Shown here: positions 1 to 64,000 of the stretch, one piece after another
Layout: every line of letters starts with the position of its first letter
Position numbering within the stretch: position 1 is the stretch's first letter
DNA from: Agaricicola taiwanensis
Lineage (GTDB): Bacteria; Pseudomonadota; Alphaproteobacteria; Rhizobiales; Methylopilaceae
DNA: 64,000 bases
Reading direction: 5' to 3'
Assembly (NCBI RefSeq): GCF_014635245.1
Contig: NZ_BMCP01000001.1
Location: 744,001-808,000, forward strand
Translations under genes and position numbers: made by a program
The notes under the pieces: model-generated
Seen by the model: the letters and a program-made list of their open reading frames with translations, nothing else
What the model was told of the DNA's origin: nothing
Database searches by the model: none

Positions 1-81
1 AGCAATCGGATGTCGCTCCCGCGTCATCCGGGTTACGATGGGTGACTGAGCACGGAACCACCTACGTCACTGGAGGGCAGC

Positions 82-666
82 ATGACATCGCCGGCAGTGA
101 AAGTTATGGCCGCGGCCGATGAAGAGTGGGCGGTCGAAACGATCGTGCTGGCGTTTGCAGCCGATCCCATGGCGCGCTGGACCTGGCCGCATGCACACCA
201 GTACCTCGCGGCCATGCCGCGACTGATCCGTGCATTTGGAAGCAGGGCCTTCTCTAACGGAAGCGCCTTTAGCACCGACGGCTGCGCCGGGACGGCGCTA
301 TGGCTGCCGCCCGGGGTGCATCCCGACGAGGAGGAGCTCGGTGCGGTGGTGGAGAGCACGGTTGCGCCCTCTCTTGCTGCTGACGCCGCAGCCATATTCG
401 AGCAGATGGCCAAGTACCACCCGAACGAACCGCATTGGTACTTGCCCGTGATCGGTGTCGACCCGGCTCATCAGGGCAAAGGTTACGGCGATGCCTTGAT
501 GGCCTACGCACTCGTTCAGTGCGATCGCGATCACGTGCCGGCCTATCTGGAATCCTCCAACCCGCGCAACATATCCTTGTACCGGCGCCACGGCTTCGAA
601 CCGCTCGGCGCGATCCAGGCCGGTTCGTCACCGACGCTCGTCCCGATGCTGCGGCAACCGCGTTGA
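82..666 (+). CDS. GNAT-family N-acetyltransferase
   Basis: A 194-residue protein with the acetyl-CoA binding core of the GNAT fold near its C-terminus: GVDPAHQGKGYGDALMAYAL at about residues 119-138 (the Q/RxxGxG/A motif), then the strand and helix around ESSNPRNISLYRRHGFE. This family moves an acetyl group from acetyl-CoA to an amine; the substrate cannot be read from sequence. The ATG at 82 follows a GGAGGG ribosome-binding site at 72-77. It ends 11 bases before a decayed tRNA-Arg remnant, so it may be the last gene outside the islands or part of an older insertion. Confidence 0.85.
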   Translation: MTSPAVKVMAAADEEWAVETIVLAFAADPMARWTWPHAHQYLAAMPRLIRAFGSRAFSNGSAFSTDGCAGTALWLPPGVHPDEEELGAVVESTVAPSLAADAAAIFEQMAKYHPNEPHWYLPVIGVDPAHQGKGYGDALMAYALVQCDRDHVPAYLESSNPRNISLYRRHGFEPLGAIQAGSSPTLVPMLRQPR

Positions 667-676
667 GCCTTCGGAA

Positions 677-727
677 GCGCGCCCGACACGATGCGAACGT
701 GTGACTTTGCCTTCGGAGGGAACGCCC
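677..727 (-). repeat. Decayed tRNA-Arg(CCG) 3' remnant, probable old attachment site
   Basis: This stretch aligns with the 3' two thirds of the intact tRNA-Arg gene at 12971-13047. It has the acceptor 3' strand, a T-arm that still pairs (ACACG with CGTGT) and the anticodon arm including TTGCCTTCGGAGGG. A few substitutions and two one-base deletions are visible, and the similarity fades after 727. It has the same orientation as the copies at 5732-5807 and 12971-13047. The likeliest reading is the far end of an earlier island inserted at the same tRNA. Confidence 0.7.
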
Positions 728-752
728 TCATACCGATGCCGCTGATCAATCC

Positions 753-1157
753 TCACATCTCGAAGGACGAGAGGATCGGGCATGGCCCTGTTCCGCCCCC
801 GCCGCATTCTCGTGCCAACCGCTTGAGCGCATCGCGGGCACGCTGAAGTTCGGCAATCCGGATGTTGAGCGCGTCGACACGGGCCTGCGCAAGCTCATGC
901 GCACGGCCCCGGTCGTCGCTCGCATCCAGCGCCATCAACTCGCGGATCTCCTCAAGCGTGAAGCCCGCTGCCTGCGCGTGCTTGATAAATCGCAGCCGGC
1001 GCAAATCTTCCCGGCCATAACGGCGAATCCCGCTTTCGCGCGTTGGAGTCCCAAGCAGACCCCTGCGCTGGTAGAAGCGGATGGTTTCGACGCCCACGCC
1101 GCCGGCGGCGGCGAGCCTGCCGATCGTGAGCGATTGGGTCTCTTGACTCTGTACCAT
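753..1157 (-). CDS. MerR-family transcriptional regulator, mercury/thiol-type
   Basis: A 134-residue MerR-type regulator. The winged-helix region (LTIGRLAAAGGVGVETIRFY, about residues 10-29) is followed by RRGLL, GIRRYG and a long dimerisation helix. The C-terminus ECGGGGTGPCPIL keeps two cysteines placed like Cys117 and Cys126 of Tn501 MerR, but the equivalent of Cys82 is absent. The family bends a promoter with a long spacer to activate it. The reading frame stays open far upstream antisense to the next gene, but similarity begins at the ATG at 1157, which lies inside the palindromic operator. Divergent from the glutaredoxin fusion it probably controls. The inducer (thiol-reactive metal or another) is uncertain. 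Confidence 0.85.
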   Translation of the reverse strand: MVQSQETQSLTIGRLAAAGGVGVETIRFYQRRGLLGTPTRESGIRRYGREDLRRLRFIKHAQAAGFTLEEIRELMALDASDDRGRAHELAQARVDALNIRIAELQRARDALKRLARECGGGGTGPCPILSSFEM

Positions 1158-1173
1158 GGTACGGAACCTATAT
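1143..1173 (+). promoter_or_regulatory. MerR-type promoter with 19-bp spacer and central palindrome
   Basis: TTGACT at 1143-1148 and CTATAT at 1168-1173 form -35 and -10 boxes with a 19-base spacer, the length typical of MerR-activated promoters. The spacer holds the perfect palindrome GTACCATGGTAC (1151-1162). The arrangement closely resembles the mercury-resistance operator of Tn501. It points toward the glutaredoxin fusion gene starting at 1206, and the merR start codon sits in the palindrome. Confidence 0.75.
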
Positions 1174-1205
1174 GAGTGCCGACGAAACGACAAGGGAACG
1201 TGAAA

Positions 1206-2315
1206 ATGTCGGATACGGTAAGCCAGCCAACGATCGGAAAGAAGGCGGTCATCCATCGCATGGTGATGCCGGATCATACCTGCCCCTACGGCCTGAAGGC
1301 GAAAGACCTGCTGAAGCGTGCCGGCTATGACGTCGAGGATCACCACCTGACGACTCGCGCCGAGACCGATGCCTTCAAGGCGCAACACAGCGTTGCGACC
1401 ACGCCCCAGACCTTCATCGCTGGCAAGCGCGTGGGCGGTTATGACGATCTCCGCCGGTTCCTCGGCAAACGCGTCGCCGATCCGAAGGCGACCAGCTACC
1501 GCCCCGTTGTCGCGCTGTTCGCGACGACGGCCTTGCTGGCTCTGGCCGTCAGCTACGCCGCATACGGCAGCCCCTTCACGCTTCGCGCGGCGGAATGGTT
1601 CATCGGCTTCTCCATGGTCGTGCTGGCGCTGCTCAAGCTCCAGAACGTCGAGACTTTCTCGACGATGTTCCTGAACTACGACCTTCTGGCGAAGCGCTGG
1701 GTGCCCTACAGCTACATCTATCCCTTCGCTGAAGCCTTCGCGGGCCTGTTGATGGTGGCGGGTGCGCTGACCTGGCTGTCCGTCCCCGTCGCCCTCTTCA
1801 TCGGGACGGTGGGCGCCGTCTCGGTGTTCAAGGCCGTCTACATCGACAAGCGTGAGCTGAAATGCGCCTGCGTCGGCGGCTCCAGCAATGTGCCGCTCGG
1901 CTTCGTCTCGCTCACCGAAAACCTGATGATGGTCGCCATGGCGGTCTGGATGGCCCTTGCCGCCTTCGGCCTTGTGGCCGGCAGCATGAACATGGCGACG
2001 CAGCCTTCGCACACCGCCCACGCCGTTTCTGATGCCGGAACGGAGACGCCCTCCACGGCGGCTTACCGAACGGCTCACGACGACATGATGGAGGCGATGG
2101 ACCTCTCCTACACCGGAGACGCCGACACAGACTTCATGCGCGGCATGATCCCGCACCACGAAGGCGCGATCGCCATGGCCAAGGTCGTGCAGCGTTACGG
2201 GCAGGATCCTCAGATCCGCGGGCTGGCCGACAGCATCATCGCGGCTCAGGAGGCCGAGATAAAAGAGATGAAGGAGTGGCTTGCAGAGCGCGGCGGCCAT
2301 CAAGGCGGGCATTGA
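1206..2315 (+). CDS. Glutaredoxin - MauE-like membrane - DUF305 fusion protein
   Basis: A 369-residue protein with three parts. Residues about 14-90 are glutaredoxin-like with a CPYG redox motif at 26-29. Residues about 98-260 hold several hydrophobic helices of MauE/DoxX type, with a conserved KCACVGG cysteine pair. Residues about 290-360 form a DUF305 domain with the DFMRGMIPHHEGAIAMA signature, whose histidines and methionines suggest metal binding. It probably shuttles thiol electrons or handles a metal at the inner membrane; this is inference. The ATG at 1206 is preferred to an upstream GTG at 1176 because AAGGGA at 1192-1197 is well placed. It is driven from the MerR-type promoter at 1143-1173. 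Confidence 0.8.
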   Translation: MSDTVSQPTIGKKAVIHRMVMPDHTCPYGLKAKDLLKRAGYDVEDHHLTTRAETDAFKAQHSVATTPQTFIAGKRVGGYDDLRRFLGKRVADPKATSYRPVVALFATTALLALAVSYAAYGSPFTLRAAEWFIGFSMVVLALLKLQNVETFSTMFLNYDLLAKRWVPYSYIYPFAEAFAGLLMVAGALTWLSVPVALFIGTVGAVSVFKAVYIDKRELKCACVGGSSNVPLGFVSLTENLMMVAMAVWMALAAFGLVAGSMNMATQPSHTAHAVSDAGTETPSTAAYRTAHDDMMEAMDLSYTGDADTDFMRGMIPHHEGAIAMAKVVQRYGQDPQIRGLADSIIAAQEAEIKEMKEWLAERGGHQGGH

Positions 2316-2349
2316 TAGATATCAAAGCTGTGCGGCCTCGTGCTTCGTC

Positions 2350-2847
2350 CTAAGAGTGAATCGAGTCGCTCGGTTCTCCTTTCATCGCGTCAGCAAATTT
2401 GCGCATGAGCCGCACGAGTTCGGCGATCTCATGTGCATCCCAGGTTTCGAAAATGGCGCGGGCATTCCTTTCCCGCGCGGCATCGATCTTGTCGGTCATC
2501 GCCTTGCCCTTCGGCGTGACCACGGCCTCGTTGACGCGACGGTCGGCGGCGCTCTGCCTGCGCTCCGCCAAACCAAGGCTTTCCAGCTTGGCCACCTGAC
2601 GGCTGACGGTGGTGTAATCGCGGCCGGCCCGGTCAGCGAGTTCCACGATGCCGATCGGGCCAAGCCGTTCGATCCCGACCAACAGGGGAAACAGGGCGCG
2701 ATCGAGTGCGATTCCGGCCTCCCGTACCATCTGCTCGTCGCGCTGGGGCCTGTTCATAAGGCTGGCGATTTCGATCAGCGCTCCATGGAGTTCGCGTATC
2801 TGACGGCTTTCAATATGTGTATTTTTCACATTTTTCCTTGACGGCAT
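2350..2847 (-). CDS. MarR-family transcriptional regulator
   Basis: A 165-residue winged-helix repressor of MarR type: GPIGIVELADRAGRDYTTVS is the helix-turn-helix, followed by QVAKLESLGL and the wing residues ADRRVNE. The ATG at 2847 has an AGGAGG ribosome-binding site at 2854-2859 six bases away, so the in-frame ATG at 2898 is rejected. It is divergent from the monooxygenase-exporter pair, which it probably represses until an aromatic or drug-like ligand binds. Two similar inverted repeats, one between the genes and one inside its own codons 6-11, suggest autoregulation. Confidence 0.85.
   Translation of the reverse strand: MPSRKNVKNTHIESRQIRELHGALIEIASLMNRPQRDEQMVREAGIALDRALFPLLVGIERLGPIGIVELADRAGRDYTTVSRQVAKLESLGLAERRQSAADRRVNEAVVTPKGKAMTDKIDAARERNARAIFETWDAHEIAELVRLMRKFADAMKGEPSDSIHS
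2815..2831. promoter_or_regulatory. Second MarR operator-like inverted repeat, inside marR
   Basis: ATGTG at 2815-2819 and CACAT at 2827-2831 are separated by seven bases, the same half-sites and spacing as the intergenic site at 2862-2880. The repeat lies in codons 6-11 of the MarR gene, where a bound dimer could block its own transcription. Confidence 0.5.
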
Positions 2848-2861
2848 TGCTGGCCTCCTAT

Positions 2862-2880
2862 TATGTGCATAATACACATA
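2862..2880. promoter_or_regulatory. Probable MarR operator between marR and the monooxygenase
   Basis: TATGTG at 2862-2867 and CACATA at 2875-2880 form a 19-base inverted repeat with an AT-rich centre. It lies just before the ribosome-binding site of the monooxygenase (start 2892) and 15 bases upstream of the marR start. Its place in a short divergent region next to a MarR gene makes it the likely operator for both. Confidence 0.65.
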
Positions 2881-2891
2881 TGGAGACAGGC

Positions 2892-4406
2892 ATGACAAAC
2901 GGTTTTGCAGCAGATGTGCTCATCTGCGGCGCGGGAGCGGCTGGCCTGACGTTGGCGATCGAGCTTGCACGGCGCGGGGTGTCTTTCCGGCTGATCGAAA
3001 AAACGAGCAAACCGTTCCCTGGCTCACGCGGCAAGGGCATTCAGCCCAGGACACAGGAAATTCTCGAGGACCTTGGCATTCTCGACAAGGTCGTTGCCGC
3101 TGGCGGCCTCTATCCGCCGTTGCGCGAGTATCGCGACAACGGCAGCTACTCCGAAAAGGGCACTGTCGAGCGGGCCGGTCCGACGCCGGCGGAGCCGTAC
3201 CATATCCCGCTGATGATCCCGCAATTTATCACGGAAAGGATCATGCGGGAGCGGCTGGCCGAGTTGGGCCATCGGGTCGAGTTCGGATGCCAGCTGGTCG
3301 GGCTTGAGCAAGACGGGAACGGCGTCACGGCACGTCTTGCCGGGCCGGATGGCGAGCGAACCGTTCGCGCCCGCTATCTTCTCGGAGCAGACGGCGGACG
3401 CAGCTTCGTGCGTGGAGCGCTTGGCATCGACTTTCCGGGCAAGACGGTGGGCGTGCGTGCAATCGTGGCAGATGTCGTGTTGAGCGGGCTTGATCGCGAG
3501 GCGTGGCATCAATTCAACGCCGGCGACATGGAGCGGATGGCTGCAATTTGCCCGCTTGCCGGAACCGATCTCTTCCAGATTCAGGCACCCGTTCCGCTTG
3601 CGGGCGAATGCGACCTCTCAGCAGACGGCCTCGGACGGATGATTGGCGAGCGGACCGGCCGCAGCGATATTCAGGTGCACTCGGTCTCCTGGGCGTCGGC
3701 CTACGCGATGAACGCCCGGCTCGCCGATCGCTACCGGGTCGGCCGGGTGTTCCTCGTTGGCGATGCCGCCCACATCCATCCGCCGACAGGTGGCCAGGGC
3801 CTCAATACCAGCGTGCAGGACGCTTACAACCTGGGCTGGAAACTCGCGGCCGTGCTCGGCGGCGCTCAAGATCACCTGCTCGACACCTATGAGGAGGAAA
3901 GGCGTCCTGTCGCAGAAGCGGTACTCGGTCTTTCGACCCGGCTGCTCGATGCACAGAAAGAAGGTGGGATGCCGCGGGGCCGCGAGGTACACCAGCTTGA
4001 TATCGGCTATCCCGGATCTCTTCTTTCGCAGGGCGCGGCCGAACGCAGCGGCGGTCTGCGCGCTGGAAGCCGCGCCCCCGATGCCCCGGTTGCGGGCGCC
4101 GCGGGTCAGCCGTCGCGCCTGTTCCGGCTGTTCCAGGGGCCGCATTGGACGCTGCTTGTCCATGAGGCCGCGCGAGAACCGATTGCGTCACGCCCGAGGC
4201 TGCGTGTCCACCACGTCGGTTTGCAAGGCGATGTCATCGACGCCGGGGGACACGTCCGCGATGCCTACGATCTGGCACGGGGCGAGTGTGTGCTGATCCG
4301 TCCGGACGGATATATCGGGGCGATCTTTGATGCAGACCAGACAGCGGAGCTGGAAGCCTACCTGGTCCGCATGGGCATCGTCTGTCTCGAAGAAGAACGC
4401 AAATGA
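2892..4406 (+). CDS. FAD-dependent aromatic monooxygenase (group A)
   Basis: A 504-residue flavoprotein hydroxylase. It has the FAD Rossmann motif GAGAAGLTLAIELARRG near the N-terminus, the GSRGKGIQPRT segment common in phenol-hydroxylase and rifampicin-monooxygenase relatives, LLGADGGRS in the middle, and the second FAD motif VGDAAHIHPPTGGQGLN at about residue 289. The family uses NAD(P)H and O2 to hydroxylate aromatic compounds, including some antibiotics; the substrate here is unknown. GGAG at 2882-2885 supports the ATG at 2892 over ATGs at 2880 and 2817. It overlaps the following exporter gene by four bases, so the two are translationally coupled. Confidence 0.88.
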   Translation: MTNGFAADVLICGAGAAGLTLAIELARRGVSFRLIEKTSKPFPGSRGKGIQPRTQEILEDLGILDKVVAAGGLYPPLREYRDNGSYSEKGTVERAGPTPAEPYHIPLMIPQFITERIMRERLAELGHRVEFGCQLVGLEQDGNGVTARLAGPDGERTVRARYLLGADGGRSFVRGALGIDFPGKTVGVRAIVADVVLSGLDREAWHQFNAGDMERMAAICPLAGTDLFQIQAPVPLAGECDLSADGLGRMIGERTGRSDIQVHSVSWASAYAMNARLADRYRVGRVFLVGDAAHIHPPTGGQGLNTSVQDAYNLGWKLAAVLGGAQDHLLDTYEEERRPVAEAVLGLSTRLLDAQKEGGMPRGREVHQLDIGYPGSLLSQGAAERSGGLRAGSRAPDAPVAGAAGQPSRLFRLFQGPHWTLLVHEAAREPIASRPRLRVHHVGLQGDVIDAGGHVRDAYDLARGECVLIRPDGYIGAIFDADQTAELEAYLVRMGIVCLEEERK

Positions 4407-5656
4407 GCGTCGAGACCGGTTCGAAGGATGCGGCGGGCGCGTCGGATAGGCTCGACTGGCGGCTGATGTTGCCGCTGTTCGCCATCGTCTCCCTTTACGC
4501 CGCCGGCATCGGTGCGGTTCTCCCCATCCTGCCGTTCTATATGCGTCAGATGGAGGCGAGCCCTTTCGTCTTCGGCCTCGTCCTTGCCTCGGAGGCGCTG
4601 AGCCAATCCGCAGCCTCCCCTTTGCTCGGCCAGCTGTCTGACCGTTTCGGACGCAAACGGATTCTTCTGGCCAGTCATTTCATAGCAGTGGTAAGCCTGC
4701 TGCTGCTTGCTCTCGCGCAGAGCATCTTCACCGTCCTGCTCGCTCGCTTCCTCTTCGGTCTCACCGCCGGCAACTTCTCGGCTGCAGCGGCCTATGCCGC
4801 GGACAATAGTTCGCCGGCGAACCGACGCCAGGCGATGGGGGTCGTGAACGCCGGTCTTGGTCTCGGGGCGATCGTCGGTGCGGGCCTTTCAAGCATTCTG
4901 TCGGAGATTTCGCTGGACGTCCCGATCTATATGGCACTGGCCCTGTCAGCTTTCGGTGTCACGGTGACGATGTTCGGCCTGAAAGGCGACACGGTCGTGA
5001 GACAGCCGGCGGCTGAGGCCGATCGGGCCAAAATCTTGTTCCGGGCGACAGTCGGCTCCCCGGTGATCCGCGTGCTCATCGTCGTGATGCTGTGCCACTG
5101 CTTCGCTTTTGGAATGTACACCTCCCAGCTTCCGAATTTCCTTGCCGATCACTTCGTGTGGAACGGTCGCGCCCTCGGGCCACGCGAGTTCAGCTACATC
5201 ATAGCGGCCGACGGCGTCATCAACATCCTCGTCCAGCTTTTCCTGCTCAGATGGTTCGGCCGGTTCTTCTCCGAGCAAGGGCTGATCACGCTGATCTTTG
5301 CCCTCATCTGCACAGGTGTCGTCAGTGCTGGGATAGCAAGCTCGATCCCTGTCCTCGCCTTTGCCATTCTCTGCATCAGTACGGGCGACGCACTTGCGAA
5401 GCCTACCTATCTCGCCGCCCTGTCGGTCCATGTCCCGCCCGGGCGACAAGGGGCCGTCATGGGAGCGGGGCAAGCCCTGGTCGCGGTGACGGATATCGTT
5501 TCTCCGGTTCTGGCGGGCTTCATTCTCGGGTTGGGTTTCTACGCGGCATGGATCGGCGCGGTGGTGGCCATCGCCATAACAGGAGCTATGATCGCCGCCA
5601 CCTGCCTTCCTCGCCATGCCGCCGCCGGGACTACGGCGCCCGGGCCGCCTCTATAA
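4403..5656 (+). CDS. MFS transporter, TetA-like drug exporter
   Basis: A 417-residue major facilitator protein with about twelve hydrophobic helices and the loop 2-3 motif GQLSDRFGRKR of proton-driven drug exporters (DHA1 type). The start ATGA overlaps the monooxygenase stop codon. An exporter coupled to an oxygenase and a MarR regulator suggests detoxification of a drug or aromatic compound by modification and export; the substrate is not shown. It ends 75 bases before the tRNA-like copy at 5732 and has no visible terminator. Confidence 0.88.
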   Translation: MSVETGSKDAAGASDRLDWRLMLPLFAIVSLYAAGIGAVLPILPFYMRQMEASPFVFGLVLASEALSQSAASPLLGQLSDRFGRKRILLASHFIAVVSLLLLALAQSIFTVLLARFLFGLTAGNFSAAAAYAADNSSPANRRQAMGVVNAGLGLGAIVGAGLSSILSEISLDVPIYMALALSAFGVTVTMFGLKGDTVVRQPAAEADRAKILFRATVGSPVIRVLIVVMLCHCFAFGMYTSQLPNFLADHFVWNGRALGPREFSYIIAADGVINILVQLFLLRWFGRFFSEQGLITLIFALICTGVVSAGIASSIPVLAFAILCISTGDALAKPTYLAALSVHVPPGRQGAVMGAGQALVAVTDIVSPVLAGFILGLGFYAAWIGAVVAIAITGAMIAATCLPRHAAAGTTAPGPPL

Positions 5657-5731
5657 TCGTGCCGCCCTAATGGAAGACGTGAAATCGGCAGCGTCCAGCG
5701 TTCGCGATTAAAACAGATTTAGGAAGGTAGC

Positions 5732-5807
5732 TGGCGCACCCGACACGATTCGAAGTGTGACCTTTGCCTTCGGAGGGCAACGCTCTATCCAGCTGAGCTA
5801 CGGGTGC
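5732..5807 (-). pseudogene. tRNA-Arg(CCG) copy with one-base T-arm deletion
   Basis: A 76-base copy of the intact tRNA-Arg at 12971-13047, including the acceptor stem, D-arm, CCG anticodon arm and encoded CCA. It differs only in the T-arm, where one G is lost and a pair is changed, leaving a four-pair stem (ACAC/GTGT) with an eight-base loop. Such a T-arm should fold poorly, so I regard it as a displaced, decaying copy. Its upstream sequence beyond 5823 is element DNA rather than the native tRNA promoter. Confidence 0.75.
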
Positions 5808-5823
5808 TTGCCTTAAGCAGTGC
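5759..5823. repeat. Left direct repeat (attL core)
   Basis: Sixty-five bases identical to 12999-13063. They cover the tRNA from its 5' end to the T-arm border plus 16 bases upstream of the tRNA. Beyond 5823 the sequence changes to element DNA. Confidence 0.85.
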
Positions 5824-5882
5824 CAAGAGCTTGTAGCCTTCTAACTCGTCCGCAGTCACCAGAAATATCTCGTCGCAAGCCG

Positions 5883-5902
5883 CTGGTCACACTCTGGTCA
5901 CA
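5883..5902 (+). repeat. Paired CTGGTCACA repeats, left integrase arm-type site
   Basis: CTGGTCACA occurs at 5883-5891 and 5894-5902, an 11-base period. The same tandem pair with the same period occurs at 12823-12842 near the other end. Pairs of short direct repeats flanking an attachment core are typical arm-type binding sites of tyrosine integrases. Confidence 0.6.
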
Positions 5903-5914
5903 GCGAGCAACGAA

Positions 5915-6895
5915 ATGGCGACGATCCGCAAACATCGAGACAAGTTTCAGGTGCAGATTCGCAGGAAGGGATTTCCCGCGATCTCACGTTCTTTCAACCG
6001 CATGTCCGACGCGAAAGAATGGGCGCGACAGATGGAGTCGCAGGCAGACCGTCGCGGAATGGCTGGCGATCCACGAGAGCTTGAGCGCATCACGCTTTTT
6101 GATGTGATCACACGCTATCGCGACACGGTCACACCGACAAAGCGCGGGCATGCCGTCGAGCACACGTTTCTCACCGCGTTTCTGCGTCATCCAATCTGCC
6201 GAAAGCGTCTCTCAGACGTTACGACTGCTGATTTCATAGCGTATCGTGATGAGCGGTTGGCTTCGGTGTCGCCGCATACTGTGAAGCGACAGCTCGGACC
6301 AATCCGCAACATGTTCGAAGTTGCACGCGACGAATGGGGATTGCCGATCAATGAAAACCCGCTAGCTCGGCTAAAGATCAACCTGCAGCCTAACCAGCGC
6401 GAGCGGCGGCTTGTCTCGAACGAGTATCAGCGCTTGATGATCGCGGCATCCGACCGGCGTTGTGGGATGGTCGCACGGATCATGGTGTTTGCGGTCGAGA
6501 CCGCTATGCGGCGCGGCGAAATCCTTGCGATGCGGTGGGATCATATAAATTTCGAACGGCGAACGCTTCTCATTCCCTCAACTAAGAACGGTCACGCGAG
6601 GACTATCGCGCTATCAGTTAGGGCAATGGCGATGTTGACGCCACACACTCAGCCGAACGTGTTCCCGATGACCGCGAACGCACTGCGGTTAGCATGGGAA
6701 CGGATCAGACTACGGTGCGAGGTGGAAGACATCCACTTCCACGATCTGCGCCACGAAGGCATCAGCCGCTTTTTCGAGATGAGCCTAACGGTACCGGAGG
6801 CGCAGTTGATGTCGGGGCATCGAGACATGAGGATGTTACAACGCTATTCACATGCTGCTCGTGAGCAAATTCATCAGAAGCTGGCATCGCGGTGA
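5915..6895 (+). CDS. Tyrosine recombinase / site-specific integrase
   Basis: A 326-residue phage-type integrase. An N-terminal arm-binding segment and SAM-like core-binding region (about 55-165) precede the catalytic domain. The catalytic set is visible: Arg in AMRRGEIL (about 200), Lys in STKNGHAR, HDLRHEG (His-x-x-Arg), the second His in SGHRDM, and the nucleophile Tyr in QRYSHA at about 311. It lies 92 bases inside the left direct repeat and presumably recombines at the tRNA-Arg site. Its upstream region carries the paired CTGGTCACA repeats. Confidence 0.93.
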   Translation: MATIRKHRDKFQVQIRRKGFPAISRSFNRMSDAKEWARQMESQADRRGMAGDPRELERITLFDVITRYRDTVTPTKRGHAVEHTFLTAFLRHPICRKRLSDVTTADFIAYRDERLASVSPHTVKRQLGPIRNMFEVARDEWGLPINENPLARLKINLQPNQRERRLVSNEYQRLMIAASDRRCGMVARIMVFAVETAMRRGEILAMRWDHINFERRTLLIPSTKNGHARTIALSVRAMAMLTPHTQPNVFPMTANALRLAWERIRLRCEVEDIHFHDLRHEGISRFFEMSLTVPEAQLMSGHRDMRMLQRYSHAAREQIHQKLASR

Positions 6896-6902
6896 AGATG
6901 TA

Positions 6903-7478
6903 ATGATCGTCTTAGCGTCAATCCCGCATGTGCGTACATCGGCCGATAAACCCATGGAAACCGAAGAACTTCTAGACCTATTGCGCCGAGAGTTTGACGA
7001 CTTGCCAGAACCGCCACGCGACTATGTCGCACGCGTTGCGGACGATCTCGCACGTCTCCCTGCTCGCGGCCGGCCACGCAATGCAAAGAAGACCGCACTA
7101 CACCGGGAAGTGACGCAGGCGCTCGCGACCAACCGCGGCGTGAGAGCTGCGTTGCGCCAAAGCGTCGATCAGCACCCTGACGCTAAACCACGCCAGCGGC
7201 GTACGCAGGACCACGACGATCAGTACCGCGATCCGGAAGATGACATAGATACACTGCGTCGCGAGTATCACCGGCATGCACCACGTCACCACCCGCTGCT
7301 CGATCCGAGCAAGAGCTACAGTATCGACGACTTCTTTTGGTGCGTGCTGTTGCGTGAGTTCGAACGCGCTACGGCGATATACGCGACGTTTGGGCCACAG
7401 TTCAGAAAGCAGACCTGTTTGCGACTGCGTCGCGTGATCACTCGACGTGAAACGCGGCGCAAGCTCGCACGCGATTAA
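6903..7478 (+). CDS. Unrecognised island protein
   Basis: A protein of about 191 residues that I do not recognise. It follows the integrase by seven bases, so it is probably cotranscribed. It is very rich in Arg, His and Asp, with a basic GRPRNAKKTALHREVTQAL stretch near residues 45-65, a charged low-complexity middle, and an FFWCVLLREFERATAIYATF helix near the C-terminus. The start is uncertain: ATG at 6903 with a weak ribosome-binding site, or ATG at 6954. The basic regions would suit DNA or RNA binding, but this is only composition. Confidence 0.6.
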   Translation: MIVLASIPHVRTSADKPMETEELLDLLRREFDDLPEPPRDYVARVADDLARLPARGRPRNAKKTALHREVTQALATNRGVRAALRQSVDQHPDAKPRQRRTQDHDDQYRDPEDDIDTLRREYHRHAPRHHPLLDPSKSYSIDDFFWCVLLREFERATAIYATFGPQFRKQTCLRLRRVITRRETRRKLARD

Positions 7479-7494
7479 TGCCCCAATGCAAACT

Positions 7495-7516
7495 CAGACG
7501 TATTGGCTAACGTCTG
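7495..7516. promoter_or_regulatory. Inverted repeat before the excisionase-like gene
   Basis: CAGACGT (7495-7501) and ACGTCTG (7510-7516) are perfect inverted 7-base arms around an 8-base centre. It lies between the unrecognised gene and the helix-turn-helix gene at 7547. It has no T-run, so an operator is likelier than a terminator. Confidence 0.4.
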
Positions 7517-7546
7517 GTATCGACACTTTGCAGAGGATTGCCTCTC

Positions 7547-7774
7547 ATGACACCCGATGCCGCCTATGCGCTGAAACTGCTTCCCGAGGCCGATGAGGCC
7601 CTAATTCCGTCATCCAGGCTGCCCGCCTACCTAGGCGTAGCGGAGCAAACGCTTGCTCGCTGGCGTCACGAGGGGAAAGGGCCTGCCTTCATCAAGGTAG
7701 GTCGAGCCGTGCTTTATCAGACTGGACAGGTCCGTGAGTGGCTTCAAGCCAACAAGCAGGGCATAGCCTCTTGA
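7547..7774 (+). CDS. Excisionase/AlpA-type helix-turn-helix protein
   Basis: A 75-residue DNA-binding protein. LIPSSRLPAYLGVAEQTLAR is a MerR-like helix-turn-helix followed by WRHEGKGPAFIKVGRAVLY, the signature of the HTH_17 excisionase/AlpA group. Such proteins act as recombination directionality factors or activate element genes. The ATG at 7547 is ten bases after AGAGG (7532-7536); a TTG at 7538 is too close to it. The location between the integrase and the replication-like gene matches phage satellites and integrative elements. Confidence 0.8.
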   Translation: MTPDAAYALKLLPEADEALIPSSRLPAYLGVAEQTLARWRHEGKGPAFIKVGRAVLYQTGQVREWLQANKQGIAS

Positions 7775-7828
7775 ATATATATAGGGAACTAAGTCATTGA
7801 AAAAACTTATGTTTCTCGTCCAAAATCC

Positions 7829-7890
7829 ACCATACCTGATGGTTTTTGTGCCTTAAGGAGGGACGGAATCCCTCTTAGATGAGGGTTTTT
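7829..7890 (+). promoter_or_regulatory. Leader with alternative hairpins and T-runs before the winged-helix gene
   Basis: Three structures are visible. ACCAT (7829-7833) pairs with ATGGT (7839-7843), followed by T's to 7847. GAGGGA (7858-7863) pairs with TCCCTC (7869-7874). The same CCCTC can instead pair with GAGGG (7881-7885), which is followed directly by TTTTT (7886-7890). The last two are mutually exclusive and the second is terminator-like. The gene starts six bases later at 7896, so this could be a transcription attenuator. The stems are short, so this is inference. Confidence 0.45.
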
Positions 7891-7895
7891 GTTCC

Positions 7896-8462
7896 ATGCC
7901 TAGGCCAGAGCGGTCTGATCTCCGACCCATCTTTTACATGCGCGACACAGGCGAAGCGAAACGTCGGGCGCAAGAGGCAGTAAGAAACGACGGCCTGAAT
8001 GTTAGTGTTTACGATCCCAACAATCGGATGCCAGAGCATGTCCGAATGACCAGACAGCTTCTCGCTAAAATCGAAGAGGATGGAGCGACATTAGCAAATA
8101 ACTCAGCGCTACGAATTCTCATCGCATTGATACGTCGGTTCCAATTCGCAGTAGCGGAGCTGGATCATGCAGCGCCCGAACCGCCGGAGGGGAACAGTGC
8201 ATACAGGTTGCGAGTATGTGGGTGCCGCGCTGAGATTGGGCAAGAAGAACTTGCTCGCGAGCTAGGAATATCCTCAAACACTGTCGGACGCGCGATCAAA
8301 ACTCTTAAAGAGCTGGATTACATATATAATTGGGGCCACGGATGGTATGAAATAGATGCCGACTTTGCTTGGTGCGGACCCGAAAACATCCGCCAAGCTT
8401 ACACTATGACACAGGCTATGCATCCAAAACATCCAAATAGATTGGTTGTTAGCTTAAGTTGA
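7896..8462 (+). CDS. Winged-helix protein, possible replication initiator
   Basis: A 188-residue protein. The C-terminal half has a winged-helix unit: EIGQEELARELGISSNTVGR as helix-turn-helix, AIKTLKELDYIYNWG as recognition helix and wing, then GWYEIDADFAWCG. This order resembles small plasmid initiators such as RepL, but I cannot confirm the family. The upstream 120 bases are AT-rich and carry alternative hairpins, as seen in attenuated plasmid rep leaders. A role in element replication or copy control is inferred; an ordinary transcriptional regulator is the alternative. Confidence 0.6.
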   Translation: MPRPERSDLRPIFYMRDTGEAKRRAQEAVRNDGLNVSVYDPNNRMPEHVRMTRQLLAKIEEDGATLANNSALRILIALIRRFQFAVAELDHAAPEPPEGNSAYRLRVCGCRAEIGQEELARELGISSNTVGRAIKTLKELDYIYNWGHGWYEIDADFAWCGPENIRQAYTMTQAMHPKHPNRLVVSLS

Positions 8463-8468
8463 GATGGT

Positions 8469-9068
8469 TTACCAACCCATTTCCATATCAACGATGCGAG
8501 TGACGTAGCGATGCACGTCTCGCAGATAGGAATTAGCAGGCTCGACCGCGCTGAGACCGTTATTTTTCAGCACTGGCACCGAGCGGCGTAAAAACGCTTC
8601 CTCAGTGAAATACGCGTGCGGCGGAAATCCCAACCCAGCCGATATTGTTGCGTCAACGTATAAGCCGACTTGGTCGATGTAGACGCACAACGGTTCGGCC
8701 GTTCCGTTCTTGCGTCGGCAATCGCGAGACAATATTTCGAGTCCACTCATACCCTGATCTTTGAAGGTCTCAACCGCATTGATGACGGGTACCCGGTAGA
8801 ACTTTTGCAATTGGACAAACTCGCGGCAGCCTGCAGCGTGATTAATTGAGCGTTCTGTGCACCTCCGCTCGGTCGTAATGTCGTTTTCTAGCGCCCATCG
8901 AAACCCAGCATTTCGTTCATGCGCTAATTCCGCTATAGCGCGTTGGGCCGCTTCATCACCAGCTTTGCGCATGGCGTCCCGAACGATCCCGTTCACCAAA
9001 TCCGCGTGAGCCGATCCGGCCGTCAACGCCAGAAGCAGTGATGTTGCGAACAGACTGACACGAAACAT
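8469..9068 (-). CDS. Exported protein of unknown function
   Basis: A 199-residue protein with a clear signal peptide (MFRVSLFATSLLLALTAGSA, cleavage near AHA-D). The mature part has several cysteines (RRCTERSINHAAGCREF, RDCRRKNGTAEPLC) that could form disulfides, and no domain I recognise. The ATG at 9068 is chosen because GAGG sits six bases upstream; an earlier TTG at 9092 would overlap the preceding stop. It is the second gene of a pair with a lipoprotein, reading opposite to the integrase side. Both products should be in the envelope. Confidence 0.65.
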   Translation of the reverse strand: MFRVSLFATSLLLALTAGSAHADLVNGIVRDAMRKAGDEAAQRAIAELAHERNAGFRWALENDITTERRCTERSINHAAGCREFVQLQKFYRVPVINAVETFKDQGMSGLEILSRDCRRKNGTAEPLCVYIDQVGLYVDATISAGLGFPPHAYFTEEAFLRRSVPVLKNNGLSAVEPANSYLRDVHRYVTRIVDMEMGW

Positions 9069-9088
9069 CTGATACCTCGGCTTGAGCT

Positions 9089-9619
9089 TCAAAATGCAGC
9101 GCGGCGATAACGTTCAGGTTGCGTCAGCGTCCTGAAGGTTGCGGCTTGATCCTCCGCAGCACCCGCCAGCCTTTCGCTCGATGCGGCAATCGTATCGATG
9201 GCTTGCGAGTTCGCTTGCGCTTGCATGACCTGAGCGACTGCCCCCACTCGTTGAGCTCGACGGCGATGGAGCTCGCTAGTCAGACGCGATGTGACCTGTG
9301 CGAACTGCGCTTGTGCTTGCGTGCGGGTTAGCCGTCCTCGATCAACCTGTTCAGCGATGGCCATCCTTGCCGCTGTTTTCGCTCGAATGAGATCGGCATC
9401 GCCGCCGTAAGCAGCAATCGCCGCCTCGTCCGCGCTATTGGCGCACGTAGCACGTGCTCGTGCAGTGTCGAACCGCTGCGCATCACACACAGCCTGCTTT
9501 TGATCAGCTAGGGCGAACAGCTGACGTGTTTGCGTTCCGTCTGCGGTCGTTGTGCATCCACCGCCGATCAGCGATACAGCGAAGGCAGAAACAATCAGCT
9601 TCGAACGACGATGCAACAT
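9089..9619 (-). CDS. Putative lipoprotein with coiled-coil content
   Basis: A 176-residue protein with a basic start, a hydrophobic stretch and a lipobox SLIGGGC, after which the cysteine would be lipidated. The rest is Ala/Arg/Gln-rich helix (RLTRTQAQAQFAQVTSRL and similar) likely to form coiled coil. It lies upstream of the exported-protein gene with a 20-base gap. No family is recognised. The arrangement loosely recalls small envelope proteins of mobile elements such as entry-exclusion pairs, but there is no direct evidence. Confidence 0.6.
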   Translation of the reverse strand: MLHRRSKLIVSAFAVSLIGGGCTTTADGTQTRQLFALADQKQAVCDAQRFDTARARATCANSADEAAIAAYGGDADLIRAKTAARMAIAEQVDRGRLTRTQAQAQFAQVTSRLTSELHRRRAQRVGAVAQVMQAQANSQAIDTIAASSERLAGAAEDQAATFRTLTQPERYRRAAF

Positions 9620-9687
9620 AAGCGAACACCCCAACTTACATACTATAGTTGATAAACCGAGAAGCGCACTCCTGCAATCGGTAGCGC

Positions 9688-9900
9688 ATGGATATGCGCA
9701 AGCTCGTCGGTGACAACTTTGCTCGGATACGCCAAGCTCGGGGGCTTACACAGGAGCAAGTCGCCGAACTCTCGGGGTATAGTCAGCAATATATAAGCGA
9801 CTTGGAGCGGGGCAAGCGAAACCCAACAGTGATAACTCTTTTTGAGCTAGCGGCCGTTCTGAGCGTTAGTCATGTCGACCTAGTGAAAGAGCCCGATTAG
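9688..9900 (+). CDS. XRE-family repressor-like HTH protein
   Basis: A 70-residue protein that is almost entirely a Cro/CI-type helix-turn-helix: NFARIRQARGLTQEQVAELS, then GYSQQYISDLERGKRNPTV and LFELAAVLSV. It probably represses element genes. It is divergent from the lipoprotein gene and convergent with the three-gene operon. An 8-base palindrome ACTATAGT at 9642-9649 in the upstream gap could be its operator. Confidence 0.85.
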   Translation: MDMRKLVGDNFARIRQARGLTQEQVAELSGYSQQYISDLERGKRNPTVITLFELAAVLSVSHVDLVKEPD

Positions 9901-9924
9901 TAGATGTTGTTGCAGATATAGTTC

Positions 9925-10581
9925 TTAAGAATTGCCTGATCTGGCTAAATTTCGCTGACTTGGTGTTTTGTTATCCATGGGTTTCCAATATAAGCTCACA
10001 AGAATGTGGCGAACTGTAAATGGACGCTCCGTACCTTCATGTTTGTGTATCGATACAGTATCGTTATCGTTCTCAATTATACTAACATCTGACCTATTAG
10101 ACTTAAGATGTTTTAGCCATCGGCTAAACATCGATGCAGAATTTTTGCGATAACTAAATATTAGCATAGATCCTGTGTCTTGCCCTTCTAACCCTGTTGA
10201 ATATCTTGTATCAAGCTGCTCGTATCCTTTCAATATCCAATTGTAGTCTGTTCCTAGCTTTGATTCTCCTATCCATAAAAAACCAAAATAGCCGCGAATG
10301 ACTATATCACAGTGGCCTCCTATCTGTGTGTCATGTGTTGCATCCACTCCCTGAGCTTGCAACATCATGACGAGATCAATGGTAAGTTCATCTTCAGATC
10401 GTTTTTGCTTTAAATGCCTGTTTTCCACAAGAATTCGAGCGCATAAATCAATAGATTTATTCACAATCTTATTTTGTTCTTCAAACGATCTATTAAATAG
10501 GCGATCAAGTGACAGTGTGGCTGGCAAATCACCATTTGTCATAAGGCGAAGTTCTCTGAGGCTGTAGCGCTCTTCAGTCAT
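9925..10581 (-). CDS. PD-(D/E)XK nuclease-like protein, third gene of candidate defence operon
   Basis: A 218-residue protein. The middle shows the order expected of PD-(D/E)XK nucleases: a helix with Glu (SEDELTIDLVMML), then Asp in GGHCDIVIRG, then Glu-x-Lys in WIGESKLG, and a following helix with Gln (ILKGYEQLDTRYS). The catalytic triad would be the Asp, Glu and Lys. The start at 10581 overlaps the previous gene by eight bases, so the proteins are made together. The gene is clearly AT-rich (23 G/C in the 60 bases 9961-10020). The nuclease call rests on motif order by eye; I know no named family for it. Confidence 0.65.
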   Translation of the reverse strand: MTEERYSLRELRLMTNGDLPATLSLDRLFNRSFEEQNKIVNKSIDLCARILVENRHLKQKRSEDELTIDLVMMLQAQGVDATHDTQIGGHCDIVIRGYFGFLWIGESKLGTDYNWILKGYEQLDTRYSTGLEGQDTGSMLIFSYRKNSASMFSRWLKHLKSNRSDVSIIENDNDTVSIHKHEGTERPFTVRHILVSLYWKPMDNKTPSQRNLARSGNS

Positions 10582-10975
10582 TGGATTCAAGAAAGTTCGA
10601 AGATGGGACAAAGAACGGATATATTCTATCCTGATAGTCGTTGATCTCAGCTCCCGTATAGGGATGAATAAAAACGCCGGTCCTGCAAACCTCGGCAAAT
10701 TCTCGCGCGTCTAACTCGATTTCTTCCTCATCATTATCCGAATAGTGTGCGTGTATATCTAATGCCGCAATACGAGGGCTCGCGAGGATATTGATCGCAG
10801 CGAGCAACACTTGATTATTCACCTCGACCCCAACGGCATTTCCCAGCGTCTTGAACGTTAGGAGTTGAACGTGATTACGATGTTCGGAAACATACTCAAC
10901 GATCTTCAAAGAGGCATCGCGCGCCGGGCCCTTTTCCCAACGTTCAAGTGCGTCAGTGATCGTCTTGATGCTCAT
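10574..10975 (-). CDS. Unrecognised small protein, second gene of candidate defence operon
   Basis: A 133-residue acidic protein. ALERWEKGPARDASLKIVEY and NHVQLLTFKTLGNAVGVEVN suggest a helical, possibly winged-helix-like N-terminal part. A very acidic segment SDNDEEEIELD follows, then a conserved-looking C-terminus (VCRTGVFIHPYTGAEINDY). The ATG at 10975 overlaps the first gene's stop codon as ATGA; the longer upstream frame is only overlap. Sandwiched between an unknown large protein and a nuclease-like protein, it may be an adaptor or partner. No family is recognised. Confidence 0.6.
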   Translation of the reverse strand: MSIKTITDALERWEKGPARDASLKIVEYVSEHRNHVQLLTFKTLGNAVGVEVNNQVLLAAINILASPRIAALDIHAHYSDNDEEEIELDAREFAEVCRTGVFIHPYTGAEINDYQDRIYPFFVPSSNFLESND

Positions 10976-12051
10976 GGGTTTGGCTTTGCTGCCGTTGGTG
11001 AACCATAAAGATGACTGGCGATACGTGATCTTACGAAATTGTAATCGGAGTTTCCTAAGCACTTCCTTAGGTTAACCGATAGCATCGATGGCATGGCTGA
11101 TCCGGCAATGCGGACACTGCTATTTAAGCTCAATTCAGGTGTTGAGAACTGATCGTGACGTAATGGTAGCTTCCACATAATGCTGACGCGATAGGGTTCA
11201 ATCGGCGTTGGGAGGTTCGCCTTGCCACCGACATGATAGCTTTCCTTTCGCAAGCATGCGCCCTGACGCCGCATTTTTTCTTGTTTGACCGAGGCGGTAG
11301 AGGTTCCAAACCCAAGTTCGACAACAACGCCTTCTTTTTCATCGCCATACATTTTTTCGATCAGCGGAAACAAGTTGATAGGGTTGGAGAAAATGTTCTG
11401 GCCAACAAGCTTGTTAAAGGCCTCTGCTAGATCAATGTGTGCGTTTTCTGCTGCTTCGCCCAACATTCCGAGCGGTTGATCGACTCGCGCATCGGCAAGC
11501 TTGGACTTTCCGGGAATCCAAATGACATCAAACGCTTGAATGCGTTTTGTTTTCAGCCCAACAATCTCCTCATAGGACTGGAAAAGATCGGAGGCTGTCT
11601 CGGTAGGTAATTGATCAGGTCGAATGGGCTCACGGATTGTCTGCGTTCGGACCGAACAGAAAACGAATGCGGTGTCTTCTCCAACGGTTTCGATGGCTGT
11701 TAAGATCGGCTTGTTTGGCAGGCCTGCTAACTGATCTTCCGGCACAGATGCCGGATAGTGCTTCCTAAACTCGCTTTCTGGAATTGGTTCGAGGAATTGG
11801 CTCGACTGGCAGAGGGACCGCTCATCGTCGGAGATGTGGAAAAAGCGCACACTCTTTTCCCCGCAAAATATATGTTCTCGAAGCGCAGCTTCCAAGCTGC
11901 TGACCTGCTCATCTGTAAGATCATCACTTGCGATTTTTTGAACGGTTTTTTCCCAGCCCATGCCGCGATCAAGATCAAGCTGTCGAAGAATTTTCTGAGC
12001 AATTTGAAATGGCATTCGCGCCTGCATGCTTTTCGCAAGGTTTGCTTTCAT
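10972..12051 (-). CDS. Unrecognised 359-residue protein, first gene of candidate defence operon
   Basis: A 359-residue soluble protein with no signal peptide or membrane helix. I recognise no domain. Notable segments are QIAQKILRQLDLDRGMGWEK near the N-terminus, VEDTAFVF-like strands in the middle (GEDTAFVFCSVRTQTIREP), FDVIWIPGKSKLADARVDQ, and VVVELGFGTSTASVKQE. The ATG at 12051 has GGAG eight bases away. It heads a three-gene unit whose members overlap by 4 and 8 bases. Its size and position would suit a sensor or a large partner of the downstream nuclease-like protein; this is inference from operon structure. Confidence 0.6.
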   Translation of the reverse strand: MKANLAKSMQARMPFQIAQKILRQLDLDRGMGWEKTVQKIASDDLTDEQVSSLEAALREHIFCGEKSVRFFHISDDERSLCQSSQFLEPIPESEFRKHYPASVPEDQLAGLPNKPILTAIETVGEDTAFVFCSVRTQTIREPIRPDQLPTETASDLFQSYEEIVGLKTKRIQAFDVIWIPGKSKLADARVDQPLGMLGEAAENAHIDLAEAFNKLVGQNIFSNPINLFPLIEKMYGDEKEGVVVELGFGTSTASVKQEKMRRQGACLRKESYHVGGKANLPTPIEPYRVSIMWKLPLRHDQFSTPELSLNSSVRIAGSAMPSMLSVNLRKCLGNSDYNFVRSRIASHLYGSPTAAKPNP

Positions 12052-12132
12052 GCTACCAACTCCAGTGCATCCATCGAGCATCGTCAGCATACGATTGTCT
12101 GACCTGATCGAAGTCGGCTATAGCCAAAGAGA

Positions 12133-12161
12133 AAAGTTACACAGAAATTTGGTGCAACTTT
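12133..12161. promoter_or_regulatory. Imperfect inverted repeat in the divergent promoter region
   Basis: AAAGTTACAC (12133-12142) and GTGCAACTTT (12152-12161) are inverted 10-base arms with one mismatch and a 9-base centre. They lie between the divergent three-gene operon (start 12051) and the small exported-protein gene (start 12190), where an operator for either would be expected. Confidence 0.4.
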
Positions 12162-12189
12162 CGACAAAAAGCTTTGGAGGTGCTCGTGC

Positions 12190-12375
12190 TTGTCAAAAAT
12201 CGCTATTTTCGCCAGCGCTTTGGCAGCCAGTTCCAGCGTAGCGGCTGAAGCCTTATGTCCGAAGTACGGCTCATGTGTTTCATCGGCAGGTTTCGATTGC
12301 GTTGATGTTGATCGGAGCAGCCTAGTTACCCGTATCTGTTACAGCGAGCGGCATTCATATCTGATCGTCGGCTAA
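12190..12375 (+). CDS. Small exported KTSC-like protein, truncated
   Basis: A 61-residue product starting at TTG 12190, nine bases after GGAGG (12176-12180). Residues 1-20 form a signal peptide ending at VAAEA. The rest (CPKYGSC, then FDCVDVDRSSLVTRICY) resembles the start of small periplasmic KTSC-domain proteins of rhizobia, but the frame stops before the second half of that domain. It is either a truncated relic or a short functional variant. Similarity is from memory, so confidence is limited. Confidence 0.45.
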   Translation: MSKIAIFASALAASSSVAAEALCPKYGSCVSSAGFDCVDVDRSSLVTRICYSERHSYLIVG

Positions 12376-12970
12376 AAACGACGGACTATCACTAGTGTGC
12401 CGTCGATTCCGCCACCGCCGCCAATTCAATAAGCGGCTTTTATAACGCGCGTATCAAAAGCAACTCGAACGGCAGGTAGTTTGATTGCCGCGATCACTCG
12501 GTGCCGAAATTCGAATAAGGCCAAATGCGTCCGGCTCCATCTAAGCTCATTCGCTATCGACAGATGGTTGCACGCACTGAAAGTTGGGTTGTCAATCAGG
12601 TCGTGATGTGGGGTCTATGATGCTCAAGCTCCTAAGTGGTACTTTCGCCGGTACCGCACCGATTGCGCTCCCAAAGGCAGCACTCCGCGTCGATGCAAGT
12701 GGGGGACAATGAGCCTCACTTTGCTCCACGCACGCACTACGCACTCCGCCGTTTTGTTTTCTCCGGGGGGAGGCTCATCGATCTTTGCGCAGGTAGTAGG
12801 TGAACCGGCATCATCATGTGATCTGGTCACACGCTGGTCACACTAGCCGCATCCCATCGTCAGTCTTTCGTAAACGACAGCAGCCGATTGCTTTCGCTTC
12901 CACTGCGTTCTAGAATCGCGCAAGCGGTTGCGAAATGAGAGGTTTTTGCGGCTGCGGATGAGTTGGAAGT
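12376..12970. other. Element DNA without a recognisable gene
   Basis: This 595-base stretch between the small exported-protein gene and the intact tRNA-Arg holds no convincing coding frame on either strand. The only structure I can support is the CTGGTCACA pair at 12823-12842. The right part is presumably attachment-site DNA used by the integrase. Confidence 0.5.
12823..12842 (+). repeat. Paired CTGGTCACA repeats, right integrase arm-type site
   Basis: CTGGTCACA occurs at 12823-12831 and 12834-12842, matching the pair at 5883-5902 in sequence, orientation and 11-base period. In the excised circle the two pairs would flank the attachment core. Confidence 0.6.
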
Positions 12971-13047
12971 TGGCGCACCCGGCACGATTCGAACGTGCGA
13001 CCTTTGCCTTCGGAGGGCAACGCTCTATCCAGCTGAGCTACGGGTGC
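12971..13047 (-). tRNA. tRNA-Arg (anticodon CCG)
   Basis: Read on the minus strand, this folds as a complete 77-base tRNA: acceptor GCACCCG/CGGGTGC, D-arm GCTCAGCTGGATAGAGC, anticodon arm TTGCC/GGCAA with loop CTCCGAA (anticodon CCG, codon CGG), T-arm GCACG/CGTGC around TTCGAAT, discriminator G and encoded CCA. It is the intact member of three copies and keeps its native upstream flank to the right. The 3' end from 12998 leftward lies in element DNA, as expected if the island restored the tRNA on integration. Confidence 0.95.
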
Positions 13048-13063
13048 TTGCCTTAAGCAGTGC
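12999..13063. repeat. Right direct repeat (attR core)
   Basis: Sixty-five bases identical to 5759-5823, covering the 5' part of the tRNA-Arg gene and 16 bases upstream of it. Sequence diverges from 13064. Confidence 0.85.
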
Positions 13064-13213
13064 GGGCGGAACGTAGCGGATCGTTGCGATTTTCGCAACG
13101 CGGAATGCGCGGCTGGTCACCGGCTCCTGTGAACGGCTCAGCTTACCCCTTGTCCTGCATCTGGCCGTTGTTGTCAGCCCAGGCCCACACGGCCCCTCTT
13201 CAGACCCGGTTGA

Positions 13214-13264
13214 CATATGCCATATTTGAATGAGTTAATATAATAAATTCACATTCAGCATATG
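13214..13264. promoter_or_regulatory. Nested inverted repeats upstream of lysR
   Basis: Outer arms CATATGC (13214-13220) and GCATATG (13258-13264) enclose inner arms TGAATG (13227-13232) and CATTCA (13252-13257), around an AT-rich centre. It ends four bases before the LysR start. Large dyads in this position are typical LysR-family binding sites, so autoregulation and control of the downstream operon are likely. Confidence 0.55.
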
Positions 13265-13268
13265 CCCA

Positions 13269-14258
13269 ATGGAAACGCGTGATCTTCAGACATTCCTCGC
13301 AGTAGCGGCGAGCGGCAGCATCACCAAGGCTGCCGAGATGCTTGGCCGGCCGCAGCCCTCGGTGACGCGGACCATCCAGGAGTTGGAGCAGGAATTGGGT
13401 TTTCATCTGCTGCACCGGGTCGGGCGGCGGGTGCAGCTTTCGGAGGAGGGGGTCGCCTTCGAGCAGGAGGCGCGACGGTTGCTGATGTCCTTCACCGAAC
13501 TTGCGGCGCGGGCGAAAGCCATTGCCGCCGGCAAAGGGCGCATCCTGCAGATTGCCGCGACCTCCGCCATCGGAACGGGGCTCCTGCCGCATGCCCTGGC
13601 CCGGCTGGATGAGGGCCAGCTTCCGCAGGAAACCCATGTCGGTCAGTTCCAGCCCTCCGTGGTGGCGCAGGAGGTGCGGGCAGGGCGCGCGGAGGTGGGC
13701 TTCTCCAGCCTGCCGCTTGACACGCCCGGCCTTCAGGTGCTGCGCCTTTATTCCGTGCCCGATGTGGTGGCGCTGCAGGCCGATGATCCCTTGGTGAAGC
13801 TCGACGTCGTGCCGCTAACGGCCTTTGCCGGCCGGCGCATCGTCACCATGCTGGATCCGATGCGCTTTCAGCGTCACATCGCGGAGGCGCTCGCGGCACG
13901 CGGTGTCGAGACTGGACCGGTGATCCGCACAAATGTGTCCTATGCCGCGCTCCAGATGGTGCGCGAAATGGCCGTGCCTGCCGTCATCGACCCGGTCACC
14001 GCCTATGGCCTCAGCCTTCCGGGCGTGGTGATCCGCCCGATCGATGGCGCGGCGCCCTTCCGATGGGGTGTGATCGCGCCGCAGGGACGGCCCGTCCGGC
14101 CCCTCGCCATGGCGCTGATCGACGCCGTCGAGGCCGCGGCGCGAGAAAAGATTCCCGGACTTGAGGTGCTGGATCCGGCTCTCGCCGGAACTTTGATCGT
14201 GGGCAAGTCAGTTCCAGTCGCAGCGGATGATCATGTGAAGGACGGACTTCCGGCATGA
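13269..14258 (+). CDS. LysR-family transcriptional regulator
   Basis: A 329-residue regulator. Residues 1-60 form the winged helix (LQTFLAVAASGSITKAAEML, then RPQPSVTRTIQELEQELGF), followed by the LysR effector-binding domain. Unlike most LysR genes it reads in the same direction as the genes it probably controls and overlaps the next start by four bases, so it is the first gene of the catabolic operon ending at 19797. The inducer would be the compound handled by the monooxygenase and transporter, which is unknown. Confidence 0.92.
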   Translation: METRDLQTFLAVAASGSITKAAEMLGRPQPSVTRTIQELEQELGFHLLHRVGRRVQLSEEGVAFEQEARRLLMSFTELAARAKAIAAGKGRILQIAATSAIGTGLLPHALARLDEGQLPQETHVGQFQPSVVAQEVRAGRAEVGFSSLPLDTPGLQVLRLYSVPDVVALQADDPLVKLDVVPLTAFAGRRIVTMLDPMRFQRHIAEALAARGVETGPVIRTNVSYAALQMVREMAVPAVIDPVTAYGLSLPGVVIRPIDGAAPFRWGVIAPQGRPVRPLAMALIDAVEAAAREKIPGLEVLDPALAGTLIVGKSVPVAADDHVKDGLPA

Positions 14259-15727
14259 CTGACGTCGCACACACGCACGGGATGGTGGGACTGGCCGGGC
14301 TCGAGGCCCGGCTGGCGCAGGACCTGCTCTACCTGGAACTTCCCGCCAAGCCCTGGGTGCCGGAAAAGCGGCATGAGGGCGAGCGGGTCCGCGATGTGGT
14401 GGTCATCGGCGCCGGCATGTGCGGCCTCGCCGCCACGGCAAAGCTTGTGCTGACCGGTATCACCAATGTTGTGGCCTATGACGCCGCGCCTGAAGGAAGC
14501 GAGGGGCCCTGGGTTACCTTTGCGCGTATGAACACGCTGCGTTCGCCGAAGTCCCTGGCAGGTCCCAGCCTTGGCCTGCCGCAGCTCACCTTCCGCGCCT
14601 GGTTCACGGCGCAATTCGGCGAGCAGGCCTGGGAGGATCTCGACAAGATCCCCAAGGACATGTGGATGGATTACCTCGTCTGGTATCGCCGCGTGTTGAA
14701 TCTTCCGGTCGAGAACGGCGTCAGGCTCACCGGCATCCATGACGCCGGCGACGTCATCGCGCTCGATCTCCTCGACCATGGCGAGGCGCGCCGCGTGTTT
14801 ACGCGCCATCTGGTGCTGGCGACCGGCCGCTCCGGCCTTGGCGGGGCGACCATTCCGCCCTTCCTTGAGGGCGTCGATCGCCGCTTTTGGGCCCATTCCG
14901 CTGACGACATCGATTTCAAGGCCCTGCGGGGCAAGCGCGTGGCGGTCATCGGGGCGGGCGCTTCCGCCATGGACAATGCGGCGACCGCGCTGGAGGCGGG
15001 CGCGGCCAGCCTTGCCATGCTGATCCGCCGCAAGGAGATGCCGCGCATCAACAAGATGACCGGCATCGGCAGCCAGGGTGTGATCCACGGCATGCACCGT
15101 CTGCCGGATGCCTGGAAGTGGCGCTTCGTCGACTACACCGCCGCGCAGCAGACGCCGCCGCCGCGGTCCTCCACCCTCCGTGTCTCGCGCCATCCTCACG
15201 CGCGCTTCTATCTTGATTGCGGCATCCGCAGCGTTGTCGAGCGCAACGGCGCGCTTGATGTCGAGACCACGCAAGGGAAGATGGAGTTTGATTTCCTGAT
15301 TGCCGCCACCGGCTTTTCCAACGGCTTCACCAACCGCGAGGAATTTGCCGGCATCGCGCCTTTCATCCGCACCTGGGCCGATGGCCGCCAGACCGCCGAC
15401 ATGGGGCCGATGCGCAGCAACATGAGCGACGCGCCCGATCTCGGGCCAGACTTCGAGTTCCGCGAGAAGGTGCCGGGCACATGCCCCATGCTGTCGCGCA
15501 TCCACTGCTTCAACGATGCCGCCATGCTGACCCATGGCAAGGTCTCCGGCGACATCCCGGCGGTCAGCGCCGGCGCGGACCGCCTGGCGCGCGGCATCGC
15601 GGCAGCGCTTTTTGCGGCCGATGTGGAGACCCACTTCGCCAACCTCATCGCCTATGACACGCCGGAACTTCAGGGCGATGAATGGGTGGACTCAACGCCG
15701 CTGCTGCAGGTGGAGGGCACGCGATGA
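14255..15727 (+). CDS. NAD(P)/FAD-dependent oxidoreductase, class B monooxygenase-like
   Basis: A 490-residue flavoprotein with two dinucleotide-binding motifs: VVVIGAGMCGLAATAKL near residue 50 for FAD, and VAVIGAGASAMDNAA near 230 for NADPH. This two-motif layout matches flavin monooxygenases that insert oxygen into ketones, amines or sulfur compounds, and related reductases. The start ATGA overlaps the lysR stop and its own stop overlaps the next gene. The substrate is unknown; the operon suggests an imported organic acid or its derivative. Confidence 0.82.
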   Translation: MTDVAHTHGMVGLAGLEARLAQDLLYLELPAKPWVPEKRHEGERVRDVVVIGAGMCGLAATAKLVLTGITNVVAYDAAPEGSEGPWVTFARMNTLRSPKSLAGPSLGLPQLTFRAWFTAQFGEQAWEDLDKIPKDMWMDYLVWYRRVLNLPVENGVRLTGIHDAGDVIALDLLDHGEARRVFTRHLVLATGRSGLGGATIPPFLEGVDRRFWAHSADDIDFKALRGKRVAVIGAGASAMDNAATALEAGAASLAMLIRRKEMPRINKMTGIGSQGVIHGMHRLPDAWKWRFVDYTAAQQTPPPRSSTLRVSRHPHARFYLDCGIRSVVERNGALDVETTQGKMEFDFLIAATGFSNGFTNREEFAGIAPFIRTWADGRQTADMGPMRSNMSDAPDLGPDFEFREKVPGTCPMLSRIHCFNDAAMLTHGKVSGDIPAVSAGADRLARGIAAALFAADVETHFANLIAYDTPELQGDEWVDSTPLLQVEGTR

Positions 15728-16212
15728 CCGAACGTGATGTGATCGACAGCGCAGCGGGGCTGTCGTCAGCCGATCCCCGCTTCATCGCCCGCCGGCTTCG
15801 CCCGGAGTTCGTCGAGGGCGCGGAGATCTGCCGGACGTCGGTGCTTGCGCCAAAGGACGACCTGGGTCTGTCGCGCGCGCTGCGGGCAGCGCTTGCCCGG
15901 CGCATGGCCGCGCTCAACGACGATGCGCCGCTGACGGCCTACTATGACGCCGAACTCACCATGAGCCTGCCGACGGAGGAGGAACTTCGGCTCTCCCGCG
16001 GCGAGACCGGCCTTGCCGAACCGCTGGCGGCCATGGCGGGCCATGCCGATCTGATCACCTCCGATCCCTCACGTGCCAGCGCCGAGGACATCCGGCGGCT
16101 GGAGCGCGCAGGCCTCACCAACCCGCAGATCGTGGCGCTGTCCGAGCTGATCGCCTTCGTCAACTTCCAGACCCGTGTTGTCGCAGGCCTGCGCCTCATG
16201 GGGGCATCATGA
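15724..16212 (+). CDS. CMD/AhpD-fold protein lacking the CxxC motif
   Basis: A 162-residue mainly helical protein. It resembles carboxymuconolactone decarboxylase-like families that occur as adjacent pairs (the Avi_7170/Avi_7169-type pair) but lacks the redox CxxC of AhpD. RRLERAGLTNPQIVALSELI and AFVNFQTRVVAGLRLMG match the second helical half of the fold. It overlaps both neighbours by four bases, so it is made stoichiometrically with them. Its chemistry cannot be inferred without the cysteines; it may be a partner of the next protein. Confidence 0.65.
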   Translation: MTERDVIDSAAGLSSADPRFIARRLRPEFVEGAEICRTSVLAPKDDLGLSRALRAALARRMAALNDDAPLTAYYDAELTMSLPTEEELRLSRGETGLAEPLAAMAGHADLITSDPSRASAEDIRRLERAGLTNPQIVALSELIAFVNFQTRVVAGLRLMGAS

Positions 16213-16778
16213 GCCTTCCCGCCGTCCGCCTGAAACCGCTGACCTGGCATCCCCACATCGCACCGGTGGAGCTTGATGACGCGACACCTGAGCAACTCGA
16301 GGCCATGAAGGTCACGCCGTCTGCCAAGAAGGTCTCGGAATATGTGCGCACGCTCGCCCATGATCCGGAAAGCTATGTGGCGCGCACCGTGCTGTTCAAC
16401 GCCATCATGTATGTGGAGGGCGGCCTGCCGCGCGCCGATCGCGAGCTCGGGGCGCTGGGGGCGTCCGTTGTCAACGGCTGCCGCTATTGCGCGGTGGTCC
16501 ATGCGCGCCAGCATGCCAGGATCACCGGCAGCGACGACACCGTGTCGGCCGCTTTCTATAATCGCGCGGAGGACATGAGCCCGCGCGACGCCGCGATCTA
16601 CACCTTCGCCCGGCGCCTGTCGGTGACGCCATCGCAGGCGACGCCTGAGGATGTCGCGGCGCTTCGCGATGCTGGCCTCGACGACGGCGAGATCATCGAC
16701 CTCATCCATGCCATCGCCATCTTCGGCTGGGCCAACCGGCTGATGCATGTGCTCGGGCATTCAAAGCCTGCCGAATGA
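16209..16778 (+). CDS. AhpD-like peroxidase-related protein (CMD family)
   Basis: A 189-residue protein with the AhpD signature NGCRYCAVVHARQH (Cys91, Cys94, His98, His102). AhpD-type proteins use the cysteine pair in thiol redox or peroxide reduction. The helical C-terminus (DDGEIIDLIHAIAIFGWANR) matches the family. It starts at ATGA overlapping the previous CMD-like gene. In this operon it may remove peroxide from the flavin monooxygenase or act in the pathway itself. Confidence 0.78.
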   Translation: MSLPAVRLKPLTWHPHIAPVELDDATPEQLEAMKVTPSAKKVSEYVRTLAHDPESYVARTVLFNAIMYVEGGLPRADRELGALGASVVNGCRYCAVVHARQHARITGSDDTVSAAFYNRAEDMSPRDAAIYTFARRLSVTPSQATPEDVAALRDAGLDDGEIIDLIHAIAIFGWANRLMHVLGHSKPAE

Positions 16779-16791
16779 GGAGGGTGGAACC

Positions 16792-16842
16792 ATGAGTGAG
16801 ATTTCGCCCGTTGAACGGCGAGGCCAAGTGCATAGTCAATAA
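16792..16842 (+). CDS. Possible 16-residue leader peptide
   Basis: ATG at 16792 follows a strong GGAGG-type site (GAGGAGGGTGGAACC) and reads 16 codons to TAA at 16840. It sits between the AhpD-like gene and tctC. It may be a leader peptide, a relic of a lost gene start, or chance. No conservation data are available. Confidence 0.25.
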   Translation: MSEISPVERRGQVHSQ

Positions 16843-16862
16843 CCTGACCAGAGAGATCCGAC

Positions 16863-17828
16863 ATGAAAACGAAAACCTGGCTCGCCGGCTGCATCATCGC
16901 CGGCCTCGCGGCCCTTCCTTCAGCCGCACTCGCGGACTATCCGGAAAAGCCCATCGAGATGATCGTGGCTTTCGCGCCCGGCGGCGGCACGGATGTGGCG
17001 GCACGCTCCATTGCCCGCTTCATGGAAAAACATCTCGGCGGCGGTGCCCGCATCGCCGTGGTCAACAAGCCCGGCGCCGGCGGTGAGATCGGCTGGACCG
17101 AGCTCGCCCGTGCAAAGCCGGATGGCTACACCATCGGTATGATCAATCCGCCGGCCTTCAACTCCCTCGTGGTGGAAGGCAAGGCCAAGTACACCACCGA
17201 TGACTTCCAGCCGATCGGCAACATGGTCTATGACCCCGGCATCCTCGTGGTGGGTAAGGACAGCCCGTACAAGACCCTGGCGGATTTGATCGAGGCCGAC
17301 AAGAAGGCGCCGAACACCATCGTGATCGGCAATTCCGGCGCGGTCGGCTCCTCCGACCACATCGGCCTTCTCAACCTCAATCGCCAGGCCGGCACCACCT
17401 TCAAGCCCGCCTTCTTCGGCTCCACCGCGCCCGTGCGTCAGGCGCTGCTCGGCGGCCATGTCCCTGCCGCCACCATGAACCTCAGCGAGGCCGTCCAGCT
17501 CGCCCGTTCCGGCGACATCCGCATTCTCGGCATCATGGCCGAGGAGCGCTCCAAGGCTCTGCCCGATGTTCCGACCTTCCGCGATCAGGGCATCGATCTG
17601 GTGGTCACCACCTCTCGTGGTCTCGCCGCGCCCAAGGGTGTTCCGCTAGAGATCCTGGCCAAGCTGCAGGCGGCGCTGGAAGCGGCCATGAACGATCCGG
17701 AATATCGCGATGCCGCCATCAAGGCCGAGATCCCGCTGCATTACCTCAACGCCGAGGATTACAAGGCGCTGATCGACCTCATCAGCAAGAATCTCGCTGA
17801 GACCTGGAAGGTCACCCCGTGGCGGTAA
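16863..17828 (+). CDS. tctC: Tripartite tricarboxylate transporter substrate-binding protein (TctC/Bug)
   Basis: A 321-residue periplasmic receptor of the Bug family. It has a signal peptide (cleavage after ALA near residue 24), then YPEKPIEMIVAFAPGGGTDV, the N-terminal signature of the family, and VVNKPGAGGEIGW. It binds a carboxylate and hands it to TctAB. The final codons overlap the tctB start by ten bases. Many Bug receptors bind dicarboxylates, amides or aromatic acids; the ligand here is unknown. Confidence 0.9.
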   Translation: MKTKTWLAGCIIAGLAALPSAALADYPEKPIEMIVAFAPGGGTDVAARSIARFMEKHLGGGARIAVVNKPGAGGEIGWTELARAKPDGYTIGMINPPAFNSLVVEGKAKYTTDDFQPIGNMVYDPGILVVGKDSPYKTLADLIEADKKAPNTIVIGNSGAVGSSDHIGLLNLNRQAGTTFKPAFFGSTAPVRQALLGGHVPAATMNLSEAVQLARSGDIRILGIMAEERSKALPDVPTFRDQGIDLVVTTSRGLAAPKGVPLEILAKLQAALEAAMNDPEYRDAAIKAEIPLHYLNAEDYKALIDLISKNLAETWKVTPWR

Positions 17829-18292
17829 ATCTCAACCCCAGCCGCCGCCATGCGGAGGTCGGATTCGCCGCGCTGCTTCTTGGCGCGGCGGTCTGGGCCT
17901 ATGTGGAGGCCGGCAATTATGCCGGGCAGAGCGGGGGTTACCCTCGCGTCCTCGCCATCCTGCTGGGACTCAGTGCCATCATCCTGGCGGCGCGTACGCT
18001 GATGGGCGCTTCCGCGCCCGATGACGCGCGCCTCTTCGATCATCCCGGCCGCTTTGTTGTCGGCCTCGGCATGATCTTCCTCTACGTCGTCGCCATCGAT
18101 GTCGTCGGCTACATCCTGCCGAGCCTCATCTTCGGCATCGGCGTGCCGATGCTCCTCGGCTATCGCCACCTGCAGCTTCTCCTGCCTGTCGTCATCGGCA
18201 TCCTCGTCTTCATCTATCTCGTCTTCAAGGTGATGCTCGAAAGGCCGCTTCCGCCCGATGTTCTCGACGGCGTACTGAGAGCCATCCTATGA
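17819..18292 (+). CDS. tctB: Tripartite tricarboxylate transporter small membrane subunit TctB
   Basis: A 157-residue protein with about four hydrophobic helices, the usual size and topology of TctB. It starts at GTG 17819 inside the end of tctC and stops within the ATGA start of tctA. It forms the membrane complex with TctA. Confidence 0.85.
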   Translation: MAVNLNPSRRHAEVGFAALLLGAAVWAYVEAGNYAGQSGGYPRVLAILLGLSAIILAARTLMGASAPDDARLFDHPGRFVVGLGMIFLYVVAIDVVGYILPSLIFGIGVPMLLGYRHLQLLLPVVIGILVFIYLVFKVMLERPLPPDVLDGVLRAIL

Positions 18293-19797
18293 TCGACGCT
18301 CTGCTTTCGGCACTGCCGCTCGTCTTCGAGCCCGCAAATCTCTTCGCCGTTCTCTTGGGCACGGTCGCCGGCCTCGTGGTGGGTGCACTGCCTGGCCTCA
18401 CGGTCACGACAGGCATTGCCGTTCTGATCCCGCTGACCTTCGGGCTCGACCCGCTGTTCGCGCTCGGCATGATGGCCGGCATGTACAACGGCGGCAGCTA
18501 CGGCGGCGCCATTCCCGCCATCCTGCTGCGCGTGCCCGGCACGCCTGCTTCCGTCGCCACCATCCTCGATGGCTATGAGATGACCAAGCAGGGCAAGGCC
18601 GCCTATGCGCTTCAGGTCGCCGTCGTCTCCGGCGTTATCGGATCGGTGTTGTCAGCCATCTCGCTGATCATATTCGCACCGGGTCTTGTGAAGCTCAGCC
18701 TGCTCTTTGGCCCGGCGGAATATTTCTGGGTTGCCATCCTCGGCCTTGCCACCGTCGCGTCGCTGCTCGGCGATGATTTTCTCAAGGGCCTGATCGCCAC
18801 GGTGATCGGCCTTCTCATCGGCACCATCGGCACGGATATTTCCTCCGGTACCGAGCGCTATACATTCGGCCTGCTGGAGTTCGCCGACGGTCTCGACATC
18901 GTCGTGCTCCTCAGCGCGCTCTTCGCCATCCCGCCGGTCCTCATGATGATCGAGGAGGCGCTGAAGACGGGCATGCCCGGTGACCTTCTGAAGCTGAAGC
19001 GGCAGGGGTCGGTTCTGGCGGACTGGCGCCGCTATCTGCCGATCTGGATGCGCAGTTCTGTGATCGGCATCATCATCGGCGTGCTCCCGGGCGCGGGCGG
19101 CAGCATGTCCTGTTATCTGGCCTACAATGACGCCAAGCGCGCTTCCAGGCAGCCCGAGACCTTCGGCAAGGGCAATCCAGAGGGTGTCGCGGCCTCGGAG
19201 GCTGGCAACGGAGCGGACAATGCCGCCTCACTCATCCCGGCGCTCACCCTTGGCATTCCCGGCTCCGGCGTGGCCGCCGTGATCCTCGGCGGCCTCCTGG
19301 TTCATGGCCTCCGGCCGGGACCGCAGCTCTTCGCCGAACATCCGGATGTGGTCTACGGCTTCATGGTCCAGATGCTGCTGTCTGCCGTCATGCTTGCCGT
19401 GGTCGGCGGCCTGACGGCAACGCGCATCTTCGGACAGGCCCTGAGACTTCCGCGCGTGGTGCTGGCGCCGGTGATCATGCTGTTCGTGACCGTGGGCGTC
19501 TATGCGGTCAACAACACCATGTTCGATCTCTATACCCTCCTGGGCATCGGCCTTGTCGCCTATATGCTGGACAAGCTGGACTATCCGAATGCTCCCATCA
19601 TTCTGGGCGTGATCCTGGGGCCCATCGCGGAAAGCCAGCTCCTGCTCGCCATGACCATCTCCGGCGGAGACCCCATGGCGCTTGTCTCCTCGCCCATGTC
19701 GATGATCATGATCGCCCTGACGCTGTTCGTGCTTGCGACACCGCTCTGGACTGTCTGGAAGCAGCGCCGACGCAGCTCAGTTGAGCCGGCTAAATGA
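18289..19797 (+). CDS. tctA: Tripartite tricarboxylate transporter large membrane subunit TctA
   Basis: A 502-residue integral membrane protein with about ten to twelve helices. It has the TctA hallmarks GALPGLTVTTGIAVLIPLTF near the N-terminus and the glycine-rich GVLPGAGGSMSCYLAYNDAK segment, plus ALTLGIPGSG. It carries the substrate using the ion gradient. It is the last gene of the operon begun by lysR. Its 3' end overlaps the convergent acetyltransferase gene by 21 bases. Confidence 0.92.
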   Translation: MIDALLSALPLVFEPANLFAVLLGTVAGLVVGALPGLTVTTGIAVLIPLTFGLDPLFALGMMAGMYNGGSYGGAIPAILLRVPGTPASVATILDGYEMTKQGKAAYALQVAVVSGVIGSVLSAISLIIFAPGLVKLSLLFGPAEYFWVAILGLATVASLLGDDFLKGLIATVIGLLIGTIGTDISSGTERYTFGLLEFADGLDIVVLLSALFAIPPVLMMIEEALKTGMPGDLLKLKRQGSVLADWRRYLPIWMRSSVIGIIIGVLPGAGGSMSCYLAYNDAKRASRQPETFGKGNPEGVAASEAGNGADNAASLIPALTLGIPGSGVAAVILGGLLVHGLRPGPQLFAEHPDVVYGFMVQMLLSAVMLAVVGGLTATRIFGQALRLPRVVLAPVIMLFVTVGVYAVNNTMFDLYTLLGIGLVAYMLDKLDYPNAPIILGVILGPIAESQLLLAMTISGGDPMALVSSPMSMIMIALTLFVLATPLWTVWKQRRRSSVEPAK

Positions 19798-20403
19798 AGG
19801 CGCGGTTGCGCCGGCCGCATGGGCCTTGCCTTCCGCTGCCGGTGCCGGCCGCGGCAGGATGCGGGCGGGCGGGCCGAGCACGGTGGAATTGGCCGGCACA
19901 TTGACCATGACCACGGCGTTCGGGCCGATGTTGACGTCATCGCCGATGGTGACCTTGCCGACGATCATCGCGCCCGCGCCGATGTCGACCCTGTTGCCGA
20001 TGACCGGGCCGCTCTTGGAAAAATCGATGTCGCGCTCGAGGCCGCCCACGCCGAGAGTGACGCCCTGGCGGATCTTGCAGTCGTCGCCAATACTCGCATG
20101 GGCATGCACCACGATGGCGTTCTGGTGCCCGATGTGGAAGCGACGGCCGATCTTGGCGGTTGCCGCGATCTCAATGCCATAGCGATTGCGGACATAGCGG
20201 AACGCCGTCAGGTGGAGGCGGACGAGGATGCGGCGCTTGAGGCCGGGTTTTAGGCCTCTCGCCCAAAAACCGAAACGATAGACCGCGATGGCGCGAAAGC
20301 CGGGGCGCGTCCAGTCGGAAAAATGGTTCCGGTAGTCTTCCCTGATCAGCGCCTTCAGGCCCATCCTCGTGCTGGCGTTTCCCGTATCTTCCACGAAGGA
20401 CAT
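19777..20403 (-). CDS. Serine acetyltransferase-like hexapeptide-repeat protein
   Basis: A 208-residue CysE-related acyltransferase. The N-terminal LIREDYRNHFSDWTRPGFRA is followed by left-handed beta-helix hexapeptides (IEIAATAKIGRRFHIGHQNA, IGDDCKIRQGVTLG, IGNRVDIGAGAMIVGKVTIG) and VPANSTVLGPPARI. Such enzymes acetylate serine or a sugar or other acceptor. It is divergent from the ACP-ligase-SDR operon with only 111 bases between them, so it may belong to that pathway rather than to cysteine synthesis. Convergent overlap with tctA leaves no room for a separate terminator. Confidence 0.8.
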   Translation of the reverse strand: MSFVEDTGNASTRMGLKALIREDYRNHFSDWTRPGFRAIAVYRFGFWARGLKPGLKRRILVRLHLTAFRYVRNRYGIEIAATAKIGRRFHIGHQNAIVVHAHASIGDDCKIRQGVTLGVGGLERDIDFSKSGPVIGNRVDIGAGAMIVGKVTIGDDVNIGPNAVVMVNVPANSTVLGPPARILPRPAPAAEGKAHAAGATAPSFSRLN

Positions 20404-20514
20404 CGCACACTCCCCGCTGTACCAGACAGTTCTATGGTCAAGCTTTAGGCTTTCAATGGCGAGGACCGTAGATTAAGCTAAAATGCGAGACTTGGCATCA
20501 GGGGAAGTTGGCTA

Positions 20515-20769
20515 ATGACAGATGTCCGAGCGAAGATCATTTCCGTGTTCGACGATGTCATTTCTGAAACGGGGGCTACCCAAAAGGTCAACCTTGAAGA
20601 CGGCACCGTTCTATTGGAGAGCGGGCTGGATTCGCTAGGCTTTGCCATACTGGTCGCGCGGCTGGATGAGGAGCTGGGCTACGATCCCTTCTCCCTCTCC
20701 AGCACCGCTTTCTATCCAACGACCTTTGGCCAGTTCGTCGCCTTCTATGAAGACAATCGCCCTCGCTGA
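20515..20769 (+). CDS. Acyl carrier protein
   Basis: An 84-residue phosphopantetheine carrier. The attachment serine is Ser40 in ESGLDSLGFAILVARLDEEL, the classic DSL motif before helix II. It is a dedicated carrier, not the housekeeping AcpP, because it is coupled to an adenylating enzyme (23-base overlap) and an SDR reductase. It would hold an acyl or aminoacyl group loaded by the ligase and reduced by the SDR. The product is unknown. Confidence 0.88.
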   Translation: MTDVRAKIISVFDDVISETGATQKVNLEDGTVLLESGLDSLGFAILVARLDEELGYDPFSLSSTAFYPTTFGQFVAFYEDNRPR

Positions 20770-22131
20770 CCTGGCGGCCGAGGCCGCCGGTTTACCGCAG
20801 GCGAATGTGCTTTTCTCCACGGCCGGTCCGTGGACCGGCGAGACTTTGCGTCAGGCCGGGCGGTTGCTGCCCGCAGCGGTCTTGGCGGAGGCGGGTGATG
20901 TCGTCCTTTGCCTGGCGGATCCGCTGAAGCTGGCGCTGGCGCTGTTCGCTCTTCATGGGCGCGCCGAGCGCATGGTGCTCATTTCGCCCGCCACCGCCGC
21001 CGCTGATGCCGCCGACCTTCTCGGCCGTCTTGGCCCATGCACCATCTTGAGTGATGGGGCGCAGGGCTGGATGGAGCGCGGCACGCCGGTGGTCTGGGAC
21101 GGCGACGTGACGTTGCCGGGGGCTAGCCCTGTTACCGCAGGGCCGGAGGCAGTTGCCGAAACCCGCTGGGTTTTCGCCACCTCGGGAACCACGGGACGGC
21201 CGAAACTGGTGGAGCACAGTCTCTCCTCCCTGACCCGCACCGCCAAACGCGGACGGGGGGAGGGGGCGGCCCTGCGGTGGGGCCAGCTTTTCGAACTGTC
21301 ACGTTTTGCCGGCATCCAGGTCTTCCTGCAGGGCCTCATGGGCGGCGGCGGGCTTGTCCTGCCGGACACGCGGTGGCCCCTGCGTGATCAGCTCGCGTTT
21401 CTGGCGGCTCACGACTGCAACGCGCTGTCAGGTACGCCCACGCTCTGGCGCAAGATATTGATGACGCCGGACCGGCCGCGACTGTCCCTGCGGCAGGTGA
21501 CGCTTGGCGGCGAAGTCGCGGACGATGCCATCCTTCAGAGCCTCAAACGGGAGTTTCCCGAGGCCCGGATCGTCCACATCTACGCCTCGACAGAGGCGGG
21601 AGCGGCATTTTCGGTGAAGGACGGCAAGGCCGGTTTTCCAGCCTCCTTTGTCGATGAGCCGCCAGGCGGCATCCGTCTCAAGATCCATGATGACAGGCTC
21701 TTCGTTGAGAACGGTGATGTCTCGCCCTCCTACATCGGTTCTGACCAGCGCTTTGCCGATGAGGAGGGCTTTATCGACACCGGGGATGTGGTGGAACGGC
21801 GGGGAGATCGCTTCCTCTTTCGCGGCCGCGCCAACGGCGCCATCAACATCGGCGGCAACAAGCTCTTTCCTGAAGAGGTGGAGCGTATGCTGGTGACCCA
21901 TCCCGAGGTCCGGCTGGCCCGCGTTTCGGCGCGGCCCAATCCCATCACCGGAGCGGTGGTCGTTGCCGAGGTGGTTCCGGCCATAGAGGTTCCCGACACA
22001 AGGCCTACACCGCCGCGCTTCTCGCCCATTGCCGCGCACATCTGCAACGCTGGCAGGTTCCGGCGATCCTGCGGCTGGTGGACAGCATCGAGACCACGGC
22101 GGCCGGCAAGGTGCAGAGGAGCATTCCGTGA
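20747..22131 (+). pseudogene. Adenylate-forming (acyl-AMP) ligase, frameshifted near its end
   Basis: The frame from ATG 20747 shows adenylate-forming enzyme motifs: FATSGTTGRPKLVEHS (phosphate loop), HIYASTEAGAAFS, DTGDVVERRGDRFLFRGR and INIGGNKLFPEEVE. After EVPDT near 22000 the frame leaves the family. Shifting by one base at the AA of ACACAAGG restores the C-terminal subdomain, including the catalytic AAGKVQR, and ends at TGA 22129-22131, exactly where the next gene starts (GTGA). One A missing from an A-run explains this. The cause may be real inactivation or a sequencing error. It would charge the upstream carrier protein. Confidence 0.8.
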
Positions 22132-22850
22132 AGACAGTGCTGGTTACCGGCGGAACACGTGGCCTCGGACTTGCGATCGCCACGCGTCTTGCGAGCGACG
22201 GATTGAATGTCGTCGCCACCGGACGGCGGGAGACGGAGGATTTGGCGGCCTTGCGCGCGAGCCAGCCGGATCGCGTGCATTTCCTGCCCTTTGACATGGC
22301 CGAGACCGATGGCATCAAGGATTTCGTGCAATCGGTCACCACAGCCCATGGGCCGTTGTTCGGGCTCGTCAACAATGCGGCCGTCGGGCTCGATGGCGTG
22401 CTCGGCACCATGCACAATTCCGATATCGAGCGACTGCTGCGGATCAACACGCTGGCGCCGATGATCCTCACCAAATATGCCTCCCGTTCCATGATGCTGG
22501 CCCGGGGCGGCCGTATCGTGAACATCTCCTCCATCATCGCATCCACCGGCTTCTCCGGTCTTGCCGCCTATGCGGCGTCGAAGGCGGCGCTGGAAGGCTT
22601 CACCAAGTCGCTTGCCCGCGAACTGGGACGCATCAACATCACGGTCAACGCCGTGGCGCCGGGCTATATGCAGACGGAGATGACGCAGGGCCTAGAGGGA
22701 GACAAGCTGCAGTCCATCCTCCGCCGCAGCCCGCTGCGCCGCCTCGCGACACCTGAGGATGCCGCGGGCGCGGTCTCTTACCTCATCGGCCCCGACGGCG
22801 GATCGATCACCGGCACCGTGGTGACGGTGGACGCCGGCAGCACCTGCTGA
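22128..22850 (+). CDS. SDR-family oxidoreductase, FabG-like
   Basis: A 240-residue short-chain dehydrogenase. It has TGGTRGLG for NADP binding at residues 8-15, NNAAVG, the catalytic Ser in ISSIIAS, and Tyr-x-x-x-Lys as YAASK. The C-terminus matches 3-oxoacyl-ACP reductases (VTVDAGSTC). The start is GTG 22128, overlapping the ligase stop as GTGA; the upstream open frame is not part of it. It probably reduces the acyl group on the operon's own carrier protein. Confidence 0.88.
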   Translation: MKTVLVTGGTRGLGLAIATRLASDGLNVVATGRRETEDLAALRASQPDRVHFLPFDMAETDGIKDFVQSVTTAHGPLFGLVNNAAVGLDGVLGTMHNSDIERLLRINTLAPMILTKYASRSMMLARGGRIVNISSIIASTGFSGLAAYAASKAALEGFTKSLARELGRINITVNAVAPGYMQTEMTQGLEGDKLQSILRRSPLRRLATPEDAAGAVSYLIGPDGGSITGTVVTVDAGSTC

Positions 22851-22996
22851 TGGCCGGTGGGGTCGTAACGTCGCAGGCGGGCCCGCATCTGCACAGGCAC
22901 TCACTTCGGTCGTCATTGCGTCACATCGTAACGGCTAGATGCTTTACGCGACGCTCCTGTGCTAAGAGCGCCGCGACGACTGCCCGGAGCGCGTGA

Positions 22997-23653
22997 TTGC
23001 CGACTGACGACGATTTTAAAGAAGACGCGCCATATGGTGACCCGGTGAAGGGGCGCCGGCTGTCGGATCTTTTGACCGATATTGCAGAGGATGAGAGCCG
23101 CGAGCGCATTTCGGTTGCCGACCTCCTGTTCTTCATGAGGGACCGTGCCATCGGCGCGCTGATGCTGATCTTCGCTCTGCCCAATGCCTTGCCGTCCATA
23201 CCTGGCACTTCGGCCATCCTCGGAGCGCCGCTGGTTTTTCTGGCGGCACAACTGGCGCTTGGCTGGCAGCCCTGGCTGCCCAAGATCATCGCCAACAGAT
23301 CCATGCCGAGGCGCGATTTTGCCACCCTCATCGCCAAGTCCCGGCCCTGGCTGGCGCGCGCCGAGAAGCTGCTGCGGCCGCGGCTGACCTGGCTTGCCTA
23401 TCCGCCCGCCGAACACGCCATCGGCGTCATCTGCCTCATCATGTCGATCGTGCTGGTGCTGCCGATTCCGCTCGGCAACATGCTGCCGGCCCTCGCCATC
23501 TGCCTTCTGGCGCTGGGCCTTCTTGAACGCGACGGCCTGTGGGTCATCGTTGGCACCCTGACCGGCGCGGGCGCCATCGCCCTGGTCTGGGGCGTGCTTT
23601 ACGCGCTGGTGAAGAGTGCGATCTTCCTCCTGAAGAACGCCGTCATGACGTAG
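22997..23653 (+). CDS. ExoD-family membrane protein
   Basis: A 218-residue ExoD-like protein. The N-terminal RLSDLLTDIAEDESRERISV and DLLFFMRDRAIGALMLIFAL, then ALPSIPGTSAILGAPLVF, are typical. Several membrane helices follow. ExoD was described in rhizobia as affecting exopolysaccharide production and alkali tolerance; the molecular role is unclear. The start is TTG 22997 with GGAG upstream, the only start in frame that keeps the whole domain. Convergent with polA. Confidence 0.8.
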   Translation: MPTDDDFKEDAPYGDPVKGRRLSDLLTDIAEDESRERISVADLLFFMRDRAIGALMLIFALPNALPSIPGTSAILGAPLVFLAAQLALGWQPWLPKIIANRSMPRRDFATLIAKSRPWLARAEKLLRPRLTWLAYPPAEHAIGVICLIMSIVLVLPIPLGNMLPALAICLLALGLLERDGLWVIVGTLTGAGAIALVWGVLYALVKSAIFLLKNAVMT

Positions 23654-23660
23654 CGCAGGA

Positions 23661-23686
23661 GAAGAGGCCTCTTAGTGGGCCTCTTC
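23661..23686. terminator. Hairpin between exoD-like and polA genes
   Basis: GAAGAGGCC (23661-23669) and GGCCTCTTC (23678-23686) are perfect 9-base inverted arms around an 8-base loop, placed at the convergent ends of the two genes; the polA stop lies in the loop. There is no T-run, so rho-independent termination is only possible, not certain. Confidence 0.45.
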
Positions 23687-26596
23687 CCAATTGTCGGCAC
23701 CACGCGCGTCCACCTGCAGCGGCACCGAAAGGGTAACGGCGGGAAGAGGCGCCATCTCCATCACCCGCTTGACGATGGGCAGTGTTGCGTCCACCTCGGC
23801 ATCAGGCACTTCGAACACCAGTTCATCGTGCACCTGCAGAAGCATCCGCGCGGAAAGCTTCTCCTCGGCAAGCACGCCTTCCATGCGGATCATTGCTCGG
23901 CGCAGGATGTCCGCCGCGGTTCCCTGGATCGGCGCGTTGATGGCCGCCCGTTCGTTGAAGGCCCGCTCGGCCGGGTTCCTGGTGTTGATCTGCGGATAGT
24001 GGCAGCGCCGGCCGAACAGCGTCGTCACATAGCCATCGCGGCGACAGGCGGCCTTGGTTGCCTCCATGTAATCGCGGATGCCTGGGAAGCGCTCGAAGTA
24101 CTTCTTGATATAGGCGCCGGCTTCCTCGCGCGGGATGGCAAGCTGGTTGGCGAGGCCAAAGGCGGAGATGCCATAGACGATGCCGAAATTGATGGCTTTC
24201 GCCCGCCGCCGCACCATCGGGTCCATGCCATCGATCGGCACATTGAACATCTCCGATGCCGTCATGGCGTGGATGTCGAGACCGTCCGCGAAGGCCGTCT
24301 TCAGCTGCGGGATATCGGCTATATGGGCGAGAACGCGCAGCTCGATCTGGCTGTAGTCGGCGGAGACAAGCTTGTGGCCCGGCTCGGCGACGAAGGCGCG
24401 GCGGATCTTGCGGCCTTCTTCGGTGCGGACAGGGATGTTCTGGATGTTCGGTTCCGACGAGGAGAGCCGCCCCGTCGTGGTCGCCGCCAGCTGGAAGCAG
24501 GTGTGCACCCGCCGTGTCTCGGCGTTTAGATAGGTGGGCAAGGCGTCGGCATAGGTGGACTTCAGCTTCGACAGCTGACGCCAATCGAGGATCCGCCGCG
24601 GCAGTTCGTGCCCCTGTTCGGCAAGGTCGTCGAGGAGGCGCGCCCCGGTGGCCCAGGCGCCGGTTTTGGTCTTGGTGCCGCCGGGAAGCCCCATCTTGCC
24701 GAAGAGAATGTCGCCGAGCTGCTTGGGGCTGCCGATGGTAAAGCGCTCGCCGGCGAGATCATAGACCTCCGCTTCCAGCGCACCCATGCGCTGCGCGAAT
24801 TCTCCCGACAGGCGCGACAGCATCTGCCGGTCGATGGAGATCCCGTGCTGCTCCATGCGTGCCAGGACGTCAGGCATCGGCCGCTCGAGCGTCTCATAGA
24901 CGGTGGTCGCGCCTTCCGCCGCCAGCCTCGGCTTCAACACGCGCCACAGCCTCAAGGTCACGTCCGCATCTTCGGCGGCATAGACCGCCGCCTTGTCGAT
25001 GGGCACTTCGGCGAAATTGATCCGCGCCTTGCCGGTGCCCGTCACGCTGTCATAGCTGATGCAGCCATGGCCGAGGTGCCGGTCCGCCAGCGTGTCCATG
25101 CCATGCGCCGTGACCCCCGCATCGAGCGCATAGGACATCAGCATGGTGTCGTCGAAGGGGCGCACGTCGACGCCGTGGCGCTTCAGGATGAGCCAGTCGT
25201 ATTTGACGTTCTGCCCCACCTTCAGGATGCCGGCATCTTCAAAGACGGGCTTCAGGACCTCCAGCACCTCGGCGATGTTGAGCTGGCCTTCGGCTCTGCC
25301 GCCGCCGAAGATGTCGGCGCTGCCGCGATGGTTCAGCGGGATATAACAGGCCTCGCCGGGCCCGACCGCGAGGCTGATGCCGACCAGTTCCGCCGACATG
25401 GCATCGAGTGAGGTGGTCTCGGTATCGAAGGCGACGACGCCCTCCTGTCGTGCATGATCGGCCCAGCCTTGCAGCGTCTCCATATCCCGCACCGTGACAT
25501 AGGCATCGTGCGAGCAGGGGGAGGAGCGGGCTTCCTCCGCCCGCTTGGCCGCGAGAGCGGCCGGCGTTGCCGCGTCAGATGTGAGGCCGGGTCGCTCCGC
25601 GCCCGCCGCGACCTCGCCGGAAACCTCCACGGCGGCCGGCATCGGTGCGGCCGAACCGCCAGCCTTCAACCGCGGGTCGGCTTCGATGGCGCTGATATCG
25701 ATCTCGGCCGCCTCGCCGACGCGGCGTGTCAGCGTGTTGAACTCCATGGCCTTGAGGAAGCTGATAAGCTTCTTCAGATCCGGCTCGATGCAGCACAAGT
25801 CCGCCAGCGGGACCTCCACGTCCATATCCCGTTTCAGCTCCACGAGCTGCTTGGAAATGGCGGCCTGCACCGCATAGGTGATGAGGCTCTCGCGCCGTTT
25901 CGGTTGTTTGATTTCCGCCGCCCGTTCCAGCAGCGCTTCCAGGGTGCCGTAATCGGTGATGAGCTGCGCGGCCGTCTTGACGCCGATCCCCGGCACCCCC
26001 GGCACATTGTCGGTGGCATCGCCCGCCAGCGCCTGCACCTCCACAACCTTGTCCGGCGTGACGCCGAATTTCTCGAACACCTCATCCGGCCCGATGACCT
26101 TGTCCTTGATGGGATCAAACATGGACACCAGCGGCGTCACGAGCTGCATCAGATCCTTGTCCGAGGAGATGATCGTCACTTTGGCCCCGGCCGCGGCGGC
26201 CTGCTCGGCATAGGTGGCGATGATGTCGTCGGCCTCATAGCCGTCCTGTTCGATGCATGGCAGATCGAATGCGCGTGTTGCCTCGCGGATCAGCGAGAGC
26301 TGTGGCCGCAGGTCATCCGGCAGTTCCGGCCGGTGCGCCTTGTACTCAGGGTAGATCTCCTTGCGGAAGGTGGTCTCGCTCTTGTCCAGAATAATGCCGA
26401 GATGGGTCGGCTTGGGATCAAAGCCCTGGCCCCGTACCAGCTTCCACAGCATGTTGCAGTAGCCTGCCACGGCGCCCACGGGCAGTTTGTCGGACGCGCG
26501 CGTCAACGGCGGCAGGGCATGGAAGGCGCGGAAGATATAGGCGGAACCGTCGACGAGAACGACGTGGTCGCCGGCTTTAACAGTGGTGTCGGTCAT
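23672..26596 (-). CDS. polA: DNA polymerase I
   Basis: A 974-residue polymerase with all three parts. The 5' nuclease covers about residues 10-290 (VLVDGSAYIFRAFHAL; GYEADDIIATYA). The 3'-5' proofreading domain has VVAFDTETTSLD. The polymerase has motif A DYSQIELRVLAHI, motif B RRRAKAINFGIVYG and motif C LLQVHDELVFEVP. It fills gaps and removes RNA primers in replication and repair. The ATG at 26596 begins the nuclease domain (MTDTTVKAGD); the longer frame adds an unlikely 18 residues. It is a single gene convergent with the ExoD-like gene. Confidence 0.97.
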   Translation of the reverse strand: MTDTTVKAGDHVVLVDGSAYIFRAFHALPPLTRASDKLPVGAVAGYCNMLWKLVRGQGFDPKPTHLGIILDKSETTFRKEIYPEYKAHRPELPDDLRPQLSLIREATRAFDLPCIEQDGYEADDIIATYAEQAAAAGAKVTIISSDKDLMQLVTPLVSMFDPIKDKVIGPDEVFEKFGVTPDKVVEVQALAGDATDNVPGVPGIGVKTAAQLITDYGTLEALLERAAEIKQPKRRESLITYAVQAAISKQLVELKRDMDVEVPLADLCCIEPDLKKLISFLKAMEFNTLTRRVGEAAEIDISAIEADPRLKAGGSAAPMPAAVEVSGEVAAGAERPGLTSDAATPAALAAKRAEEARSSPCSHDAYVTVRDMETLQGWADHARQEGVVAFDTETTSLDAMSAELVGISLAVGPGEACYIPLNHRGSADIFGGGRAEGQLNIAEVLEVLKPVFEDAGILKVGQNVKYDWLILKRHGVDVRPFDDTMLMSYALDAGVTAHGMDTLADRHLGHGCISYDSVTGTGKARINFAEVPIDKAAVYAAEDADVTLRLWRVLKPRLAAEGATTVYETLERPMPDVLARMEQHGISIDRQMLSRLSGEFAQRMGALEAEVYDLAGERFTIGSPKQLGDILFGKMGLPGGTKTKTGAWATGARLLDDLAEQGHELPRRILDWRQLSKLKSTYADALPTYLNAETRRVHTCFQLAATTTGRLSSSEPNIQNIPVRTEEGRKIRRAFVAEPGHKLVSADYSQIELRVLAHIADIPQLKTAFADGLDIHAMTASEMFNVPIDGMDPMVRRRAKAINFGIVYGISAFGLANQLAIPREEAGAYIKKYFERFPGIRDYMEATKAACRRDGYVTTLFGRRCHYPQINTRNPAERAFNERAAINAPIQGTAADILRRAMIRMEGVLAEEKLSARMLLQVHDELVFEVPDAEVDATLPIVKRVMEMAPLPAVTLSVPLQVDARGADNWEEAH

Positions 26597-26696
26597 GGTG
26601 TCCGGGCTTTGGCGCGGCAGTGCGCTTAAAATTCGCCGGGACATTGCCACAAGGCGCGGCGGGGAGGAAACCCGGCTTCACGCGCAAGATGGCGAG

Positions 26697-26753
26697 GAGG
26701 ATGGTTCGCTCAGGGCGTCTGATGGGGGCAGCAGTACCCGGCGAACCATCCTC
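26697..26753. repeat. Long inverted repeat, possible dispersed intergenic element
   Basis: GAGGATGGTTCGC (26697-26709) and GCGAACCATCCTC (26741-26753) are perfect 13-base arms with a 31-base loop. They lie between the starts-side of polA and the 3' end of the acyltransferase gene. The following CCCTCCCCGTCAGGGGAAGG stretch looks like intergenic repeat families in some Hyphomicrobiales. It may also act as a terminator for the acyltransferase transcript. Confidence 0.5.
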
Positions 26754-26769
26754 ACTCTAGCCCTCCCCG

Positions 26770-27819
26770 TCAGGGGAAGGGATTGGGTGCGGGTGTCGCC
26801 CTTTGCGGCGGGCGCAGACTGTCCAGGCGGAAGGCCGCGGGTCGTTCGAACAGGAAGCGTCCCCAGCCGATGCGCTGTATGATCCAATAGAGGACCAGCG
26901 GAGAGACCACGGCCACGGCGGTTACGATGAGCGATATGGTCCCGACGTCGGGGATGACGCCGGTCATCAGAAGAACGGTGCGCGTCATCGCCATGGGCAG
27001 GAAGAAGGCGAGATAAACCACAAGGGAATTGGCGCCGGCGTGTCGGATCATCCAAGCGCTGTCGCGGCGAGCGAGCAGCGATGCGATGGCGATCACCGCG
27101 CCGGCACCGGCAAGACCCAGGATCAGGCTGACCACAGGCCATTCGGCGACGCCGGTCAGAACCGCGAGAGCGTTGGCGAAAACCCAGGTTGCGAGGACAG
27201 CCACTGCCAGTCCCGGCTGCCGGCTGACCCAGGCGGCAAAGGCGAAGATCTGGGGTGCGGCATACCAGCCGAGCAGGAAGAAAAAGAACCGATTGGCGAA
27301 TTCGTCGATGACAATCCAATGCGTGACGATCGGCGCGCTTTCCAGCAGGGCCGCAAGAGCGAGCATTACCAGCGGCGGCACGCGGCGCGCCAGCTTCGCC
27401 ACCACGAAGAAGATGGGCAGAAGATAGATGAACCAGAGCGTGCCGAACGGCTCGATGAGAGCGATCAGGAATTGTTCGGCAACGGCGGCCGGGCCTTCAG
27501 AAAGAGCGAGCCCGGGCCAGCGGAAAAAGCCCTGGATCAGAAGCCAGAGAACGTAGAAATAGGCGAAGTGCACCACCTTGCGGTCAAGATAGCTGCGCCA
27601 GTCGCGGTCGATGACGCGCGCCAGGAAGAGGCCGGAGATCAGGAAGAAGTCGGGCATGCGGAAAGGTCGGGCGAAAGCAACGAAAGCATGCATCCAGCCC
27701 TCGGTTCCCGCCGCCTTTTCCACGCCAAGCGTCGAATGCATCATCACCACCATGATGATGCAAAGACCTTTCGCATAATCGACCCAGTCGACACGAGTGG
27801 CCGAATTGACCGTGCTCAT
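26770..27819 (-). CDS. Acyltransferase 3 family membrane protein
   Basis: A 349-residue membrane protein with about ten helices. RVDWVDYAKGLCIIMVVMMH at the N-terminus is the signature of the acyltransferase-3 / OpgC-like family, which acylates glycans or lipids at the membrane, and MPDFFLISGLFLAR follows. The acceptor is unknown. The stop lies close to a GC-rich repeat region, and the last residues (ATPAPNPFP) look like read-through into it, so the C-terminus may be altered by that element. Confidence 0.82.
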   Translation of the reverse strand: MSTVNSATRVDWVDYAKGLCIIMVVMMHSTLGVEKAAGTEGWMHAFVAFARPFRMPDFFLISGLFLARVIDRDWRSYLDRKVVHFAYFYVLWLLIQGFFRWPGLALSEGPAAVAEQFLIALIEPFGTLWFIYLLPIFFVVAKLARRVPPLVMLALAALLESAPIVTHWIVIDEFANRFFFFLLGWYAAPQIFAFAAWVSRQPGLAVAVLATWVFANALAVLTGVAEWPVVSLILGLAGAGAVIAIASLLARRDSAWMIRHAGANSLVVYLAFFLPMAMTRTVLLMTGVIPDVGTISLIVTAVAVVSPLVLYWIIQRIGWGRFLFERPAAFRLDSLRPPQRATPAPNPFP

Positions 27820-28125
27820 GATGACGCCTCACGCAAGATGTGTTGAAGACCCGCTCGGGCCTTTCTTGTGATCATCTTTCGCTTAATTTTATCGGTGATG
27901 TAAGCACAAACGTCATATCGGATATCTAAACTTCAACAGTGGGTTAATGCAGACCGTCGTGTCCTATATAAACTCCGGATGTGTCATTAACGTCTTGTTA
28001 ATATTTAGGCTGCGTCACCGTACTCTGCTCTCGCAGAAATGTGTATTGCCGACAGCGGCGGGGCGTTCCATGCGGTCGCGAATGCCTTATGATACGGGCA
28101 CTCCGTTTATACCTTCAGGATACTC

Positions 28126-29277
28126 ATGACAGCCGACACCGATCACGACCATCACGACGACATCGTCTATCCCGCCGCCATCCCCTTCGTGCTTCTGCAC
28201 TTCGCGGCTTTTGCCGCCATCTGGACCGGCGTGACCTGGGAAGCGGTGGCGATCTGCGTCGCGCTCTATGTCATCCGCATCTTCGCCATTGGCGCGGGCT
28301 ATCACCGCTATTTCTCGCACCGCTCCTACCAGACAGGCCGCGTCTTCCAGTTCATCCTCGCTTTCCTGGCGCAGAGCACCGCGCAGAAGAGCGTGCTCTG
28401 GTGGGCGGCCAAGCACCGGCATCACCATCTCCATTCCGATACCGAGCATGACGTTCATTCGCCGCGGCACACCGGCTTCTTCTATGCCCATGTCGGCTGG
28501 ATCTTCGCCAAGAACCACGACACCACGGATCTCGTGAAGATCGCCGATTTCGCCAAATATCCGGAATTGATGTTCCTGCACCGGTTCGAGCTGCTGCCCG
28601 CTGTCATCACGGCGATTGTCTGCTGGCTGATCGCGGGCTGGCCTGGCCTCGTGGTCGGCTTCGTCTGGAGCACGGTGCTGGTCTACCACGCCACCTTCTG
28701 CATCAACTCCCTGGCCCATGTGCATGGCAAAAAGCGCTATGTCACCGGCGATGACAGCCGCAACAACTGGCTGCTCGCGTTCTTCACCATGGGCGAGGGC
28801 TGGCACAACAATCATCACGCCTATCAGTCCAGCGTGCGGCAGGGCTTCAAGTGGTGGGAGATCGATCCCACCTATTACATCCTGAAGGCGCTCTCGTGGA
28901 TCGGCGTTGTCTGGGACATGAAGAGCCCGCCCCCGGAGGTACTGCGCAACGAACAGCGCCTCGGAGCGCGCGTGATCGACCGCGCCGCAGGTGATCTCGC
29001 CGCCACGTTCCACGTGGACGGCATCGTCGCCGGCATTCGCCACGCGCTGGCGGACTCTCCGGTCCTGGCCGAGCTGCATGAGCGCATGGCCTCGGCGCAG
29101 CACAAGGCGGAGGACCTCTTCGCCGGCCTTCACATGCCGCACTTGCCGACGCATGAGGAGATCCGGGAACGGGCACAGGCCATGTTCGCCAAGACACGTT
29201 CGCTGGACGATATCGTCGACCGCGCTCACCGCAAGATACTTGAGGCGGTCTCGGCGCGTCTTGCCGCGCCCGCCTGA
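28126..29277 (+). CDS. Acyl-CoA / fatty-acid desaturase
   Basis: A 383-residue membrane desaturase with the three di-iron histidine boxes: HRYFSH, HRHHH and HNNHH, and four hydrophobic helices in the usual pairs. It introduces a double bond (delta-9 type by family) into fatty acyl chains. A C-terminal extension of about 90 residues after the last box is helical and of unknown role. It is a single gene with a 306-base region upstream, of which I recognise only a CAGGA ribosome-binding site. Confidence 0.88.
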   Translation: MTADTDHDHHDDIVYPAAIPFVLLHFAAFAAIWTGVTWEAVAICVALYVIRIFAIGAGYHRYFSHRSYQTGRVFQFILAFLAQSTAQKSVLWWAAKHRHHHLHSDTEHDVHSPRHTGFFYAHVGWIFAKNHDTTDLVKIADFAKYPELMFLHRFELLPAVITAIVCWLIAGWPGLVVGFVWSTVLVYHATFCINSLAHVHGKKRYVTGDDSRNNWLLAFFTMGEGWHNNHHAYQSSVRQGFKWWEIDPTYYILKALSWIGVVWDMKSPPPEVLRNEQRLGARVIDRAAGDLAATFHVDGIVAGIRHALADSPVLAELHERMASAQHKAEDLFAGLHMPHLPTHEEIRERAQAMFAKTRSLDDIVDRAHRKILEAVSARLAAPA

Positions 29278-29412
29278 TCATTCCCGGTCTGCGCTGAAAT
29301 CGGGGGCGGCCAAGGGGTCGCCCCTTTTGCATGGCGGGAGGAGTGCCTATTTGCACCCGAACGACATCTGAGGTTTAACCCGCACGACACGCTTCAGAAG
29401 AACGGATTTCCG

Positions 29413-30027
29413 ATGACAATACGCTTGCACCAGGGTGACCTCCCGGATGGCCTGACTTTCTCCGGTGCGGTGGCTATCGACACCGAAACGCTGGGCCTGA
29501 ACCCCCATCGGGATCGCCTCTGTCTCGTGCAGCTGTCGGCCGGGGACGGGACGGCGGAACTTGTCCAGATCCGCCCTGGACAATCGATGCCGAAGAACCT
29601 GATCGCCCTTCTGCGCGATCGATCGATCCTCAAGCTGTTTCACTTCGCCCGTTTTGACGTTGCCGTGCTCTTCAAGAGTTTCGGTGTGATGGCGGAGCCG
29701 GTCTTCTGCACCAAGATCGCCTCGCGCCTCACCCGGACCTACACCGACCGCCACGGGTTGAAGGATCTCGTACGCGAGCTGTTGAACGTGGAGATCTCCA
29801 AACAACAGCAATCCTCCGACTGGGGAGCGGAACATCTTAGCGACGCGCAGCTTTCATATGCGGCGTCCGATGTACTGCATCTTCATGCTCTGAAACAGAA
29901 GCTGGACGAACGCCTTGCCCGAGAAGGCCGCACAGCCTATGCGGATGCCTGCTTCGCCTTTCTGCCGATCCGCGCGGCTCTTGACCTTGCTGGATTTGAA
30001 AACGACGACATTTTCGCGCATTCATAG
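29413..30027 (+). CDS. Ribonuclease D-like 3'-5' exonuclease (DEDDy)
   Basis: A 204-residue exonuclease domain without the HRDC domains of full RNase D. Motifs: AIDTETLGL (Asp, Glu), HFARFDVAVL (Asp), and SYAASDVLHLHAL (Tyr and Asp, DEDDy type). It lies just upstream of the lipopolysaccharide-export genes, as in many alphaproteobacteria, 41 bases before lptC, so it may be cotranscribed. Confidence 0.88.
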   Translation: MTIRLHQGDLPDGLTFSGAVAIDTETLGLNPHRDRLCLVQLSAGDGTAELVQIRPGQSMPKNLIALLRDRSILKLFHFARFDVAVLFKSFGVMAEPVFCTKIASRLTRTYTDRHGLKDLVRELLNVEISKQQQSSDWGAEHLSDAQLSYAASDVLHLHALKQKLDERLAREGRTAYADACFAFLPIRAALDLAGFENDDIFAHS

Positions 30028-30068
30028 AAATGCATAAGACGAGGGCGCCTTGAGGCGACGATGAACGC

Positions 30069-30737
30069 ATGAACGATCTCGCCATAGCTTTCGATGGCCA
30101 TGCCGAAAACCGGTTGACGGCGTTCAGCGCCGCGCGCCGGCATTCGCGGCTTGTCGGCCTGCTGCGCGTTGGCGTTCCTGGTCTTGCCCTCCTTCTTACC
30201 GCGGGCTTCCTGTTGACGTCCTTCCTCGACATCCGTTCGCTGGGGGACCCGGTCTTTGACCAGAGCACCTCGGCCATATCGGGGTCGACCATCACCATGG
30301 TCGAGCCGCGGTTGACGGGCTACAACAGCCAGCGGCGGCCCTATGAAGTGATCGCGTCGCGGGCAGAGCAAGATATCGCTGCGCCGCAGAAGATCGATCT
30401 CGATCAGCTCGCCGCACGCATGCAGCTTGAGGGCGACGGCTGGGCGCGGCTGGAATCGAGCCGGGGCTTCTTTGACAATGAAGGGCAGACGCTCCGACTG
30501 AACAAGGATGTCAGCGTCACGTCCAACACCGGCTATCATGCCACCATGAACTCCGCCGATGTGGACCTCGAAGCAGGCCGTGTGACTTCCAATGAGCCGG
30601 TTGCGGTGACCTTCGATGCCGGCGACCTAAAGGCAGATCGCATGGAAATCCGCGACGGTGGCGATCTTATTATCTTTCAGGGCCGGGTTCGCATGAAGAT
30701 CGAACCCTCGAAGACATCAGCCAAGGGTGCGACATGA
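30069..30737 (+). CDS. lptC: LPS export protein LptC
   Basis: A 222-residue protein with a single N-terminal membrane helix (about residues 29-51) and a periplasmic beta-rich domain (KADRMEIRDGGDLIIFQGRV). LptC links the LptB2FG transporter to LptA in the periplasmic bridge that carries lipopolysaccharide outward. It overlaps lptA by four bases, which supports the call despite the family's low sequence conservation. Confidence 0.85.
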   Translation: MNDLAIAFDGHAENRLTAFSAARRHSRLVGLLRVGVPGLALLLTAGFLLTSFLDIRSLGDPVFDQSTSAISGSTITMVEPRLTGYNSQRRPYEVIASRAEQDIAAPQKIDLDQLAARMQLEGDGWARLESSRGFFDNEGQTLRLNKDVSVTSNTGYHATMNSADVDLEAGRVTSNEPVAVTFDAGDLKADRMEIRDGGDLIIFQGRVRMKIEPSKTSAKGAT

Positions 30738-31288
30738 CCGGACGGATTGTGATGGCCGCTGTTCTTGCCTGCTGTTTCGGCATCGCCGGCGCCACGGCAC
30801 AGCAGGCGACGAACGCCTTCGACGGCTTTTCCAGCAATTCGGATGAGCCGGTGAACATCGAGGCCGACCGGCTTGACGTGCGTGACAAGGACCAGGCTGC
30901 GGTCTTCACCGGAAATGTGGTCGTCACTCAAGGCGAATCGCGTCTGGAGACGAAGGCCTTGACGGTCTTCTACACCGGAGGCGCGACAGCGGATGCGCCC
31001 GCAAGCAGCCGTTCCATCCGGCGCTTGGAAGCCGATGGCGGTGTCGTCGTGATATCGAAGGACCAGAAGGCAACCGGCAACACCGGCGTTTTCGACATGG
31101 CGTCCAACACGATCGTCATGACCGGCGGGGTTACCGTGTCCCAGGGGCCGAACGTTATTCGCGGCGATCGCCTGTTCGTGGATCTGACCAAGCAGACGTC
31201 CCGCATCGAAACCGGCGGCAACACCGGACGCGTGCGGGGCCTGTTCCTGCCGAACAAGGGCACGCCGGGCGCGCCTCCCCGCAACTGA
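30734..31288 (+). CDS. lptA: LPS transport periplasmic protein LptA
   Basis: A 184-residue exported protein (signal peptide to about residue 23) with an OstA/LptA beta-jellyroll. [20 protein letters not shown] and [20 protein letters not shown] are typical. It forms the periplasmic bridge for lipopolysaccharide. It is coupled to lptC by overlap and followed by lptB after about 20 bases. Confidence 0.9.
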
Positions 31289-31310
31289 CGTACGTTTTGG
31301 GAGAGGTTTC

Positions 31311-32129
31311 ATTTTAGCCCGCGGTTTTTCCCTTTTCGGACAGCGTTCCGCCTCTGGCCCTGGACTCATCGATCCGGATCTGGATGCCCATATCGGCGAA
31401 GGCGGAGCGGACGTTCTCGCCGCCCAAGGTCTCGCGAAAAGCTATCGCAAGCGCGCGGTGGTGCATGACGTCAGCCTGTCGGTGCGTCGCGGCGAAGCTG
31501 TAGGGCTCCTGGGTCCGAACGGAGCCGGCAAGACCACGGTGTTCTATATGATCACCGGCCTTGTTTCCGCCGATCATGGCCGCATCGAGCTCGGCGGGTT
31601 CGATGTCACCCGGCTGCCGATGTATCGCCGCGCTCGGCTCGGTATCGGGTACCTGCCGCAGGAAGCATCGATCTTTCGTGGTCTGACGGTCGAGGCCAAC
31701 ATCCGGGCCGTGCTCGAAGTGGTCGAGCCGGACCGGAACAAGCGTGAGGCCGAGCTTGAGGCCCTGCTGGAGGAATTCGGCGTCACGCGACTCAGGCATT
31801 CTCCCTCCATCGCCTTGTCCGGTGGCGAGCGGCGGCGCGTCGAGATCGCAAGGGCGCTGGCCAGCCGCCCGGATTTCATGCTGCTGGATGAGCCCTTCGC
31901 CGGCATCGACCCCATCGCCGTCGGCGATATCCAGGTGCTGGTGCGGCACCTGACGTCCCGAGGCATCGGCGTCCTGATCACCGATCACAACGTTCGTGAA
32001 ACGCTCGGTCTCATCGATCGCGCCTATATCATCCACGCCGGCCGGGTGCTGATGGAAGGCACACCGGATGAAATAGTTTCCAACGGTGACGTTCGTCGTC
32101 TTTACCTTGGCGAGGAATTTCGGCTTTAA
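31311..32129 (+). CDS. lptB: LPS export ABC transporter ATPase LptB, non-canonical start
   Basis: An ABC ATPase: Walker [11 protein letters not shown]-loop [13 protein letters not shown], signature LSGGERRR, Walker [13 protein letters not shown], and H-loop ITDHN. It powers LPS extraction with LptFG. The first in-frame ATG/GTG/TTG is GTG 31458, but this would cut off the first strand and the A-loop Tyr ([13 protein letters not shown]), which are encoded and conserved just upstream. The frame is open back through 31311, where ATT follows GGGAGAGG (31299-31306) at good spacing. I use that start; a CTG at 31380 or an error in the sequence are alternatives. Confidence 0.85.
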
Positions 32130-32191
32130 CAGTTTCTCGAAGGGCCACATGCAAGAATTGGCCCACTTCCGGGAAGCGTGAAGCAAAGCCG

Positions 32192-33679
32192 ATGGCACTA
32201 ACCCCAAAGCTTGAACTGCGGCACAGTCAGACGCTCGTCATGACGCCGCAGCTCATGCAGGCGATCCGTCTGCTGCAGCTATCCAACATGGACCTGGCGG
32301 CCTATGTGGCCGAGGAGCTGGAGAAAAACCCGCTTCTGGAAGCAAGCGACGATCAGCCCCGCGCCGATCCGCCCGCCGAAGGCGGCGAGACAAACGGCGT
32401 GAGCGTTGAGACACCTAGCCGGGCCGATATGGAAGAAAGGCTCGGCACTGACCTCGACAATGTCTTTCCCGATGATCCGGCGGCGGCTTCCGCCACCGCG
32501 CCCGCCAAAGGAGAAATCGGCCCTGATGCCGCGTCCTGGGGACCTGGCGGGCGCGGAGAGGACAGCGCTGATCTCGAAGCCTTTGTTTCTGCCGACACCA
32601 CGTTGCCGGATCATCTGGAGCGCCAGCTCGGCGTCGCGGTGACCGATCAGCGCCGCCTCATAATCGGCAGCCTCTTGATCGGAATGATTGATGACAGCGG
32701 CTATTTGACCGACCCGCTGGAGCCCATCGCCGAACAGTTGGGCGCCTCGATGGAGGAAGTCGAGGAAGTCCTGCGCGTTATCCAGACCTTCGATCCGGCC
32801 GGCGTGGGCGCACGATCGCTGTCCGAATGCCTTGCCATCCAGCTGCGCGAGCGCAACCGCTACGATCCGGCAATGCAGACCATGGTGGAAAACATCGAAC
32901 TTCTGGCCCGGCGCGATCTTGGCCGCCTGCGCATGCTGTGCGGCGTCGATCCGGATGATCTCGCCGATATGATTGCCGAGATCAGGGCCTTGACGCCCAA
33001 GCCCGGCCTGGCCTTCGGGGCCGCGCCGGTTCAGATCGTCGTACCTGATGTCTATGTGCAGATGGCCCCGGATGGCGGGTGGCGCGTGGAGCTGAACAGC
33101 AGCACGCTGCCGCGCGTCCTCGTCAATCAGGATTATCACGCGGTGGTATCGGGCCGCATGCGCTCGACCGAGGAGAAGTCCTATCTCGCGGAATGCCTGC
33201 AATCCGCCAACTGGCTGACCCGCAGCCTCGAGCAGCGGGCGCGGACCATCCTCAAGGTAGCCAGCGAGATCGTGCGCCAGCAGGATACCTTTCTTGTCAA
33301 AGGCATCGCCCATCTTCGTCCGCTCAATCTGAAGACGGTCGCAGATGCCATTTCGATGCACGAATCGACCGTTTCCCGGGTGACATCCAACAAATATCTG
33401 GCGACCCCGCGCGGGATCTTCGAGTTCAAATATTTCTTCTCGGCCGCCATCGGATCGTCCGACGGCGGCGAATCGCATTCGGCTGAGGCGGTTCGGCATC
33501 GCATCCGCCAGCTGATCGACGAAGAGAGCGCGCAACGTGTTCTGTCCGACGACACGCTTGTTCAGAAGCTGCAGGACGAGGGCATCGACATTGCCCGGCG
33601 CACGGTTGCGAAATATCGCGAGGGCATGGGAATCCCCTCATCCGTCGATCGCCGCCGCGCCAAGCGCGCCACCGCATAG
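32192..33679 (+). CDS. rpoN: RNA polymerase sigma-54 factor
   Basis: A 495-residue sigma-54. The glutamine- and leucine-rich region I (LELRHSQTLVMTPQLMQAIR), an acidic linker, the core-binding domain, a helix-turn-helix, and the RpoN box ARRTVAKYRE near the C-terminus are all present. It directs RNA polymerase to -24/-12 promoters that need enhancer-binding activators, typically for nitrogen and carboxylate metabolism. It follows lptB and precedes hpf and ptsN, the standard proteobacterial order. Confidence 0.97.
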   Translation: MALTPKLELRHSQTLVMTPQLMQAIRLLQLSNMDLAAYVAEELEKNPLLEASDDQPRADPPAEGGETNGVSVETPSRADMEERLGTDLDNVFPDDPAAASATAPAKGEIGPDAASWGPGGRGEDSADLEAFVSADTTLPDHLERQLGVAVTDQRRLIIGSLLIGMIDDSGYLTDPLEPIAEQLGASMEEVEEVLRVIQTFDPAGVGARSLSECLAIQLRERNRYDPAMQTMVENIELLARRDLGRLRMLCGVDPDDLADMIAEIRALTPKPGLAFGAAPVQIVVPDVYVQMAPDGGWRVELNSSTLPRVLVNQDYHAVVSGRMRSTEEKSYLAECLQSANWLTRSLEQRARTILKVASEIVRQQDTFLVKGIAHLRPLNLKTVADAISMHESTVSRVTSNKYLATPRGIFEFKYFFSAAIGSSDGGESHSAEAVRHRIRQLIDEESAQRVLSDDTLVQKLQDEGIDIARRTVAKYREGMGIPSSVDRRRAKRATA

Positions 33680-33934
33680 GCAAGGCAGGGGCCGCTTGCT
33701 ACCGCACCGCAGATTGACTTCCTGACCGCCCACCCGTAGGTCTTGGACCAAGGTCGACCGTCCCCGAGGGGGTGGAACGAACTTGGAGTTTCAGGCGTAT
33801 GTTCCGGCGGGGAGCGCCCTCCCGGAACAGGCGGCAGAAGATGAGCTGAGCGTGGTATGACCGAGGTTGATCCCGATCATACCGTGGTGCCTGTGGCGCC
33901 GGTATAAAGAGAATGGCGGGGGCGCGAGGCGCAT

Positions 33935-34513
33935 ATGTCTTTGCGAATATCTGGTAAGAATATCGATATCGGTGATGCGCTGCGTAGTCAGGTGGAAGGC
34001 CGTATCGCGGATGCCTTGTCGAAATATTTCAGCGGCGGCTATTCCGGTCATGTGACCGTTGAGCGCGAGGGAGCCGGCTTTCGGACCGAATGCGCGCTGC
34101 ATCTCGATTCCGGCATTGATCTCCAGTCCACCGCGACGGCCATGGACGCCTATGCCAGTTTCGATCAGGCCGCAGAGCGCATTGAAAAGCGTTTGCGCCG
34201 GTACAAGCGTCGGCTGAAGGACAGGCATGCGGCTGCGATAGAGGGAAATGGTTTTTCCTCCAATTATACCGTATTCGAAGCGCCGACCTCCGATGAGGAA
34301 ATCGATGTCGACGGCTTCAGTGCTATTGTCATTGCTGAAAAAGCGATCAAGCTGAAGCAATTGCCTGTGAGTTCAGCCGTGGTTGATCTTGATCTGACCG
34401 GAGCGCCATGCGTGATTTTCCGGAATGCTGCCAACGGACGGATCAATGTGGTCTACCGCCGGTCTGACGGAAATATCGGCTGGGTTGATCCCGCCCCGGA
34501 CGGCGGGAACTAA
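33935..34513 (+). CDS. hpf: Ribosome hibernation-promoting factor, long form
   Basis: A 192-residue HPF. The N-terminal YfiA fold (SLRISGKNIDIGDALRSQVE) is followed by a linker and the C-terminal dimerisation domain (IVIAEKAIKLKQLPVSSAVV), which marks the long form that pairs 70S ribosomes into inactive 100S dimers. The 255-base gap before it is unusually long and presumably holds its promoter. Confidence 0.92.
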   Translation: MSLRISGKNIDIGDALRSQVEGRIADALSKYFSGGYSGHVTVEREGAGFRTECALHLDSGIDLQSTATAMDAYASFDQAAERIEKRLRRYKRRLKDRHAAAIEGNGFSSNYTVFEAPTSDEEIDVDGFSAIVIAEKAIKLKQLPVSSAVVDLDLTGAPCVIFRNAANGRINVVYRRSDGNIGWVDPAPDGGN

Positions 34514-34588
34514 GGGCGTCGCCATGCGGCTATGCTCATATCATCGTGCGGAGCAGTTTGGCTCACGCACCGGCAAGGGGGCTTGCAC

Positions 34589-35056
34589 ATGCCTCTGAGT
34601 GATCTCCTGACACCTGAGGCGGTAATTCCCGCGCTGAAGGTGAATTCCAAGAAGCAGGCGATTCAGGAGCTTGCGGAAAAGGCTGCCCAGTTGACAGGGC
34701 TTGCCGAGCGCGATGTGTTCGACACGTTGCTTCAGCGCGAGCGGCTGGGTTCGACCGGCGTCGGAAATGGCATCGCCATTCCTCATGGAAAGCTGACCAC
34801 TATCGACCGCCTCGTCGGGCTCTTCGCCCGCCTGGATCGGCCGATTGATTTTGATTCACTGGATGGGCAGCCGGTGGACCTTGTGTTTCTGCTGCTGGCG
34901 CCGGAAGCGGCTGGGGCCGATCATCTGAAGGCCTTGGCCCGGGTCGCGCGCGTGCTGCGCGATGCAAATGTCGCGCAGAAGCTGCGAACCACGCAGGATG
35001 CCTCGGCGCTCTACGCTCTCCTTACCCAGCCGCAGTCGTCATCAAACGCGGCGTGA
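34589..35056 (+). CDS. ptsN: PTS IIA-like nitrogen regulatory protein PtsN
   Basis: A 155-residue EIIA-Ntr. The phosphorylated histidine is His66 in GNGIAIPHGK. It receives phosphate from the PtsP-PtsO chain and regulates transporters and kinases instead of transporting sugar. MPLSDLLTPEAVIPALK is the normal N-terminus, so ATG 34589 is preferred to the ATG at 34532. It ends before a hairpin at 35072. Confidence 0.93.
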   Translation: MPLSDLLTPEAVIPALKVNSKKQAIQELAEKAAQLTGLAERDVFDTLLQRERLGSTGVGNGIAIPHGKLTTIDRLVGLFARLDRPIDFDSLDGQPVDLVFLLLAPEAAGADHLKALARVARVLRDANVAQKLRTTQDASALYALLTQPQSSSNAA

Positions 35057-35071
35057 TGCCGTAAAGGCGTT

Positions 35072-35093
35072 GGGCGCGGGTAAGCCCGCGCCC
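35072..35093. terminator. Hairpin between ptsN and the DUF1150 gene
   Basis: GGGCGCGGG (35072-35080) and CCCGCGCCC (35085-35093) are perfect 9-base arms with a TAAG loop, between convergent genes. The stem is strong but no T-run follows. Confidence 0.55.
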
Positions 35094-35104
35094 GGTACTG
35101 CGTC

Positions 35105-35371
35105 TTAGTGTAGACTTACCGTCAGAAGCTCATTCTCCCAGGCATTGGCAAGGGCGGCCTCGCGAGTGTCGGTAACGAGGATGGGCGTGCCATCCGCCGC
35201 CAGAAGCGCAAAGAGCTTCAGGCCCGGCTGCAGGGCTGGAGCCAGCGGGAAAGCCTCATGAAGCTCATCGGACGTCATGGTCTTCACATAAGCCAAACGG
35301 CCACCGCCGATACTCGCCAGTTCAGAAGGCGAAATGGGCCCATCGGGCACAACAAAATGATCACTGGTCAT
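35105..35371 (-). CDS. DUF1150 family protein
   Basis: An 88-residue protein matching the small alphaproteobacterial DUF1150 family (LASIGGGRLAYVKTMTSDEL; LALLAADGTPI-like strand as LFALLAADGTPILVTDTREA). The function is unknown. It regularly follows a small heat-shock gene. Its start at 35371 has GGAGG upstream and lies inside the 3' end of the Hsp20 gene (11-base overlap), so the two are coupled. Confidence 0.88.
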   Translation of the reverse strand: MTSDHFVVPDGPISPSELASIGGGRLAYVKTMTSDELHEAFPLAPALQPGLKLFALLAADGTPILVTDTREAALANAWENELLTVSLH

Positions 35372-35819
35372 CCTGGACCTCCTTTCGTGCGCTTTTTCCG
35401 CGCACGGTGATATCGACGGTGCGCACAGTCTTCTGCGGTTCGGGGCGCACCAGATCGATTGTCAGCAACCCATTTTCAAGAGTTGCCCCCAGAACCTCCA
35501 TGCCTTCCGCGAGAACGAACACCCGCTGAAACTGCCGCGCCGCAATGCCGCGGTGAACATAGATCCGGCTGTCGTCATCGACCTGACGGCCGCGGATCAC
35601 GAGCTCTTTGTCCTCGACGGTAACGTCGAGTTGGTCCGACGTGAAGCCGGCCACTGCTAGAGCAATGCGGATGCGCTCAGGGTCGTTCCCTTTCGGCGGA
35701 ACGCGCTCGACATTATAGGGTGGATAGCCATCAGAGCCCTTGGCCACGCGATCGATGGTTCGCTCGATGGTCTCGAAGCCAAGAAGAAATGGGCTCGACA
35801 GCCCGTTTGGTCTGGTCAT
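35361..35819 (-). CDS. Hsp20-family small heat-shock protein
   Basis: A 152-residue small chaperone with the alpha-crystallin domain (YNVERVPPKGNDPERIRIAL through LENGLLTIDLVRPEP), close to E. coli IbpA. It holds unfolding proteins during heat stress. The ATG at 35819 has AAGGAGGG upstream, so the longer frame to 35915 is rejected. I did not find a convincing ROSE thermosensor in the short leader. Confidence 0.9.
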   Translation of the reverse strand: MTRPNGLSSPFLLGFETIERTIDRVAKGSDGYPPYNVERVPPKGNDPERIRIALAVAGFTSDQLDVTVEDKELVIRGRQVDDDSRIYVHRGIAARQFQRVFVLAEGMEVLGATLENGLLTIDLVRPEPQKTVRTVDITVRGKSARKEVQDDQ

Positions 35820-35961
35820 TGCCAAAGCCCTCCTTGAAGCGACTTTGTCCGGATCCACAAGCGGCCTCCGGAATGCGGGATCGTCCGCTCCCGTGATATG
35901 GGGATGGATGATCATCGCTGCAAGTTGAGGAAATGGTGGAACCGCAGGTCAGAGCGCGCAA

Positions 35962-35987
35962 CAAAAAAGCCACCCGAAGGTGGCTTT
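35962..35987 (-). terminator. Rho-independent terminator of tRNA-Ala
   Basis: On the minus strand AAAGCCACC, a four-base loop and GGTGGC are followed by TTTTTT. It lies 25 bases beyond the 3' end of tRNA-Ala and would end its transcript. Confidence 0.8.
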
Positions 35988-36011
35988 CTGGGGAGCTTGC
36001 CTCCCGAAACT

Positions 36012-36087
<76 letters not shown>

Positions 36088-36181
36088 ACGAAAACCAGCC
36101 TGTTTTGGGTGTCAGGCCGGAGAGTCTGTGGTTCGGTGCCCGCACCGAACGGGCGCCATGAACCACAGTTTTAGCGCCGCA

Positions 36182-36601
36182 TCAAGGCTCTTCGTCGTCT
36201 TTCAGATCGCCTTCGATCAAATCCGACACGTCGTCGCCGTCATCCTCGTCATCTGCAAGGAAAGTGTCGTCGTCGTCATCTGTGGAAATGTCATCCTCGA
36301 GCTCATCGTCGTCACCGTCGATGCTCGGATCAGCGCGCTTCTTGCCGGAGGTATCCTCGTCGGCATCCTCCAGGCTGATCAGCTCGACATCTTCCTGCAG
36401 CTCGCTGGTTTCGGCCTCGGCTTCGGGTGCGGGCTTTTCGGCAGTCCGCGTCTTCATCTGCGGCTCGAACAGCGACCGCGGGAAGGCTTCGCCTGTGTAA
36501 GGCGAGACGATGGGATCTTTATTGAGATCGTAGAATTTACGGCCCGTCGTCGGGCAGACACGCTTCGTGCCGAGATCTGGTTTCACCACGGAAATCCCCA
36601 A
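36182..36601 (-). CDS. TIGR02300 (FYDLN acid) family protein
   Basis: A 139-residue protein. The N-terminus (LGTKRVCPTTGRKFYDLNKD) has the FYDLN motif and a single-cysteine zinc-ribbon-like start. The rest is strongly acidic, with long Asp/Glu runs toward the C-terminus. This family is found in alphaproteobacteria next to aroA and tRNA-Ala; its function is unknown. Confidence 0.9.
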   Translation of the reverse strand: MGISVVKPDLGTKRVCPTTGRKFYDLNKDPIVSPYTGEAFPRSLFEPQMKTRTAEKPAPEAEAETSELQEDVELISLEDADEDTSGKKRADPSIDGDDDELEDDISTDDDDDTFLADDEDDGDDVSDLIEGDLKDDEEP

Positions 36602-36737
36602 CGATGTTCTCTTGAATTTGGGGGCTCCCCATGACGCGCCATGGGGGCCATGTCAAGGACAAACGACCGGACGGGCTCAAGCGAGAGGTGACGTGGCGGC
36701 AGCCTCATGTTACCAGCCCCGCTCGTTCTTCATCTGA

Positions 36738-38081
<1,344 letters not shown>

Positions 38082-38083
38082 CG

Positions 38084-38701
38084 ATGATCATCGCGATCGA
38101 CGGGCCGGCCGCATCCGGAAAGGGCACATTGTCGAAGCAGCTGGCGGCACATTACCGCCTTCCGCACCTGGACACCGGGCTGCTCTACCGCGGCGTGGCG
38201 CTGGCCATGACAATTGCACGACAGCCGCTGGAGGATGCCGCATTGGCGGAGGCTGCCGCGCGCAATCTCAAACTGGACGATCTGAGCGATCCCCGCCTGC
38301 GCAGTGCCGAAATGGGTGGGGCGGCCTCGATCGTCGCCGCCATTCCCGCCGTTCGCGCGGCTCTCCTGGACTTCCAGCGTGCCTTTGCCAATCAGCCGGC
38401 AGGCGCCGTGCTCGACGGCCGCGATATCGGCACCGTCGTGGCGCCGCATGCCGACGCCAAGCTTTTTGTGACGGCAACTGCGGAAGAGCGCGCACGCCGC
38501 CGTGTGCGGGAGCTGCGCGGACGCGGGGCCCACGCGGACGAAGCGCAGATACTGGCCGACATCCAGGCGCGCGACGCCCGCGACGGTGCGCGTTCCGTAG
38601 CGCCGCTAAAGGCGGCACCGGACGCGCGCTTGCTCGATACGACAAATTTGGATATAGACGCGGCGTTCCGGGCGGCTGTCGCTTTGATCGACGGCGCCTG
38701 A
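38084..38701 (+). CDS. cmk: Cytidylate kinase
   Basis: A 205-residue kinase converting CMP and dCMP to diphosphates. P-loop [13 protein letters not shown], then [10 protein letters not shown] and [14 protein letters not shown] are typical. The ATG at 38084 with AAGG upstream is preferred to a TTG at 38078. It lies between aroA and rpsA as in many proteobacteria. Confidence 0.93.
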
Positions 38702-38707
38702 ACAAGT

Positions 38708-38733
38708 GGGGTGCGCTTTGCGCGTGCCCCTTT
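38708..38733 (+). terminator. Possible terminator after cmk
   Basis: GGGGTGCGC and GCGTGCCCC pair over nine positions with two G-T pairs, followed by TTT. It falls seven bases after the cmk stop, before the 165-base rpsA leader. Confidence 0.45.
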
Positions 38734-38898
38734 CGTCGTTTCGGTCTGAACCGGAACGGCATCTTGAAGAAACGGTTCTGACGGTGCGGATATGCGCCGA
38801 ACTTCGGCCCGGACGGGCCGAAGTGGAAGGTCGCAGCGCCAGGACGATCGCAACACGAACAAGAACGGCGCAGATGCCCTAGATGGGCAGGAGATTTC

Positions 38899-40608
38899 AT
38901 GGCAACCGCTTCCAAGACCACCCTTCACGACGATTTCGCCGCCCTGCTGGAACAGTCTTTCGAAAAGGCTGATTTCGCAGAAGGCACGGTGATGAAGGGC
39001 ACTGTCATAGCGATCGAGAAGGACGTGGCCGTCATCGACGTCGGTCTCAAGACCGAAGGTCGTGTCGCGCTCAAGGAATTCACCGGCCCCGGCCGGGAAG
39101 CTGGCCTGCAGGTCGGCGATGAAGTCGACGTCTACCTGGAGCGCGTCGAGAACGCGATGGGTGAGGCCGTCATCTCGCGTGACAAGGCTCGTCGCGAGGA
39201 GAGCTGGGTCAAGCTCGAAGTCGCCTTTGAAAAGGGCGAAAAGGTCGAAGGCGTTATCTTCAACCAGGTCAAGGGCGGCTACACCGTCGATCTCGATGGC
39301 GCCGTGGCCTTCCTGCCGCGCAGCCAGGTCGACATCCGCCCCGTGCGCGATGTTGGCCCGCTCATGGGCCAGCCGCAGCCGTTCCAGATCCTCAAGATGG
39401 ACCGCCGCCGCGGCAATATCGTCGTGTCGCGCCGCACCGTGCTCGAGGAGAGCCGCGCCGAGCTCCGCCAGGAACTGGTGCAGAGCCTCGAGGAAGGCCA
39501 GATCATCGACGGCGTCGTCAAGAACATCACCGACTACGGTGCGTTCGTTGATCTCGGCGGCATCGACGGCCTGCTGCATGTGACCGACATCGCCTGGCGC
39601 CGGGTCAATCACCCGAGCGAGGTCCTGACCATCGGCCAGTCCGTCAAGGTCAAGATCATCAAGATCAACCACGAGACCCACCGCATCTCGCTCGGCATGA
39701 AGCAGTTGCAGGACGATCCGTGGGAAGGCATCGAAGCCAAGTACCCGCTGGGTGCGCGCTTCTCCGGTCGTGTCACCAACATCACCGACTACGGCGCATT
39801 CGTGGAACTGGAGCCAGGCATCGAAGGCCTCATCCACGTCTCCGAAATGTCCTGGACGAAGAAGAATGTTCATCCGGGCAAGATCGTCTCCACCTCCCAG
39901 GAGGTCGAGGTGCAGGTGCTCGAGGTGGATTCATCCAAGCGCCGCATTTCGCTCGGTCTCAAGCAGACCATGCAGAACCCGTGGGAGGCCTTCGCCGAGA
40001 AGTATCCCGTCGGCGCGGTGGTCGAAGGCGAGGTCAAGAACAAGACCGAATTCGGTCTGTTCCTGGGTCTCGACGGCGATGTGGACGGCATGGTCCATCT
40101 CTCCGACCTCGACTGGAACCGTCCGGGCGAGCAGGTCATCGAAGAGTACCGCAAGGGCGAGATGGTCAAGGCTCAGGTTCTTGACGTCGACGTCGAGAAG
40201 GAGCGCATCTCCCTCGGCATCAAGCAGCTCGGTGGTGATCCGTTCGTCGAGAGCGGCGACATCCGCAAGGGTGCTGTCGTGACCTGCGAGGTCATCGAGG
40301 TCAAGGACACCGGCCTTGAGGTCAAGATCGTCGATACTGACCTGACCACCTTCATCCGCCGTGCCGAGCTTGCTCGTGACCGTGGCGATCAGCGTACCGA
40401 GCGTTTCGCCGTTGGCGAGAAGTTCGACGTCCGCGTCACCCAGTTCGACAAGAAGGCCCACAAGGTCTCCGTGTCGATCAAGGCGCTGGAAGTGGCCGAG
40501 GAGAAGGAAGCGATCGCGCAGTACGGTTCGACCGATAGCGGCGCTTCGCTGGGCGACATTCTCGGTGCTGCACTCAAGCAGCGCCAGGGCGATAGCTCGG
40601 AAGACTGA
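38899..40608 (+). CDS. rpsA: 30S ribosomal protein S1
   Basis: A 569-residue protein with six S1 (OB-fold) repeats, four of the later ones showing the clear pattern ITDYGAFVDLGGIDGLLHVT, ITDYGAFVELEPGIEGLIHV and so on. S1 binds mRNA leaders and helps initiation. It stands as its own transcription unit, with a leader of about 165 bases after cmk and a strong terminator after it. Confidence 0.97.
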   Translation: MATASKTTLHDDFAALLEQSFEKADFAEGTVMKGTVIAIEKDVAVIDVGLKTEGRVALKEFTGPGREAGLQVGDEVDVYLERVENAMGEAVISRDKARREESWVKLEVAFEKGEKVEGVIFNQVKGGYTVDLDGAVAFLPRSQVDIRPVRDVGPLMGQPQPFQILKMDRRRGNIVVSRRTVLEESRAELRQELVQSLEEGQIIDGVVKNITDYGAFVDLGGIDGLLHVTDIAWRRVNHPSEVLTIGQSVKVKIIKINHETHRISLGMKQLQDDPWEGIEAKYPLGARFSGRVTNITDYGAFVELEPGIEGLIHVSEMSWTKKNVHPGKIVSTSQEVEVQVLEVDSSKRRISLGLKQTMQNPWEAFAEKYPVGAVVEGEVKNKTEFGLFLGLDGDVDGMVHLSDLDWNRPGEQVIEEYRKGEMVKAQVLDVDVEKERISLGIKQLGGDPFVESGDIRKGAVVTCEVIEVKDTGLEVKIVDTDLTTFIRRAELARDRGDQRTERFAVGEKFDVRVTQFDKKAHKVSVSIKALEVAEEKEAIAQYGSTDSGASLGDILGAALKQRQGDSSED

Positions 40609-40640
40609 GACACGCCGGCCTAGCATCGGCAACGACCTGA

Positions 40641-40673
40641 AGCCCGCGCGGGGTTCCCCGCGCGGGCTTTTTC
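40641..40673 (+). terminator. Rho-independent terminator of rpsA
   Basis: AGCCCGCGCGGGG and CCCCGCGCGGGCT form a perfect 13-pair stem with a two-base apex and are followed by TTTTTC. It lies 33 bases after the rpsA stop. Confidence 0.92.
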
Positions 40674-40711
40674 TTGTTTAACAGTCGCGGCAGTATGCGG
40701 GAGAATCGATC

Positions 40712-41695
40712 ATGAGCCTTGATGCTGACGCCCTCGTGGAACGGCGGCGGCTGCGCCGCAGAGCCTCTTTATGGCGCGGTCTGGCCCTTGTTCTGATCGC
40801 GGTTGCGCTGGGGGCGATCGCCTGGCGGGTGGCCGATGGCGTGGGCTTTGGCCAAGGACGCCACATCGCTCGGGTCTCGGTCTCCGGCTTCATCGGCAAC
40901 GCTCGTGATTATGCCAAGATGTTCCGGCGGCTGGAAAACAGCAGCGCTCAAGGGGTCATCCTGGTGGTCAACAGCCCGGGTGGCGGCGTGACGGCCTCCG
41001 AAGCGCTTTACGAGGAAACCCGCAAGCTGGCGGCAAAGAAGCCGGTGGTCGCCGTCTTTGAAAGCCTGGCCGCCTCCGGCGGCTATATGGTGGGCTTGGG
41101 CGCCGACCACATCGTGGCACGCCGATCGAGCATCACGGGCTCCATCGGCGTACTCGTGCAATATCCCAATCTGACCGGCTTGCTCGACACCGTCGGCGTC
41201 AACATGGAAGCCGTGCGATCCAGCCCCATCAAGGCCGAGCCCGATGGCTTCGGCCCTACGCCGCCCGAGGCAACCGCGGTCCTGGAAACGCTGGTGTCCG
41301 ACAGCTATCAGCAATTCCGCGGTCTGGTTTCCGAGCGGCGGAACCTGACCGGAGAGGAACTCGATCGCGTAGCCGACGGCCGCGTGGTCGTCGGGCAGCG
41401 GGCCCTCGATCTCAAGCTCGTCGACGAGCTTGGCGGGGAAGACGAAGCCCGGCAGTGGCTCGCGCGTGAGAAGGGGGTCGCCGGGGACCTTCCCATCGTC
41501 GACTGGAAACCATCGGAGGGCTTTTGGTCCGGCATGGGAGCGACCTCCTCCATGGCGGCGGCACTGGCGGAGGTGCTCGGCTGGACGGGTCTTGCCGCCG
41601 ATCTCCGGCGCGGCGGCGCAAATCAGGTCGGGGTGCTTGACGGTGTGCTTGCGGTCTGGCACCCTTCGATTGAAAAACAATATATATCAGAATGA
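40712..41695 (+). CDS. sppA: Signal peptide peptidase SppA
   Basis: A 327-residue S49 peptidase with one N-terminal membrane helix (LWRGLALVLIAVALGAIAWR). VVNSPGGGV, FESLAASGGYMVG (catalytic Ser) and SSITGSIGV are the family motifs. This is the short single-domain form that works as an oligomer in the membrane, degrading cleaved signal peptides. It is followed closely by ihfB. Confidence 0.92.
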   Translation: MSLDADALVERRRLRRRASLWRGLALVLIAVALGAIAWRVADGVGFGQGRHIARVSVSGFIGNARDYAKMFRRLENSSAQGVILVVNSPGGGVTASEALYEETRKLAAKKPVVAVFESLAASGGYMVGLGADHIVARRSSITGSIGVLVQYPNLTGLLDTVGVNMEAVRSSPIKAEPDGFGPTPPEATAVLETLVSDSYQQFRGLVSERRNLTGEELDRVADGRVVVGQRALDLKLVDELGGEDEARQWLAREKGVAGDLPIVDWKPSEGFWSGMGATSSMAAALAEVLGWTGLAADLRRGGANQVGVLDGVLAVWHPSIEKQYISE

Positions 41696-41709
41696 TTTAG
41701 GGGTGGGTC

Positions 41710-42000
41710 ATGATCAAGTCAGAGCTGGTTCAGAAGATTGCGGAGAACAATCCGCATCTTTATCAACGAGACGTGGAAAATGTCGTGAATGCGATCCTGG
41801 ATGCCATTGGCGATGCGCTTGCCCGCGGTGACCGGGTGGAGCTCCGCGGCTTCGGGGCCTTTTCCGTGAAGAGCCGGCCGGCGCGCGAGGGACGGAACCC
41901 TCGCACAGGCGCGAAGGTTTCCGTTGCTCAGAAGGACATTCCCTTCTTCAAGAGCGGTAAGGAGATGCGCGAGCGCATCAACCAGAACGGCGCGGGATAA
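41710..42000 (+). CDS. ihfB: Integration host factor beta subunit
   Basis: A 96-residue HU/IHF-fold protein. [20 protein letters not shown] is the IHF-beta N-terminus and [20 protein letters not shown] the DNA-bending arm. With IhfA it bends DNA sharply in recombination and sigma-54 promoter activation. It lies 15 bases after sppA. Confidence 0.95.
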
Positions 42001-42009
42001 GGGGACGAC

Positions 42010-42348
42010 GTGCACAGGATCATTACCCTGCTGATCGGTCTGCCTGCGGCGGCGCTCCTGATCCTCTTCGCGCTGGCCAATCGGGGCTGGGTGACGGTCT
42101 CGCTTGATCCCTTTGCGCCGGAAACACCGGCTCTGTCCTTTAGCCTGCCGTTGTTCGTGCTGCTCCTCCTCACCCTTATGGCTGGTGTTGTTCTTGGGGG
42201 CGTCGCTGGCTGGCTGCAGCAGGGCCGCTATCGCCGCGAGGTGCGCCACCGCCGGCAGGAGATCCGCAAGCTGGAGGCGGAAAAGCAGAATCTCGCCGCC
42301 CAGGCTCACGCCGGCGCCGGCGCCGGAGTGCCCGCCCTACGAAGATAG
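42010..42348 (+). CDS. LapA-domain membrane protein
   Basis: A 112-residue protein with two hydrophobic helices (LLIGLPAAALLILFALANRG and LPLFVLLLLTLMAGVVLGGV) and a basic, coiled-coil tail, matching LapA (DUF1049). In E. coli LapA works with LapB in regulating LPS synthesis. It starts at GTG 42010 after AAGGGG. An Ala/Gly-rich end (AHAGAGAG) is followed by 125 bases without a gene before trpF. Confidence 0.8.
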   Translation: MHRIITLLIGLPAAALLILFALANRGWVTVSLDPFAPETPALSFSLPLFVLLLLTLMAGVVLGGVAGWLQQGRYRREVRHRRQEIRKLEAEKQNLAAQAHAGAGAGVPALRR

Positions 42349-42473
42349 CCTGCCAACCTTCCCGGCGCTGGAGGATCTCACTGCGGCGATCCTCGACTGG
42401 TCCTGTCGGCAAAAAGGCGGCGTCCTGACGCGCCTCATGGACCTTTGCCTGCCGGCATGCCACATAGAGCCCC

Positions 42474-43139
42474 ATGGCGGTTGAGATCAAAATCTGTGGG
42501 TTGTCCACCAGGGACACGCTTGAGGCGGCGCTGGAAGCCGGGGCCGATCAGGTAGGATTCGTGCTGTTCCCCAAAAGCCCCCGCAATGTCGATCTCACGG
42601 CGGCTTCCGAACTGGCGGAGCAGGCGCGTGGGCGTGCCTCGGTTGTGGTGCTCACGGTGGATCCCGACGACGCCCTGCTGGATGAGGTCATGACCAAGAT
42701 CCGCCCGGATGTCTTGCAGCTGCATGGTTCTGAAAGCCCGGAGAGGGTGTCCGAGATCGCGGCGCGCTACGATGTGAGGATCTGGAAGGCGGTCGCCCTG
42801 GATCGTGCCGAGGATCTGAAGCGTGCCGGCGCTTATGCCGCCGTGGCCGACAGGGTCCTCTTCGACGCCAAGCCGCCGAAAGGTGCGGACCGCCCGGGCG
42901 GCAACGCGGTGTCCTTCGACTGGAACCTTCTGGCGGAGCTTGACCTTGCAAAGCCCTTCGTGCTTTCCGGTGGTCTTGATCCGGAGAACGTCGGAGAGGC
43001 GCTCCGCGTAACGCGCGCCCCGGCGGTGGATGTTTCATCCGGCGTGGAAAGCGCACCCGGGATCAAGGACGCAGAAAAGATCCGCGCCTTCGTGCGCGCG
43101 GCACGGGACGCGAGCCGTGCCGAGAGGATGGCAGGATAA
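42474..43139 (+). CDS. trpF: Phosphoribosylanthranilate isomerase
   Basis: A 221-residue TIM-barrel enzyme for the third step from anthranilate to tryptophan. [20 protein letters not shown] carries the catalytic cysteine and [10 protein letters not shown] the phosphate-binding loop. It precedes trpB by two bases. Confidence 0.94.
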
Positions 43140-43141
43140 GC

Positions 43142-44356
43142 ATGCTGCATGCGCAGAATTCGTTTCGCACCGGCCCGGATGATCGGGGTCTCTTCGGCAA
43201 GTTCGGAGGCCGTTTCGTCGCCGAGACCCTGATGCCGCTGATCCTGGACCTAGAGGCTGCCTATGAGGCGGCCCGACAGGATCCGGAATACCGCGAGCAG
43301 ATGGATGGCTATCTCACCCACTACGTCGGCCGGCCAAGTCCGCTCTATTTCGCCGAGCGCATGACCGAGGATCTTGGCGGCGCCAAGATCTATTTCAAGC
43401 GCGAGGAGCTCAACCACACCGGCGCGCATAAGATCAACAATGTGCTAGGACAGATCCTCCTTGCCCTCCGCATGGGCAAGACGCGCATCATCGCCGAGAC
43501 CGGCGCCGGGCAGCACGGCGTTGCAACCGCCACGGTTTGCGCCCGTTTCGGTCTCAAATGCGTGGTCTATATGGGCGCCGTCGACGTCGAGCGGCAGAAG
43601 CCCAACGTCTTCCGCATGCGCATGCTGGGCGCGGAGGTCGTACCGGTTCAATCGGGCGCCCGGACGCTGAAGGACGCCATGAACGAGGCCCTGAGGGACT
43701 GGGTCACCAATGTCCACGACACCTTCTATTGCATTGGCACGGCCGCCGGCCCGCATCCCTATCCGGCCATGGTGCGCGATTTCCAGTGCGTCATCGGCAA
43801 TGAAGTGCGCGAGCAGATGATGGAGCGCGAGGGCCGCCTGCCGGACAGCCTGATCGCCTGCATCGGCGGCGGTTCGAACGCCATCGGGCTGTTCCATCCG
43901 TTCCTCGATGATCCCGATGTCGCGATCTATGGCGTTGAAGCCTCGGGAAAGGGCCTCGATACCAATGAACACGCCGCCTCGCTCACCAAGGGCCGCCCGG
44001 GCGTTCTCCATGGCAACCGCACCTATCTCCTGATGGATCCCGATGGTCAGATCGAAGAGGCCCATTCGGTCTCCGCCGGCCTGGACTATCCCGGCATCGG
44101 TCCGGAGCACGCCTGGCTGAAGGACAGCGGCCGCGTTACCTATCTGACCGCCACCGATCAGGAGGCGCTGGACGCCTTCCAGACCTGCTCGCGTCTTGAA
44201 GGCATCATTCCGGCCCTGGAGCCGGCACACGCGCTCGCGAAGGTTATCGAACTTGCGCCGAAGCTGCCGAAGGAACACATCATGGTGCTCTGCCTGTCCG
44301 GTCGCGGCGATAAGGACATCTTCACCGTGGCTGACGCCATCGGAGCCAGCCTGTGA
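43142..44356 (+). CDS. trpB: Tryptophan synthase beta chain
   Basis: A 404-residue PLP enzyme joining indole and serine. [20 protein letters not shown], then [15 protein letters not shown] with the PLP-binding lysine, and [13 protein letters not shown], and GGGSNAIG for phosphate binding. It overlaps trpA by four bases, matching the alpha2-beta2 complex. Confidence 0.97.
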
Positions 44357-45192
44357 CCACGACCCGTCTCGACACCCGCTTTGCTGAAACGCGCGCCGAG
44401 GGCCGCGCGGCGCTGGTCACCTTCGTCATGGCCGGCGATCCCGACCACACCACCTCGCTCGCCATCGTCAAATCCTTGCCGGGCGCAGGCGCCGATGTGA
44501 TCGAGCTCGGCATGCCCTTCACCGATCCCATGGCCGATGGCCCCGCGATCCAGGCGGCGGGCCTGCGCGCGCTGAAATCGGGTGAAACGCTGACCAAGAC
44601 GCTGCACCTCGTCGCCACCTTCCGCGAGGAGGACCAGACGACCCCGGTGGTGCTCATGGGCTATTACAATCCCATCTACATCTATGGCGTCGACCGCTTC
44701 CTCACCGACGCAAAGAAGGCCGGGGTGGATGGCCTCATCATCGTCGATCTGCCGCCGGAAGAAGACGACGAGCTCTGCCTTCCGGCGATGAAGGCCGGCA
44801 TCAACTTCATTCGCCTGGCCACCCCGACCACGGACGACAAGCGCCTGCCGACAGTGCTGCGGAACACCTCGGGCTTCGTCTATTACGTCTCGATAACGGG
44901 CATCACGGGCTCCGCCACGCCCGACTTCTCAGTCGTTGGCCAGGCGGTCACCCGCATCAAGGCCAGGACCGATTTACCTGTTGCCGTCGGTTTTGGTGTA
45001 AAAACGGCTGAACATGCACGTGCCTTGGCCGCGAACGCGGACGGCGTCGTGGTCGGCTCCGCCTTGATCGACGCAATCAGGAAGAGCCTCGACGCCGAAG
45101 GCAAGGCGACGGAACAGACGGTCTCCGCGGTGGTTGCCCTGGTGTCGGAGCTTGCCTCCGGCGTCCGCGGCGCCCGCGTCGCGGCCGAATAG
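44353..45192 (+). CDS. trpA: Tryptophan synthase alpha chain
   Basis: A 279-residue TIM barrel that cleaves indole-glycerol phosphate. [20 protein letters not shown] carries the catalytic Glu and Asp. It starts at GTG 44353, overlapping the trpB stop as [17 protein letters not shown] matches the family. Confidence 0.96.
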
Positions 45193-45207
45193 TCAGGAGT
45201 AACGGTC

Positions 45208-46128
45208 ATGAACTGGATTACCAGCGTCGTTCGTCCGAAAATCCGCAGCCTCCTCGGTGCCAAGCGCGAGGTGCCGGAAAATCTTTGGATCAAATGCCCG
45301 GAAACGGGCCAGCTCGTGTTCCACAAGGACGTGGAAGCCAATCTCTGGGTCATTCCCGGCTCAGGCTATCACCTGCGCATGGGCGCCAAGCAGCGTCTCG
45401 CTTCCGTGCTCGATGGCGAATGGGAGGAGATTGCGCTTCCGGATGTGCCGGTGGATCCTCTCAAGTTCCGCGACGAGAAGAAGTACATCGACCGCCTGAG
45501 GGATGCCCGCAACAAATCGGGTGATCAGGACGCGGTGAAAGTCGCCGTCGGTCACCTCAGCGGCCTGCAGGTGACGGTGGGTGTCCAGGACTTCGGTTTC
45601 ATGGGCGGCTCACTCGGCATGGCGGCCGGCGAGGCGATCGTCAAGGGCATGGAGACGGCGGTGGAGCGCAAGACGCCCTTCATCCTCTTCATCGCTTCCG
45701 GCGGCGCCCGCATGCAGGAAGGCATCCTGTCCCTCATGCAGATGCCGCGCACGACCGTGGGCGTGCAGATGCTGCGCGAGGCGAAGCTGCCCTACATCGT
45801 CGTTCTCACCAATCCGACCACCGGCGGCGTCACGGCATCCTATGCCATGCTGGGCGACGTCCACATCGCAGAACCCGGCGCCCTCATCGGCTTCGCCGGC
45901 CCGCGGGTCATTGAACAGACCATCCGGGAAAAGCTGCCGGAAGGCTTCCAGCGCGCCGAATATCTGCGCGACCATGGCATGGTCGACATCGTGGTGCATC
46001 GCCATGAGATGAAGAACACGCTCTCGCGCCTTTGCCGCTTCATGATCAAGGCGCCGGCCATCGCCACGCCGACCATGGCGCCGGTCGCCTTGCCGGCCGC
46101 GCCAGTGGAGCAGGCTGCGGCCGAGTGA
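45208..46128 (+). CDS. accD: Acetyl-CoA carboxylase carboxyltransferase beta subunit
   Basis: A 306-residue carboxyltransferase with [17 protein letters not shown] and [16 protein letters not shown]. In most bacteria the N-terminus has a four-cysteine zinc ribbon; here only one cysteine remains (IKCPETGQ), and the second pair is replaced (VIPGSGYH). I know the same loss from Agrobacterium-type AccD, so it is probably a lineage trait. With AccA it makes malonyl-CoA. It lies between trpA and folC as in other Hyphomicrobiales. Confidence 0.96.
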
Positions 46129-46132
46129 CGGA

Positions 46133-47449
46133 ATGAAATCCAGCGACGCGATCCTCGCGCGGCTGGTCGCGCTTCATCCGCGTGAGATCGATCTGTCGCT
46201 GGGCCGCATCGAGCGGCTCTTGGCCGCGCTCGGCCATCCCGAGCAGAGCCTGCCGCCGGTGATCCATGTGGCGGGCACCAATGGGAAGGGGTCGACGATC
46301 GCTTTCCTTCGCGCCATGCTCGAGGCGGAAGGCAAAGGCGTTCACGTCTACATTTCGCCCCATCTTGTCCACTTCCATGAGCGCATCCGCCTTGCCGCAC
46401 CCGGCGGCGGGCAATTGGTGAGCGAAACGGAGCTCGCCGAAGCGCTCGCCTATGTGGAAGAGGTCAACGCGGGCGCGCCCATCACGCTCTTTGAGATCAC
46501 CACGGCAGCTGCCTTCCTGCTCTTCGCGCGTCATCCCGCCGATGTTCTGCTGCTGGAGGTCGGGCTCGGCGGTCGGCTTGACGCCACCAATGTGGTGGCC
46601 AAGCCGTTGGCGAGCGTCATCACTCCCATCTCGCTGGATCACGCCAAGTTCCTGGGCAACCGGGTTACGGAAATCGCTTGGGAAAAGGCCGGTATCCTGA
46701 AGAAGGACGTGCCGGCCATCATCGCCGTGCAGGGGAATGAGGCCCGCGATGTGCTGGAACGGGCCGCCGCGCGGACCGGCTCTCCGATTCTGATCTCGGG
46801 GCAGGATTGGCAGGCGCGGGAGGAGCGGGGGCGCCTTGTGTTCGAGGATGAGAGCGGCCTTCTCGATCTGCCGCTGCCACGGCTTCAAGGACGCCACCAA
46901 CATGAAAACGCCGGCGCCGCCATCGCGACTTTAAGAGCACTGCCGCAGCTCGGCGTCACCGCTGGGAGCGTTGAGCGGGGCCTGCAGACCGTCGAGTGGC
47001 CGGCCCGCATGCAGCGCCTCACCAAGGGCGCCTTGGTCGAAGGCCTTAAGGAAGGCATCGAAATCTGGCTCGATGGCGGCCACAACGCCGACGGCGGTCG
47101 CGTCATCTCCGAGGCCATGACAGCGCTCGAGGAGCGGGTGTCCTGTCCGCTGATCCTCATTGTCGGCATGCTGAACACAAAGGATTCCGAGGGTTTCCTC
47201 AACTCCTTCGCCAGCATCGCCAGCGAACTTCACGCGGTGCCGATCGCATCGAGCGACGCCAGCCGAACGCCGGAAGAGGTGGCCCAGGCGGCGGCACGTG
47301 CCGGCATACCGGCCTTGCCCCATGCCTCATTGCAGGAAGCGGTCGCTGCCGTCCTGCGGCAGAGCGAAAGCCCCGCGCGCGTGCTGATCACCGGCTCGCT
47401 CTATCTGGCGGGTGAGGTGCTGGCGCTCAACGGCACGCCCCCACAATGA
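46133..47449 (+). CDS. folC: Folylpolyglutamate synthase / dihydrofolate synthase
   Basis: A 438-residue Mur-ligase-like enzyme that adds glutamate to dihydropteroate and folates. HVAGTNGKGSTIAFLRAML is the P-loop, and ISPHLVHFHERIRL and EVGLGGRLDATNVV are family motifs. It starts five bases after accD and runs into a bidirectional terminator. Confidence 0.95.
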   Translation: MKSSDAILARLVALHPREIDLSLGRIERLLAALGHPEQSLPPVIHVAGTNGKGSTIAFLRAMLEAEGKGVHVYISPHLVHFHERIRLAAPGGGQLVSETELAEALAYVEEVNAGAPITLFEITTAAAFLLFARHPADVLLLEVGLGGRLDATNVVAKPLASVITPISLDHAKFLGNRVTEIAWEKAGILKKDVPAIIAVQGNEARDVLERAAARTGSPILISGQDWQAREERGRLVFEDESGLLDLPLPRLQGRHQHENAGAAIATLRALPQLGVTAGSVERGLQTVEWPARMQRLTKGALVEGLKEGIEIWLDGGHNADGGRVISEAMTALEERVSCPLILIVGMLNTKDSEGFLNSFASIASELHAVPIASSDASRTPEEVAQAAARAGIPALPHASLQEAVAAVLRQSESPARVLITGSLYLAGEVLALNGTPPQ

Positions 47450-47476
47450 AAAAGGCCGGCGATGTGCCGGCCTTTT
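47449..47476. terminator. Bidirectional terminator between folC and trxA
   Basis: AAAAAGGCCGGC, a GATGT loop and GCCGGCCTTTTT form a symmetric hairpin with A's on one side and T's on the other, so it can end transcripts from both convergent genes. It overlaps the folC stop. Confidence 0.9.
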
Positions 47477-47498
47477 TAGTCGTCATCGCTTGCCGTGA

Positions 47499-47819
47499 TC
47501 AGACGGCGGCGTGGATCCATTCCGACAGCTTTGGCTTGGGCGCCGCGCCGACCTGCGTGGAGACATGTTCGCCGCCCTTGAAAATCAGCAGGGTCGGGAT
47601 GGAGCGGACGCCGAACTGCGCGGCAACGCCGGGGTTCTCGTCCACGTTGATCTTGGCGATCTTCACCTTGCCGGCGAGATCGTTGGAGATTTCCTCCAGA
47701 GCAGGGCCGATCATGCGGCAGGGACCGCACCATTCGGCCCAGAAGTCGACCACGACGGGCTCGGAAGCCTTGAGAACCTCAGCTTCGAAGCTCGAATCCG
47801 TTACCTTGACGGTAGCCAT
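47499..47819 (-). CDS. trxA: Thioredoxin
   Basis: A 106-residue thioredoxin with WCGPC at residues 30-34, preceded by VVVDFWAEW, and the cis-proline in [14 protein letters not shown]. It is a general cytoplasmic thiol reductant. It lies downstream of addA in the same direction with 75 bases between. Confidence 0.97.
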
Positions 47820-47894
47820 CTGAAAAACCTTTCGATTGTGCGGGACATCAAGTCCCGAGAGTCGGGTGGAAGCTATGCATCCGCACCCTGAACG

Positions 47895-50800
47895 TCAAGG
47901 AACAGACACAATCTGGGCGATGGCCGCATCGAGCACATCCCCCGGCAGGCGCTCAAGCCGCGGCAGTGCCGTCCAGAGGAGAGCGGCATTGATCGTTCGC
48001 CCCGGCATCATGCGCTGCAGCAGCGCGCGGTAAAGCGCGAGTTGGGCCACATAGGCCGCCGGCGGGTGCGCCGGAGGCTGCCGGTCGGTCTTCAGATCAA
48101 TCAGCAGAAGCGAGCCGTCCGCCTCTTCCACCAGCCGATCGATACGGCCCGATATCGCGTGAGTTTGGCCCGCGATCTCCACGCGGCCGGCGATTGTGAC
48201 CTCGGTGCGCGCATTTCCATGGAAGAGCTCCGCAAGAGAAGGGTCCGCGACGAGCGCAAGCGCTTCATCGATGATTCCGGCGGCATCGCCATCAGCCGTA
48301 TCCGGCGGCAGGTCCGCATGGCCGCCGCCCAGGAAGCGTTCCGCAGCGGTCCGGCGCGCATCCGCCGCAAGCCCCGGCAACCATTCCGCAAGACGGTGGA
48401 TGGCAAGCCCGCGCGCACGCGCAAAGGCGGGGCCAGCCGCACCGCCGAATGCGCGCACCGGTTCATGGGCCGCGGCCGCGGAAGGGCTGAGGCTGGGCAT
48501 CTGTGTTTCCGGAGCGAGCCGCGTGCGGGCCCAGGGAGGCGGTGTCAAGCTCATGAGCGCAGGCGCGGTGTGCGCTTCGCCCTCTGCCGTTCCCTCGGTT
48601 GCGCGAAAGCGCAGCGCCGGTTCTTCCACGCCTGGGAGCTGGAACTCCTGCGAGAGCGGCGCAAGACCATCCCGCACCAGCGCATACCAGCTCTGAGGGT
48701 CGATCTCCTGCGCATTGGCGCGCAGGGCGCCGGCAATGACGAGGTGATCTTCCGCCCGCGTCAGCGCTACATAGAGAAGCCGGCGATGCTCGGCTTCCGC
48801 GGAGGCGCGGGCCTGAAGCCGTGCTTCCGCCACGGCTGCGGGATCATCCCCCGCGCGCGGCGACCAGACCGGCAGCGGTCCATGGGCCGCCGTCGCGGGC
48901 AGCGTCAGCACACAGGCGTCCTGTTTTCCGGAAGGCGGTAGGCCGGAGTCGGCAAGCACCACCACCTTGGCCTCCAGCCCCTTGGCACCGTGAACGGTCA
49001 TGACCCGGACTTCGCCGGACGCGACGTCGAGGTCCCGCTTGATCTGGACTTCGGCCGCCCGCATCCAGTGCAGGAACCCCGCCATGGTGGGAATCTCGTC
49101 ACGGCCGAAGGCCAGCGCGAGGCCCAGGAACTCGTCGAGCACGTCATCGGCTTCCGGCCCAAGCCTTGCCCGGAACGCCCGCCGGCCGCCGTCGCGACCA
49201 AGCACCCGGCTGAAAAAGTCGAATGGCGCCATCTGGCGCGCCGCCTTTTGCCAGTCGCGGAACCGATCACGGGCGGTGGCGATCGCAAGGTCGTTCCAGG
49301 CTGCTTCCTCCAGGGCCTCCGCCAGGCTGCCTCGGCGCATGGGAGCAAAGGCAAGTAGATCAACATCGCTGAGGCCGAAGAGCGGGCTCTTCAGCACCGA
49401 CGCGAGCGCCAGATCGTCTTCGGGCTGAATGACAGCATCGCCGAGCGCCAGAAGATCGAGAACGGCGATGTGTTCGTTGAGTACGAGGCGGTCGGCGCCC
49501 GCCACCGGAATGCCTCTCAGTTTCAGCGCCCGAAGCGTGGCCTCAAAGAGGGGGCCACGGCTGCGCACGAGGATGAGGATGTCGCCCGGAGAGACCGGTG
49601 GCCGCCCGGCGTCCGGATCGCCCGTGGTCGTCCAGCGCCGGATCGCACTGGCGATGCGTTCGGCCAGGATGACATGCTGGCTCGTCGCACGCGCGGTGTC
49701 GAAGGGCGCATCCCAGGCGCTGTCGACCGTCACCGGCGGCTCGGCTCTCGCCAGCGGCCAGATCTCCACTACACCAGGGTGGCCCGCCCGCACGGTCTCG
49801 TGGATGGTGGCGGCGGCCTGAGCTTCGAGGCCCTGGTAGGCCTCGGGCCGCGAGAAGACGTGATCGACCGCATCAAGCACATCCGGCGTGGAGCGGAAGG
49901 ACTGCGTGAGCCTGACGTCGAAGAAGGACAGCTCCGCGTCCTGATGCTCTCGCATGTAGCGGCGGCGCCAGGCGTCGAAGGCCTCTGGAGCCGCGCCCTG
50001 GAAGCCGTAGATGGACTGCTTTTCGTCACCGACCGCAAAGACGGTCCGATGTGCGAATCCGCGCGCGCCGAAGCCGGAGGTGAACTCGGAGGTGAGCCCC
50101 GCAACGATCTCCCATTGATCCGGATTGGTATCCTGGGCTTCATCCACCAGCACATGATCGAGCCCGCCGTCGAGCTTGTAGAGCACCCAGCTTGCCGGCA
50201 CGCGCGTGAAGAGGTTCTTCGTCTTGGCGACGAGATCGTCGAAGTCGAGCGCGCCGCGCGCAGCCTTCGCCCGGGCATAGGCTGTGAGGATCGCATCGGC
50301 CAACGTCAGCAGGCCGTCGGTTCGCGTCAGCGCCGCCACGGCCCGCCGGCGTTCGGTAAGCTGGACAAGACGCGCCATCTCGGCGTCGAGACGCTCTGCC
50401 CAGGCGGGAAAAGCGTCACGGAAGCGCTTGGTGCCGAGGCGTGAACGCGGCTCGTCTTTCTGGGTGAAGAACAGGCTGCGGTAGAGCGCCCGCCGGACCA
50501 CCTCATCGGTGGCGGTGATCGCATTGCGCAGGAGCGAGCCGTTCTTGTGGTCGGCGGCAGTGCCTTCCTCGAAGGCCACGGCAAGATCGAGCCACTGTTC
50601 GGCAGGTATGCCCACCAGCACCTCATCATCGATAGTCGCGAGGCTGTCGCCCGGTGCAACGCCAAGCGCTGCCGCGAGCTCCGAAATGATCCCGGCCACT
50701 CCGGGGGTCGGCGCGCTTTCCGTGGCGCGGGCGAGAGGACCGCGCGCGCTGAGAAGCTCGTTCAAGGCTGAGGCGAAGGCGCTGTCGGTCGCCCCTTCGA

Positions 50801-51356
50801 TGACCGCGTTCATTGCGCGGCCGAGCCTGCTGTCCGGTTGGGCAGTGGCCCGCGTGATGATCTGGGCCTTGGCCGCCGCGATATGTTCCGCGGCGGTGCG
50901 GTCATCGAGCACCGAGAAGCGCGGCGTCACATTGGCCTCGAAGGGGAACTGCTGCAGAACCCTTTCGCAGAAGCCATGAATTGTCAGGATCTTAAGGCCG
51001 CCAGGCGTCTCCAGCGCCTGCGCGAACAGCCGCCGCGCCACCGCGCGCCGCGCCGGAGTGGGCCTCTCCTCGCCGAGCCGCTGCAACCGCTCATCGAGTT
51101 CCTCATCGGTCAGGCGCGTCCATTCGGCCAGCCAGCCGAACACCCGGTTCGCCATATTGGCGGCTGCGGCTTTTGTGAAGGTAAGGCAGAGAATGCGGCC
51201 GGGCGGCGTGCCGGCAAGAAGCAGCCGCACCACGCGCTGGGCGAGAACGTAAGTCTTGCCAGATCCGGCGTTGGCGGACACCCAGGCCGAAGCGCCGGGA
51301 TCGGAGGCGCGGCGCTGGCGGGCGACTGTCTCATCGCTGGGAGAACCGCGGCTCAT
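47895..51356 (-). CDS. addA: Double-strand break repair helicase AddA
   Basis: A 1153-residue UvrD-type helicase-nuclease. Walker A ANAGSGKTYVLAQRV at the N-terminus, ILTIHGFCERVLQQFPFEAN, VLVDEAQDTNPDQWEIV and KQSIYGFQGA are helicase motifs, and the C-terminal PD-(D/E)XK nuclease has LLLIDLKTDRQPP. With AddB it resects DNA ends for recombination. The start overlaps the addB stop by four bases. Confidence 0.96.
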   Translation of the reverse strand: MSRGSPSDETVARQRRASDPGASAWVSANAGSGKTYVLAQRVVRLLLAGTPPGRILCLTFTKAAAANMANRVFGWLAEWTRLTDEELDERLQRLGEERPTPARRAVARRLFAQALETPGGLKILTIHGFCERVLQQFPFEANVTPRFSVLDDRTAAEHIAAAKAQIITRATAQPDSRLGRAMNAVIEGATDSAFASALNELLSARGPLARATESAPTPGVAGIISELAAALGVAPGDSLATIDDEVLVGIPAEQWLDLAVAFEEGTAADHKNGSLLRNAITATDEVVRRALYRSLFFTQKDEPRSRLGTKRFRDAFPAWAERLDAEMARLVQLTERRRAVAALTRTDGLLTLADAILTAYARAKAARGALDFDDLVAKTKNLFTRVPASWVLYKLDGGLDHVLVDEAQDTNPDQWEIVAGLTSEFTSGFGARGFAHRTVFAVGDEKQSIYGFQGAAPEAFDAWRRRYMREHQDAELSFFDVRLTQSFRSTPDVLDAVDHVFSRPEAYQGLEAQAAATIHETVRAGHPGVVEIWPLARAEPPVTVDSAWDAPFDTARATSQHVILAERIASAIRRWTTTGDPDAGRPPVSPGDILILVRSRGPLFEATLRALKLRGIPVAGADRLVLNEHIAVLDLLALGDAVIQPEDDLALASVLKSPLFGLSDVDLLAFAPMRRGSLAEALEEAAWNDLAIATARDRFRDWQKAARQMAPFDFFSRVLGRDGGRRAFRARLGPEADDVLDEFLGLALAFGRDEIPTMAGFLHWMRAAEVQIKRDLDVASGEVRVMTVHGAKGLEAKVVVLADSGLPPSGKQDACVLTLPATAAHGPLPVWSPRAGDDPAAVAEARLQARASAEAEHRRLLYVALTRAEDHLVIAGALRANAQEIDPQSWYALVRDGLAPLSQEFQLPGVEEPALRFRATEGTAEGEAHTAPALMSLTPPPWARTRLAPETQMPSLSPSAAAAHEPVRAFGGAAGPAFARARGLAIHRLAEWLPGLAADARRTAAERFLGGGHADLPPDTADGDAAGIIDEALALVADPSLAELFHGNARTEVTIAGRVEIAGQTHAISGRIDRLVEEADGSLLLIDLKTDRQPPAHPPAAYVAQLALYRALLQRMMPGRTINAALLWTALPRLERLPGDVLDAAIAQIVSVP

Positions 51357-54300
51357 CCCTCGCCCCCTTCGTCACCGGCAATCGACCATTCACGTACGCG
51401 GGCGAGATGGTCGTAAGGGCCATTCGGCCGGCGCTTGAATTTCGGGTGGTCGAGAGAGGTGTAAGGCTGATCTTCCGCCTCGAAGCGGTCGATCAATTCC
51501 CTCAGCCGCAGCATGCTCTCTTCGGCAAGGGCGGGTGCGCTGGCGCCTTCCTTCGTTGGGTCGGACACCTCGCGAAGCTCCCCCGGCGGGGTGCCGCCCG
51601 ACAGCCGCACATAGAGCAGCGACGAGGCTTCGCTCGGTCGCACGGCATCGAAGCCTCCTCCGGCCACCATGGCCGCTTCCAACGGCAGCTGTGGCGCGAG
51701 ACCGACGCGGGCTTCCCTGGCACCGGGCGGGTTGCCGGTCTTGTAGTCGACGATGGCGAGCGTGCCGTCGGTGAAACGGTCGATCCGATCGGCTCGGCCT
51801 ATGAGCGCAAAGCGGCGTCCGGCCACCGTCGTCCACTCGCTGCGGCCCTCCTGCTCGACATGGCTTTCGGCAAGAGAGGGCCGCCGGCCGGCTTCCCAGC
51901 CTAGAAACCAGTCAGCGATCCGCAGGAAGCGTCGCCACCAGATCGCGGTCAGATCGTTCTGTTCCAGCGTGGCGAAAGCCTCCGCGCCCAAGGCGAGAAG
52001 CCGCTCGTGCGCATGAGGCATGCGTGGGTCGGCTCCCTCCGCAACGAAGCGGGCGAGGACATCGTGGATGATCGTGCCACGATCGGCGGCGCCTGGGGCG
52101 AGGCCGGGCGGGTCGAGCGGCTGCAGCTTCAGGACATGTTTTGCATAGATGGAATAGGGATCGCGGACAAAGGTCTCGATCTCGGTGATCGAAAGACGGG
52201 CAGGGCGCAGCGGCAGCGCCGGTTTTGGCTGCGGCGCGGCCGGCGCCGCCTCACGCGGCGCCTCGTCGAGAGTGCGCGCGAGTAGGACGTAGGCATCGCC
52301 ACGCGCTCGCGCTTCGCCCCAGACCTGATCCCCCGCGACCGCCGCGATGCGTTGCAGCCAGCGCGCCGGCGTGGAGGGCACGCCTTCACGCTTGAGCGCC
52401 CGGGTGACGATCACATCGGGGTGGGCGAACGCCTGAGCGAAGTCATGAGCGGCAAGACCGATCCGCCGCTCCGGCGGCGGTAGGCCGATCTGGCGGCGCA
52501 TGGGCCGGGACAGCCAGGGGTCGTTGCGCGTCTGCGGCGGCCAGATGCCCTCGTCGAGACCGGCGAGGATCAGGCGGTCGGCCGTGATCAGTCGCGCCTC
52601 CAGGAGGCCGAGGATGGTGATGCGGGCGTGAGAGGGGCGGAACGGCCGTGCCACGGCGCCGCCGATCAGGGTCAGGATGGCGGATGGATAGTCCTCAAGC
52701 CGCAGCGCCACCTCATTGCCTGACGCGGCGACACTCTCCAGCAGTGCCAGGAGTGCCGCCCCATCGCGATCGGCGAAGGCGGCATCGGCATCCTCGGGCG
52801 TGGCGCCGGCGATGCGAATGGCCTCGGCGTGTGCCTGCGCCAGGCTGCCGAGTGAGAGGCTTTGTGCCCGCAGATCCGCCAGCGGTGCCAGGGCGCGTTC
52901 CAACCGCGCGACCAGGTCACCCGCTGCATCCCAGTCGGCATCGGACATCCGGCGCCGATGGTGGCTGCGCCTGTCGCGGCGTGCTCTGGCCAGTGCCTCC
53001 CGCAGGCCAGCGATGCCGGGCGGTGGCATAATCCCGCGCAGCGCGCCAAGCTCCAGCGCGGTCGCCGCCCTTCTCATGGTGGCCGGATCGAGACCAAAAG
53101 CTGCCGTGCGATGCTGAATCAGGCCCAGCAGCGCGATCGGCGCGAAATCGGTCGCGGCAACCTCGGCGATGAGGCGCGCGAAGAGGCCGGCCGGCGTGGT
53201 CGAGAGCGGGCAGCCGGCGCTGTCTTCGACTTCGATGCCCCAGCGGCACAGCTCCGCCGTGACGCGACGCGCGAGATCGCGGTCAGGCGTAACGATCGCC
53301 ACCGAACGACCCTTGGTTTCCAAGGCTTCGCGAGCGGCAGCAGCCACGACCAGTGCCTCCTCGCGCTCGTTGGAGGCCTCTGCCATGGCCATTCCGTTCA
53401 GACCTCCGCCCCCCTGGTCCTGAACGAGGTGGGCCTCCAGCCAGCGATCGGTGGAAGCGGCCGGCCGCAACGCCGTCGAAATCAGTGCTACGCGCTCAGG
53501 CACGGGCGGTTCGGCGAGCGGCACCACATCTTTGCGCTCCACGCCGAGCGCCGCAGTCAGGCGTTTGAGGCCGCCTTGCGGGCTGGTGAAGCTGGCGGCG
53601 TCATCTTCCTCCAGCATCCGCCAGCTCGGCTCGTCGAGCAGGGTATCGAGCCCTGGGAGAACCACCGCGCCGTTCGGCAGTGAGGCGATCGATGCAAGAA
53701 GCGCGGCGGTGGCCGGGATTGATCCGGTGGAGCCGGCCGCGATGACCGGCCCCCGCGGTGGGTTCTGCCTCTTGTCCTCGGCAACCGCCCTCAGCGCACG
53801 GCTTCGGCGCCAGGCCGGATCGGAGCGTCCGAGCTCTTTGAGGTGATCTGGCCAATGGGCGATGGCAATGGCGAGGAAGTTCGCGGTGAGGCGCCAGGCC
53901 TCGTCATAATCTGCAGGCACCAGCCCAGAAAAAGCGCTCCAGTCGACCTCTTCGGTCTCCACGCTGTCGATGAGCTTGCCGAGTTCCCCTGCAAGCGACA
54001 GGGCCTCGGCGGGCGTTGTCGGCAGCAGCGGCTCTTCTCCTGGTGCTGCCCGGAGCATCTCCGCGCGCACGTTTGTCGCCCATGCCGCAACCAGGCGGGA
54101 GAGTGTGAGCTGTCGCTCCAGCAGACTCAGTGGAGGCGGCAGGCTGGGCGACGGGATGTCCTCCGCGAAGGCCTCCTCGTCCTCATCGACATCGCCCAGA
54201 GGTGCAATGCGCGGCAGCACGGCGACACCATGGGCCGCCCTGGCAACAAAGACCGCCTCAAGCGCACGGCAGGCGCGCCGGGTCGGCAGATAGATGGTGG

Positions 54301-54436
54301 CGTCGGCCAGAAGCAACGGATCATCCGCCGGACGAAACCCGGGGATGAGACGACCCTCGATCAGGGATTCGGCCAGGACCTCGAGGAAGGCGGCGCCCGG
54401 CGGTATGGTGAAGACGCGCGGCCTGGAGCCTGCCAT
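51353..54436 (-). CDS. addB: Double-strand break repair protein AddB
   Basis: A 1027-residue partner of AddA. The N-terminus (VFTIPPGAAFLEVLAESLIE; IYLPTRRACRALEAVFV) is the alphaproteobacterial AddB form, and the C-terminus has a second nuclease (LAIVDYKTGNPPGAREA). I do not see the iron-sulfur cysteines of the Bacillus protein. It follows murU with a one-base overlap. Confidence 0.94.
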   Translation of the reverse strand: MAGSRPRVFTIPPGAAFLEVLAESLIEGRLIPGFRPADDPLLLADATIYLPTRRACRALEAVFVARAAHGVAVLPRIAPLGDVDEDEEAFAEDIPSPSLPPPLSLLERQLTLSRLVAAWATNVRAEMLRAAPGEEPLLPTTPAEALSLAGELGKLIDSVETEEVDWSAFSGLVPADYDEAWRLTANFLAIAIAHWPDHLKELGRSDPAWRRSRALRAVAEDKRQNPPRGPVIAAGSTGSIPATAALLASIASLPNGAVVLPGLDTLLDEPSWRMLEEDDAASFTSPQGGLKRLTAALGVERKDVVPLAEPPVPERVALISTALRPAASTDRWLEAHLVQDQGGGGLNGMAMAEASNEREEALVVAAAAREALETKGRSVAIVTPDRDLARRVTAELCRWGIEVEDSAGCPLSTTPAGLFARLIAEVAATDFAPIALLGLIQHRTAAFGLDPATMRRAATALELGALRGIMPPPGIAGLREALARARRDRRSHHRRRMSDADWDAAGDLVARLERALAPLADLRAQSLSLGSLAQAHAEAIRIAGATPEDADAAFADRDGAALLALLESVAASGNEVALRLEDYPSAILTLIGGAVARPFRPSHARITILGLLEARLITADRLILAGLDEGIWPPQTRNDPWLSRPMRRQIGLPPPERRIGLAAHDFAQAFAHPDVIVTRALKREGVPSTPARWLQRIAAVAGDQVWGEARARGDAYVLLARTLDEAPREAAPAAPQPKPALPLRPARLSITEIETFVRDPYSIYAKHVLKLQPLDPPGLAPGAADRGTIIHDVLARFVAEGADPRMPHAHERLLALGAEAFATLEQNDLTAIWWRRFLRIADWFLGWEAGRRPSLAESHVEQEGRSEWTTVAGRRFALIGRADRIDRFTDGTLAIVDYKTGNPPGAREARVGLAPQLPLEAAMVAGGGFDAVRPSEASSLLYVRLSGGTPPGELREVSDPTKEGASAPALAEESMLRLRELIDRFEAEDQPYTSLDHPKFKRRPNGPYDHLARVREWSIAGDEGGEG

Positions 54437-55164
54437 CAGGCAGCGCTGCGTGCGATGGAGTCTTCCGCCTCCGCGATGGCATCAGGCGTGCCGACATGCA
54501 TCCACATGCCCTCGAGCCGAAGACCATGAAGCCGTTCGGCCTCGATGGCGCGATCAAACAGCCTGTTCAGCGAGAAGGCGCCTTCGGGCGCACCTTCAAG
54601 AAGCGCCGGTGAAATGACGGCCGCGCCCGCATAGACGAAGGGAGCAAGATCCCGTTCAGGCCGGCGCATCAGGCGGCCCAGCGGGTCAAGCCGGAAATCA
54701 CCCCGGCCGGAATAGCCGACGCTGCCGACGCTGGAGGCGAGCAGCAGAAGGCCGTCCATCCGGCTCTCGTCGAAAGCTTCCGCAAGACGGGCGAGGTTGG
54801 GCCGCACGCTGTCGAGCCACATGGTATCCGCATTGACAACGAAGAATGGGGTATCGCCCAGAAGCGGCAGCGCCTTGACCAGACCGCCACCCGTCTCCAG
54901 AAGCGCGTCCCGTTCGTCGGAGATGATGATCTTCGGTGCCTTGCGGCCCTTCAGATGGCCTTCGACCATGTCGGCGAAATGGTGGACATTGACCACCGCT
55001 TCTTCGACGCCTGCCGCCGACAGGCGATCGAGGGCATGGTCGAGCAGGCTGCGGCCCGCGACCTCGACGAGGGCCTTGGGGCGCGTGGTGGTGATGGGGT
55101 GCATCCGCGTTCCAAGCCCGGCGGCGGGGACAAAGGCGCGGCGGATGGAGGACTTCACGTTCAT
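54436..55164 (-). CDS. murU: Nucleotidyltransferase, MurU-like
   Basis: A 242-residue sugar-phosphate nucleotidyltransferase with AFVPAAGLGTRMHPITTTRP and KALVEVAGRSLLDHALDRL. It matches MurU, which makes UDP-MurNAc from MurNAc-1-phosphate in cell-wall recycling, and lies beside a kinase fusion that resembles AmgK, its usual partner. A mannose- or glucose-1-phosphate enzyme is the alternative. ATGA overlap with the upstream gene. Confidence 0.82.
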   Translation of the reverse strand: MNVKSSIRRAFVPAAGLGTRMHPITTTRPKALVEVAGRSLLDHALDRLSAAGVEEAVVNVHHFADMVEGHLKGRKAPKIIISDERDALLETGGGLVKALPLLGDTPFFVVNADTMWLDSVRPNLARLAEAFDESRMDGLLLLASSVGSVGYSGRGDFRLDPLGRLMRRPERDLAPFVYAGAAVISPALLEGAPEGAFSLNRLFDRAIEAERLHGLRLEGMWMHVGTPDAIAEAEDSIARSAA

Positions 55165-56684
55165 TCATTCATCTCCGGAGGCGGCACTTTGGCATCATAC
55201 CAGGCCCGCAGATCGCCGAGGGCGGGATGCGCAAGGTCGCGTGTCAGATAGCGCCATACACGCGGAATATGACGGAGATATCCCGGTTTGCCGTCGCGCT
55301 TGGCGAGCCGCGCGAAAATGCCGAGGATCTTTGTCGCGCGCTGGGCGCCCATGATGGCATAGGCTTGGGCAAAATCGGTCGGATCAAAAACGCGTTGCTG
55401 CGCCTTGCGGCCTTTCACATAGGAGCTGAGCAGGCGCAGCTCAAGATCCTCCGCAACGTCGACGCGGGCATCCTGCAGGAGCGAAACCAGATCATAGGCG
55501 GCCGACCCGAAAAGCGCGTCCTGGAAGTCGAGCAGGCCGATGCGCTTGATGCCGTGCTGCTCCTCCAGCCACATGAGGTTGGGCGAGTGGAAGTCTCGCA
55601 GAACCCAGGTGCCGTCGCGGCCGGCAACGTCGCGCAGAACTGCCCCCCAGAGATCACGGAAGGTGTCGCGTTCATCGGGATCGAGCGTCTCGCCGGTCTG
55701 GAAGGGGATGTACCAGTCGACCAGGAGCTCCGCTTCAACAAGCATGGCGTCGAGGTCATAGTCCGGCAGTGTGTAGCTGAAAGAGTCGGAGACGATGATC
55801 TCGTGGGGCAACACCTTGCCGTGCAAGGCCACCAGCAGGTCCACGGCAGCAGCATAACGCAGCATGTCCGGCCGCCCCTCGCGCAGCACGGGGGTGGTGC
55901 CGAGGTCGCCGAGAAGCAGGAGCCCGCGTTCGACATCCGCCGCCATGACGTCGGGAACCGTGAAGCCTCGCGTTCCAAGCCCATGGGAAAGGGCGATGAA
56001 GGGGCGGACATCCTCGGCGATATGCGCCAGCCGGCTGTACGGCTTGCCGTCGCGGATGGGCGGCCCATCGGGTCTGGCAGGCGAATCCATCAGGATGGCG
56101 GTGCGCCGGTCGAGCGTCAGCCGCTCGTAACGCCGGCTGGAGGCATCACCCTGGATGTGGCTGCGGTGCGCCATGCCCCAGCCTGCCTTGTCCAGGAAGT
56201 CCTGCACGATCAGGGTGCGGGCAAGACGGGGTGCCCAGGCGCCGTGGCCGATGAGCACGACATTGCGCGCTTCCGCCCCGCGTTCGGGGGCAAGGCTGAT
56301 TTCCACGTCCAATCGATCCGCGGGCAGGGTGCCGAGACGCTCGGGCCATTCCACAAGAGCGATGGCGTGCTCGCTGATCTCGTCCCAGCCCAGCGCCTCG
56401 ATCTCGTCCAGCCCCGAGACGCGGTAGAGATCGGCATGTGTCACCATTCCCTTTCGCGTCTCATAGGTCTGGATGATGGTATAGGTCGGGCTCGGCACCT
56501 CGAGCCTCGGATCATCGGCAAGCGCGCGGATGGCGGCGCGTGCGAAGGTCGACTTGCCGGTACCAAGATCGCCGTGCAGGGCGATAAGATCGCCGGGCTG
56601 GAAGGCTTCCGCCATGCGCGATGCCACCAGCTTCATCGCCGCTTCGTCGGCGAGCGGAAGAGCGCAGCGCGCGGCCGTCGTCAT
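55161..56684 (-). CDS. tsaE: TsaE - aminoglycoside-phosphotransferase-like (AmgK) fusion
   Basis: A 507-residue two-part protein. Residues about 1-155 are TsaE, the ATPase of tRNA threonylcarbamoyladenosine synthesis (LHGDLGTGKSTFARAAIRAL; PSPTYTIIQTY). Residues about 170-507 are an APH-type kinase (VLRDFHSPNLMWL with catalytic Asp; IGLLDFQDALFG for metal binding), likely an AmgK-type N-acetylmuramate/glucosamine kinase given the adjacent murU. ATG 56684 is chosen because TsaE similarity begins there. It starts four bases after the divL stop. The fusion is known in Hyphomicrobiales. Confidence 0.88.
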   Translation of the reverse strand: MTTAARCALPLADEAAMKLVASRMAEAFQPGDLIALHGDLGTGKSTFARAAIRALADDPRLEVPSPTYTIIQTYETRKGMVTHADLYRVSGLDEIEALGWDEISEHAIALVEWPERLGTLPADRLDVEISLAPERGAEARNVVLIGHGAWAPRLARTLIVQDFLDKAGWGMAHRSHIQGDASSRRYERLTLDRRTAILMDSPARPDGPPIRDGKPYSRLAHIAEDVRPFIALSHGLGTRGFTVPDVMAADVERGLLLLGDLGTTPVLREGRPDMLRYAAAVDLLVALHGKVLPHEIIVSDSFSYTLPDYDLDAMLVEAELLVDWYIPFQTGETLDPDERDTFRDLWGAVLRDVAGRDGTWVLRDFHSPNLMWLEEQHGIKRIGLLDFQDALFGSAAYDLVSLLQDARVDVAEDLELRLLSSYVKGRKAQQRVFDPTDFAQAYAIMGAQRATKILGIFARLAKRDGKPGYLRHIPRVWRYLTRDLAHPALGDLRAWYDAKVPPPEMNE

Positions 56685-56688
56685 GCTG

Positions 56689-59133
56689 TCATTCCGCAGC
56701 GACGCGGTTTGCCACACCGCTGATGGGGAAGCGGCAGATCACGGTCGTACCCTTGTTTTGCGCGCTCATGATTTCCACCGTGCCACCATGCAACTCAACC
56801 AGTGAGCGCACAAGCGGCAAACCGAGGCCAACGCCGCGATGGCGCGAGCCGTTGGTGCGGCTTTCAAAGCGATCGAACATCCGATCGATCATTTCCTCCG
56901 GAATGCCGGGGCCGCGATCGGTCACGCTGAACACGACGGCGTCGTTCTCACGCATGGCCGAAAGAGTGACGGTCCCACCGTTGGGGCTGAACCCGATGGC
57001 ATTGGAGAGGAGGTTGAACAGAACCTGGCGAACGCGGCGGCCATCGGCGGTGAAGCGGCCGATGTTCCTGTCGGCCGCGATATCGAGCGTCAGAGTGGCT
57101 TCAGCCAGACGATCGCGTACGCCCTCAGCGGCGGCGGCCATGGTCTCGCGGATGTCGACCTCGGCGAGGTCCAGTTCCATGGCGCCGGCGTCGATGGTGG
57201 CGAGATCTAGGATGTCGTTGATGATGGTCAGGAGTGCCGCCGACGATGCGAGGATATGCTCGGCATATTCGTGCTGCTTGTCGTTGAGCGGTCCGATGGT
57301 GGCATCACCCAGCAATTGCGTGAAGCCGATGATGTTGGTCAGAGGCGAGCGCAGTTCGTAGGAGACATTCTTGACGAAGTCGCTCTTGAGCTGAGCGGTT
57401 GCTTCCAGCGCTTCGTTCTTTTCCCGAAGCGCGCGCTCGATGCCGAACTGCGCGGTCACATCGGTGAAGGCGACCAGCGTGGCGCCATCGGGCAGCGGCA
57501 CGGTGCTGACGTCCACCACGGTGTTGTCGGTGAGCTCGATGCGCGCGGAGACCGGTGTGCGCTGCTCGGCCAGCGATGTGACGGTGCCTTTGAGGCGCGC
57601 CCACTCCTGCGCATTCTCGTCGCGCGGATGACAGGCTGCAAAGACGTCGGCGGCGTGCGGCTCATCCTGAAGGCGCTCCGCCGGAATGCCCCAGAGGGCG
57701 GCGAAAGCGGGGTTCCAGAGCTTGAGGCGGCCGTCTGTGCCGAACACGACAACGCCCTCCCGAAGATGATCCAGCGTCTCGTTCTGCACCCGTGACAGGG
57801 CGTTGAACCGGGATTCCAGCTTGATGCGCTCGGTGACGTCGTCGAACAGATAGGTGATGCCGCCTTCGGGGTTCGGCGTCTGCACAACTCGGACGCTGCG
57901 GCCGTCCGGCAGATGCCACCAGTGTTCGATGTTTTCGATCGCACGGTAGGCTTCGTGCAGCTTCTCCCGCCACACCCGGAAGTCGGCTTGTTCAGGTAGC
58001 TGGCGGTCAGCGCGAAGGCGCTCGAGGATCTGGGTGTCGGTCGGCTCGCTGTCGAGGAAGGCCGGATCCAGCCGCCACATCTGGCGGTAGGCCTGATTGT
58101 GGAACACCAGCGTGCCGTCGGCGGCGAAAGTGGCGACACCGGTGGAGAGTTCGTCCAGCGTGCGGCGGTGGAAGGCGCGCAGCCGCTCCACCTCCGCCTT
58201 TACCGCCTCGACATCGGAGACATCAACGGCAAGCCCGGCGCTGCCGGCACCGGTCGAGGTTGCGAACATATCGAAGATGCGGCGCTCTCCCCGAGCAACG
58301 GCAGCGACGCGCTCACGGTATTTGCCGCTGTGCGCGAGCGACCGGGCGGCGGCGGAGCGCGCAGTCTCGTCGAACAGCTCCAGCGCGAGAGCCTTACCAA
58401 TTTCCGGCACTTCCACAGCCGAGGCATAGGCCTTGTTGACCCAGATGGGGTTGCCCTGGCCATCGCGCATCCACGACGGGTGCGGCAGTCCATCGAGCAG
58501 GGCGCGTGTGCGCTCCATGTCCTTCATAAGGCTGTCATAGGCGCTTTGCAGTTCGGCACGCGCACGGGCCTCTCCGGTGACATCGCGAATGCGCACCAGC
58601 GCCTGCGCGCCCAACACCCGGCCATCCACCAGCACATGGTCGCCAAAGCGCGTGACCCCGTCGAGGCGGAAGCCAATGCCCTTGGTCCGCAACACTTCCA
58701 CGGCATGTTCCAGCGCGGCGGCATCGTGCGGTTGCAGCCAGGCACCGAAGCCGAGGATGCGCTTGCCGGGCGGCAGTTGGGCCTCGGGCAGTGAGCCGGT
58801 GATTTCCGGCTCGCTGTCGCGGCCTTCGTAGATGATGACGATCTGGGGCTCCGTCGAAGCCAACACCTCGGCCCGGTCCAGGCGCGCGCGCAGCGCGCTG
58901 ATCTGGCTGGAGGCGGTGCGTTCATTGAGAAGCGCGCGTGACCGATAACGCACCAGCATGAGGCTGGAGGTGACGGCAGTGACGGCGACCCCGGCGAAGA
59001 TCACCACCCAGATCAGGTTGCCGGGCTCATGCAGGGCAAAATCGGCGGACTGGGCCGCAGCGGGGTAGGGGAGTGGCGCGAGTGCGAGAAGAGCCTTGAG
59101 GCTCCTCGATCGCCAGCGTCCCGCTTGTCCCAT
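56689..59133 (-). CDS. divL: DivL-type PAS sensor kinase with tyrosine phosphoacceptor site
   Basis: An 814-residue membrane-anchored kinase. An N-terminal signal/helix and LIWVVIFAGVAVTAVTSSLM membrane segment are followed by about three PAS domains (about 200-570), HisKA and HATPase. In the H-box, NVSYELRSPLTN, the phosphorylated histidine is tyrosine (residue 592, codon TAC at 57358-57360), the hallmark of Caulobacter DivL, which signals through DivK and CckA in cell-cycle control. The ATP site looks intact (NLLSNAIGFSPNGG; DRGPGIPEE; GVGLGL). ATG 59133 precedes the membrane segment. Confidence 0.9.
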   Translation of the reverse strand: MGQAGRWRSRSLKALLALAPLPYPAAAQSADFALHEPGNLIWVVIFAGVAVTAVTSSLMLVRYRSRALLNERTASSQISALRARLDRAEVLASTEPQIVIIYEGRDSEPEITGSLPEAQLPPGKRILGFGAWLQPHDAAALEHAVEVLRTKGIGFRLDGVTRFGDHVLVDGRVLGAQALVRIRDVTGEARARAELQSAYDSLMKDMERTRALLDGLPHPSWMRDGQGNPIWVNKAYASAVEVPEIGKALALELFDETARSAAARSLAHSGKYRERVAAVARGERRIFDMFATSTGAGSAGLAVDVSDVEAVKAEVERLRAFHRRTLDELSTGVATFAADGTLVFHNQAYRQMWRLDPAFLDSEPTDTQILERLRADRQLPEQADFRVWREKLHEAYRAIENIEHWWHLPDGRSVRVVQTPNPEGGITYLFDDVTERIKLESRFNALSRVQNETLDHLREGVVVFGTDGRLKLWNPAFAALWGIPAERLQDEPHAADVFAACHPRDENAQEWARLKGTVTSLAEQRTPVSARIELTDNTVVDVSTVPLPDGATLVAFTDVTAQFGIERALREKNEALEATAQLKSDFVKNVSYELRSPLTNIIGFTQLLGDATIGPLNDKQHEYAEHILASSAALLTIINDILDLATIDAGAMELDLAEVDIRETMAAAAEGVRDRLAEATLTLDIAADRNIGRFTADGRRVRQVLFNLLSNAIGFSPNGGTVTLSAMRENDAVVFSVTDRGPGIPEEMIDRMFDRFESRTNGSRHRGVGLGLPLVRSLVELHGGTVEIMSAQNKGTTVICRFPISGVANRVAAE

Positions 59134-59280
59134 GTTCCCCGCCCTCTCCTGTGTTCGCGCCCTACGCGAATCACAATCAAGATAGCGTTCTCGAGAATCG
59201 GGAAGAAGAGTCCCCGCACGGACTCCGATCGTTATTTGAGTCAAGCCGTGCGGGATGAGGCCATGTGTGGCGTGAAAGAC

Positions 59281-60675
59281 TCAGTAGCGGTAGTGTTCCG
59301 GCTTGAAGGGCCCGTTCTCCGACACGCCGATGTAGGCGGCCTGCTTTTCGTTCAATTTCGAAAGCTTGACGCCGATCTTCTCGAGGTGCAGGGCGGCCAC
59401 TTTTTCATCGAGCTTCTTGGGCAGGGTATAGACCTTGCGCTCGTATTTTCCGAGATTTGTCCACAGTTCTATTTGTGCCAGCGTCTGGTTGGTGAAGGAC
59501 GCCGACATCACGAAGGACGGATGGCCGGTGGCGCAGCCGAGATTGACGAGGCGCCCTTCGGCGAGAAGGAGGATGCGCTTGCCATCGGCAAATTCGACTT
59601 CGTCCACCTGCGGCTTCACGTTGTGCCACTTGAGGTTCCGGAGGCCGGCCACCTGAATTTCGCTGTCGAAGTGGCCGATGTTGCAGACAATCGCCCGGTG
59701 CTTCATCGCGCGCATATGGTCGACCGTGATGACGTCGACGTTGCCGGTGGTGGTCACGAAGATGTCGCCGCGCGGTGCGGCCTCTTCCATGGTGGTGACT
59801 TCATAGCCCTCCATGGCGGCCTGGAGCGCGCAGATCGGATCGATCTCGGTGACGATCACCCGTGCGCCAGCGTTGCGCAGCGAGGCGGCGGAGCCCTTGC
59901 CCACGTCGCCGAAGCCGGCAACAACGCCGACCTTGCCCGCCATCATCACGTCGGTGGCGCGACGGATGCCGTCCACGAGGCTTTCCCGGCAGCCATAGAG
60001 GTTGTCGAACTTGGACTTGGTGACGCTGTCGTTGACGTTGATCGCCGGGAACAGCAGCGTTCCCTTCTTCTGCATTTCATAAAGGCGATGAACACCGGTG
60101 GTGGTCTCTTCCGTGACGCCTTTGATGTTCTTGGCGATGGCGGAATAGAAGCCCGGCTTTTCCTTCAGCCGCTTCTTGATTGACGCGAAGAGGACCTCTT
60201 CTTCCTCGTTGGTCGCGCCGTCGAGGAAGGCGGTGTCGCCGTCCTCAGCCCGCTTGCCGAGATGGATGAGGAGCGTGGCATCGCTGCCGTCGTCAAGGAT
60301 CATGTTGGGGGTGCCGCCATCGGCCCATTCGAAGATCCGGTGGGTATACTCCCAATAGTCCTCAAGGCTCTCGCCCTTGATGGCAAAAACCGGAGTGCCG
60401 GAGGCGGCGATGGCCGCAGCGGCATGATCCTGCGTGGAGTAGATGTTGCAGGAGGCCCAACGGACATCGGCGCCCAGTTCCTTCAACGTCTCGATCAAGA
60501 CGGCGGTTTGAATGGTCATATGGAGCGAGCCGGCGATGCGGGCGCCTTTCAGCGGCTGCGCGGCGCGGAACTCCTCGCGCGTCGCCATCAGGCCCGGCAT
60601 TTCGGTCTCGGCGATATCGATTTCCTTGCGGCCCCAGTCAGCCAGCGAAATGTCCTTCACCACATAATCAGTCAT
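59281..60675 (-). CDS. ahcY: S-adenosylhomocysteine hydrolase
   Basis: A 464-residue enzyme splitting S-adenosylhomocysteine into adenosine and homocysteine. NAD site [10 protein letters not shown] near 255, and [13 protein letters not shown] and the C-terminal KPEHYRY with Lys/Tyr are characteristic. The start ATG 60675 has GGGA upstream; the frame from 60687 adds only four residues. A palindrome at 60766-60781 upstream is a probable operator. It is a single gene before divL. Confidence 0.97.
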
Positions 60676-60765
60676 CGTGCATCCCATCCTTCAAGAGGCG
60701 CGGTGAGGAACCCGCGCAAGGTCGCAGGCTCTCTAGCACCGCTACCGCTTGGCGGCAATAAGCAT

Positions 60766-60781
60766 ATAAAGAAGTCTTTAT
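60766..60781. promoter_or_regulatory. ATAAAGA-AG-TCTTTAT palindrome upstream of ahcY
   Basis: Perfect 7-base inverted arms around AG, in the region between divergent ahcY (start 60675) and the KGG gene (start 60882). Proteobacteria use ArsR-type regulators (SahR/SamR) on ahcY and methionine genes at palindromes of this kind, so this is a probable operator. The assignment is by analogy. Confidence 0.5.
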
Positions 60782-60881
60782 GTCAAAGGGCGAAGCGAAA
60801 TGCCCAAATTGCGGCAGGAACTTCACCATCCGGCGGTCATTGATTTCCTGTTCAGGCCACTCGAACAAGGGAGATCTAAAA

Positions 60882-61079
60882 ATGGCTCAGAACAACAATC
60901 CGGGAAATTTCGCCAATGATCGCGAGAAGGCCTCGGAGGCCGGTCGCAAAGGCGGCCAGCAGTCACATGGCCAGCAGTCGCAGCAGAGCGGTAGCGACAA
61001 TCGCCAGCAGGGCGGCGGCAATTTTGCTCAAGACCGCGAGCGCGCTTCGGAAGCTGGCCGCAAGGGCGGTCAGCGCTGA
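60882..61079 (+). CDS. KGG-repeat stress-induced protein
   Basis: A 65-residue hydrophilic protein with two near-identical repeats, NFANDREKASEAGRKGGQ and NFAQDRERASEAGRKGGQ, separated by a Gln/Ser-rich linker. This KGG (con-10-like) motif occurs in small stress-induced bacterial and fungal proteins. ATG 60882 with GGGAGAT upstream is the natural start; the longer frame from 60780 has an unrelated zinc-finger-like beginning. Confidence 0.8.
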   Translation: MAQNNNPGNFANDREKASEAGRKGGQQSHGQQSQQSGSDNRQQGGGNFAQDRERASEAGRKGGQR

Positions 61080-61082
61080 TAC

Positions 61083-61119
61083 AAAAAGAGGGCGGGCGGC
61101 CGGAGCCGCCCGCCCTCTT
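61083..61119 (-). terminator. Rho-independent terminator of the exported-protein gene
   Basis: AGAGGGCGGGCGGC, loop CGGA and GCCGCCCGCCCTCT pair perfectly. On the minus strand the hairpin is followed by TTTTTGT, so it ends the transcript of the gene at 61129-61452; it may also stop the KGG gene on the plus strand. Confidence 0.8.
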
Positions 61120-61128
61120 GCAAGGTGA

Positions 61129-61452
61129 TTACTGCGCCGCGGGAGGGGGACTCGTCGTGGAAGAGCGGCCGCTCGGCGTTGCCGGCTGAATTCCCAAGGC
61201 AAGCTTCACCTGATCGAGCGTTGCTTGGCAGGCCTGCGAATTTCCAGCTTTTTCCTGATCGATTGCAGCTCCGAGTGCGGAATTGACCTGGCTCTTCTGC
61301 TCCTGCTGAAGGCTGGAACGTTCAACGGCTGCCTGGATCTGGGTGGCCTCGCTGGTGCAGAGCGCCGCCGAGGTGGAGCCCCCGGCGGTCTGTGCGAACG
61401 CCGGCAGCGTGAAACACACGGCGGCGGCAGCGGCGATTAGCGTTCGGGTCAT
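61129..61452 (-). CDS. Small exported protein of unknown function
   Basis: A 107-residue protein with a signal peptide (MTRTLIAAAAAVCFTLPAFA, cleavage before Q21). The mature part is helical with two cysteines (AALCTSEATQ, SQACQATLDQV) and a Pro/Ser-rich tail. I do not recognise the family. It has its own terminator and so is a single transcription unit. Confidence 0.7.
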   Translation of the reverse strand: MTRTLIAAAAAVCFTLPAFAQTAGGSTSAALCTSEATQIQAAVERSSLQQEQKSQVNSALGAAIDQEKAGNSQACQATLDQVKLALGIQPATPSGRSSTTSPPPAAQ

Positions 61453-61691
61453 TGAAATCTCCCGTTGGTGTCATGAAGGAGCGGCTGCTAATAGCCGCGC
61501 TGAAGTAGACAGGAGATTCCCGGTTGAGGGTGCTCATAATCAGGCTTTACCGGGGCGATGAACTGCCCATTTCAGCACTATTTCATGGCAAGAATTTCGA
61601 AAGCGGTCGCGCTTTGCTGCCGTTATATTTATGTATGCTTGAAAGGACGCCGAGTTATGGAAACAAAGCTGTACGGCAATAACGCGACGCA

Positions 61692-62843
61692 TCAGGCCGC
61701 GAGATCGGCCACAACCGCGTCGAGCACGGGAAAGCCCGATGGCGTTACCCGGAGACGATCGGCGCCCAGAGCTTCGATCAGCCCATCATCCACCAGAGCT
61801 TTGATGCGAACCGGATCAAGATCCTCTCCTGTCAGCCGCCGATAGCGCGCAAGATCAACGCCTTCGGCAAGCCGTAAGCCCATCACCAGAAACTCATCGG
61901 CGATTTCGCCGATATCGAGCCGCTCCTCGGTTACGAGGCCGTGGCCGAACTGGGCCACCCGCTGGCGCCAGTGCTCCGGATTTCTCTCCACGGTGAGTGC
62001 CAGACGGCGATCGTCATCGCCAAGCCGGCCATGGGCGCCGGGGCCGATGCCGGCCCATTCGCCGGATCGCCAGTAGACGAGATTGTGGCGGCTCTCGGCT
62101 CCCGGTCGAGCATGGTTGGAGATTTCGTAAGCCGGCAAACCGGCCTGGCCGGTGAGGTCCTGCGTCACGTCCCAGAACGCCCGCGCAGTATCCTCGTCAG
62201 GCATCTGGAGCTTGCCGGCCTTGAACAGCGCGGCAAAAGGCGTGCCCTCTTCGATGGTCAGTTGATAGAGGGACAGATGCTCGGTTCCGCGCGTGATGGC
62301 TGTCGCAAGTTCGCGCTGCCACATCTCCGGCGTTTGCCGTGGGCGGGCATAGATCAGATCAAATGACACGCGCGGGAAAATGCGCTGTGCGATATCAAGC
62401 GCGGACATGGCCTCGGCCCCGCTGTGCAGACGTCCAAGCGCTTTGAGGTCTTCGTCGTAAAGCGATTGGACGCCAAGCGAGACGCGATTGACACCGGCGG
62501 CGCGATAGCCGGTGAAGCGGTCCGCTTCGACGCTGGTGGGGTTTGCCTCCAGGGTGATTTCCGCGTCCGCCTCCAGGCTCCAGTGTCCGGCGATGGCGTC
62601 GATGATCGTCTGCGCGGTCGCCGGCTCCATCAGGGAGGGGGTGCCGCCGCCGAAAAAGATTGAGCGCACCTTCTTTCCCGGTGCGAGCGAGGCCATATGC
62701 GCGATCTCCGCAACATAGGCCTTCGCATAGTCGGCCTGATCAACGCCGTTGTGGCGGACATGGCTGTTGAAGTCGCAATAGGGACATTTGGCGGCGCAGA
62801 ACGGCCAATGCACATAGACGCCAAAGCCAGCATCGCCACTCAT
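61692..62843 (-). CDS. hemW: Radical SAM heme chaperone HemW
   Basis: A 383-residue radical-SAM protein. [18 protein letters not shown] contains the three cluster cysteines (16, 20, 23), and [12 protein letters not shown] and [19 protein letters not shown] are family motifs. HemW delivers heme to membrane proteins and lacks the Arg pattern of HemN oxidases. It overlaps rdgB by four bases. Confidence 0.93.
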
Positions 62844-63496
62844 GGCAGCACCGGTTCGCCAAGGCAGCGGCCGGCAAGGGCGGCGAAGGCGCGGGCGCGG
62901 TGTGACAGGCCGGTGCCTCCTTCGGCGCTCCAGCGAATGCCGTGCTTTTCCTCCGAGCTCATCTCGCCGAAGGTGCGCTGATGGTCGTCGGGTTGGAAAA
63001 TGGGGTCATAGCCAAAGCCGCGGTCGCCCCGTGGAGGCCACACCACAATGCCTTCCACAGCACCCTCGATTTCTTCCACATGACCGTCCGGCCAGGCGAG
63101 GCAAAGCGCGGCGACGAAAGCCGCGCGGCGCTGCTGCGGCTCGGTTTTCCCGCGTGCCTCGAGGTCCGCCGCCACTCGAGCCATAGCCGCCCCGAAATCC
63201 TTCTGCGGCCCGCCCCAACGCGCCGAAAAGATGCCGGGCGCGCCCCAGAGCGCCATCACCGCGATGCCGCTGTCATCAGCCAGCGCAGGCAGACCCGACG
63301 CCGTGGCGGCGGCCTCGGCCTTGATGCGCGCGTTTTCGGCAAAGGTGGTGCCGGTCTCCTCCGGCTCGGGAAGACCGAGCTCACCCGCTGAAACGGCCTC
63401 AACTCCGAACGGTGCCAGCAGCTCACGGATTTCCCGGAGCTTGCCCGCATTATGCGTGGCGACAACCAGCTTGGGTTCGGTCAGGCGGCGGCTCAC
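62840..63496 (-). CDS. rdgB: Non-canonical purine NTP pyrophosphatase (ITPase)
   Basis: A 218-residue Ham1/RdgB enzyme that hydrolyses dITP and XTP to keep them out of [39 protein letters not shown], and [11 protein letters not shown] are the signature segments. The start is GTG 63494-63496, overlapping the rph stop by four bases. Confidence 0.94.
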
Positions 63497-64000
63497 GCGA
63501 TGGCTGCCTTCTGCAGTTCGATAAGGGCTGAGGTGCCTTTGCGGGCGAGGCCCAGCATATGGATCAACTGCTCCTCGGAAAAGGGCGCCGCTTCCGCCGT
63601 CCCCTGCACCTCGATCAGTCCGCCGGATCCGGTGATGACGAAGTTGACGTCCGATTCCGCTTCACTGTCCTCAGCGTAATCGAGATCCAGCACCGCAGCG
63701 CCCTTTGAAATGCCGCAGGAGACCGCCGCCACGTGGTCGCCGAGCGGTTTGCCCGATGCGATACCGCGCTCCAGCATCCAGTTAAGGCAATCATGCAGCG
63801 CCACCCAGGCACCCGTGATGGCCGCCGTCCGTGTCCCACCGTCGGCCTGGATCACATCGCAGTCGATGGTGATCTGGCGCTCTCCAAGCCCGCGCAGATT
63901 GACGACCGAGCGCATGGAACGGCCGATGAGGCGCTGAATTTCCTGAGTGCGGCCCGACGGTTTACCGGAGCTCGACTCGCGCCGCGTCCGGGTCAATGTC
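63493..64000 (-). CDS. rph: Ribonuclease PH, 5' end outside the window
   Basis: The C-terminal 169 residues of RNase [42 protein letters not shown] and [20 protein letters not shown]. It trims tRNA 3' ends by phosphorolysis. The N-terminal roughly 70 residues lie beyond 64000, so the ATG at 63996 is internal. Neighbours hemW-rdgB-rph form an overlapping operon. Confidence 0.95.

What the first reader, a model, noticed from the sequence alone, without database searches (positions are those of the whole stretch)
9925..12051. Tight three-gene operon with a PD-(D/E)XK-like nuclease: candidate undescribed defence system
Three genes overlap by 4 and 8 bases (359-, 133- and 218-residue products). 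I recognise no family for the first two; the third shows E...D...ExK in PD-(D/E)XK order. They sit as cargo in a small integrase-bearing element beside an XRE regulator, where phage-defence genes are often found. A sensor or large partner, a small adaptor and a nuclease effector would fit, but that is inference from layout.
Basis: partly seen in the sequence, partly recalled or inferred. Interest (0 to 1): 0.8.

Follow-up and report, generated by a model that had tools for sequence, protein, structure and literature searches.

The report
Three-gene sensor-adaptor-nuclease phage defence operon
This is a compact set of three genes, carried on a small mobile DNA element and found in the same order in many unrelated bacteria, that probably cuts invading virus DNA; its cutting half appears to be a plug-in unit that evolution has attached to several quite different sensors.

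Summary
In detail: three packed genes (HP1, HP2, HP3; 359, 133, 218 aa; overlaps 4 and 8 bases), cargo of a 7.2-kb element integrated in a tRNA-Arg gene. All three match PHROG families of unknown function. Of 30 loci from a genome scan, 27 keep HP1-HP2-HP3 in order, from Cyanobacteria to Acinetobacter. In E. coli P2-like prophages the trio sits in the gpA-gpQ defence hotspot. HP3 has a predicted PD-(D/E)XK fold with invariant E63, D92, E106, K108. HP1 has the predicted fold of DNA-binding RdgC, which phage-exclusion protein RexA shares, without sequence kinship to RdgC. New: HP2/HP3 also occur without HP1. HP2-like domains end a type I HsdR, a type ISP restriction enzyme and, weakly, a ribosomal protein S3 paralogue, each directly upstream of HP3; HP3 also ends a NACHT-HEAT protein. 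An HP3 tree puts these in four separate places. The family may be the experimentally active 'Rst_3HP' of Rousset 2022; I could not test that by sequence.

The parts
10972..12051 (-). HP1, 359 aa: predicted RdgC-fold protein, proposed DNA-binding sensor
   Evidence: phrog_12777 E 1.7e-47; AF2 model pLDDT 92.5, pTM 0.89; RdgC 2owl Foldseek E 2.2e-4 prob 1.00, VIA Z 11.5, 198 aligned, rmsd 3.5; annotated phage RdgC / recombination-associated proteins are the two best BFVD hits
10574..10975 (-). HP2, 133 aa: small acidic protein, proposed adaptor linking the sensor to HP3
   Evidence: phrog_11490 E 1e-21; pI 4.2-5.7 in 36 of 36 members; found fused to the C-termini of an HsdR and a type ISP enzyme directly upstream of HP3. 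No structure predicted
9925..10581 (-). HP3, 218 aa: predicted PD-(D/E)XK-fold nuclease, proposed effector (E63, D92, E106, K108, Q122)
   Evidence: phrog_9664 E 3.4e-45; AF2 pLDDT 93.1, pTM 0.87; VIA Z 9.9 OkrAI, 9.7 BamHI, 9.1 BglII; these residues invariant in 37 of 37
9688..9900 (+). XRE/HTH_3 regulator, convergent with the operon's 3' end; role in the operon unknown
   Evidence: HTH_3 E 5.1e-19
5915..6895 (+). tyrosine integrase of the element
   Evidence: PF00589 E 5.1e-24; phrog_1 6.7e-53
7538..7774 (+). small HTH_17 / excisionase-like protein of the element
   Evidence: HTH_17 E 3e-8; phrog_66 1.2e-6
5726..5823 (.). left att copy (altered copy of the tRNA-Arg gene)
   Evidence: direct repeat with 12965-13063: 69 bases at 99% and 29 bases at 90%
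12965..13063 (.). right att copy, contains the tRNA-Arg(ccg) gene 12971-13047 (-)

Best explanation
A three-gene DNA-targeting defence operon carried by a mobile element. HP1, an RdgC/RexA-like protein, binds DNA (probably as a ring or horseshoe dimer) and senses a phage- or plasmid-specific DNA state. HP2, a small acidic adaptor, couples HP1 to HP3 and keeps HP3 in check until the sensor fires. HP3, a PD-(D/E)XK nuclease, then cuts DNA. HP2-HP3 is a transferable effector unit: evolution has put it behind other sensors (type I HsdR, type ISP enzyme, a ribosomal protein S3 paralogue; HP3 alone on a NACHT-HEAT protein). Shown by computation: gene order, conservation, predicted folds of HP1 and HP3, the fusions, four separate places of the variants on the HP3 tree, the hotspot setting of the E. 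coli relatives. Inferred: DNA binding by HP1, adaptor/inhibitor role of HP2, nuclease activity of HP3, what is sensed, and anti-phage action.
For: Co-occurrence: 27 of 30 loci; 61 of 67 loci in all by a gap criterion, not deduplicated, median gaps +1 and -4 bases. HP3 fold and invariant catalytic residues. HP1 fold: RdgC in PDB and annotated phage RdgC proteins in BFVD. PMC11077077 (passages): the RdgC fold is shared by RexA, a DNA-binding phage-exclusion protein, and by IML3/CHL4. Hotspot: gpA-gpQ of P2-like prophages (5 of 80 IMG/VR loci, 71 of the 80 with both borders), which Rousset 2022 showed to be a defence hotspot (PMC9122126 section 10). Sensor swaps: HP2 at residues 1035-1163 of a 1167-aa HsdR (E 1.1e-17) and 1635-1761 of a 1764-aa type ISP enzyme (E 3.4e-19), each overlapping HP3 by 4 bases; NACHT-HEAT-HP3 fusion; S3 paralogue next to HP3. 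Tree: four changes, all forced by starred branches, bootstrap 5-95% range 4-4.
Against: I saw no experiment on proteins known to be of this family. HP1 has no sequence-profile relation to RdgC (hhalign probability 0.2%), so DNA binding rests on fold alone; HP1 pI is 4.9-9.5 across 36 members, not uniformly basic. PADLOC recognises none of the window's three proteins, nor the Klebsiella and Acinetobacter ones. Defence genes near the operon were not tested against a control. The family is rare and patchy (8 of 398 phylum genomes; only the window's own of 385 class genomes; 3 of 339 cyanobacterial-phylum genomes, two of them weak), which suits any mobile cargo. HP2 has no model. On the tree, four changes is also what shuffled labels give (mean 3.9), so it rules out one shared origin but nothing more; L210 is a long branch, and some joins are not starred. 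The HP2 part of the S3 fusion is weak (E 3.8e-5 in a small set; not found at 1e-4 in the larger set), and that contig is only 3,289 bases.
Confidence: 0.6

Rival explanations
1. Abortive-infection or toxin-antitoxin reading: HP3 is a toxic nuclease that attacks host DNA, HP2 (small, acidic) is its antitoxin or inhibitor, and HP1 releases it on infection. It would kill or arrest the cell and stabilise the element.
For: HP2 is acidic in 36 of 36 members and directly upstream of HP3 in the 61 loci that meet the gap criterion; small mobile element; no methyltransferase in the trio that could protect host DNA.
Against: HP2 is fused to an HsdR and a type ISP enzyme, which is unusual for a free antitoxin; HP3 without HP2 exists as a NACHT-HEAT fusion; HP1 is kept in the great majority of loci (61 of 67 by the criterion, and the window).
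Confidence: 0.25
2. A recombination or lysogeny-control module: HP1 acts like RdgC/RexA on prophage decision or RecA, and HP2-HP3 process DNA for the element's own transfer.
For: HP1 fold is that of RdgC, which modulates RecA, and RexA biases the lambda switch (PMC11077077 passages); the operon sits in phage records and a small integrative element.
Against: Also beside a type I methylase-like gene in two Acinetobacter loci and on plasmids; swaps to restriction enzymes and a NACHT protein point to defence.
Confidence: 0.1
3. Anti-phage system that is exactly the already reported Rst_3HP; nothing is new except the folds and variants. (Compatible with the best explanation: this is a question of identity, not of mechanism.)
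For: Same hotspot, three genes, no predicted domains (PMC9122126 section 10); commonest of the four three-gene cassettes that I counted in E. coli (28 of 5426 against 20, 18 and 6; the 28 by a more sensitive search than the others).
Against: Sequence identity untested: PADLOC-DB here has no family called 3HP, supplements could not be read, and another all-hypothetical three-gene cassette exists at the same hotspot (L059 type, 6 of 5426).
Confidence: 0.6

Closest known systems
Rst_3HP (Rousset et al. 2022; three hypothetical proteins, protects against P1)
   Same: Three genes without predicted domains, P2 gpA-gpQ hotspot, mostly prophage-borne (PMC9122126 and PMC9090908, parts read)
   Different: Sequence identity not tested here; no fold, mechanism or HP2/HP3 swap in the passages I read; the window's copy is in a tRNA-integrated element, not a P2-like prophage
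Lambda RexAB exclusion
   Same: HP1 shares the RdgC fold that RexA has (RexA-RdgC kinship from PMC11077077; HP1-RdgC)
   Different: No membrane partner like RexB (no hydrophobic segment in HP1-3); the proposed effector is a nuclease; RexA itself was not among the listed structure matches
Hachiman HamAB (nuclease plus DNA-sensing helicase)
   Same: PD-(D/E)XK effector beside a DNA sensor; HamA appears among HP3 fold matches (8vxy, Z 5.6)
   Different: No helicase in the trio; extra adaptor HP2; only a weak HamA profile hit for one Acinetobacter HP3 (E 0.012)
Recurrently acquired nuclease-protease pairs (PMC12799240, abstract and introduction seen)
   Same: A two-protein effector unit acquired by unrelated immune systems, one partner fused to the core enzyme and the nuclease a separate gene
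   Different: There the nuclease is an MBL-type hydrolase, typically upstream, with a protease partner; HP3 is PD-(D/E)XK and downstream, and HP2 matches no protease family
E. coli RdgC
   Same: Fold of HP1 residues 61-349
   Different: No sequence relation; HP1 has an N-terminal helical part (1-62) outside the RdgC match

Membership tests
PD-(D/E)XK nuclease superfamily (HP3) | alpha-beta-beta-beta-alpha-beta core with D and (D/E)xK on adjacent strands | tested here: met
   AF2 model: helix 63-76, strands 80-86, 90-96 (D92), 102-109 (E106-x-K108), helix 113-127 (Q122), strand 136-143; best VIA rows are OkrAI, BamHI, BglII. Foldseek alone gave no match at E<=0.001
PD-(D/E)XK nuclease superfamily (HP3) | catalytic residues conserved | tested here: met
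   E63, D92, E106, K108, Q122 invariant in 37 of 37
PD-(D/E)XK nuclease superfamily (HP3) | metal-dependent DNA cleavage | not testable with these tools
   needs purified protein
RdgC family (PF04381) | sequence match to the family | tested here: not met
   No Pfam family at E<=1 for HP1; hhalign probability 0.2% against 29 RdgC sequences
RdgC family (PF04381) | RdgC fold | tested here: met
   predicted model against 2owl_B: Z 11.5, 198 aligned, rmsd 3.5 A; Foldseek E 2.2e-4. Fold likeness only
RexAB exclusion | RexA-like DNA-binding protein | tested here: inconclusive
   RexA was not among the 50 listed entries; the link runs through RdgC and PMC11077077
RexAB exclusion | RexB membrane protein | tested here: not met
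   no member of the HP1, HP2 or HP3 alignments has a 19-residue window with Kyte-Doolittle mean 1.8 or more (0 of 36, 36, 37)
Rst_3HP | three genes, no predicted domain, P2 gpA-gpQ hotspot | tested here: met
   domains; hotspot: for the E. coli and IMG/VR relatives; the window's copy sits in another element
Rst_3HP | sequence match to the cloned Hp1-Hp2-Hp3 | not testable with these tools
   no 3HP model by that name, no accession in the text read, supplements closed
Rst_3HP | protection against P1 | not testable with these tools
   needs a phage assay
Type II toxin-antitoxin | two-gene toxin plus cognate antitoxin family | tested here: inconclusive
   no family match for HP1-3; HP2 acidic; toxicity untested

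The most novel reading that the evidence does not exclude
HP2-HP3 is a previously unrecognised plug-in effector unit (acidic adaptor plus PD-(D/E)XK nuclease) that unrelated sensors have acquired several times: an RdgC/RexA-fold DNA clamp (the common form, here), a type I restriction motor, a type ISP restriction enzyme, a ribosomal protein S3 paralogue that would let the cell sense damage to, or takeover of, its translation machinery and answer with DNA cutting, and (HP3 alone) a NACHT-HEAT protein.
Probability: 0.45. Interest if true: 0.85.

Novelty: new variant of a known kind. Interest (0 to 1): 0.72.

Why it matters
It gives a fold-level mechanism for a hotspot cassette whose kind has been reported as active but unexplained, extends the RdgC/RexA/IML3/CHL4 fold to a nuclease-linked defence operon, and shows a two-protein effector unit being re-used behind very different sensors. 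The swaps make the adaptor hypothesis directly testable: the same HP2-HP3 should respond to whichever sensor is attached. The ribosomal protein S3 fusion, if it holds up, would be an unusual kind of immune sensor.

Tried and rejected
Family libraries: nothing useful for HP1-3 in Pfam, NCBIfam or PADLOC. Sequence profiles against PDB chains: no real hit for HP1, HP2 or HP3. A scan of viral contigs with the window HP1 alone found no relative, and BLAST with it found no Moraxella hit although that phage carries the trio. HP1 as a true RdgC: rejected at sequence level. HP1 as a prokaryotic counterpart of kinetochore CENP-N (N-terminal helices plus RdgC-like part): chain L of a CCAN complex Z 8.0 and nine entries that I take for CENP-N/Chl4 Z 5.1-6.3 (subunit names partly from chain letters); kept only as a remark, because Z around 6 at rmsd 5 and more is in the noise range, and RdgC-IML3/CHL4 likeness is already in print (PMC4080450 and PMC11077077 passages). 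Rst_3HP identity: tried through the PADLOC name, other three-gene cassettes of the same hotspot, accession and PHROG searches in papers (no relevant paper), and a Salmonella Typhi hint (PMC11305592 passages, 3HP abundant there) that I did not follow, having no Typhi genome at hand. Neighbour scan: 125 of 131 picked neighbouring proteins against PADLOC and Pfam gave type I methylase models in 3 proteins (by phmmer L095, L118, L119, the last two related), one MkoC, one Drt2 match, 3 resolvases, 2 integrases (only the first 25 families of each list are shown); no control set was run, so no enrichment is claimed. Proteins of 406-409 aa with a weak HP3-like C-terminus (L142, L208, L209; E 6e-10 to 3e-7) were left out of the family; a Pseudomonas HP3 weakly matches PADLOC candidate PDC-S54 (E 7.8e-5). 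In L107 HP1 lies in two pieces and in L200 only a 102-aa piece of it is found; both were counted as carrying HP1. A HP2-HP3 profile likeness (hhalign probability 3.9%) was dismissed.
Full report
THE OBSERVATION. The three minus-strand genes are as described: HP1 10972-12051 (359 aa), HP2 10574-10975 (133 aa), HP3 9925-10581 (218 aa), overlapping by 4 and 8 bases. They match PHROG families phrog_12777 (E 1.7e-47), phrog_11490 (1e-21) and phrog_9664 (3.4e-45), each of unknown function, and nothing in Pfam or NCBIfam at E<=1; the one PADLOC row for HP2 (E 0.018) is noise. The element around them is real: an integrase at 5915-6895 and direct repeats at 5726-5823 and 12965-13063 that cover the tRNA-Arg gene at 12971-13047, 7.24 kb apart. 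The operon is 45.6% GC against 63.0% and 63.8% in the flanks. The XRE gene (9688-9900, +) converges on the operon's end.

CONSERVATION. A scan of the genome collection with an HP3 alignment returned 30 loci; 27 of 30 have HP1, HP2 and HP3 in this order on one strand (in L107 HP1 lies in two pieces); of the others L117 begins at a contig edge and two are informative exceptions. In a sample of genomes from the family of Acinetobacter populi HP3 occurs in 15 of 249, the centre itself included; the other 14 were fetched and all 14 carry the three genes in order, though in L200 only a 102-aa piece of HP1 is found. In a phylum-wide sample HP3 matched 8 of 398 genomes, the window's own and one weak match included, HP2 5 of 398; in a class-wide sample only the window's own genome of 385; in the phylum of a Nostoc genome 3 of 339, two of them weak. 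Over all 67 loci examined, 61 meet a gap criterion (under 120 bases), with median gaps +1 and -4 bases; the window itself misses it only because the script used the longest ORFs; the five others are L095, L110, L117, L129, L210. These loci are not deduplicated: 10 of the HP3 rows were over 95% identical to another.

SETTING. In E. coli a search with the Klebsiella-record cassette matches 28 of 5426 complete genomes, 6 of them over at least 80% of the query; the three that I opened lie between the P2-like replication endonuclease and the portal gene, as does the Klebsiella phage KP12 record. Of 80 IMG/VR loci fetched with a P2-like portal protein, 71 of which hold both borders, 5 carry it there. 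Rousset et al. [quoted passage not shown] DefenseFinder lists Rst_3HP, mostly on prophages (PMC9090908 passage); that this name means that cassette is my reading. Other three-gene cassettes of the hotspot are L064-type (20 genomes, one STAS-like gene), L018-type (18, TIGR04255 and a regulator) and L059-type (6, three hypotheticals) (megablast, whereas the 28 come from a more sensitive search). So this family is the likeliest but not the only candidate for Rst_3HP. Other settings: Moraxella phage Mcat13 beside what I read as a CI-like repressor, plasmid records of Calothrix, Pseudomonas and Vibrio, and directly upstream of a type I methylase-like gene in two related Acinetobacter loci.

FOLDS. 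HP3 was predicted at mean pLDDT 93.1. Foldseek alone had no match at E<=0.001, but the second look gave OkrAI Z 9.9, BamHI 9.7, BglII 9.1, then McrBC, Can2, Card1, NucC, HamA and SduA among others; that these are PD-(D/E)XK enzymes is from my own knowledge. E63, D92, E106, K108 and Q122 are invariant in 37 of 37. HP1 was predicted at mean pLDDT 92.5. Its best PDB match is E. coli RdgC (Foldseek E 2.2e-4, prob 1.00; VIA Z 11.5, 198 residues, rmsd 3.5), followed by kinetochore CCAN chains, L at Z 8.0 and CENP-N/Chl4 entries at Z 5.1-6.3. In the viral library the two best hits are annotated RdgC and recombination-associated protein; the fourth is called exonuclease. There is no sequence-level relation to RdgC. 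The lambda RexA structure paper (PMC11077077, passages) reports that RexA, a DNA-binding phage-exclusion protein, shares the RdgC fold, as do IML3 and CHL4; it also reports no correlation between RexA's DNA binding in vitro and its exclusion activity. An RdgC-like protein in histone operons is described in PMC11390915 (passages). HP1 is therefore best read as a DNA-binding sensor, on fold alone.

SENSOR SWAPS. In Sphingopyxis (L095) no HP1 was found, and HP2 forms residues 1035-1163 of a 1167-aa HsdR (HSDR_N and SWI2/SNF2 domains), overlapping HP3 by 4 bases, downstream of an HsdM gene. In genome G417 (L129) HP2 forms residues 1635-1761 of a 1764-aa type ISP enzyme (Mrr-like nuclease, helicase, methylase, specificity domains), again overlapping HP3 by 4 bases. 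In Microcoleus (L110) HP3 is residues 812-987 of a 995-aa NACHT-HEAT protein. In genome G371 (L210, a 3,289-base contig) a ribosomal protein S3 paralogue (PDB uS3 E 5.6e-68, residues 2-213; Pfam S3_C and KH_2) extends into a region weakly like HP2 (271-335, E 3.8e-5) and is followed 14 bases later by HP3. On a tree of 56 HP3 proteins the four fall in four places among HP1-linked relatives: four changes, all forced by starred branches, four in the 5-95% range of 200 bootstrap trees; shuffled labels give 3.9 on average, so the result excludes a single origin and no more. L210 is a long branch, and the root is for drawing only; that HP1 is the older partner is inferred from the nesting. HP2-HP3 thus behaves as a unit that can be re-attached, comparable in logic to the nuclease-protease pairs recurrently acquired by unrelated systems (PMC12799240, abstract and introduction).

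MECHANISM. Most likely: HP1 loads on DNA and detects an infection-linked DNA state; HP2 passes the signal; HP3 cuts. The swaps to DNA-tracking restriction enzymes favour DNA sensing; the S3 and NACHT forms suggest that other inputs can drive the same nuclease. HP2 is acidic in 36 of 36 members and may also hold HP3 inactive. No hydrophobic membrane segment was found in the aligned members. Whether the outcome is phage DNA destruction or host arrest is open.

NOVELTY. A defence role for a cassette of this description is in print. In the listings of my ten paper searches (most lists were capped) I saw no report of the folds of these proteins, of the HP2-HP3 unit or of its swaps; the library lacks most subscription journals and, by its own account, bioRxiv.

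Noticed in passing
L210:743-1804 (-): A ribosomal protein S3 paralogue with a C-terminal extension, next to an S24-type repressor gene and an HP3 nuclease, on a short contig: an unusual possible immune sensor.
   Followed up: partly
L002 (OM835953.1, Klebsiella phage KP12): Record is classed as Vequintavirinae but the stretch carries P2-like genes, and its three-gene cassette is about 99% identical to that of six E. coli genomes; probably a contaminating induced prophage.
   Followed up: no
L003 (CAKLQF020000019.1, 'Acinetobacter phage MD-2021a'): Labelled phage, but the neighbouring genes (enterobactin synthetase, glycerate kinase) look like bacterial chromosome.
   Followed up: no
window 5726-5823: The left att copy is a nearly complete but altered tRNA-Arg gene that ARAGORN does not call.
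   Followed up: partly
window 8469-9634 (-): Two overlapping small genes (207 and 181 aa) with moderately hydrophobic N-termini and no useful family match, also cargo of the element.
   Followed up: no
L142:5627-8101, L093:6165-9621: A PIN_12 domain protein sits directly upstream of an HP3-like 408-aa protein in one genome and of the HP1-3 operon in Hoeflea.
   Followed up: no
L208:6531-7760, L209:6913-8133, L142:6875-8101: A separate group of 406-409 aa proteins with a weak HP3-like nuclease at the C-terminus; PADLOC candidate PDC-S54, which a Pseudomonas HP3 also matches weakly, has a similar length (410).
   Followed up: partly
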